This document shows positions 1 to 28,337 of a stretch of 28,337 nucleotides of DNA, one piece after another. The first letter of the stretch is position 1. Each line of letters opens with the position of its first letter. Source of the stretch: a virus; IMG/VR virus record IMGVR_UViG_3300020417_002115, positions 1-28,337 of that record. One strand, written 5' to 3'. The notes beneath the pieces are model-generated. The model was given only the letters and a program-made list of their open reading frames with translations. It made no database searches and was not told the origin of the DNA. The position numbers and the translations under genes are program-made.

Positions 1-875
1 TCCAGCACTGTAACGGCGTTTAAATTGGTTTCATGCTTTTGGTACCATGCTTTTAACATGGCAGTTCTTTGAGTTTGTGTCTTATCCCAACTACCTTTTT
101 TAAATTCTTCTAATGGTATGAAATCAAATAAATGTAGCACTGCATCTTTGGCATCAGCACTTCCTTTTCTGTGTACCTGTTTCATAAGGTCTTGAAAGTT
201 CTCACTCATTACTTCACCATCTAGCACCAAAGGATATGGTGGTGGATCTTGTTTTACAACTGCTGATATTTGTTCTTGTATGTGTCCAAAGTTTGTAAAC
301 TCTTTGCCATTTCTACTGAACATATCAACTTTGCCATCTGGATACACAATAGCCAAAGTTCTAACACCATCCAGTTTTACTTCTAACATCTTCTCACCCA
401 CCAACTTCTTTTCATGGTTTGCAGAGTCATGGGCAAGTTGGCAAGTAAACACGGGCACCATGTACTTGCCATACTTGTTCTTTTTTGCTACGGAGTTCAC
501 AGTTTTTTCTGAAACACCACAACGCAAATCTTTAATTAATATTCTTCTATAAAAGCCATTCCATTGTTCTGCTGTCGCTGAACTCATCACAAGATTAATT
601 GCATCTCTGGCATTGTGTCCAGTCAATTCTCTCTTGTTTAATTTGACAGCAAGGTCTTTGAATACATTCCAAGGACAACCTTGACCTGCTACAACTTCAT
701 CTTTTGTTGGAACTTGTTTTACTCCAAATGTGTATAACTTGTCCAAACACATCTTTAAACCTTCAAAGAACTCATCTAGTCCTTCGTGCATAGCATCTAA
801 TAATATCTTCTCCTTTGCTAGTCTACTATTGTCTGCTTCTAGTTTTGCAATAACGTCTTGTGGTTGTGTTCTCAT
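1..875 (-). CDS. ATP-dependent DNA ligase (T4 gp30-like), C-terminus outside window
   Basis: This gene runs off the left edge, and 291 residues are visible. ATP-dependent DNA ligases seal nicks during phage replication, recombination and repair. The adenylation-domain motif I KLDGVR is at residues 167-172, and Lys167 would be the AMP-accepting lysine. It is followed by FSRNGKEF (about 186-193) and LDGE (218-221), as expected for nucleotidyltransferase motifs. The residues before motif I match the extra N-terminal region of T4-type ligases. The frame stays open upstream of the ATG, but this ATG overlaps the stop of the 44-aa gene at 872-1006 in an ATGA arrangement, so translational coupling favours it. 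The OB-fold is beyond the window edge. Confidence 0.9.
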   Translation of the reverse strand, partial: MRTQPQDVIAKLEADNSRLAKEKILLDAMHEGLDEFFEGLKMCLDKLYTFGVKQVPTKDEVVAGQGCPWNVFKDLAVKLNKRELTGHNARDAINLVMSSATAEQWNGFYRRILIKDLRCGVSEKTVNSVAKKNKYGKYMVPVFTCQLAHDSANHEKKLVGEKMLEVKLDGVRTLAIVYPDGKVDMFSRNGKEFTNFGHIQEQISAVVKQDPPPYPLVLDGEVMSENFQDLMKQVHRKGSADAKDAVLHLFDFIPLEEFKKGSWDKTQTQRTAMLKAWYQKHETNLNAVTVL

Positions 876-1006
876 ATCAGTTTCACCAAAATGTATATTT
901 GTAAAGCCAACACCGCAATAGGAACGATTGTTCTAATCAATTCCATAGTGTGGTTGTATTCGTCCAATTTTCTTTCCAATTTGTTTCTTTTTGCTTTTTT
1001 CATCAT
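872..1006 (-). CDS. 44-aa membrane protein upstream of ligase
   Basis: This short gene has a Lys/Arg-rich N-terminus (MMKKAKRNKLERK), then about 20 hydrophobic residues (IRTIVPIAVLALQIYILVKL) and stops at once. It looks like a single-span membrane protein with the N-terminus inside. Its TGA overlaps the ligase ATG by four bases. A GGAG sits 11 bases before the first ATG, and a second ATG follows immediately. No family is recognised. The coupling to the ligase and the clean basic/hydrophobic architecture support it as a real gene. The function is unknown. Confidence 0.6.
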   Translation of the reverse strand: MMKKAKRNKLERKLDEYNHTMELIRTIVPIAVLALQIYILVKLI

Positions 1007-1022
1007 TAATATTATAACTCCA

Positions 1023-2024
1023 TTATACAGGTTTTAAAACAGTTTGTTTTGCCATTTCTTTCCAATTTTCTGGAAATGCTTTTGCCAAATCTGCAATTTT
1101 AAGCACAGTTCTAAGACTGATCTCTCTCAATTGTCTTTTGTACTCATCAATAAACGCAACAATATCATCTTGCGTTTCTTGTGGTAGCATATAATTTTTA
1201 AGCATACCATCAGTAACAATCTGTTTGATCCTTAGTATCTTTTCTCTAATAGTGTCAATTGTCAAATCAATATAATGACATCTACTTTCTAATGCTTCTA
1301 AATGGTCTCTCAACTTCTTACTCTTTACATTATCAAATTTAATATTTGTAATAAAGATTACAGAACCAGCAAATTCAAATGTATCAGGCACACCCTCTCT
1401 TCTTAACATATGGGAGTCTGTGTTCCAACATATTCTTCTAGTCTTTTTAGAATCCAGAGCCGCCTTCAAAATATTCAAACTCAAATCATCTAACAAAATA
1501 CTATCACAGTCATCAAACACCAAAACATTATCAGCACTTGAATAATTGTAAAGTTTACAATATAGACCAATTGGCGACATAGCACCTTTTACAACTTCAT
1601 ATTTTGGTTTAGTGTTACCAAGTGTAGACACAACTCCATATCTATCTAATACAGTTTCAACACCGAACGATTTACCAACACCTGGAGGTCCTGATACAAT
1701 CATTGCTCTCACATCACCTTTTTTACAAGCCTTTGTCATGCTGTCTAGTATTGTGAATCTTTTTCTCATTCTTTCAACTGTCTCAGCATCTGATTCTTCT
1801 TTTGGTTGTTCAGGTGCAGAATCTCTCAACTGATTCTCATTTGCAACATGAACTTTAATTTTATCTGATGTTGCTCCTGCATAATCTTCAGGATTAACTT
1901 TTACTGTGATGTATCCACCTTCTTTGTGTGGATGTGGTTGATAAGGTTTTACAAGTTGAAATGTTTGGTTCTCTATTAATTTGTTTCTGTAAGAACCTTC
2001 CAGAACGTATATAGTTTTTTGCAT
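1023..2024 (-). CDS. AAA+ family ATPase
   Basis: A 333-residue P-loop ATPase. Walker A is GPPGVGKS at residues 112-119 and Walker B is VLVFDDCD at about 167-174, followed by sensor-like (SVIFITNI) and arginine-rich (ALESRCHY) segments typical of AAA+ proteins. The N-terminal 90 residues are not a recognised domain. The start is fixed by AGAAAGGGCACAATG and by a promoter at 2068-2096. AAA+ ATPases remodel proteins or nucleoprotein complexes. The substrate cannot be told from sequence. Its neighbours are a DNA ligase and two short unknown genes that share its 5' leader, so a role in early DNA metabolism or host takeover is a guess. Confidence 0.8.
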   Translation of the reverse strand: MQKTIYVLEGSYRNKLIENQTFQLVKPYQPHPHKEGGYITVKVNPEDYAGATSDKIKVHVANENQLRDSAPEQPKEESDAETVERMRKRFTILDSMTKACKKGDVRAMIVSGPPGVGKSFGVETVLDRYGVVSTLGNTKPKYEVVKGAMSPIGLYCKLYNYSSADNVLVFDDCDSILLDDLSLNILKAALDSKKTRRICWNTDSHMLRREGVPDTFEFAGSVIFITNIKFDNVKSKKLRDHLEALESRCHYIDLTIDTIREKILRIKQIVTDGMLKNYMLPQETQDDIVAFIDEYKRQLREISLRTVLKIADLAKAFPENWKEMAKQTVLKPV

Positions 2025-2067
2025 TGTGCCCTTTCTTGCCTATTAATATTGCCTTTTGTTATTCTTA

Positions 2068-2096
2068 ATTTTACTTTCTTTGTCCAAAAAAGTCAA
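2068..2096 (-). promoter_or_regulatory. Sigma70-like promoter for AAA ATPase
   Basis: TTGACT, 17-base spacer, TAAAAT. It lies just after the stop of the 126-aa gene; the ATPase ATG is 44 bases downstream. Confidence 0.6.
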
Positions 2097-2099
2097 GCA

Positions 2100-2480
2100 T
2101 TAATCTGCTCGACTTTCACTGATACAATCTAAACCAAAAGATTCTAATGCCTCTGCAAATGCATCACAACCGATTTCCTTGATACTCATAGATTGTGTCA
2201 TTCTCCAAGGATGACTTTTTGGCATAATATCGTAGTAAGATATTCTCCAACCACCTTTATATGCTATATCACCAATTCCTTGTCTTTTTAAGAAATTAAC
2301 GAATTTACCTTTTGCAGGTCTCACTTTAACATTCGCGAAACCACAGTACATTGGCTCCTCTTTGTCCTTCATGTACTCATCAACTGCCTTAACAGCCGCA
2401 TCTTTGGCAGTGTGCCAAATGTATGTTGGATCTACTTTACTATTCATAAATTTAACTATTTGTTTTTCTTCAGTTTGCAT
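2100..2480 (-). CDS. Conserved hypothetical protein, 126 aa
   Basis: No family is recognised. The start is placed at the ATG in AGAAAGGGCAACAATGCAA. This matches the leaders of the genes on both sides, and the frame upstream of it overlaps the coding end of the neighbour at 2501. The N-terminal half is polar and helical, and the C-terminal half is mixed, with GGWRISYYDI and a Cys-containing end. There is no signal peptide or membrane segment. It lies between an AAA+ ATPase and another short protein that also begins MQ, and probably belongs to the same early transcription unit. Confidence 0.6.
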   Translation of the reverse strand: MQTEEKQIVKFMNSKVDPTYIWHTAKDAAVKAVDEYMKDKEEPMYCGFANVKVRPAKGKFVNFLKRQGIGDIAYKGGWRISYYDIMPKSHPWRMTQSMSIKEIGCDAFAEALESFGLDCISESRAD

Positions 2481-2500
2481 TGTTGCCCTTTCTATGTTAA

Positions 2501-2878
2501 TTAAACTAATATTCTTTTTTGACCGTCCATATAACACGCACCAGTCCATTTTACAACATAATCACCAAAAATGTTACCTCTTGGAGCATTCAAAGTTGGA
2601 TTCTGCCAACTAGCCGCCTTAAGGATATCACCTTTTTTAAACTGCACACCTTTTGAAGTAGTGAAGTCTTTTGCCGCTAAAAATGAATGAACTGATCTGC
2701 TAGTTCCAATGGCAGTAGTAATCTTAATATACTTCTTACCAGGTTCAACTCTAATACTGTCGTTGAACTCATTCTTCATATTTTCATGAACTTCTAGTTG
2801 AGTTTTAGTTTGTGGTCTTCCAAAACCAACGTAGTCTTTTTTAATGTTTTCTATGTATTGTTCTATTTGTTTTTGCAT
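2501..2878 (-). CDS. Conserved hypothetical protein, 125 aa
   Basis: No family is recognised. The start is the ATG after AGAAAGGCACC, about 28 bases downstream of a strong promoter -10 box. The protein begins MQKQIEQYIENI (helical), followed by a probably beta-rich section with an SFLAAKDFTTSKGV...KKGDILKAASW stretch, which may be a small barrel-like fold. It is cytoplasmic, with no membrane segment. It is the first gene of the unit that continues into the gene ending at 2100. Confidence 0.6.
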   Translation of the reverse strand: MQKQIEQYIENIKKDYVGFGRPQTKTQLEVHENMKNEFNDSIRVEPGKKYIKITTAIGTSRSVHSFLAAKDFTTSKGVQFKKGDILKAASWQNPTLNAPRGNIFGDYVVKWTGACYMDGQKRILV

Positions 2879-2905
2879 GGTGCCTTTCTTTTTGTTTATA
2901 ATACT

Positions 2906-2935
2906 ATTATAGTGTCTGAAGTACCAAAAAGTCAA
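2906..2935 (-). promoter_or_regulatory. Sigma70-like promoter for the 125-aa gene
   Basis: TTGACT, 18-base spacer, TATAAT. The ATG at 2878 is 28 bases downstream. Confidence 0.7.
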
Positions 2936-2976
2936 CCAAAAAGATAGGTCAAAAACGTCAAGGTTTATGCGGGTTT

Positions 2977-3234
2977 TTAATCGTCGAATGCTTTTGCTTT
3001 GGGATTTTTACTGTATTTTCGCCAAATTTTGTGTAAAACATAGAACCAAACACCATTAATACTTGGCTCTATTAGTGCAACTGCACCAGCCTCCCATAGA
3101 CTTGCACCTGTCATTACACTTACAACTGACATTGCAATTACAATATGTCCTAAAGTGTAAATCAAAGCCAAGGCTAAACTGCTTGTACCCAACAATTTTA
3201 GTATGTTAAAAATACCTTGTTTAAATTCACTCAT
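2977..3234 (-). CDS. DUF2061-like small membrane protein
   Basis: An 85-residue integral membrane protein with two predicted spans, at about residues 15-38 and 44-66. The C-terminal pattern IEPSINGVWFYVLHKIWRK resembles the DUF2061 family signature, in which a conserved hydrophobic/aromatic stretch with a His is followed by a basic tail. The function of the family is unknown. It has its own promoter (3255-3283) and a purine-rich RBS (AAGG) before the ATG, and it lies directly after a terminator, so it is an independent unit. Confidence 0.65.
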   Translation of the reverse strand: MSEFKQGIFNILKLLGTSSLALALIYTLGHIVIAMSVVSVMTGASLWEAGAVALIEPSINGVWFYVLHKIWRKYSKNPKAKAFDD

Positions 3235-3254
3235 ATTTTTTTCCTTATTATAAA

Positions 3255-3283
3255 ATTATAAAGCCTAAATGTTTGAAAGTCAA
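3255..3283 (-). promoter_or_regulatory. Sigma70-like promoter for the DUF2061 gene
   Basis: TTGACT, 17-base spacer, TATAAT, directly after a terminator hairpin; the ATG is at 3234. Confidence 0.75.
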
Positions 3284-3289
3284 GCCACA

Positions 3290-3318
3290 AAAAAAGGCGA
3301 CATAAAGCCGCCTTTTTT
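3290..3318 (-). terminator. Rho-independent terminator after the winged-helix gene
   Basis: AAAAAAGGCG and CGCCTTTTTT form a 10-bp stem around a 9-base loop, with T-tracts on both strands, so it may work in both directions. Confidence 0.8.
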
Positions 3319-3339
3319 CCAATTTGTAAAAAGTGTTAA

Positions 3340-3597
3340 TTACTTAACTAAACCTTTTGCAATCGCTTTGTATCCAGCGCCTACTACAAACTTAGGTGCT
3401 TTACCAGTTCTGTAAACTTTTACACCACTTCTTTTGTTAGTGTTTAAGAATACAGGGATACCTTTGAATCTTAATGCTTGGATTACTGCCTGTGGGTTAC
3501 CTGCACCAAATCTATTTTTGATTGCTGATGAAGTTAACGCCTGACCAGATAATAAAGCAGATTCTACTCTGTTCTGGATTGTTGCTGTTTTTGTCAT
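3340..3597 (-). CDS. Small winged-helix-like DNA-binding protein
   Basis: An 85-residue basic protein. Residues about 10-50 read as a helix-turn-helix (LLSGQALTSSAIKNRFG, then PQAVIQALRFKGI). A beta-hairpin wing ending VYRTG follows. This arrangement fits the small wHTH proteins common in marine T4-like phages. The start is the ATG after an excellent Shine-Dalgarno (AGAGGAG, 8 bases upstream); an earlier in-frame ATG lacks one. It has its own promoter (3649-3677) and a strong terminator (3290-3318), so it is a monocistronic unit and a good candidate for a transcription regulator. Its target is unknown. Confidence 0.65.
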   Translation of the reverse strand: MTKTATIQNRVESALLSGQALTSSAIKNRFGAGNPQAVIQALRFKGIPVFLNTNKRSGVKVYRTGKAPKFVVGAGYKAIAKGLVK

Positions 3598-3648
3598 TGA
3601 GATATCTCCTCTAAAGATATTTTTTATCGTTTTTAACATAATAATACT

Positions 3649-3677
3649 AATATACAGTCTTAGACTGTTTAAGTCAA
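3649..3677 (-). promoter_or_regulatory. Sigma70-like promoter for the winged-helix gene
   Basis: TTGACT, 17-base spacer, TATATT. The transcript would carry the AGAGGAG RBS before 3597. Confidence 0.7.
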
Positions 3678-3704
3678 GGTTTATTGGAAAAGTAGTTTAC
3701 CAAA

Positions 3705-4298
3705 TTATTCAAAGATGGACATATCGCAATCCAAAACTGTGGCAACAAGATGTACTCTGTCTTCTTCTCCACCATTGAATGCATTATGGTATTTGGTATT
3801 GTCAGTGATCCATACTCCGCCATCTGCTGGCATATGATGAATTACTTCATCGATGCACATACGAGCACCAAAATTTGTTACTATTGGAATATGTAATCTA
3901 GGTTCTGGATCCCTATGCCAACTCAATGTCGTTCTAGGCAATTTCCAAAGCAACCGAACCCTACCAAGTTTATATTTTTTGGTAAGTGCATCATACATTT
4001 CTTTGAAATAAGTGTCTTCGAATAGTTTTACAAATTCTGAATACTGCACTTCGTCGATGACTTCTTCTCTTTGGACTTCTTCATAGGTGCTGTCTGGTTT
4101 GGTCCAATATAAGCCTCTGACATTGCCACCTGTGATTGAATTGGGATCGTTTGGTATTTGCGTCAGACATATTGCATTGATGTCTCTTTCACCTAATGGT
4201 GATTGTCTTGCAACTCGTGAATCAACCTCTTTTAATGCTGACTGCATTTGACCAACATCGAACTTGAGTGTTGGATCTCTGTAAAAGCCTTTAGGCAT
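3705..4298 (-). CDS. Aspartyl/asparaginyl beta-hydroxylase-like 2OG-Fe(II) oxygenase
   Basis: A 197-residue protein of the Asp/Asn/Arg/Pro hydroxylase fold (PF05118-like). The iron ligands look intact: H128-x-D130 in SWHRDPEP and H171 in YHNAFN. R181 in EDRVHLV is placed to bind 2-oxoglutarate, and RLHIPI is the usual strand after the HxD motif. The family hydroxylates amino-acid side chains in proteins, or free amino acids (some proline hydroxylases belong here). The ATG lies one base after the TAA of the aldehyde dehydrogenase, and its GGAG lies inside that gene's last codons, so translation is coupled. The substrate is unknown. Free lysine-pathway products and the phage bS21 of the same operon are both conceivable (inference). 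Confidence 0.8.
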   Translation of the reverse strand: MPKGFYRDPTLKFDVGQMQSALKEVDSRVARQSPLGERDINAICLTQIPNDPNSITGGNVRGLYWTKPDSTYEEVQREEVIDEVQYSEFVKLFEDTYFKEMYDALTKKYKLGRVRLLWKLPRTTLSWHRDPEPRLHIPIVTNFGARMCIDEVIHHMPADGGVWITDNTKYHNAFNGGEEDRVHLVATVLDCDMSIFE

Positions 4299-4299
4299 T

Positions 4300-5676
4300 T
4301 TAGTCTCCAAATTTAATACCTTGTGCTAATGGTAATGATTTTCCGTAGTTGATTGTGACTGTGCTTCTACGCATATATTGTTTCCATGCATCAGAACCAG
4401 ACTCACGTCCACCACCAGTGTCTTTCTCACCACCGAATGCACCGCCTATTTCCGCACCGCTTGGTCCAATGTTAATATTAACAATACCACAATCAGAACC
4501 TACTGCTGATGTAAAGGTTTCTGCTTCTTGCACATTGTCAGTGAATATACAAGAACTTAATCCTTGCGGAACTGCGTTATGAATACTTATTGCTTCTTCT
4601 AAATCGTTATACTTTAACACATACAAAATGGGTGCAAAGGTCTCAGTCTTAACTAAATCACATTGTTCACTAGCCTCAACTATTGCTGGTCTCATAGTAC
4701 AACCTTCTACAACCTCACCACCATGAACTGTGTAACCTTTTTCTTTTGCCTGTTGTAAAACTGATTGCATTCTATCTGCTGATTCCTGATTTATAAGTGG
4801 ACCAACTAGTGTTTCTTCTTTAAAATTATCTCCTACTGGTAAACTTGCATAAGCAGACTTTAATTTTTGTAACAATACATCATACACAGAATTATGCACA
4901 ATTAATCTTCTTAATGTGGTACATCTCTGACCTGCTGTACCAACTGCACCAAATACAATACCTCTTACTGCTAAATCTATATTGGCATATCTAGATACAA
5001 TCATACCATTGTTTCCACCTAGTTCATATAAACCTTTACCCATTCTTGCGGAAACTCTTGGAGCCAATGCTTTACCCATTGCTGTAGAACCTGTGGCACT
5101 TAACAAATTGATTCGCGAATCATCTGCCATCCATTCTGCTTCAGTTTTATCTCCATCAACAATTTGTAATAAATCTTTAAATTTTTCATCTGGAAAAAAG
5201 CATTCACTGATTGCTTTGTCCCATGCCCACTTGCAACGTCCTGTAACTTCAGTAGATTTAGGTGAACCTTTCCATACTACACTATTTCCGCACACCATCG
5301 CTATACAATGATTCCATGCCCAAACGGCACAAGGAAAATTAAAGGCAGTAATTACACCCACAACTCCTAATGGATTGTAAACTTCTTGCAATTTGTGTTC
5401 AGGTCTTTCACTTTGTATTGTTAAACCATACAACTGTCTAGAAAGTCCTACTGCGAAATCACACATATCAATTGCTTCTTGCACTTCACCAATTGCTTCT
5501 GCGTGTATCTTTTTTGCGTCTTTCATAATGGCTGTACCAATCTTCTCAATGTCTTGTCTTAGATGATTGCCAAAGACTCTGATTACTTCACCTCTTTTAG
5601 GTGCTGGTACAGTTCGCCATTCTTTTTGAATTGTTATTGCTCTTTCTATAATGCTATCGTAATCATTCCTGTTCAT
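4300..5676 (-). CDS. Antiquitin-type (ALDH7) aldehyde dehydrogenase, probable aminoadipate-semialdehyde dehydrogenase
   Basis: The 458-residue protein carries ALDH7 hallmarks: VGVITAFNFP, WKGSP, ELGGNN with the general base Glu218, GTAGQRCTT with nucleophile Cys252, and the family-typical end SGAEIGGAFGGEK...GGGRESGSDAWKQY...PLAQGIKF. ALDH7 enzymes oxidise alpha-aminoadipate semialdehyde (in equilibrium with piperideine-6-carboxylate) to alpha-aminoadipate with NAD(P)+. The ATG at 5676 overlaps the dehydrogenase upstream by 14 bases. The frame is open further upstream, but that part lies inside the neighbour. Compared with cellular antiquitins (about 500 residues) the first 40-50 residues are missing, so the N-terminal strands are lost. 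Catalytic residues look intact. The activity on this substrate is inferred from the family and from the neighbour. Confidence 0.9.
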   Translation of the reverse strand: MNRNDYDSIIERAITIQKEWRTVPAPKRGEVIRVFGNHLRQDIEKIGTAIMKDAKKIHAEAIGEVQEAIDMCDFAVGLSRQLYGLTIQSERPEHKLQEVYNPLGVVGVITAFNFPCAVWAWNHCIAMVCGNSVVWKGSPKSTEVTGRCKWAWDKAISECFFPDEKFKDLLQIVDGDKTEAEWMADDSRINLLSATGSTAMGKALAPRVSARMGKGLYELGGNNGMIVSRYANIDLAVRGIVFGAVGTAGQRCTTLRRLIVHNSVYDVLLQKLKSAYASLPVGDNFKEETLVGPLINQESADRMQSVLQQAKEKGYTVHGGEVVEGCTMRPAIVEASEQCDLVKTETFAPILYVLKYNDLEEAISIHNAVPQGLSSCIFTDNVQEAETFTSAVGSDCGIVNINIGPSGAEIGGAFGGEKDTGGGRESGSDAWKQYMRRSTVTINYGKSLPLAQGIKFGD

Positions 5677-6694
5677 ATAGTTTCCCAAATTTATTGCTTG
5701 TGAATATTTCAAAAGGAACATCTTCCTGTTTCTGGAATCCTGAACCTTCTAGTTTGCCTTCTGTGTAGGCTTGTACAACTGCACAAACACCTGAAGCCGT
5801 TGTTCTTTGAATAGCATTCAAAGTTTTATCTCCGTATATTTTCTTTTGGAATGTTCTTTCCTGCAATTTGCCATCTATCATTCCAATCACAGTAATAAAC
5901 ATCACTACCACATCTTTTGTTGTGTATGGAACTTCTTGATCAAACAGATCAATAAATTTTAATTTGTTGTGTTTAAGATTGAGGTCTTCTAACAAAAACT
6001 TCATATTAGAGTGATGTCCTGGATATCTTATTGTTTTGTAACTCATTGTCTTAACTTTGTCGGCATACGTTTCGCACATAGAAGCAACACCACCTGAAGT
6101 ATTGAATGCTTCATATTTGTTTCCATCGATATTCAAATGTTCCAATCCATCCAATGGTTGTACTTTAATTGCTTTACCATTAGAAATCACATCAACGTCA
6201 TTAATATATTCATTAATTAAACCTGACGTTGACCATGTCAAATAATAAGCCATACTGTTTGCTGTGTACATAGGCAACGCACCTACTCTCATTTTAACTT
6301 TGTCTACTCTACTAAATTGTTTGATTAAATCTGCCGCGATAATGTTTACTGCTCCAGGAGCCAATCCACATTGTGGCATCATGAATGCTTCTGTCTTTAA
6401 ACCTTTGATGTGATCTGATACTGCAACGTCTTCTGTCAAATCAAAGTACGCCACATCATTTGCCGCACAGGCATCTGCTATTGAAATATTTGCATCATAG
6501 GATGCACAACTGACTACTATGTCTTTGTCTTTAATGAATTCTGTTAATGCTGATTCGTCATTAGCATCTATATGGATTGCATTTTTAATTTCTGTATTTG
6601 CATCTATTAAAAATACTTCGTGCTTTTCTCTCTTTAAAAATGCATTTACGATCTTGCCGATCTTTCCGGCGCCTACTACACAAATTTTTGCCAT
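5663..6694 (-). CDS. Saccharopine dehydrogenase-family protein, probable lysine 6-dehydrogenase or saccharopine dehydrogenase
   Basis: A 343-residue oxidoreductase. The N-terminus has a Rossmann nucleotide-binding motif (CVVGAGKIGK, GxGxxG). After it come the saccharopine-dehydrogenase-type stretches MPQCGLAPGAVNIIA, TWSTSGLINEY and KTIRYPGHHSNMKF. The family includes saccharopine dehydrogenase (saccharopine to glutamate plus aminoadipate semialdehyde) and lysine 6-dehydrogenase (lysine to piperideine-6-carboxylate). The GLAPG form and the length of about 340 residues lean towards lysine dehydrogenase. The gene starts 3 bases after the 79-aa gene and overlaps the ALDH7 gene by 14 bases, so both enzymes are made together as two consecutive steps of lysine oxidation. 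No lysine-ketoglutarate reductase is visible. Carboxynorspermidine synthase is a less likely alternative. Confidence 0.85.
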   Translation of the reverse strand: MAKICVVGAGKIGKIVNAFLKREKHEVFLIDANTEIKNAIHIDANDESALTEFIKDKDIVVSCASYDANISIADACAANDVAYFDLTEDVAVSDHIKGLKTEAFMMPQCGLAPGAVNIIAADLIKQFSRVDKVKMRVGALPMYTANSMAYYLTWSTSGLINEYINDVDVISNGKAIKVQPLDGLEHLNIDGNKYEAFNTSGGVASMCETYADKVKTMSYKTIRYPGHHSNMKFLLEDLNLKHNKLKFIDLFDQEVPYTTKDVVVMFITVIGMIDGKLQERTFQKKIYGDKTLNAIQRTTASGVCAVVQAYTEGKLEGSGFQKQEDVPFEIFTSNKFGKLYEQE

Positions 6695-6697
6695 TGT

Positions 6698-6934
6698 CTA
6701 TCTTCCGTGTTTACTTACAAATTTTTCTGGTCCTTCTGTAATAAATTCAAGACCACTCATATTACCAATATAAACATTCTTCTCTGTGTTATACTGCATT
6801 TGTATTTTAACCGTTTTCTCTACTACCACACTTAAGAATTGATTCTCCTTAAATGTTAAGATATCAACTGGCACTTTCTTACCATTGTTGCTACACTCTA
6901 TTGTACACTTATCATCAAAATGTATCGTTTCCAT
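6698..6934 (-). CDS. Hypothetical protein, 78 aa
   Basis: No family is recognised. The protein is small, mostly beta-strand in character (KVPVDILTFKENQFLSVVVEKTVKIQMQYN) and soluble. Two ATGs are adjacent. The second (6934) is better spaced from AAGGA, and the first would add one residue. It overlaps the end of the 75-aa membrane protein gene by 20 bases and ends 3 bases before the saccharopine-family dehydrogenase, so it sits inside the bS21/lysine operon. The function is unknown. Confidence 0.6.
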   Translation of the reverse strand: METIHFDDKCTIECSNNGKKVPVDILTFKENQFLSVVVEKTVKIQMQYNTEKNVYIGNMSGLEFITEGPEKFVSKHGR

Positions 6935-7142
6935 CATCGTCCTTATATTTGTTTCTTAATTCTTCTGCTTTTTTGTAACTCCAATAATACAAAGCATCTA
7001 GCCATATTAGATTAACAACATAACCTAGCATTGTAAATTGCACTCCTAAAAATCTTGGTAGCAGAACTAATCCAAGAAATAGGAAAAATATATAGTTCAA
7101 AACTCTTTCGTTAGGTACGTACCAATTTAACCAATTGTACAT
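6915..7142 (-). CDS. Small membrane protein, 75 aa
   Basis: Two hydrophobic segments at about residues 14-32 and 37-52 are followed by a charged C-terminal tail (KKAEELRNKYKDDDG). It is predicted to be a two-span inner-membrane protein with a cytoplasmic tail. Its ATG shares one base with the TAA of the bS21 gene (TAATG), which indicates coupled translation. No family is recognised. Its position between bS21 and the lysine enzymes gives no direct clue to function. Confidence 0.6.
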   Translation of the reverse strand: MYNWLNWYVPNERVLNYIFFLFLGLVLLPRFLGVQFTMLGYVVNLIWLDALYYWSYKKAEELRNKYKDDDGNDTF

Positions 7143-7345
7143 TATAAAAAATTTCTTCTTATTTTTTCTGCTTTTTTGATATTAATATATCTTCTTTTTT
7201 TAGTTTCTCTTCTTTTGAAACTTGGCTTCTGATAGTATTGTCTATCTTTTAATTCTTGAAAAAGTCCTTCCTTTTTCATTTTCTTTTTCATAACACGTAG
7301 AGCCTTCTCTACATTGTTATTTCTAACTTCTATTGTAAAACTCAA
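7142..7345 (-). CDS. rpsU: Ribosomal protein bS21 (phage-encoded)
   Basis: The 67-residue basic protein follows the bS21 pattern along its whole length: an N-terminal beta-strand with V-R-N-N-x-V-E-K-A-L, then [31 protein letters not shown] and a Lys/Arg-rich tail. bS21 binds the 30S platform next to the 3' end of 16S rRNA and helps initiation, so a phage copy could bias ribosomes towards phage mRNAs (inference). The start is a TTG whose last two bases are part of the previous gene's TGA (TTGA overlap). A near-perfect Shine-Dalgarno, AAAGGAGG, sits 5 bases before it. No ATG gives a full-length protein. bS21 is among the ribosomal proteins known from marine phages. Confidence 0.88.
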
Positions 7346-7548
7346 TGCAACCTCCTTTCCTGGTATTTTTCCACATCAATATTTAACATATGCTTACAAA
7401 TTTCTTTGATGTTTACAGGAATAGGATCATATGAAAGTTCTTCTGGAACAAATAGACTGACAAGTTCACCTTGTTTATCAAATATTAGTGCGTAGTCACC
7501 TTCCTGTTTGACTGCTTCATCTAAAGTTGTTTTATCTTTTTTCGACAT
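7342..7548 (-). CDS. Hypothetical protein, 68 aa, first gene of the bS21 operon
   Basis: An acidic, soluble protein ([20 protein letters not shown]... [23 protein letters not shown]) of no recognised family. It is the first gene after the promoter at 7570-7598, and its end carries the Shine-Dalgarno of the bS21 gene. No clear Shine-Dalgarno precedes its own ATG; the leader is about 14-20 bases of AT-rich sequence. It is tightly coupled to bS21 and is likely co-expressed with it. Confidence 0.6.
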
Positions 7549-7569
7549 AGTTTATAACAAATATGCTAA

Positions 7570-7598
7570 AATATAACATTATTTGGCTACAAAGTCAA
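7570..7598 (-). promoter_or_regulatory. Sigma70-like promoter for the bS21/lysine operon
   Basis: TTGACT, 17-base spacer, TATATT. It is the only good promoter seen before the seven-gene run 7548-3705. Confidence 0.7.
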
Positions 7599-7631
7599 GG
7601 TTAAAATAAGTATTATTATGGAGATGTTTAT

Positions 7632-7805
7632 ATGGCTAAGAAGTCTGACAGATTTATTCGAAGAGAGCAGAAGAAAGCCAATAAACAGTTCAAGAAGCAA
7701 TCGCGACTAAAACCAAAAAGTGCGATTGAAGAACCTGAAACAGGTACAAGAACTTTTCCAAAATCCCACATAATCACCCTAGATGATCTGACTAAACCGG
7801 ATTAA
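7632..7805 (+). CDS. Basic 57-aa protein, the only plus-strand gene
   Basis: This short frame (MAKKSDRFIRREQKKANKQF...) has a strongly basic N-terminal half (RFIRREQKKANKQFKKQSR) and a neutral to acidic C-terminal half ending TLDDLTKPD. A GGAG lies 8 bases before the ATG. It is divergent from the bS21 operon and convergent with the SprT-like genes. No clear promoter was found on this strand. The composition suggests nucleic-acid or ribosome binding, but no family is recognised. A good RBS and an uninterrupted, biased composition support it as a gene. Confidence 0.55.
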   Translation: MAKKSDRFIRREQKKANKQFKKQSRLKPKSAIEEPETGTRTFPKSHIITLDDLTKPD

Positions 7806-7833
7806 GATAAATACAGACTGTAATTTGATTAGA

Positions 7834-8289
7834 TTAGTATCCTAATTGCATTTTATATTTTGCAAATTTTTCTCTCCAACCAAAAAAGTTTTTATTATGA
7901 TTGGCTGTGGGATCTTTTATGATTTCAACTTGCCACTGATGTACCATTTCGTGTGCAAGTGTTTCTAGGAAGGCTCTCCAAGTTTTGAATCTATGATTCA
8001 ATTCTATTTTGTATCCAAAAGTTGGGTTATGATATGGCAAAACATTTTGATCGCAAGTGCCTTTTCTGGAATATCTTCCGTCCCAGTCCATATGTAATTG
8101 TCCTTGGCAACCTCTTAATCTTTTCACTTCTATCACTGGACGAGTTAATTTGTCTTCGAATAAAGATTGATTAAGAATATTGTACCATCTCACAGCCACA
8201 GCATCAGTTGGGAAGTAATTCGCTTCGTCCCCTCGTCTTTCAAGTGCTTTCTTGATTTTAACTTTATGCTTCTGTTTTTTGGATTTCAT
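7834..8289 (-). CDS. SprT-like zinc metallopeptidase (1)
   Basis: A 151-residue SprT-like protein. The zinc motif HEMVH is at residues 113-117. His131 in ANHNKNFFGW fits the third ligand of the SprT/Spartan family, whose motif is HExxH followed by H about 14 residues later and an aromatic. The N-terminus is very basic (MKSKKQKHKVKIKK), which would suit DNA contact. SprT-like proteases are linked to protein-DNA crosslink repair and DNA metabolism. The phage role is unknown. No Shine-Dalgarno precedes the ATG. Instead, a 61-base palindrome fills the whole gap to the stop of the preceding metallopeptidase gene. Confidence 0.82.
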   Translation of the reverse strand: MKSKKQKHKVKIKKALERRGDEANYFPTDAVAVRWYNILNQSLFEDKLTRPVIEVKRLRGCQGQLHMDWDGRYSRKGTCDQNVLPYHNPTFGYKIELNHRFKTWRAFLETLAHEMVHQWQVEIIKDPTANHNKNFFGWREKFAKYKMQLGY

Positions 8290-8350
8290 ACTACTATTTA
8301 ATTAAAAATAGCACCATAAAATAGTGTAAGAAATTAATTAAAGTAGTAGT
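8290..8350 (-). other. Long palindrome filling the gap between two metallopeptidase genes
   Basis: Arms ACTACTACTTTAATTAA and TTAATTAAATAGTAGT pair over 16 bp with one bulged C and a 28-base loop. It begins at the base after the stop of the upstream gene and ends at the base before the ATG of the next. No Shine-Dalgarno is present. Confidence 0.75.
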
Positions 8351-8830
8351 TTATAAAACTTTTTCTTGGGTCCAACTGTATTTTGCGAGGTTTTTTGCTT
8401 CTGCCCATCTGATGAATAGTCCTAATTCCTTGCCATGGGCCTCAATTTCCCAGGGTAGATCCCAGTAATTTGTCTGGCTGTCCACCAAGTTATTCTGCCA
8501 TCTAGTGGATCCGCATCTGCTCAAATCAACCAACTCTCCCTTGGCATATTGTTTCAAGTGAACCATTTCATGTGCAATGGTCTCCATCACAGTTCGTTTG
8601 GAACCTGCACAATCTATGGTCATTGTAAATTCTTTGGGTCTATGATTGGAATCGTCAAAATCAATTTCACCTAATATACCATCTTCCTTATAAAGTGTTT
8701 TGGAAAATTCTATATCTAGTGTGATTTTGTTTTTAAGATTGTTAGGAAATAAATGTTCTGCACAATAATCAACAAGACTGTGTGCTAATGATCTAAGGTG
8801 TTTGTTTCCACCTGTAATATTGACTAACAT
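8351..8830 (-). CDS. SprT-like zinc metallopeptidase (2)
   Basis: A 159-residue metallopeptidase-like protein with HEMVH at residues 87-91 and a downstream WEIEAHGKE (about 127-135) whose Glu could be the third zinc ligand, a gluzincin-like arrangement. It differs from the neighbour, which appears to use a His. The N-terminal half is mixed alpha/beta, and no signal peptide is visible, so it acts in the cytoplasm. The ATG shares a base with the stop of the 52-aa gene upstream (TAATG). Two different HEMVH proteins in tandem suggest an old duplication with divergence, or two recruitments. Confidence 0.75.
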   Translation of the reverse strand: MLVNITGGNKHLRSLAHSLVDYCAEHLFPNNLKNKITLDIEFSKTLYKEDGILGEIDFDDSNHRPKEFTMTIDCAGSKRTVMETIAHEMVHLKQYAKGELVDLSRCGSTRWQNNLVDSQTNYWDLPWEIEAHGKELGLFIRWAEAKNLAKYSWTQEKVL

Positions 8831-8988
8831 TACCCTTTTGCAATTTCCATTGCCATTTGCTTCAGTTCATCTGTTAGGAACTTTATTTCTTCTTCAGGTC
8901 TTTTTTCAGCAATGGCTTTTTCAATTTCCATGCTTTTAACCTTCATGGCAGTTAGTTTTATTTTTATATCATCTATTGTGTGTAACAT
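8830..8988 (-). CDS. Small helical protein, 52 aa, from a leaderless promoter
   Basis: A short, charged, all-helical protein (MLHTIDDIKIKLTAMKVKS...) with heptad-like spacing, so a coiled coil is likely. The start chosen lies 6 bases after the -10 box of a textbook promoter (8995-9023), so the mRNA is predicted to begin at or next to the ATG with no leader. The longer frame to 9015 would start inside the promoter. It is coupled to the metallopeptidase gene that follows. The function is unknown. Confidence 0.55.
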   Translation of the reverse strand: MLHTIDDIKIKLTAMKVKSMEIEKAIAEKRPEEEIKFLTDELKQMAMEIAKG

Positions 8989-8994
8989 ATCTAT

Positions 8995-9023
8995 ATAATA
9001 ACACAAATGATACAATGTGTCAA
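8995..9023 (-). promoter_or_regulatory. Sigma70-like promoter, leaderless type
   Basis: TTGACA, 17-base spacer, TATTAT, then 6 bases to the ATG at 8988. Drives the 52-aa gene and two metallopeptidase genes. Confidence 0.7.
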
Positions 9024-9053
9024 ACTGTTAGAAAAGGCGTATTGCTTGGCTTT

Positions 9054-9749
9054 TTATTTTATTTTTGGAAACAATGCATCTGTACAGAACAGTTCTACAT
9101 CTTCTTCTTTTAGTCCAAGCGATTTCATTACTCTTGGTGTGTGTGGATTTTGTTGTTGATTATGACAATAATAGTTTTGTGCTTCTATTGTTTCTTCTTT
9201 ATTTGCTGTGTTGTTGTATTCACCTATTGAATCAAAATAAACTTTTAAATTGTTCACTGCTAAATCTACTATGGCTTTTGATTCTTCATCAGTGTTTACA
9301 TTACCCGCCGCAATCATAGAACCACTGAATATGTTCAATGCCCATTGAGGTAATTCTCTTTTCTTACTAGGTACAAACTCTTCTACTGCTTCTTTAAACC
9401 AATCTATCAAAGGGTGTGCTTCACCACCTGAACTTTTTGAAAAGTCATGAAAGGCGCCCGTCATTTTGTTTTTACCTGCAATGACATCAAAGCCATATAT
9501 AGGACCGTTGTTTGTAAGATTAGGAAAAATGCACACGTGCATCATCCACAATCCCTTCGACTCTCTAGCATCTACTACATCTATATGGCAACGTCTACAA
9601 TCTTCTGTTTGCCAAACTCTGTTGATCCAACCGTTGTCTGGTTGATTAAACTGACTCATTCCTTCTTCTTGAATCTCTTTGCCTCTTGAATCAAATTCTT
9701 TAATAATTTGTTCTTGGCAGTCTATTAATGTGTCCCAAATGTAACTCAT
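9054..9749 (-). CDS. pcyX: Ferredoxin-dependent bilin reductase, PcyX-like
   Basis: A 231-residue FDBR (PcyA/PebS/PcyX superfamily). The motif run MMHVCIFPN...GPIYGFDVIAG matches the family core: His71 and Asp88 fit the conserved substrate-contact His and the catalytic Asp. The C-terminus NPHTPRVMKSLG...LFCTDALFPK also fits. At the position of the PcyA catalytic Glu there appears to be Asp57 (CHIDVV), as expected for PebS/PcyX-type enzymes. PcyX was described from marine viral metagenomes as a biliverdin to phycoerythrobilin reductase that uses ferredoxin. It lies two genes after a heme oxygenase, which supplies biliverdin. It overlaps the 71-aa gene by ATGA. The exact product is inferred. 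Confidence 0.85.
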   Translation of the reverse strand: MSYIWDTLIDCQEQIIKEFDSRGKEIQEEGMSQFNQPDNGWINRVWQTEDCRRCHIDVVDARESKGLWMMHVCIFPNLTNNGPIYGFDVIAGKNKMTGAFHDFSKSSGGEAHPLIDWFKEAVEEFVPSKKRELPQWALNIFSGSMIAAGNVNTDEESKAIVDLAVNNLKVYFDSIGEYNNTANKEETIEAQNYYCHNQQQNPHTPRVMKSLGLKEEDVELFCTDALFPKIK

Positions 9750-9961
9750 ATCAAATTAGGATCCGTTCTATGATAAATGAAAGGATCATCAGTTTCAATT
9801 CCTTTAAGTAATTTTAATCTTGTTTCTAATGCATCTATTGTTGTGTAGATATGTCCTGTATCGTGTTCTTCAATACAACTTTTAAAATATTTTATTTCGT
9901 CTTCTAATACTTTAATTTTGATCAGATCCCACTTGCTGGTCAGTCTCTTTTTTCTCGGCAT
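9746..9961 (-). CDS. 71-aa coiled-coil protein between heme oxygenase and bilin reductase
   Basis: This frame overlaps the heme oxygenase gene by 50 bases and the bilin reductase gene by four (ATGA). It begins at an ATG preceded by AAGGA at 5 bases. The N-terminus is basic (MPRKKRLTSKWDLIK), then a helical segment (VLEDEIKYFKSCIEEHDTGHI, TTIDALETRLKLL) suggests a helical hairpin or dimer. Similar small DTGHI proteins occur in marine T4-like phages, as far as I can recall; no function is known. It ties the two pigment genes into one translationally coupled unit. Confidence 0.6.
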   Translation of the reverse strand: MPRKKRLTSKWDLIKIKVLEDEIKYFKSCIEEHDTGHIYTTIDALETRLKLLKGIETDDPFIYHRTDPNLI

Positions 9962-10484
9962 ACAATTCCTTGAATAGTTCTGTTGCGTATTCAAAACAAA
10001 GTTTGGCTTCTTCTGCCATGCTGTCATTTGTTTTTGATCTTATTATTTCTTTTGTTTCTTTAATATCACAATCAAACTCATACATTGTGCCTTTGCCAGG
10101 TGCTCTCTTTTTAATCATTTGACCACCGGATAAGTCACCCATATGTCTAACGTAGATGTGTGCCATTAGTTTTTCAGGATCGTCTTTGATATTAAAAATG
10201 TGTCTAACATATCGTTCAGTAGATTCAGTTAATGCAGGATTCTCAGACTGTTTCCATAGTTCTTGGAAGTCCGCTAATATTTTTGGTGCTCTACGCACAG
10301 TTGGAAAGTCATTGAATAGACTGTTTGCCATTGCACAGGCTTCTAACAAATTGTATATTGCGTGTTGGTTCCAAAGAAACTTGGCATACATTTCATCAGA
10401 CATTTTGCCTGACATAAGTTCATGAACGAAGTCTTGTCTTTCTGCTTGTTTGTGTACTTCTTTGGTTAATTCTTTTAGGCTCAT
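9912..10484 (-). CDS. ho1: Heme oxygenase
   Basis: A 190-residue heme oxygenase of the HO-1 fold. His11 (KEVHKQAE) fits the proximal heme ligand, and YVRHMGDLSGGQ (about 111-122) is the distal-helix signature with its flexible glycines. The reaction opens heme to biliverdin IX-alpha, Fe2+ and CO using reduced ferredoxin and O2. It is shorter than cyanobacterial HO1 (about 240 residues), with the loss at the C-terminus. It overlaps clpS by ATGA and is followed by the 71-aa gene and the bilin reductase that would use its product. Ferredoxin must come from the host, since none is encoded here. Confidence 0.92.
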   Translation of the reverse strand: MSLKELTKEVHKQAERQDFVHELMSGKMSDEMYAKFLWNQHAIYNLLEACAMANSLFNDFPTVRRAPKILADFQELWKQSENPALTESTERYVRHIFNIKDDPEKLMAHIYVRHMGDLSGGQMIKKRAPGKGTMYEFDCDIKETKEIIRSKTNDSMAEEAKLCFEYATELFKELYAEKKETDQQVGSDQN

Positions 10485-10786
10485 TCAGATTCTATTTTTA
10501 CTTGTAAAGGGAAACCTCTGCTTCTACTTTCATTGGTTGCTTCTGTTCCTTTTTGTTCTGCTATTTCATATGTATATACACCACACACTGCCGAACCTTC
10601 GTTGTGGATTTTGATTGTAAGGTCTTTTGCTGTTTCTGGTGTGTGTCTAAATATTTTGACTAGCAATTCAATGACGAAATCCATTGGAGTCACATCATCA
10701 TTTAACAATATCACTGAATAGTTTTCTGGTTCCTTTGTCAGTGCCTTTACTTTCGAATCTACTTTTACTTCTAAATCTGTTGTCAT
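10481..10786 (-). CDS. clpS: ClpS, adaptor of the ClpAP protease
   Basis: A 101-residue ClpS. The binding-pocket residues are present: NDDVTPMDFV (N29-D30-D31, T33, P34), His61 in IKIHNEGSAVCGVYTYEIAE, and the C-terminal strand FPLQVKIE. ClpS delivers N-degron substrates to ClpA/ClpP, so a phage copy could redirect host proteolysis (inference). It overlaps the heme oxygenase gene by ATGA. A perfect stem with a GCAA loop (10808-10829) separates it from hsp20 upstream. Confidence 0.93.
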   Translation of the reverse strand: MTTDLEVKVDSKVKALTKEPENYSVILLNDDVTPMDFVIELLVKIFRHTPETAKDLTIKIHNEGSAVCGVYTYEIAEQKGTEATNESRSRGFPLQVKIESE

Positions 10787-10807
10787 TATTCCTACTTGTT
10801 TAAGTTA

Positions 10808-10829
10808 GGTAGGGTGTTGCCACCCTACC
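10808..10829 (-). other. Perfect hairpin with GCAA tetraloop between hsp20 and clpS
   Basis: GGTAGGGTG and CACCCTACC form a perfect 9-bp stem closed by a GNRA-type GCAA loop. No T-tract follows, so it is more likely an RNA stability or processing element than a terminator. Confidence 0.7.
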
Positions 10830-10839
10830 ATATTCAAAG

Positions 10840-11289
10840 TTACTTAACTTCAATAGTTCTTGCTTTTTTACCTTCTGGAATTATACGTTCCATAGATACT
10901 TTTAGCAAACCATCTTTAAGTTCTGCTCCCTTTACTTCTACATCATCAGCAATAGTAAATGATTTTGAAAACCATCTCTTGCTAATACCTCTGTGAAGTA
11001 CACCATCTGCATCTTTGGCTTCGGACTTATCCTTTTCCTTAGATTTTACAGTCAACATATTGTCTTTGTACTCTACATCTATGTCCTTTTTATTGAAACC
11101 TGCAAGTGCAAGTTCCACGTCATAAGTGTATTCACCAGTCTTCACTATGTTGTATGGTGGAAAGTTTGTAGCAGAAGGCATTCTGTAAATGTCATTTTCG
11201 AACATTCTTTCAAAATGATCGAACACATTGTCGAATCCTACTGTTACTGGTCTTAATTGATTGAATATAGATAGTGCTTTATTTGTCAT
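10840..11289 (-). CDS. hsp20: Small heat shock protein Hsp20 (IbpA type)
   Basis: A 149-residue Hsp20 chaperone. The alpha-crystallin domain covers about residues 42-130 (PYNIVKTGEYTYDVELALAGFNKKDIDVEY to GLLKVSMERIIPE), and the C-terminal I-E-V in RTIEVK is the I-x-I/V motif used for oligomer contacts. It holds unfolding proteins without ATP. The RBS is strong (AAGGAGG). Two control elements lie upstream: a sigma70-like promoter (11378-11407) and a GATAAATA box (11353-11360). T4-like marine phages often carry Hsp20, probably to aid virion assembly. Confidence 0.95.
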   Translation of the reverse strand: MTNKALSIFNQLRPVTVGFDNVFDHFERMFENDIYRMPSATNFPPYNIVKTGEYTYDVELALAGFNKKDIDVEYKDNMLTVKSKEKDKSEAKDADGVLHRGISKRWFSKSFTIADDVEVKGAELKDGLLKVSMERIIPEGKKARTIEVK

Positions 11290-11352
11290 CGCTTTTCCTC
11301 CTTATTAAGCAAGTTAATTTAATGTAAGTCCTATCCAAGCAACTTACACTTC

Positions 11353-11360
11353 TATTTATC
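11353..11360 (-). promoter_or_regulatory. Late-type box GATAAATA before hsp20
   Basis: An ATAAATA core like the T4 late promoter, in an intergenic position 64 bases before the hsp20 start. Confidence 0.5.
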
Positions 11361-11377
11361 ACATACTGTGATACTAT

Positions 11378-11407
11378 ATTATATAATAACTCATTATAAA
11401 AAATCAA
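11378..11407 (-). promoter_or_regulatory. Sigma70-like promoter for hsp20-clpS-ho1-pcyX
   Basis: TTGATT, 18-base spacer, TATAAT, about 89 bases upstream of the hsp20 ATG; a late-type box lies between. Confidence 0.6.
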
Positions 11408-12114
11408 GAGTCTAACCATATATTTTTTGTATCTTTTTTACCAAAATCTTTGCTATTATACCCTTCTCTAACTTCAATAGTAAATGATTTGCCTCTGGTA
11501 TCTGCTTGTAGATGATATTGAAATCCTTCATATTCAACATGGCAAATAACGGGCCAGCCTTCAATGTTTTGATATTCAAGATGTAATTGATTTAATTTTA
11601 ATCCGTGTGGTCCACCTTTAATCTTTTCCTCTGTGTACCAAACACCTTTTTCGAAACTTTGACCAAATAGATAATGCTTGTTCTCTACTGCATAATGATC
11701 GGCATCAAAAGTGCCAGTTTCGATACATTTGATTCCATACTTGCCTAACTTTTCATACTCCAAAGGTATTGAGTGTATTGTGTCCTCAAATTTAAAGTCC
11801 TTATCATATTGGTCAATATACAATGTGCATGACTCTGATAATTCACAACCGCTTACGTGTGTGATATCATCATGCTCATACCAATCTCTTTCTAATTGTG
11901 CTTTTTTTGGAACTTTATTAAGCATATTCATATCTCTATACTCTGCAAGATACTCGCCTAACTTGTCTTGTCTTTTGCTCCAATAGTTGTATGCATCTTT
12001 GGTAACGTGTCCCATGACTGCTTCACCGCCATAGGCTTCAAACCTAAGTTCATAAAACTTTCTTTCGTTTTTGATTTTTTCAATTAGAACTTGTTTTTGT
12101 TTAGACGTTGCCAT
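11404..12114 (-). CDS. Conserved hypothetical protein, 236 aa
   Basis: No domain is recognised. The first 75 residues are helical and charged (KQVLIEKIKNERKFYELRFEAYGGEAVMG), then a probably beta-rich region contains many aromatic and acidic residues and two short Cys-containing stretches (SGCELSESCTLYI, VICHVEY). It has no signal peptide or membrane span. The RFEAYGGE N-terminus resembles proteins I have seen in T4-like marine phages, without known function. The ATG lies 7 bases after the -10 box of a promoter at 12122-12150, so the mRNA is probably leaderless. Confidence 0.65.
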   Translation of the reverse strand: MATSKQKQVLIEKIKNERKFYELRFEAYGGEAVMGHVTKDAYNYWSKRQDKLGEYLAEYRDMNMLNKVPKKAQLERDWYEHDDITHVSGCELSESCTLYIDQYDKDFKFEDTIHSIPLEYEKLGKYGIKCIETGTFDADHYAVENKHYLFGQSFEKGVWYTEEKIKGGPHGLKLNQLHLEYQNIEGWPVICHVEYEGFQYHLQADTRGKSFTIEVREGYNSKDFGKKDTKNIWLDS

Positions 12115-12121
12115 CTAAAGC

Positions 12122-12150
12122 ATAATAACACACTACTCATTTTGTGTCAA
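12122..12150 (-). promoter_or_regulatory. Sigma70-like promoter, leaderless type, for the 236-aa gene
   Basis: TTGACA, 17-base spacer, TATTAT, then 7 bases to the ATG at 12114. Confidence 0.7.
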
Positions 12151-12783
12151 TGGTGGATAGCCATTCATCTTCGCCAATTCATTGTTGGCTTCAGTTGCCG
12201 CTATGCTTGTATTGAAACTCATTGATAATCTTGGTTTCTGCGACTTATTGCCATCTACATAATGAATAACCCAACTAGGAAATATTAATATGTTATTATT
12301 CAACGGAGTATACGTGGCTCTTACTGCGGTGATTTGATTGCGTTGTGGCATATATCTAGGTAGATAATATTGTGCTTCGTCCTCTCTATCAAAATGTATT
12401 TTGGAATCTGAATCTTCTGGTACATCTATATAGTAGACACCACTCAACACACTATCTCTATGATTGTGAGGTTGATTGTAATCTTTGTGATAGTTTATGT
12501 TCCACCACCAATCAGAAATAATTAGGTCAGGCATTCCTGCCATTTTGGTACATTCGTTAAGACATCTCTGAAGTGTGTGTATAAATCTTTCTATCGCCAG
12601 AGGTTTTTGATCTAGTAATTCAAAAGATTTGCTTTGCCAACCTCCATAGTTAGATGCAACTTTACCTACTTTATCTTCTTTAGCAAGTTTTTCAACATAC
12701 TCTTTTATTTCCGTATTATTAACATCTTTCAAATGGTCATTCCATATTACAGTCGGAAACCATAGGTCGGCTTTCATTGGCAT
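12133..12783 (-). CDS. 2OG-Fe(II) oxygenase (PF13759/TIGR02466-like)
   Basis: A 216-residue oxygenase with the family layout: N-terminal LWFPTVIW, the WWWNINYHKDYNQPHNHRDS block, LSGVYYIDVPE, and FPSWVIHYVDGN...RLSMSFN. Likely iron ligands are H108-x-D110 and H174, with R185 for 2-oxoglutarate. Such proteins are frequent in marine T4-like phages. The substrate is unknown, with peptide or amino-acid hydroxylation as the usual guess. The ATG shares a base with the previous stop (TAATG), and GGAG lies 8 bases upstream. It is the second 2OG oxygenase of the window and belongs to a different family from the one at 3705. Confidence 0.85.
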   Translation of the reverse strand: MPMKADLWFPTVIWNDHLKDVNNTEIKEYVEKLAKEDKVGKVASNYGGWQSKSFELLDQKPLAIERFIHTLQRCLNECTKMAGMPDLIISDWWWNINYHKDYNQPHNHRDSVLSGVYYIDVPEDSDSKIHFDREDEAQYYLPRYMPQRNQITAVRATYTPLNNNILIFPSWVIHYVDGNKSQKPRLSMSFNTSIAATEANNELAKMNGYPPLTQNE

Positions 12784-13181
12784 TATTTGTTCTCCAGTTC
12801 TTTTATTTTGCTAGGTAAAAATTCTAAATCGTACACTCTATTATTGTTTATTAAATTGAATTCAAAAGCACTGCTCCCGTGCCATATGTAATAACAATTT
12901 GATTTGTTTAACACATAACCTATTAACCATCTGTCTTTGAATGTGCCGTTGATATCAAATATTATTACATCAACAGCATTAGCAATTTCAATCAACCATT
13001 TTAAGTTTTGTTGATCATCTGGGTCTTTAACTTCAAACATATAAACATTGACATCTTTTTCAAATTGTTTTGCTCTTTCATTGAAATCATGCTTAACACT
13101 TTCAGCAGGATTGATAAGCAATACACTGGTGTTCTCGTTATGCAACTTGTCAGGCTCTGTGATTAAATTCAGTTTTGGCAT
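12783..13181 (-). CDS. Conserved hypothetical protein, 132 aa, Rossmann-like
   Basis: Alternating strands and helices (NTSVLLINPAES, VNVYMFEV, WLIEIANAVDVIIFDING, CYYIWHGSS) suggest a small Rossmann-like alpha/beta fold. No catalytic motif can be named. The family seems to occur in marine T4-like phages, by recollection only. It lies 16 bases after the -1 frameshift stop of the preceding gene and is coupled by TAATG to the 2OG oxygenase that follows. Confidence 0.6.
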   Translation of the reverse strand: MPKLNLITEPDKLHNENTSVLLINPAESVKHDFNERAKQFEKDVNVYMFEVKDPDDQQNLKWLIEIANAVDVIIFDINGTFKDRWLIGYVLNKSNCYYIWHGSSAFEFNLINNNRVYDLEFLPSKIKELENK

Positions 13182-13197
13182 ACAAATAATTATGCAA

Positions 13198-13371
13198 TTA
13201 CTCGTACAATTTTTTCCAATGTGACTTGTTAGATTGTTCTTCGTTTTGAACGTATGATTCTGGATATACTACTTGAGTAAGATTTGGTTTTATTCTTCCA
13301 CCCTGTCCTTGATCTTCACTTGCTTGTCGCCCGTCTCTGCTCTCATTATGTAGTTTGAAGTCTTTTTTTTT
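13198..13371 (-). CDS. -1 frame C-terminal extension of the membrane/coiled-coil protein
   Basis: In the -1 frame after the A9 run, an open frame continues for about 54 residues (KKDFKLHNESRDGRQASEDQ, then ...YPESYVQNEEQSNKSHWKKLYE) to a TAA at 13198-13200. It fills what would otherwise be an unusually long gap in this region and ends 16 bases before the next gene. It lacks a good start of its own, so it is best read as a C-terminal alternative for the gene starting at 14876, reached by a programmed frameshift or, less interestingly, revealed by a homopolymer error. Confidence 0.6.
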   Translation of the reverse strand, partial: KKKDFKLHNESRDGRQASEDQGQGGRIKPNLTQVVYPESYVQNEEQSNKSHWKKLYE

Positions 13372-14876
13372 GGATCCTCTTTAGCAACTTCTTTCTCTGC
13401 TTCTTCAATCATCTTGTTCCATTGCTCTAATGGCATAGGTGGCTCTTCTTCTTTTACAGGCTCTTTCCATGCCGCCGCATATCCAGGCTTATTAATACGA
13501 TGTGTTTCTAGTTTTTGTTCCGGTTCAATATTTTCTAAAGTGGTTTTTATTTGTTCTTCTACCTTATTATAATCAACTTCTTCTTCTTTGGCTTTACGAG
13601 CAACTTCTTCTAATGCTTCTTTTTCTTCTTTTTCTCTTTGCTTAAATCTTTCTAATTGTTCTTCTGCTTCACGTTCTTTTTGTTCCTTCTCGAAACCTTC
13701 CATTAGTTCTTCATGCAAAGTTTTTTCTACTGGTGCTTTAGGCACTATAGGTTTTGCATTAGATATCTTGGATAAACTGATTGGCTTACTTGTAACCTCT
13801 TTTTGTTTCTCCACTATCTTTGTTAGACTCTGACCACCACTTGGTGCAGGAGTAGGCTTAGGTGCCTTAGGTGTAGTAGGTGGAGTTGGTTTGCTAGGCG
13901 TTGGCTTGCCACCTGCGTCAATATATCTCCAACGGAACGTGTACTGCGAAGCAATCAACAATAATACTGCAAGTGGATCAAACACAAATATAATAGTAAT
14001 AATAACCCATCTCACTGCTTCTTCTAACAAGTCTCTATCTGCTTGATCGCCATACACAAATTCTGCAATATATCTAATTGGACCTACTTCAGATTCTAAT
14101 TTCATTACTTGACCTTTTAAAGGTTCTATTGCTAATAGGTGTTCATCAATTCTGCCTGTTGCATCAAATATATTTTTTTCTGCTATTTGTATCTGTACCT
14201 CAATGCCATCCAGTGATGCATCGTTTTTCGCTCGTAATTCGTCTATCTTTTGTGATGCTTTCTCAATTTGAAGCATTAATGCTTCACGTTCTGGTCCTTG
14301 TTTTTCTCTTAATTCTAAACCTTGTTTGACTCTACCAGTACCACCAAATCCCTTATTACGTGATGTGAATGCTTCTACGTCAGCATCTAGCACTTCTATT
14401 CTAGCATAAGCATCGTCTATCTTCTTTTGTTCTATTGCTATGTCTTGATTGAATCTATTAACACCACTGCTGTCTTTGTTTTGAATTCTTTCTAATACTT
14501 GATTCTGTCTTTCAATGTATTTTTCTTCAGCAAGTATCTTGCCTTCTAATATTTCTATTCTAGATGTGACTGTGTCGCTGGCTAAATTTTGTTCTACGTG
14601 TGCTTTTGAAAGGAATCCAAATATACCCATTGATGTGATTAACATCAATACAACCACTGCAATGGATAGATAGGTCTTTAACCACCATGTTGCTCTGTTC
14701 CAATACCTATGGAGCCACACTGCGGTGACAAGTTTACCTACTTCTAAGGCAGTACCCATTATGATAATCGGCACAGCCGCCGCGGCAAATATCGCCACAA
14801 GTCCCGCAACAGAATAATAAATTGCTACACTTGATATGATTATGGCTACTAGAAATGTCAATAAACCAAATAACAT
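13290..14876 (-). CDS. Membrane protein with long coiled coil (zero-frame product)
   Basis: A 528-residue protein. Three hydrophobic segments lie within residues 1-85, then a long charged coiled coil (about 90-270), a fourth hydrophobic segment (about 290-312, VIITIIFVFDPLAVLLLIA), a Pro/Thr/Lys-rich linker (about 322-350) and a second, very Glu/Lys-rich helical tail. This N-terminal membrane and coiled-coil plan recurs in marine T4-like phages without a known role. A late-type box (14900-14907) and an AAGAGGAG RBS precede the ATG. The zero frame ends at 13290, but an A9 run near the end offers a -1 shift to a 559-residue form ending at 13198. Confidence 0.8.
   Translation of the reverse strand: MLFGLLTFLVAIIISSVAIYYSVAGLVAIFAAAAVPIIIMGTALEVGKLVTAVWLHRYWNRATWWLKTYLSIAVVVLMLITSMGIFGFLSKAHVEQNLASDTVTSRIEILEGKILAEEKYIERQNQVLERIQNKDSSGVNRFNQDIAIEQKKIDDAYARIEVLDADVEAFTSRNKGFGGTGRVKQGLELREKQGPEREALMLQIEKASQKIDELRAKNDASLDGIEVQIQIAEKNIFDATGRIDEHLLAIEPLKGQVMKLESEVGPIRYIAEFVYGDQADRDLLEEAVRWVIITIIFVFDPLAVLLLIASQYTFRWRYIDAGGKPTPSKPTPPTTPKAPKPTPAPSGGQSLTKIVEKQKEVTSKPISLSKISNAKPIVPKAPVEKTLHEELMEGFEKEQKEREAEEQLERFKQREKEEKEALEEVARKAKEEEVDYNKVEEQIKTTLENIEPEQKLETHRINKPGYAAAWKEPVKEEEPPMPLEQWNKMIEEAEKEVAKEDPKKKTSNYIMRAETGDKQVKIKDRVEE
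13362..13383 (-). other. Candidate -1 frameshift signal
   Basis: The zero-frame codons are CCA AAA AAA AAG ACT, which contain the dnaX-type slippery heptamer A AAA AAG (13368-13362). An SD-like AAAGAGGA lies 7-10 bases upstream (13383-13376), the position of the stimulatory internal SD in E. coli dnaX. The A9 tract could also allow transcriptional slippage. No strong downstream stem was found by eye. Confidence 0.55.
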
Positions 14877-14899
14877 ATAAACTCCTCTTAAAGTTTATA

Positions 14900-14907
14900 T
14901 ATTTATC
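14900..14907 (-). promoter_or_regulatory. Late-type box (C)GATAAATA before the membrane/coiled-coil gene
   Basis: CGATAAATA, in the 33-base gap before the AAGAGGAG RBS and the ATG at 14876. Confidence 0.55.
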
Positions 14908-14909
14908 GG

Positions 14910-15365
14910 TTAATCCCTTATAAATTGCCAGCCTTGATATGCAACATCTTTACAGGCTGTCTCTTTAAAGTCCCTAGTTTTACTCTTCTTTTTGATTTGT
15001 GTAAACACAACTCTGCAATAACCACTGCCATGCGGATAACTTGCTACAATTTTAACGAATCCATGTGTATCATGGTCCATATTGTGCCAACTAACCACTT
15101 TGCCTTCCTCCAAGTTGTCTAGTGCAAAGAATACTGCTTTGTCTTGCTTTGCTCTATCTTCTTTACTCAACTTGCCAAGATTGTTTCTTACAAAGTTATA
15201 CCACACTTCTACACCTGTTCCTGCGTGTGTATAGTTGTGACTTACACTCTTCTGACTAGATAGACTCTTTGTTTTTTCTAGGTTAGTAGAACTACAGGCA
15301 GTTAATAATAGACTACTGCCTAGGATTAACCATTTCCCAAGAGCCATCAAATTTTTGACAGACAT
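14910..15365 (-). CDS. Lipoprotein, 17-kDa surface antigen-like
   Basis: A 151-residue protein with a lipoprotein signal: a hydrophobic stretch followed by the lipobox LLTAC, with Cys24 as the lipid-anchored residue. The C-terminal pattern CRVVFTQI...FKETACKD...GWQFI resembles the C-terminal domain of rickettsial 17-kDa-type surface antigens (CR...AC...W). It is therefore predicted to sit in the periplasm, anchored to a membrane. It overlaps the preceding gene by 53 bases; an internal Met at residue 7 could be the true start. It belongs to a cluster of three exported proteins. Confidence 0.65.
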   Translation of the reverse strand: MSVKNLMALGKWLILGSSLLLTACSSTNLEKTKSLSSQKSVSHNYTHAGTGVEVWYNFVRNNLGKLSKEDRAKQDKAVFFALDNLEEGKVVSWHNMDHDTHGFVKIVASYPHGSGYCRVVFTQIKKKSKTRDFKETACKDVAYQGWQFIRD

Positions 15366-15654
15366 ATCCTTTTTTCCTTATCCATTCGTTTGCGATATAC
15401 ATATCGAACCAATACTCTTTGCATTCTTTTGCTATACCACTATATGCTAGGAAATCCTTTGCACCATCATCACACACCATAGTTTCCACAGTCTTTTTAT
15501 CAACTATTTCACCTTTGGTATTCTTTATGATGACTGTTTCTGTCTGTGCATTACAATATTGGTCGCTCCAAGGACCACCTGCACTTGCAACAGATTGATA
15601 TGCAAGGACCATCCCAACCGTGAGTAGTGATAGATATATGATTCGTTTCAGCAT
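15313..15654 (-). CDS. Secreted periplasmic protein, 113 aa
   Basis: An N-terminal signal peptide is clear: MLKRIIYLSLLTVGMVLAYQ, with cleavage probably after ASA (residues 23-25). The mature part of about 88 residues has four or five Cys (YCNAQT, MVCDDG, KECKEYWF, YVCQKFDGSWEMV), probably disulfide-bonded. The CxxxxGSW ending recalls 17-kDa antigen-type domains, like the neighbour downstream. The exact function is unknown. It lies between two lipoproteins in the same operon. Confidence 0.65.
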   Translation of the reverse strand: MLKRIIYLSLLTVGMVLAYQSVASAGGPWSDQYCNAQTETVIIKNTKGEIVDKKTVETMVCDDGAKDFLAYSGIAKECKEYWFDMYIANEWIRKKGYVCQKFDGSWEMVNPRQ

Positions 15655-15663
15655 AATCTATCC

Positions 15664-16254
15664 TTACTCAGATTGTTTAAGTACTTTTGCAGAAGTTTTA
15701 TCTATTGTGCTTTTAACTTTGCTAGATAACTTAATAGAATTCTTTGCTTCTACTAATTTTACAATAGCCTCAACATCTTTCTTAGATATTTTTACTAATA
15801 CAAAAGACCTATAGTTGTTTTTGCTTGTATTAAACATAGTCAACTTTCTGTCCACAGAATAAGTTCTAAGAACTGTCTGTTTAATCATGTTCACAATGCT
15901 GTCTTTCGACTCAACCATACCTGTCATAGACTCAGGCGCACCTTTTTCAGTGTAAATGATAGATGTCTGATTGTTCATCTCACCATTAATTCTGTCAGTG
16001 ATTTTAGCCTTTGCCTTAAGAACTGCCTTCTTCATAGACATTTCCATATCAGGAGATACTGCTACTGCTACCGCATAGTAATATCCTTTTCTTAATACCC
16101 AACCCTCTTTACCAGTGTCTTCATGGTCAAGATACCAAGCAGGTACTTTCTTTGCTTTTGTATTCTCGACTGGCAAGTTTACCATTCTACCTGAACAAGC
16201 AGATAAAACGAATGCCATCGCTAATACCATTATTATTTGTAAGTGCCTTTTCAT
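15664..16254 (-). CDS. LPP20-like lipoprotein
   Basis: A 196-residue lipoprotein with signal MKRHLQIIMVLAMAFVLSAC; Cys20 follows a good lipobox (LSAC). The mature part contains VPAWYLDH and YYYAVAVAVSPDMEMSMKKAVLKAKAKI, which fits the LPP20-like lipoprotein family. The strong RBS GAGGAGG and a promoter at 16278-16306 make it the first gene of the exported-protein operon. Cellular LPP20 proteins are outer-membrane-associated and of poorly known function. In a phage, a surface role such as superinfection exclusion is only an inference. Confidence 0.7.
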   Translation of the reverse strand: MKRHLQIIMVLAMAFVLSACSGRMVNLPVENTKAKKVPAWYLDHEDTGKEGWVLRKGYYYAVAVAVSPDMEMSMKKAVLKAKAKITDRINGEMNNQTSIIYTEKGAPESMTGMVESKDSIVNMIKQTVLRTYSVDRKLTMFNTSKNNYRSFVLVKISKKDVEAIVKLVEAKNSIKLSSKVKSTIDKTSAKVLKQSE

Positions 16255-16277
16255 AAGCCTCCTCTGTTTAAGTGTAT

Positions 16278-16306
16278 AGTATATAGGATTTTGGAAAAAT
16301 AGTCAA
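16278..16306 (-). promoter_or_regulatory. Sigma70-like promoter for the exported-protein operon
   Basis: TTGACT, 17-base spacer, TATACT, upstream of the LPP20-like gene with its GAGGAGG RBS. Confidence 0.7.
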
Positions 16307-16309
16307 GTG

Positions 16310-16365
16310 TTTTGGTACTTTATTTTTGGTGTGTTTATTGGCTTTTTGCACCAATATTACCAAAA
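16310..16365 (-). other. Nested inverted repeat between the 75-aa gene and the LPP20 promoter
   Basis: TTTTGGTA pairs with TACCAAAA (8 bp), and inside it TTGGTG pairs with CACCAA (6 bp). No T-tract follows. It may be a weak or factor-dependent terminator. Confidence 0.45.
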
Positions 16366-16369
16366 TATA

Positions 16370-16597
16370 TTATGCACCATTGAATAATGCGGTAATATCT
16401 TCTTTTGATTCTCTAGATTGTACCCAAGCACGATGATAAAAGTTGTCCACGTTCTTTTGTATTAAACTTGTTGCCATTTCTGTTGCTTGTGATTCTGTTA
16501 GATATGGACCATAGGTTCTTTTGGTAGTAGGATCCATGGTGTCCATTTTGTTTGGGTCTGTGTGAATTCCCTCTATCACTGTGTATGTAATCATCAT
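16370..16597 (-). CDS. Hypothetical protein, 75 aa
   Basis: No family is recognised. It is a small soluble protein (IEGIHTDPNKMDTMDPTTKRTYG, then ESQATEMATSLIQKNV) with one predicted helix. The start lies 2 bases after the stop of the GNAT-like gene, with two adjacent ATGs (16597, 16594); AAGG favours the second. Another long frame on the same strand (16413-16664) overlaps both neighbours and is judged a shadow. Confidence 0.5.
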   Translation of the reverse strand: MMITYTVIEGIHTDPNKMDTMDPTTKRTYGPYLTESQATEMATSLIQKNVDNFYHRAWVQSRESKEDITALFNGA

Positions 16598-16599
16598 CC

Positions 16600-17103
16600 T
16601 TACTTATCCAATGTGTATTCAAAATTTTGCGACCAAACATTTCTTTGTAATAGTTTGGCACCATTTCTTTTATGAAATTTTTCAGCCATTTCTGTCAATG
16701 GACTTAATGTGACCAGTCTAGTAAGATGGTTGGAACTTGTAATCATTTTATGCACTTCGTTCACAATCATTCTACCGCCACCTTTTTTCAAACTCCAGAC
16801 TGTATATGCCACTGCTATTTTGCCTTGTTGTCCTACTCTATGCACGGACTCTAAATGTGCCACTTCACTCAACTTGTCTAATTCATACAAAGTCTTTGGT
16901 ACTTCATTAGTGTATGCGAAACACATCACAGCCATCAAGTCTTTTCCATATTTGAGACCAAACATTTTTCTACCATGATTTGTTCGCCACGCAACAGGCA
17001 GATCAGGTCTTATAGGATCTTTACTGATGTCTATATCCTTGAGTTCAATCAACTCTGCTTTTTTAAGCCAATCAAAACTAAAATTTATTTTGGGTATCTT
17101 CAT
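16600..17103 (-). CDS. GNAT-like acetyltransferase fold protein
   Basis: A 167-residue protein whose order of elements resembles GNAT: a beta-strand with HLESVHRVGQQGKIAVAYTVWSLKKGGGRMIVNEVHKM (strand, basic/Gly-rich turn in the acetyl-CoA loop position, helix), followed by LVTLSPLTEMAEKFHKRNGAKLL, which matches the final GNAT helix before the F-H-x-R-x-G-A segment. Acetyl-CoA binding is therefore plausible, but the classical Q/RxxGxG/A motif is weak. Its 5' end overlaps the 44-aa membrane gene. The substrate is unknown. Confidence 0.5.
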   Translation of the reverse strand: MKIPKINFSFDWLKKAELIELKDIDISKDPIRPDLPVAWRTNHGRKMFGLKYGKDLMAVMCFAYTNEVPKTLYELDKLSEVAHLESVHRVGQQGKIAVAYTVWSLKKGGGRMIVNEVHKMITSSNHLTRLVTLSPLTEMAEKFHKRNGAKLLQRNVWSQNFEYTLDK

Positions 17104-17212
17104 CTGTCTCCTGCTTTTCTGTTATTCCAATGAAATATATGATACCACCCAGTATTAAAACTGAGGCAGGTATACCTAAGAAAAACATTAGTAATCCATG
17201 TTCGAAGTCCAT
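17078..17212 (-). CDS. 44-aa single-span membrane protein
   Basis: A short frame with an exceptional RBS (AAAGGAGGAG, 5 bases before the ATG). The protein is MDFEHGLLMFFLGIPASVL... through a hydrophobic segment of about 25 residues, then an acidic tail (EKQETDEDTQNKF). It overlaps the zinc-ribbon gene before it by 25 bases and the GNAT-like gene after it by 26. The RBS and the acidic soluble tail argue that it is real. No family is recognised. Confidence 0.6.
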   Translation of the reverse strand: MDFEHGLLMFFLGIPASVLILGGIIYFIGITEKQETDEDTQNKF

Positions 17213-17415
17213 TTTTCTCCTCCTTTATGCCATCCTAAGTCTTCAATGTTAGTGCCACCGCAATTAGGACAACACCACCATTCTTCTAATGATTCGTCCT
17301 GTGCCAACTCTTGTGCGACACCTTTCCACTTACAGTCGAAACAATACCAGTTCCAGACTTCTTCTATATCTCTGTCCCCTGATTCTCCGGAACTATTCCT
17401 TGTTGTTCTAACCAT
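17188..17415 (-). CDS. Zinc-ribbon protein, 75 aa
   Basis: Two CxxC knuckles, C25-x-x-C28 (WYCFDCKW) and C49-x-x-C52 (CCPNCGG), about 20 residues apart, form a zinc ribbon. The rest is acidic and rich in Trp. Such ribbons bind nucleic acid or protein partners. The start at 17415 gives a 52-base overlap with the preceding gene; no other ATG, GTG or TTG keeps the first knuckle, so this start is likely. The target is unknown. Confidence 0.6.
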   Translation of the reverse strand: MVRTTRNSSGESGDRDIEEVWNWYCFDCKWKGVAQELAQDESLEEWWCCPNCGGTNIEDLGWHKGGEKWTSNMDY

Positions 17416-17549
17416 AGTATCATTATCTCCATTAAGTCTGTCATATCACCAAACAATTCATTAATCATTATTTGTTGTTGATACACAATATAACTTAATA
17501 ATATTATTGTAAATGCTATCACAAGTATTGCAAATCTAAGTAGGTTCAT
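17364..17549 (-). CDS. 61-aa single-span membrane protein
   Basis: The N-terminus MNLLRFAILVIAFTIILLSY is one transmembrane helix or uncleaved signal anchor, followed by a soluble helical part (QQQIMINELFGDMTDLMEIM). It overlaps the gene before it by ATGA and the zinc-ribbon gene by 52 bases. It could equally be a small phage membrane effector or a holin-like accessory. No family is recognised. Confidence 0.55.
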   Translation of the reverse strand: MNLLRFAILVIAFTIILLSYIVYQQQIMINELFGDMTDLMEIMILWLEQQGIVPENQGTEI

Positions 17550-17920
17550 TTGTTACCTTTCATTAATGTAATTTCAGTTGCCGCTTTTCTGCCTGACACA
17601 TCGTCATCATCAGCAAACACAGGAACCTGATTGCTTTTGTGCATTGTTGCAATACCAATCAATTTACGTTTACCTGAATAAAATATAGGCTCTTGCTTCT
17701 TACCACCACTAACAGGAATCTTATTACCTAGTGGCACACCTGTTCTTTCTTCAATAGGCTCAAAGGTAAGGGGTTCACTTGTATTCTTCCTAGGCTTCAA
17801 CTTGTCCAAACCTCTCTCCTTCAACCACTGTCTGTGTTTTGCTTGGGCCTCTCGCAAAGACTTTGTGTTAGCCAATTTGCGTTTGATTCTTTTCTTCAAA
17901 GGTATCTGTATAAATCCCAT
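17546..17920 (-). CDS. Conserved hypothetical phage protein, 124 aa
   Basis: The N-terminus is very basic (PLKKRIKRKLANTKSLREAQAKHRQWLKERG). The middle has LTFEPIEERTG and KQEPIFYSGKRKLIGIATMHKSNQVPVFADDDD. The ATMHKSN...VPVF segment resembles a protein widespread in marine T4-like phages, of unknown function. The ATG is 6 bases after the -10 box of the promoter at 17927-17955, so a leaderless transcript is expected. It heads a run of overlapping small genes. Confidence 0.65.
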   Translation of the reverse strand: MGFIQIPLKKRIKRKLANTKSLREAQAKHRQWLKERGLDKLKPRKNTSEPLTFEPIEERTGVPLGNKIPVSGGKKQEPIFYSGKRKLIGIATMHKSNQVPVFADDDDVSGRKAATEITLMKGNK

Positions 17921-17926
17921 CTTAAT

Positions 17927-17955
17927 ATACTATATGATTAATTTATGATTGTCAA
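17927..17955 (-). promoter_or_regulatory. Sigma70-like promoter, leaderless type, for the 124-aa gene
   Basis: TTGACA, 17-base spacer, TAGTAT, then 6 bases to the ATG at 17920. Confidence 0.65.
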
Positions 17956-17956
17956 A

Positions 17957-18643
17957 CTACTTTTTGGCGTTTAATGATTTAATTTTATCCAAAATAATAA
18001 TGGAGTATTGATCGTTTGTGCTCCAAGCCTTAAGTCCATTTACCAATTTTGCATAGTCTATATCACCTGAGTCAAGTTGTTTTGTTCTTTCAACTCTGAA
18101 CTCTTCATAAGCAGGATGTCTATTCAATATGTCAATAACATCTGCTACACTTTGACATTTTGTTTTGTATTTCTTTACACCAAATTTCGCATTAGGTATT
18201 CCCAAAGGTTTCATCTGTGGAACATTATCGTCCCAAGTTCTTACACCAAATAGTGCATTGCCTTCTGTTGCAAATCTACTTGTTCCATAAGCAGATTCTA
18301 CCACAGCCATTGCAACCAGTATGTCTCTTGGAATTCTTTGATCAGAAGCAGTTGTCCAATTTAGGTAGTCTATACATTTGTTTGTTGCTAGGACAAATCC
18401 TGCGTTATCTTTGTATGTGTAATCAGGTTCATGCAAACCAAATTCTTTTGCTAATTGAACCATTTTTAAATCTTCTTCTTTCTGAATTTTCTTTACAACG
18501 TAGGGATTAGGTTTGAATGTACCAAAGCCATATGCTAGTCCTATCACTAGAGAAACTAACAATAGTTTTGTAAGAAATGATTTGATTTTAGAACCCGTAG
18601 TTCTAGTATCAGACTGTTTTGTTTTAGACTGTGCCTTATTCAT
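17957..18643 (-). CDS. Membrane-anchored glucosaminidase (Bax/FlgJ-like peptidoglycan hydrolase)
   Basis: A 228-residue protein. One hydrophobic helix at about residues 24-41 follows a basic N-terminus, then comes a glucosaminidase domain: IPRDILVAMAVVESAYGTSRFATEGNALFGVRTW holds the catalytic Glu116 in the VES-GTS-GN-LFG signature shared by Bax, FlgJ and related lysozyme-like N-acetylglucosaminidases. It should cleave peptidoglycan from the periplasmic side, so it may act as a signal-anchor type endolysin. The ATG at 18643 is 6 bases from the -10 box (18650-18655), so the mRNA is probably leaderless; the longer upstream frame crosses the promoter. This is the only cell-wall hydrolase seen in the window. 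Confidence 0.8.
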   Translation of the reverse strand: MNKAQSKTKQSDTRTTGSKIKSFLTKLLLVSLVIGLAYGFGTFKPNPYVVKKIQKEEDLKMVQLAKEFGLHEPDYTYKDNAGFVLATNKCIDYLNWTTASDQRIPRDILVAMAVVESAYGTSRFATEGNALFGVRTWDDNVPQMKPLGIPNAKFGVKKYKTKCQSVADVIDILNRHPAYEEFRVERTKQLDSGDIDYAKLVNGLKAWSTNDQYSIIILDKIKSLNAKK

Positions 18644-18649
18644 ACACTT

Positions 18650-18678
18650 ATTATATATTATTTTTAGCACAGGGTCAA
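18650..18678 (-). promoter_or_regulatory. Sigma70-like promoter, leaderless type, for the glucosaminidase
   Basis: TTGACC, 17-base spacer, TATAAT, then 6 bases to the ATG at 18643. Confidence 0.7.
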
Positions 18679-18683
18679 GCACT

Positions 18684-18709
18684 AAAAAGCCGCTATTTTA
18701 TTGGCTTTT
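18684..18709 (-). terminator. Terminator after the 68-aa exported-like gene
   Basis: AAAAGCC and GGCTTTT(T) form the stem, with an 11-base loop; the stop codon of the gene lies in the first arm. T-tracts exist on both strands. Confidence 0.7.
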
Positions 18710-18914
18710 ATATGCTGTTCTTGTCTTGTTCACACTCAAAATTTGCAGTTTCTATTTGAAAACCGTAACTTTGAAATGATGTGGTTACTTCGCTAAACTT
18801 TACAGATGCGTTTGCCATGCACTCGCTTTTAGTTTTGTAGAATTTAACTGGATCTTCTTCCATTACAACACATGGATTTCCAAGTGTGCATACAATTATA
18901 ATAACTTTCCACAT
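18708..18914 (-). CDS. Small exported-like protein, 68 aa
   Basis: A short hydrophobic N-terminus (MWKVIIIVCTLGNPCVVM) is followed by a polar part with three to four Cys (NPCVV, KSECMA, NFECEQ). A weak signal peptide or signal anchor is possible. Its stop overlaps a perfect terminator hairpin (18684-18709). No family is recognised. The gene is probably co-transcribed with the 88-aa gene, 8 bases upstream. Confidence 0.55.
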   Translation of the reverse strand: MWKVIIIVCTLGNPCVVMEEDPVKFYKTKSECMANASVKFSEVTTSFQSYGFQIETANFECEQDKNSI

Positions 18915-18922
18915 AATATAAT

Positions 18923-19189
18923 TTACCTTTTTATAATTTTAAAGTTGTTCTTGCAGATATCGTACCAATATCTGCCACTGTCTCTTAACAATTCATTGTC
19001 AGTACGAAGTTGTTCCATTCGTTTGTGAATTAAATTCCATTGGTATTTTGTGATGACTTTATCCTTGTCCTGATGTCTATCTATTCTAGACAGCACATCA
19101 TCTATCAACGGACAGGTAATATCAGGCACCTTAGGAGCCTTTTTCTTCCACTTTGCAAATAGTGTGACTTTGCGTTTGGGTCTAGGCAT
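18923..19189 (-). CDS. Conserved hypothetical phage protein, 88 aa
   Basis: A basic N-terminus (MPRPKRKVTLFAKWKKK), then ITCPLIDDVLSRID and a helix QWNLIHKRMEQLRTDNELLRDSGRYWYD. The pattern of CPLID and RxxNELLRDSG resembles small proteins of marine T4-like phages with no known function. The RBS AAAGGAG lies 6 bases before the ATG. No strong promoter was found just upstream, and the tmRNA terminator lies beyond. Confidence 0.6.
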   Translation of the reverse strand: MPRPKRKVTLFAKWKKKAPKVPDITCPLIDDVLSRIDRHQDKDKVITKYQWNLIHKRMEQLRTDNELLRDSGRYWYDICKNNFKIIKR

Positions 19190-19265
19190 AATAGACTCCT
19201 TTCACAATATTATTTAGATTGTTAATGTGTGAAGTTCTGTGCAAAGATAAGTTATAAGATGTGTT

Positions 19266-19293
19266 AAAAGTGTGGGAGTCGAAACTCCCACAC
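19266..19293 (-). terminator. Terminator of the tmRNA gene
   Basis: GTGTGGGAG and CTCCCACAC form a perfect 9-bp stem with a TTTCGA loop, followed by TTTT. Confidence 0.8.
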
Positions 19294-19592
19294 CTGACTA
19301 TTTCTGTTGCCCGGCTAGTCTACTCCGCCAAGTGGCCGGTTATTAAGCGGCAACCAATTCCGCATCAGCGAATATGCTGACTGGAACTGTCACTTCTGGT
19401 TTAAATGCGTTAGCATTTGTAAAAGATCCTTTACAGAGATCAACTGGTAAACTCCATGTGCTTTTATGCTCCGGTCGAACCTATATCACCCCCTCGAAAT
19501 AAACCAGACTATTTCAAATGAGCGAATTTGGTGGAGGTGGTCGGTACTGCCCCGACGTCCCAAAAGTGTATTACACACACTTCAACGCCTAC
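19266..19592 (-). ncRNA. ssrA: Circularly permuted (two-piece) tmRNA, ssrA
   Basis: The minus-strand order is acceptor piece, then spacer, then coding piece. The acceptor piece ends CACCTCC-ACCA at 19539-19529, preceded by a T-arm GTCGG-GGCAGTA-CCGAC (19556-19540). After a 35-base spacer (19528-19494) the coding piece begins GGGGGTGATATAGGTTCGACC (from 19493). GGGGGTG pairs with CACCTCC over 7 bp and includes a G3-U70 pair, the alanine identity element. The tag frame, about 23 codons from GCT at 19414, ends ...ADAELVAA followed by TAA TAA (19345-19340). The intervening sequence can itself fold (GAAATA/TATTTC). The promoter at 19598-19626 and the terminator at 19266-19293 frame it. tmRNA with SmpB rescues stalled ribosomes and tags proteins. 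Permuted tmRNAs are known from alphaproteobacteria, some cyanobacteria and some betaproteobacteria. Confidence 0.92.
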
Positions 19593-19597
19593 AGTGT

Positions 19598-19626
19598 ATT
19601 TAAACAGATTTTTATGTGTTTGTCAA
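19598..19626 (-). promoter_or_regulatory. Sigma70-like promoter for the tmRNA
   Basis: TTGACA, 17-base spacer, TTAAAT. It overlaps the stop of the 65-aa gene and would start the precursor near 19591. Confidence 0.65.
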
Positions 19627-19820
19627 GACTTGACTGGCGACCATCTACCATCTTCGTTTCTTACTTTGTCGTTGTGTTCAACTAGTATGGTAAATGTCTT
19701 AACGTCTTTGAATTCCTTACCATGTGCGAAAGTAAACTCATGACCTTTGTCAGTTTTACTTTTCCAATAGTGTTGGAAGTCTGTGATAACCATTTTATCT
19801 TTTTTAACTTTAATTGCCAT
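19623..19820 (-). CDS. Hypothetical protein, 65 aa, just upstream of tmRNA
   Basis: A small basic protein (MAIKVKKDKMVITDFQHYWK) with a predicted beta-rich body (FTFAHGKEFKDVKTFTILVEHNDKVR). No family is recognised. The ATG at 19820 lies 6 bases after a -10 box (19827-19832), which rules out the longer frame and suggests a leaderless message. Its stop codon overlaps the -35 box of the tmRNA promoter, so the tmRNA follows directly. Confidence 0.55.
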   Translation of the reverse strand: MAIKVKKDKMVITDFQHYWKSKTDKGHEFTFAHGKEFKDVKTFTILVEHNDKVRNEDGRWSPVKS

Positions 19821-19826
19821 GTTATA

Positions 19827-19855
19827 AACATAGCACATTATCAGTTTGTTGTCAA
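19827..19855 (-). promoter_or_regulatory. Sigma70-like promoter, leaderless type, for the 65-aa gene
   Basis: TTGACA, 17-base spacer, TATGTT, then 6 bases to the ATG at 19820. Confidence 0.65.
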
Positions 19856-19861
19856 TGGAGA

Positions 19862-20068
19862 TTATCTTTGAACTTTGATATCGGTAGCAACTTCTCTTCC
19901 TCTGAACTCTTTAAGTTCGTATTCAATCACCTCACCGTCCATAACCTCTTTAAGGTTAGCGGCTTTAAGTGCTGATATATGAAGAAAGACGTCCTTGCCC
20001 TCTATGTCTGGTGTTATAAATCCAAAACCTTTTGCGGAATTGAACCATTTAACTTTACCTGTTGCCAT
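19862..20068 (-). CDS. Cold-shock domain protein (CspA-like)
   Basis: A 68-residue CSD with RNP1 KGFGFI (13-18) and RNP2 VFLHIS (27-32), the N-terminal GKVKWFN and a C-terminal strand VATDIKVQR. CspA-type proteins bind single-stranded RNA or DNA and melt mRNA structure. The gene has a TATAAATA box (20096-20103), identical to the T4 late consensus, 27 bases upstream of the ATG, and follows a terminator. It is probably made as a single late gene, although a purine-rich leader also provides an RBS. Confidence 0.95.
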   Translation of the reverse strand: MATGKVKWFNSAKGFGFITPDIEGKDVFLHISALKAANLKEVMDGEVIEYELKEFRGREVATDIKVQR

Positions 20069-20095
20069 ATGTTTTCTTTTGTTTCCTTAGGATAA

Positions 20096-20103
20096 TATTT
20101 ATA
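20096..20103 (-). promoter_or_regulatory. Late-type box TATAAATA before the cold-shock gene
   Basis: Exact T4 late consensus TATAAATA, 27 bases before the ATG at 20068. Confidence 0.6.
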
Positions 20104-20111
20104 AAAAATGT

Positions 20112-20149
20112 GAAAAGAACGGTTGCTTGACCTTTAAAATCAAGCAACC
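20112..20149 (-). terminator. Terminator of the nrd operon
   Basis: GGTTGCTTGA and TCAAGCAACC form a perfect 10-bp stem with a 9-base loop, followed by GTTCTTTTC on this strand. It separates the nrd operon from the cold-shock gene. Confidence 0.7.
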
Positions 20150-20160
20150 ATTCGGAATGA

Positions 20161-20340
20161 TTACATAGAGTTTTTCTTCTCTTGTATTTCTTTTCTTCTT
20201 ACTTTTGTTGCCTTACCTAGTAAGCCAAGAGCCTTTCTTGCTCTCGCCGCCGCCGCTTTTACACCTTTTGTTTCAAAGGCTTCTGATTCAGCGATATAAC
20301 TTTCAAAGGCTTGTTTTATTTCGTCATGTGTTTGTGACAT
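20161..20340 (-). CDS. Basic, alanine/lysine-rich 59-aa protein (histone-like)
   Basis: A short gene with a clear RBS (AAAGGAG, 7 bases from ATG). The middle is GVKAAAARARKALGLLGKAT and the end is KVRRKEIQEKKNSM, reminiscent of small histone H1-like or nucleoid-associated proteins, so DNA binding is a reasonable guess. It overlaps the HAD phosphatase gene by 17 bases and ends 12 bases before the terminator hairpin that closes the nrd operon. It is likely a genuine last gene of that operon. Confidence 0.65.
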   Translation of the reverse strand: MSQTHDEIKQAFESYIAESEAFETKGVKAAAARARKALGLLGKATKVRRKEIQEKKNSM

Positions 20341-20920
20341 TGTGTTTCTCCTTTATGATATCATAAATGTCTTTCCAACTATTTGCTCGTTGGATGTTCA
20401 TTTGTTTGTTATTATAACTTCTATTGTGTGGTAGGTCAAGTAGTATTGGAACCAAACCCAAAACCTTGCCAGATTCAACATTATCGGGTTTGTCATCTAT
20501 CCAAATTGTTTCCATATCAAATTTTTGGAGAGCATAATACTTGCCTTGACCTGTTTCCAAAAAAGTGAAGTCTTCAAATACATCACCAAAAACTTCCTTA
20601 AGATTATCTTCCCTTGCTCTGTTTGCCACTTTGTTTGTTGTTTGAGATGATACAACTGAAAACTTGTAACCCTCTTCTGCTAACTTGGTGACATACTCTA
20701 CAGCACCATCCATAGGCTCTAAATATCTCATATAGGCACTTTCATTGAACACAGAAATATATGTGTTTAATGCTTCTGCTGGTACATCTGGATAGTGTAT
20801 GCGTAGGTCAAAGTGACCTTGATCTTTCTTTGTTAACCCTTGTCCAACCATGAAGTCGTCAAATGCTTCTTCCCATTTGAGTAATACTCCATCAACATCT
20901 ATACCTATTATTTTAGACAT
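20324..20920 (-). CDS. HAD-family 5'(3')-deoxyribonucleotidase-like phosphatase
   Basis: A 198-residue HAD-like hydrolase. The nucleophile motif is GIDVDGVLL (Asp8, Asp10), the second motif VVSSQTT, and the third WIDDKPDN with two Asp. The shape is that of 5'(3')-deoxyribonucleotidases, which remove phosphate from dNMPs, though related HAD phosphatases cannot be excluded. It lies in the nrd operon, which suggests a role in nucleotide-pool control. Its start shares a base with the stop of the Sm-like gene. Confidence 0.75.
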   Translation of the reverse strand: MSKIIGIDVDGVLLKWEEAFDDFMVGQGLTKKDQGHFDLRIHYPDVPAEALNTYISVFNESAYMRYLEPMDGAVEYVTKLAEEGYKFSVVSSQTTNKVANRAREDNLKEVFGDVFEDFTFLETGQGKYYALQKFDMETIWIDDKPDNVESGKVLGLVPILLDLPHNRSYNNKQMNIQRANSWKDIYDIIKEKHNVTNT

Positions 20921-21201
20921 TAAGATAATTTTAATCCTGTTGTGCCTTCACCGTATTTCTTAGCCATGTTTACTTCTGTCTTTGCCCAAGTCACAACATT
21001 GTCTTTTACTATTTTAAATTCGCCATGCTGTGGCACTGTAAACATGAATGGTCCTAGACCAACTCCACTTGGTAGATTAACTATTGCCATAGGTCTTTGA
21101 ACTGTAATGTAATCACTATCATGTTCAATGAATCTTGCAACAATTTCCTCTCCGCTCATTAACTTGATTGATACGGTATCATTTGCATTAATATCACTCA
21201 T
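20920..21201 (-). CDS. Sm-like domain phage protein
   Basis: A 93-residue protein with the small beta-barrel pattern VSIKLMSGEEIVARFIEHDSDYITVQRPMAIV, which resembles the Sm1 part of LSm/Hfq-type folds (a strand, then G-E-x-V-x-G-like turn and a bend). Such proteins occur in marine T4-like phages, often near nrd or grx genes. RNA binding is possible but not shown. It overlaps the glutaredoxin gene by 8 bases. Confidence 0.6.
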   Translation of the reverse strand: MSDINANDTVSIKLMSGEEIVARFIEHDSDYITVQRPMAIVNLPSGVGLGPFMFTVPQHGEFKIVKDNVVTWAKTEVNMAKKYGEGTTGLKLS

Positions 21202-21445
21202 TTGATTCCTTTTCTAGAAGTGTTTTTAATTCTTGGTATCCACCCACATATGCATCGTCTACAAATATTTGAGGGACAGTTCTTGCACCTGGCACTGCTT
21301 CTTGCAACTGCTGTACAGTCCAAGTTCCATGTGCAATATTTCTTTCTTCGTACTCAATGTTTTTTGATTTGAGTAAGTTTTTGGCTTGTTCACAGTATGA
21401 ACATCCAACGTTGCTCCAAACAACTGCTTTAGTTATCTTTGACAT
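21194..21445 (-). CDS. Glutaredoxin
   Basis: An 83-residue glutaredoxin with the active site C15-S-Y-C18, the cis-proline stretch TVPQIFVDD and GGYQEL. It reduces disulfides with glutathione and supplies electrons to class I ribonucleotide reductase. It is in the same operon as nrdA and nrdB, so it is the likely reductant of the NrdA C-terminal CxxC. It overlaps the DUF1178 gene by 17 bases. Confidence 0.95.
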   Translation of the reverse strand: MSKITKAVVWSNVGCSYCEQAKNLLKSKNIEYEERNIAHGTWTVQQLQEAVPGARTVPQIFVDDAYVGGYQELKTLLEKESNE

Positions 21446-21839
21446 CTGGTATCTCTATTGCTCCTATTCCTTCGTTATGAAGTTCTTTTATTTCTTTGTC
21501 GGTTGCTTTACCGTATATATGGTCATCACGTTCTCCCAAAGACGCTTTACGAGCCTCCTGGGCAAAGTTATCTCCAACGTTTTCACAGTTTTTTTCAACC
21601 CACGTTTTTAAATGTTTAAATGCTGACCTACTATTGAAGAATGCTTGATTACGTTTTTTGCCTTTGGCTTTGGTTTTACTGCTGACATTGGGAGCCATAA
21701 TTGCTCTGCGAATACTGATGTTATCACACATAGGACAAGCAACCAATCCTTTTTGCTTTTGTTTTAGATATGATTTTTCGCTGTCAAACCAGCCTTCGAA
21801 TTCGTGATCGTTTTTACAGATTAAATTATACTTGGGCAT
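21429..21839 (-). CDS. DUF1178 family protein
   Basis: A 136-residue protein matching the DUF1178 plan: MPKYNLICKNDHEFEGWF at the N-terminus, GLVACPMCDN, RAIMAPNV, and a C-terminal helix with NFAQEARKASLGERDDHIYGKAT...EGI. The family occurs in alphaproteobacteria and some phages; its function is not known. The two Cys pairs (CKND, CPMC) suggest a zinc-ribbon N-terminus. The start at 21839 is chosen because the longer frame runs into the preceding gene. It ends inside the glutaredoxin gene. Confidence 0.75.
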   Translation of the reverse strand: MPKYNLICKNDHEFEGWFDSEKSYLKQKQKGLVACPMCDNISIRRAIMAPNVSSKTKAKGKKRNQAFFNSRSAFKHLKTWVEKNCENVGDNFAQEARKASLGERDDHIYGKATDKEIKELHNEGIGAIEIPDVKDN

Positions 21840-22011
21840 TGTAATCTTCAGGTTTAATGTTCTTTGAAGTGTCGTCATTTCTATCTACAAGTAGACTGAT
21901 AAGAAAGACTGCTAATCCAAAACCCATTATTGCCCAAAGAAATATTCCATCTCTCGATGTGAGTAAGTGAACTAACACTTCTAGTCCATTCATTGTGTTG
22001 TAATCAATCAT
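21826..22011 (-). CDS. 61-aa single-span membrane protein
   Basis: A hydrophobic helix (IFLWAIMGFGLAVFLISLLV) in the middle is followed by a short charged tail. The ATG shares a base with the nrdB stop (TAATG). Its stop overlaps the DUF1178 gene by 14 bases. No family is recognised. Confidence 0.55.
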   Translation of the reverse strand: MIDYNTMNGLEVLVHLLTSRDGIFLWAIMGFGLAVFLISLLVDRNDDTSKNIKPEDYNAQV

Positions 22012-23111
22012 TATAAAGAAAACTTCTTAAACTGTCCTTTTTGAACGTCTTGCTTGATGCCGCCAATCAAATAACTTTCAACTTCTGTTTCTTGTGGAGC
22101 AACTTGAAGACCTTTTGATGATAGCCAGTGCTGTGTCCATGGAAGAGGATTTTGATTTGCACCGACATCGTAAATTGGATCAAAGCCTAATGCTCTTAAT
22201 CTTTTGTTACAGATCCATTCTACATATTGTCCTAATAATTTTTCGTTTAATCCAATAATCGAACCATCTTTGAATAAATGTTTCGCCCATGCTTTTTCTT
22301 CTTCAACACACTTTTTAAACATTTCAATAACCTGTTTGTCTAGACCTTTGATAACTTTGCTCATACCTTTGTCATCACCTTTTTGCCATGCTTTGATAAC
22401 GTGAGTAGACAAGTTCAAGTGTGTTGCTTCATCTCTTGCAATCAATGAAAGTATTTTTGCTGATCCTTCCATAAGTTTAAGTTCACCAAATGCGAATGTA
22501 CAAGCAAATGATACATAGAATCTTAAACCTTCCAATAAGTTTACATTTACCATTGCAAGATATAATTGTTTCTTTAATTCATCTATATCGCCTTTGCCAC
22601 GCACTACCCAATCCTGTGCCATTTCACCAAAACTGTCATAGTTCTTTGTGACTGATACTGCACGTTTTAAAATTTCTTTGTCATTTAAAATAGTGTCAAA
22701 TACTTCTGATGGATCAGGGTAAACATTTTTCATTATGTGAGTGTATGCTCTTGAATGAATTGTTTCAAAGAAGTCCCAAGTTACAATACAGCCTTCTAGT
22801 TCTGGATTAGATACATATGGCAAGAAATTCAAACATGGACCTCTACCTTGCACACTGTCTAAAAGTGTTTGATATTTTAGATTAGATGTGAATATGTGTT
22901 TTTGTTCTGGTCTGAAACTTGCATAGTCGGCCCTGTCTTTTTGTAATGATACCTCTTCAGGTCTCCAAAAATAACCTAGCATTGTTTGGTTTAGTTTATC
23001 AAACTGCGGATACTTGAATACATCATATCTCTGCACGTTTTGATCTGCACCAAAGAACATAGGTTCTTTTGTAAAATCTATATCTTCTCTATTAAAAACT
23101 GTTTTTGCCAT
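22011..23111 (-). CDS. nrdB: Class Ia ribonucleotide reductase small subunit
   Basis: A 366-residue NrdB. The di-iron ligands are visible: D85 (TLLDSVQG), E116 and H119 (FFETIHSRAYTHI), E194 (LEGLRFY), E228 and H231 (RDEATH). The radical Tyr is Y123. It generates the tyrosyl radical that NrdA uses to reduce ribonucleotides to deoxyribonucleotides. It starts 37 bases after nrdA and forms a unit with it. Confidence 0.98.
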   Translation of the reverse strand: MAKTVFNREDIDFTKEPMFFGADQNVQRYDVFKYPQFDKLNQTMLGYFWRPEEVSLQKDRADYASFRPEQKHIFTSNLKYQTLLDSVQGRGPCLNFLPYVSNPELEGCIVTWDFFETIHSRAYTHIMKNVYPDPSEVFDTILNDKEILKRAVSVTKNYDSFGEMAQDWVVRGKGDIDELKKQLYLAMVNVNLLEGLRFYVSFACTFAFGELKLMEGSAKILSLIARDEATHLNLSTHVIKAWQKGDDKGMSKVIKGLDKQVIEMFKKCVEEEKAWAKHLFKDGSIIGLNEKLLGQYVEWICNKRLRALGFDPIYDVGANQNPLPWTQHWLSSKGLQVAPQETEVESYLIGGIKQDVQKGQFKKFSL

Positions 23112-23148
23112 ACCTAATTTAATTATCTATTTTTACCATTTTTTTAAT

Positions 23149-25557
23149 TTAAATTGTACAGGCTTCACACTCGCCATCTTCTAAATCTTGTAGTTGTTCT
23201 TCTACTTTAGATTCACCATTTACGTGTGCTTCGCCATTCACGTGTGCTTCACCGTTTACGTGTGCTTCACCATTTACATATTGTTCTGCTTCAATGCCTG
23301 ATGGTTGTAAGTCTTCTTCTTCACCTTTGAAATCATAAGTGTTTTGATAGTATGATGTTTTCCAACCATACTTGTATGCTGACAACATATCTTGCGCCAT
23401 AACAGATAGTGGCACTTCGTTGTTTTCATACTGCAAAGGATTATAACTCCAGTTGCCTGATATCGCTTGATCAAAATATTTCTGCATCATAGCAACAATT
23501 TTAATATATCCTTCATTGGATCCCATATCCCATAACAAAGTGTAAGCATTTTTTAAAGTAGGATACCCTGGCACAATTTGTTTTAATGGACCTTTTTTAC
23601 TTTTCTTAATAGAAAGTATTGCTCTTGGTGGTTCAATGCCGTTCGTTTCGTTACTAACAACGGAAGAACTTTCTGATGGCATTTGTGCTGATAATGTTGA
23701 ATGTCTTAAACCATATTTTGCAATATCTTTTCTTAATGTTTCCCATGCCATACGTTGTTTGTGTGGCACTATTTCGTCAATCTCTTTTTTATAATGGTCT
23801 ATTGGTAATAATCCTTCTGCATATTTTGTTCTATGGAAGTAATCACATTTACCTTTTTCTTCTGCAACATCACAACTTGCTCTTAACAAGTAATATTGAA
23901 ATGCTTCTGAAAGTCTATCAACCATTGCCCATGCTTCTTTGTCTGAATACTTAACACCATTCTTTGCTAGATAGTGTGCTAGACCTATGTAACCAATACC
24001 TAAAGAACGTCTTGCTTTAGTAGATACTTCTGCCGCCTTAACTGGATAATCCTGATGATCAATTATTTCATCTAATGCTCTCACTGCCAAGTCACATAAG
24101 TTTTCTAATTCATCTAAATTTTTAAGGCTTCCTACATTGATTGCTGAAAGAATACATAAAGCAATTTCTCCTTTATCATCATCAATGCCTTGAATAGGTG
24201 TTGTAGGTAAAGTAATTTCTTGACACAAATTACTCATAGAAACTTTATCTAAAAAAGAACTGTGACTGTTTGAGTGGTCAATATTCATAATGTACACTCT
24301 ACCTGTCTCTGCTCTTTCTTTTAACAAGTCTGCGAACAGTTCTTGTGCCGCAATAGTTTTTCTTGGAATGGATTCATCTTTCTCATATTTTTTATATAAA
24401 GCATCAAATTTATCTGTGCCAAATGCATCATATAAACCTGGAACTTCATGTGGCGAGAACAAAGTAATATTTTCTTCATTAATGAATCTTTCATAAAACA
24501 ATTTAGATATCTGTATAGAGTAATCCATTCTTCTTACTCTGTTGTCTTCTGTACCTTTGTTGTTTTTCAGTACAAGTATGTCTTCAATCTCTGGATGCCA
24601 TATTGGGAAGTGAACAGTTGCATTTCCACCACGCACACCATTCTGTGTACAACATCTCACAGTTGCTTCGAATTTTTTTAGGAACGGAATGACTCCTGTG
24701 TGTTGAACCTCTCCTCCTCTAATTTTAGAATTAATACCTCTGATACGTCCTGCATTGATTCCTATACCTGCTCTTCTGGCAACATACAAACCAATTGCCA
24801 TATCGCTTGAGAAAATTGAAGGTAATGTATCATCACTGTCAACAAGTACACAAGAAGCATACTGCTTGATAGGAGTTCTAACACCTGCCATTACAGGAGT
24901 TGGTATATTAATTTTGAATGTTGACACTGCGTCATAATATTTTTTGATATAAGACATCCTAGTTTTTTTAGGATAGTTTGCAAATAATGTTGCCGCAATC
25001 ATCATGTACATATCTTGTGGTGTTTCATACAATGCACCAGAACTTCTGTCTTGCACAAGATATTTGTCAACCACTTGTCTTAATCCTGCATATGTAAAAT
25101 CTAAATCTCTATCACGTTTGATCCAAGTGTTTAATTTTTTAATTTCTGATTTATTATATTGTTCGACTATTGTTCTATCATACACACCTAACTTGATATT
25201 TCTTAAAACTAATTTTAATAATGGAATATATTCGTATTGTCCGTGTGCTTCTTTTCTTACATCATAAGATAAAAGTCTTGCCGCGGCATATTGATAGTTA
25301 GGAGTTTCCAAACTGATAAGATCGTTTGCTGATCTTACTAAAATTTGTTGAATGTCTTTTGTACTCATGCCATCATAGAATTGAATGTTGGCATTTATTT
25401 CTATTTGTGAACTTGATACACCTGTTAAACCATCACAGGCTTCTTCAACTACAAAATGAATTTTATCAATGTCAAGAGGTTCTAATCTTCCGTCTCTTTT
25501 TTTAACTTGTAGTCTTGATGCGTTTTGGATTTCTTTTTGTTCGACTTGATATTCCAT
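23149..25557 (-). CDS. nrdA: Class Ia ribonucleotide reductase large subunit
   Basis: An 802-residue NrdA. An N-terminal ATP-cone (about 16-105) precedes the catalytic barrel with C236, C445 (SNLCQEI), E447 and C468. The Tyr pair in KTSYYQNT carries the radical, and the C-terminus ECEACTI holds the shuttle Cys. The last part before the tail contains four NGE(AH)V-type hexapeptide repeats (18-base tandem repeat at 23212-23283), an uncommon, flexible linker. Upstream a late-type box (25583-25590) and two promoters inside the preceding gene may drive it. Confidence 0.98.
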   Translation of the reverse strand: MEYQVEQKEIQNASRLQVKKRDGRLEPLDIDKIHFVVEEACDGLTGVSSSQIEINANIQFYDGMSTKDIQQILVRSANDLISLETPNYQYAAARLLSYDVRKEAHGQYEYIPLLKLVLRNIKLGVYDRTIVEQYNKSEIKKLNTWIKRDRDLDFTYAGLRQVVDKYLVQDRSSGALYETPQDMYMMIAATLFANYPKKTRMSYIKKYYDAVSTFKINIPTPVMAGVRTPIKQYASCVLVDSDDTLPSIFSSDMAIGLYVARRAGIGINAGRIRGINSKIRGGEVQHTGVIPFLKKFEATVRCCTQNGVRGGNATVHFPIWHPEIEDILVLKNNKGTEDNRVRRMDYSIQISKLFYERFINEENITLFSPHEVPGLYDAFGTDKFDALYKKYEKDESIPRKTIAAQELFADLLKERAETGRVYIMNIDHSNSHSSFLDKVSMSNLCQEITLPTTPIQGIDDDKGEIALCILSAINVGSLKNLDELENLCDLAVRALDEIIDHQDYPVKAAEVSTKARRSLGIGYIGLAHYLAKNGVKYSDKEAWAMVDRLSEAFQYYLLRASCDVAEEKGKCDYFHRTKYAEGLLPIDHYKKEIDEIVPHKQRMAWETLRKDIAKYGLRHSTLSAQMPSESSSVVSNETNGIEPPRAILSIKKSKKGPLKQIVPGYPTLKNAYTLLWDMGSNEGYIKIVAMMQKYFDQAISGNWSYNPLQYENNEVPLSVMAQDMLSAYKYGWKTSYYQNTYDFKGEEEDLQPSGIEAEQYVNGEAHVNGEAHVNGEAHVNGESKVEEQLQDLEDGECEACTI
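23212..23283 (-). repeat. 18-bp tandem repeat in the nrdA C-terminal linker
   Basis: Four head-to-tail copies of an 18-base unit encode VNGEAH-type hexapeptides; the copy nearest the coding body is degenerate (QYVNGE). Copies differ only at a few third-position bases. The repeat extends the linker between the NrdA body and its CxxC tail. Confidence 0.9.
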
Positions 25558-25572
25558 TAAATTCCCTATTCT

Positions 25573-26079
25573 TTATTTTGTGTATTTATCGTAATTTCTT
25601 ATATCATGAGTATAATGCAGAATGTAAGTTTTGTCAAACATTGTTTTATTCATTATAGCCATATTGTGTGTGTCTAAAAATTGGTTGTTAAATTCAACAA
25701 TGTAGTTAAACTTACGGTTGTTGGACTTTTCTTTTGCAATAAAGCAATTATGTATCAAAATATTTTTTTTAGATAAACTATCTGATAATATTAAAGTATA
25801 ATATAATAGCAGACAAATGTCAAATTGATTATAAAGATTTCTTTCCAATAATTGCCAACCGTCTAACCAAGTGCTTTTGTCGTATGAATCTGTTTTTGTG
25901 GTAGTCCTTGGACAGTAGAAATATATTTTTGAAAGTAGTTCTAATGGATCTTCTGAGATTGCAACGTATTCTCTAATTTTATTCCAGTCTATTAAACGTT
26001 CTTCGTAGTTGCCAAAAAAGATATTTGGTTTATGCGATACTTCTAACTTTGAACGTGATTGTTGCTGTGTCGTTTGCAT
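25573..26079 (-). CDS. Hypothetical protein, 168 aa, downstream of the tail gene
   Basis: No family is recognised. The protein is rich in Asn, Tyr and Ile with no signal peptide (NIFFGNYEERLIDWNKIREYV, LLSKIYFYC). The ATG at 26079 lies inside the tail protein gene, overlapping it by 50 bases; a TTG at 26103 is possible. It is notably AT-rich. Two promoter-like elements (25609-25637 and 25795-25823) and a late-type box lie within its coding part and face nrdA. Confidence 0.55.
   Translation of the reverse strand: MQTTQQQSRSKLEVSHKPNIFFGNYEERLIDWNKIREYVAISEDPLELLSKIYFYCPRTTTKTDSYDKSTWLDGWQLLERNLYNQFDICLLLYYTLILSDSLSKKNILIHNCFIAKEKSNNRKFNYIVEFNNQFLDTHNMAIMNKTMFDKTYILHYTHDIRNYDKYTK
25583..25590 (-). 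promoter_or_regulatory. Late-type box (C)GATAAATA before nrdA
   Basis: CGATAAATA within the last codons of the 168-aa gene, 25 bases before the nrdA ATG. Confidence 0.45.
25609..25637 (-). promoter_or_regulatory. Intragenic sigma70-like promoter facing nrdA (1)
   Basis: TTGACA, 17-base spacer, TATACT, inside the 168-aa gene, about 50 bases before nrdA. Confidence 0.55.
25795..25823 (-). promoter_or_regulatory. Intragenic sigma70-like promoter facing nrdA (2)
   Basis: TTGACA, 17-base spacer, TATACT, the same boxes as the copy 186 bases downstream. The AT-rich setting makes chance more likely. Confidence 0.4.
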
Positions 26080-27652
26080 TTGGTGTTGGATTAGTTGCCT
26101 CAATAATTACTGTTTCTTTATTTGCATTTCCGTCTTCGTCTGATAAACTTACTGCAAAATTTAATCTTGTTGTGTTTGTGTTGTTTGCTGAATCGCCTAA
26201 AAAGTCATACTCGTCATTAAGTGTCACTGTGTCTGCGTTTTTGTCTACTGCTATGTCTAATGTGCCTGATCTGAATGCGTTCAATACTGAACTGTTATAT
26301 GTGTATTCTATTTTAAAATGTTTAGATGTATCTGCTGGTAGTTTTGCTACTCTTGTTGCCGCCAAAAGTTGTCCAACAGTAAATTTAGTTGCGAAAGTTA
26401 ATGCTCCATTGAACACACCTTGTACTTCAGGAATGTATGCAACACCATTTAGTGTGGCACTGTTTGCCATCAATGCTTCTGTACGAGCAAAGTAATCATC
26501 TGATGATGTGTTTCCATTCACATCTAATCTTATTACTGCATGAACCGGACTGGTATCAACACCTGCATCATTTCCTACAAGTACAAAATTATTCTTCTCA
26601 CTGATATTGCCTTTACCTACTTTAATGTAGATACCATTTTGATTTATGTTAATGAATCTGCTGTTTGTGATTGTGTTATTGATAGGTCCTGTAGCCTGTG
26701 CCACTTGACCAATCACTGTGTCTCTTCCGAAGTACACACCAAATCCACAAGTGTCTATTGCTGTGTTATTGAATACATTGTGTAACACATCGTGATTAGA
26801 AAGTATTCCGTAAGAGAAACCTTCAATTGTAATTTTTTCAAAACTGTTGTCTTTGGTTGTAACTGGAGTAGAAGTCGCTTCCATTAATATTCCAATCTGT
26901 GTATTATTGACTGGAGTTCCTTGTGTCCAAGGACCTTTGATTTTAACATTATTGAATTGACTATTTTTACAACTTGCTAATTTCAAACCTACATTGTTTT
27001 GATAACTTTCTAAAGTGATACCTTCAACGTGTAATAAGTTGGCTTGATTTAAACTTGTTGTTTGTGCCGCAATGCCCTCGCCATTAATAGTTTCAAATAC
27101 AGGAAAGTTTGCTGTTTGTCTAAACACAGTTTTGTCTGCACCGTCTCCTATTAAATTTACATTAGGCGGTAATTTGATACTGTCTGATAATAGATATAAA
27201 CCTGCATGAATTTTAAGTGTAACTCTTTTCTTTAAGTTATCTGAGTCCATACTGTTTGCGTATGGTAAAAATAATTGATCGATTGCTCTTTGTATTGAAA
27301 CTGTTTGATCAGTGCCATCACCATTTGCACCAAATGATCTTGCACTTACGATATCATCTAATCTTGATTGTAAACTTCTTTGTATTGGTGTTGCCGCTGA
27401 AGCACCTGTTTGAACATTAGAACCATTTCTATAAGTGTATTGATCACTTAAAGTAAAAAGGTTATCATGTTCTGTTAAAACTTTTGAATTTCCTACTGCT
27501 GGTGCACCTTCTGATACTGCACCATTACCTATGAATAACTCTTGCGTGTCAACTGCCCAACCTAATTCACCGCCTGCTAGTTGTGGTAATCCAGAACCTT
27601 GGTTCTTTCTACCTCTACGAATCTGTATTCTTGATATTGAAACTATTGCCAC
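26030..27652 (-). CDS. Tail spike/fibre protein with right-handed beta-helix
   Basis: A 540-residue structural protein. The N-terminus IQIRRGRKNQGSGLPQLAGGELGWAVDTQELFIGNG is the virion-attachment type found in many marine phage tail proteins. From about residue 100 (SARSFGANGDGTDQT...AIDQL) it follows the pectate-lyase-superfamily/glycosyl-hydrolase beta-helix pattern with Asn-rich rungs. The C-terminal 150 residues look like a separate beta-sandwich. It probably binds the host surface or polysaccharide; enzymatic activity is not shown. It is preceded by a late-type box (27672-27679) and a GGAG RBS. Confidence 0.85.
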   Translation of the reverse strand: MAIVSISRIQIRRGRKNQGSGLPQLAGGELGWAVDTQELFIGNGAVSEGAPAVGNSKVLTEHDNLFTLSDQYTYRNGSNVQTGASAATPIQRSLQSRLDDIVSARSFGANGDGTDQTVSIQRAIDQLFLPYANSMDSDNLKKRVTLKIHAGLYLLSDSIKLPPNVNLIGDGADKTVFRQTANFPVFETINGEGIAAQTTSLNQANLLHVEGITLESYQNNVGLKLASCKNSQFNNVKIKGPWTQGTPVNNTQIGILMEATSTPVTTKDNSFEKITIEGFSYGILSNHDVLHNVFNNTAIDTCGFGVYFGRDTVIGQVAQATGPINNTITNSRFININQNGIYIKVGKGNISEKNNFVLVGNDAGVDTSPVHAVIRLDVNGNTSSDDYFARTEALMANSATLNGVAYIPEVQGVFNGALTFATKFTVGQLLAATRVAKLPADTSKHFKIEYTYNSSVLNAFRSGTLDIAVDKNADTVTLNDEYDFLGDSANNTNTTRLNFAVSLSDEDGNANKETVIIEATNPTPNANDTATITFKVRSIA

Positions 27653-27671
27653 TTTTTTCTCCTACTATGAG

Positions 27672-27679
27672 TATTTATC
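27672..27679 (-). promoter_or_regulatory. Late-type box (C)GATAAATA before the tail gene
   Basis: CGATAAATA, 19 bases before the ATG of the tail protein gene, as expected for a late structural gene. Confidence 0.65.
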
Positions 27680-27707
27680 GAGTGTATTGTTATTTTAGAA
27701 TTGATAT

Positions 27708-28337
27708 TTAATGTGCGTACTTAATATAGTATTCTTCTACTCTTTGCCACCAAAGGTCTTTATATTTTGCATAATTCAATGGTGTTATATCAAACTGTTG
27801 GTATGTTAGGTCTCTTGCACACATGAATACGTGACCTTCATTTATCTTTGTGCCATACACTTCATTGTGTGCTTCTGCGTAGGCAACCAATTGTAGGAAG
27901 TAATCTTCAATCCATTCTTTCTTTTTGGGCCTATTGGTTTGCTTAAAGTCTATGATACAAGGTGCTCCTTTATATTCTCCCACACAGTCAGTGGTACCTG
28001 CATATATTTTTGGAAAGTACAGACTAACTTCACTGCCCCATATTTCATTTACATCTTTTAAAGCATTGTCATAAACTGTTTGAGCCATCTTAAATGCTTG
28101 TTGTGAATAAGGATTACTGCCTGGAGTATCCCATTCAGCATTGTTAATATAGTTTTCTATATATTTGTGCATTCTTGTTCCCATACCACTTGCTTCTTTT
28201 GTGATACGTTTTGCATTTTCTTCACCTACTCTTTTACGCCATTCAAATAGATGTGTTTTGTCTTTGGTGGAATCTAGTATTGTGGTTACACTCGCTACTG
28301 CTAATCCGTCAGGACATTTATAAACACGTTTGCCATC
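27708..28337 (-). CDS. PD-(D/E)XK nuclease (RecB/Cas4-like), N-terminus outside window
   Basis: The frame is open to the right edge, so 209 residues are visible. The core shows TTDCVGEY, then IIDFKQTNR (the D-x-K part) and QLVAYA, the catalytic layout of RecB-like PD-(D/E)XK nucleases. The visible N-terminal part has SVTTILDSTKDKTHLFEWRKRVG and MGTRMHKYIENY, common in phage exonucleases of this type. It may degrade host DNA or act in recombination. The start lies outside. Confidence 0.8.
   Translation of the reverse strand, partial: DGKRVYKCPDGLAVASVTTILDSTKDKTHLFEWRKRVGEENAKRITKEASGMGTRMHKYIENYINNAEWDTPGSNPYSQQAFKMAQTVYDNALKDVNEIWGSEVSLYFPKIYAGTTDCVGEYKGAPCIIDFKQTNRPKKKEWIEDYFLQLVAYAEAHNEVYGTKINEGHVFMCARDLTYQQFDITPLNYAKYKDLWWQRVEEYYIKYAH

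Follow-up and report, generated by a model that had tools for sequence, protein, structure and literature searches.

A permuted tmRNA with a long conserved tag in a virus lineage that carries Clp genes

Transfer-messenger RNA (tmRNA) is alanylated, is bound by SmpB, frees stalled ribosomes and adds a tag. Alphaproteobacteria encode it as a two-piece molecule (Rfam RF01849; ssrA of SAR11), and permuted alpha-type genes have also been described in the marine tailed phages Melnitz, a phage of OM43, and Mosig, a Pelagibacter phage (PMC9004378). Two-piece tmRNAs have been predicted 53 times among phage genomes (PMC9004378), and a tmRNA database lists 79 unique tmRNAs from bacteriophages, whatever their form (PMC11915505). 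By its published gene content, the Sinorhizobium jumbo phage AP-J-162 has both a tmRNA and Clp genes (PMC11242549), and it is the only relevant report on a phage tmRNA accompanied by ClpA or ClpS that we found in the literature. A phage-borne permuted tmRNA is therefore already published. The new part of the present locus, for which we found no counterpart in the literature searched, is an undescribed lineage of marine viruses of bacteria that has a long conserved tag and its own Clp set.

The window, meaning the whole stretch of DNA analysed here, is a 28-kb IMG/VR fragment of 28,337 nucleotides, for which a virus-encoded, circularly permuted tmRNA had been predicted on the minus strand from the letters alone. 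Rfam and ARAGORN both bear out this original prediction, including its assignment to the alpha type. cmscan returns full-length model matches to alpha_tmRNA (RF01849; 85.2 bits, E 5e-22) and tmRNA_permuted (RF04321; 84.5 bits), both well above the gathering cut-offs of 50 and 47 bits, respectively, and ARAGORN calls a permuted tmRNA at the same site (Table 1). The CCA-bearing piece was expected to lie upstream of the coding piece, and the order is indeed T-arm, CACCUCC, ACCA and then GGGGGUG. The resume codon and frame read ACAAAT-GCT-AAC ... GTT-GCC-GCT-TAA and are conserved among relatives. SAR11 ssrA shares the permuted order, the T-loop GGCAGTA, the G3-U70 acceptor, the resume site AAAT-GCN-AAC and the alpha 3′ motif GGCAACAGAA, which is present in the window tmRNA as GGGCAACAGAA. 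The SAR11 gene differs in its P2 and pseudoknot sequences, in a higher RF04321 score (127-131 bits) and in a tag of only 9 residues, as opposed to 23 in the window.

Table 1 Features of the tmRNA locus and of the gene for a proposed partner in the window
Feature	Position	Strand	Details
clpS, Clp protease adaptor, proposed partner	10481..10786	-	PF02617, E 1.2e-30
3′ hairpin, possible intrinsic terminator or 3′-end element	19270..19293	-	-18.8 kcal/mol, z -5.65
Permuted tmRNA gene	19293..19630	-	Extent of Rfam match; ARAGORN 19252-19624
Tag frame, 23 codons	19346..19414	-	GCT (19414) to GCT (19346), ANAFKPEVTVPVSIFADAELVAA, then TAA TAA (19345-19340); resume site ACAAAT-GCT
Acceptor 5′ strand GGGGGUG, start of coding piece	19487..19493	-	Rfam match and pair counts in relatives
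Acceptor 3′ strand CACCUCC (19539-19533) and ACCA (19532-19529)	19529..19539	-	Pairs with 19493-19487
T-arm GTCGG-GGCAGTA-CCGAC of first (CCA) piece	19540..19556	-	T-stem changed on both sides at 3/5 pairs
Promoter, TTGACA (19626-19621) and TTTAAAT (19604-19598), TG just upstream	19598..19626	-	Conserved boxes

Covariation in 25 relatives supports this architecture. Across 32 pairs in the acceptor, the T-stem, P2 and a 3′ helix, 95.2% are standard and 16 pairs have changed on both sides; double-change cells number 80, where shuffled controls average 25 and controls with a slid partner have 1-9. Standard pairing, again with controls, reaches 100% in the acceptor, 94% in the T-stem and 98-100% in the segments of P2, which pairs across the two RNA pieces. 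The 7-bp acceptor had been predicted to pair fully with a G3-U70 wobble, and all 7 pairs form in 25 of 25 relatives with G3-U70 invariant; one relative (L351) has the compensated acceptor GGGGUGG with CCACUCC and keeps the wobble. On this comparison, the window gene is a complete two-piece tmRNA, probably of the alphaproteobacterial kind.

The gene appears to have its own promoter, as proposed. The exact TTGACA/TTTAAAT pattern occurs once in the window, against 0.04 occurrences expected, and in 31 relatives TTGAC and CTGTTTAAATA are kept a fixed distance apart even though the bases between them diverge. The accompanying claim of a terminator holds in part. The hairpin at the 3′ end is strong and its stem is conserved, but only four U follow it in the window, the U-run is often absent behind it in relatives, and a terminator scan of the window with a 5-T rule found none. 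The hairpin is therefore a possible terminator or, alternatively, a possible 3′-end processing element.

The tag is as long as had been estimated. It ends in ELVAA, with a hydrophobic residue and AA immediately before the stop, as tmRNA tags require. Two stops had been noted behind AELVAA; they are present in the window, but the second is not conserved, most relatives reading TAAT-ACC. Every complete copy within the lineage has an intact tag frame, resume site and stop, and the 23-residue tag (type A) recurs in about 50 viral contigs. A partial-tag scan of IMG/VR found the type in 43 other contigs; that scan selects on the tag itself, so not all of the conservation is independent. A scan with the 5′ leader, which involves no selection on the tag, recovered the partial-tag contigs together with an AK... 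variant, a sister type (B) of 24 residues, ANKRFVSEV[TK][IV]P[AS]NF[LF]VGSEL[MLV]AA and kin, and a type of 22 residues, ANRKALGFADLTVGMSKMRLAA. A 23-residue relative of the last, AKQKALGFADLTVLAQPEMRLAA, came from a scan with the T-arm. Types A and B have EVT[VI]P and EL[VM]AA in common at matching places, with 8/17 identities in the core, and pN/pS is about 0.28 within type A (leader-selected relatives) and 0.35 within type B. The tag peptide is thus held nearly unchanged by selection, and the tags of 22-24 residues in sister lineages, whether related to it or not, are likewise under constraint at the level of the peptide.

Tags of this length form a separate class in the T-arm scan, which covers alpha-type T-arms: among at least 96 readable loci in the matches listed, tags have 9-15 or 22-24 residues and none falls between. 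Four of the 23-residue tags in that scan, 'AKKLNARTASNDNVPYSAMKIAA' in L079, L089, L100 and L120, are doubtful and were set aside because their resume site is unclear. None of 397 SAR11-order genomes contains the tag pattern of the window, and the sampled SAR11 tags read ANESYA[LI]AA. Searches with queries this short have little power, and they returned no sequence relative of the 23-residue tag among PDB chains and none of the 23- and 24-residue tags by tblastn in phages. ARAGORN reads the full tag in some relatives, but in the window and in a 148-kb relative, contig G011, it reports no more than the final eight residues, ADAELVAA.

The T-loop GGCAGTA had been read correctly but taken for an oddity. 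It is the ordinary alphaproteobacterial loop: GGC[AG]GTA is the Rfam alpha consensus, and GGCAGTA is present in 8 of 8 SAR11 host tmRNAs that we read, which rules out the reading as an oddity. The same type of tag occurs with three T-arms, GTCGG-GGCAGTA-CCGAC, GAGGG-TTCGACT-CCCTC and GCGGG-TTCAACT-CCCGC, and 18 close relatives with this tag type have the T-loop TTC[GA]ACT. Every time the T-arm switches, the matching D-arm segment switches along with it, and part of the segment between the two arms follows. A tree of the mRNA-like part alone requires 7 changes of T-arm type, and for the TTC[GA]ACT type at least five of these changes are forced by well-supported branches. The simplest reading is repeated recombination between co-infecting relatives, which swapped the tRNA-like cassette and left the tag in place; coevolution of the D-loop and T-loop is inseparable from such whole-cassette exchange. 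The alpha T-loop and 3′ motif, although present in the window, are unstable within the lineage. Because GGCAGTA and TTCGACT-type loops replace one another beside the same tag in one phage lineage, the T-arm type cannot tell the host, and its use as a host marker is ruled out. In three loci with the type B tag (L329, L330 and L348), the T-arm is 2 nt shorter and can be drawn as CGGGC-TCGAT-GCCCG or as 4 bp with a 7-nt loop.

Contig G011 is syntenic with the window at 77-85% identity over most of the window's length, and its DNA polymerase has its nearest match in Phosso, a jumbo phage of Sinorhizobium. The window holds ClpS alone of the Clp set, and ClpA and ClpP were not found in this 28-kb fragment; G011 has ClpA, ClpS and two ClpP-like proteins. 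Its ClpA is full-length (749 aa; TIGR02639, 878 bits, below the curated cut-off of 993), and clpA adjoins DnaJ, an arrangement shared with Phosso, Atu_ph07 and PA5oct. Judged by eye, the ClpP-like proteins have Ser, His and Asp residues where expected, and the one that was scanned falls well below the curated ClpP cut-offs. ClpS is present in 12 of 12 tested long-tag contigs above 30 kb, and a ClpS matching the window protein is found in only 19 of 50,697 named phage records. Co-occurrence of Clp genes within the lineage reflects shared ancestry.

Across phages, tmRNA and Clp genes do not co-occur strictly. Four jumbo phages with names, Atu_ph07, PA5oct, SCTP-2 and Vibrio 2.275, encode ClpA, ClpS or both yet give no match to a permuted tmRNA, whereas Mosig has a tmRNA (93.6 bits) with the short tag GEDNFALAA (ARAGORN) and no ClpS. 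Phosso and AP-J-162 resemble the present lineage as jumbo T4-like phages. Phosso also has a permuted tmRNA, ClpA and ClpS, with DnaJ near clpA as in G011, but its tag is an ordinary one of 13 residues, ANDNVSTKVALAA. The Phosso tmRNA (L320) also has a very long intervening segment, roughly 400 nt, between the CCA and 5′ pieces. In another phage lineage (L052, L046, L065 and L114; tag ANDDYYDYALAA), the permuted tmRNA has clpS about 0.7 kb upstream. None of these phage records yielded a SmpB gene, and any role for SmpB therefore presumes the host's protein. By blastn, the window tmRNA has no nucleotide match in 50,697 phage records.

A heme oxygenase gene lies in the window at 9912-10484, and G011 encodes a 5-aminolevulinate synthase (L303:13463-14653; TIGR01821, 544 bits), which recalls the Shemin-pathway genes described from aquatic phages (PMC11480375). 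At 4300-6694 of the window, genes for an aldehyde dehydrogenase and a saccharopine dehydrogenase-like protein stand side by side, an arrangement that suggests phage-borne lysine or aminoadipate metabolism; a similar aldehyde dehydrogenase adjoins clpP, identified by eye, in the 328-kb phage G025 (L307). The window also encodes a 59-aa protein akin to histone H1-like Hc1 (20161-20340; PF07432, E 1.6e-11). In G011, a GroEL-like gene, recognized by eye, and DnaK lie on the opposite strand near the contig end (L303:19546 to L304:3197), where a chimeric end is possible. A glutamine riboswitch is described in the paper on Melnitz and Mosig (PMC9004378); in the window, no Rfam riboswitch passes the threshold.

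SAR11 is the putative host. The best nucleotide match of the window is Pelagibacter phage Mosig, through NrdB, and the window hsp20 (10840-11289) and GNAT (16600-17103) genes have 66-72% DNA identity to SAR11 genes in a 20-kb DNA search of 58 genomes, all of the SAR11 order, so that their likeness is suggestive only as a host signal. Among 40 SAR11-order genomes, some possibly incomplete, ClpS was found in 5 and full ClpA in 4. If SAR11 is the host, the phage would supply Clp parts that most hosts are without.

RNA architecture, conservation of the promoter and tag, and Clp gene content, as read by sequence comparison, are together best explained by a working phage tmRNA that carries out trans-translation with host SmpB and whose tag leads to Clp proteolysis, an explanation that we consider probable as a whole. 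The gene's own sigma-70-like promoter would drive transcription, and cleavage of the precursor would yield a CCA piece and a coding piece, which remain base-paired to each other. We infer that alanyl-tRNA synthetase charges the molecule via G3-U70 and that host SmpB delivers it to ribosomes that have stalled on broken mRNAs in the infected cell. The ribosome would resume at GCT and add the 23-residue tag, and the tagged product would pass to Clp proteolysis by host ClpXP, by the phage ClpA, ClpS and ClpP-type proteins, or by both. The Caulobacter tag ends in VAA; ELVAA is similar, so ClpXP could well degrade the phage tag by analogy. The conserved N-terminal part is longer than reading by ClpXP needs, which suggests, as a hypothesis, that ClpA or an adaptor, for instance, also reads the tag.

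The degradation step has a strong form, in which phage ClpA, together with ClpS and phage ClpP, is the main reader of the tag of 22-24 residues, and tagged products avoid or supplement host ClpXP; the confidence placed in it overlaps with that in the explanation as a whole. G011 holds the tag and all of the putative readers, the tag is unlike ANESYALAA of SAR11, few of the sampled SAR11 genomes have ClpA or ClpS, and the proximity of clpS to a permuted tmRNA in another phage lineage fits as well. Yet the SAR11 host is only inferred, and phages with Clp genes are often without tmRNA, and vice versa. In E. coli, moreover, ClpS inhibits the degradation of ssrA-tagged proteins by ClpA, which points the other way. 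We therefore hold this form to be rather unlikely, and the same low expectation attaches to its consequence, a tag matched to the phage proteins and not to host ClpXP, through which the virus would select stalled products, its own or the host's, for destruction.

Two other readings compete with this explanation. The phage tmRNA might draw SmpB and alanylation away from host trans-translation and thereby weaken the host's quality control, with only a secondary part for the tag. Such competition would call for no more than the tRNA-like part, but a decoy needs neither a tag frame, resume site and stop that are intact in every complete copy nor a tag peptide under constraint, and these argue against a role that we judge unlikely. 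The gene might also be a non-functional passenger, a host ssrA picked up by chance, for example by a virus integrating at ssrA; this gene is a common integration site, and fragments of it occur in prophages (PMC9004378). Throughout an entire viral lineage, though, the gene is complete, its promoter is conserved, its helices covary and its tag is constrained, and the tag differs from that of the SAR11 host; already contradicted by the covariation, this origin is very improbable.

For annotators, the lineage carries a warning: ARAGORN can truncate such long tags, and automated annotation of these genes will often be wrong. T-loop type, for its part, is no marker of the host. The lineage also offers a handle on the question why phages have ssrA at all: a long tag remains constant while the surrounding RNA is exchanged, in viruses that have genes for a Clp adaptor and unfoldase missing from most of the sampled SAR11 genomes.
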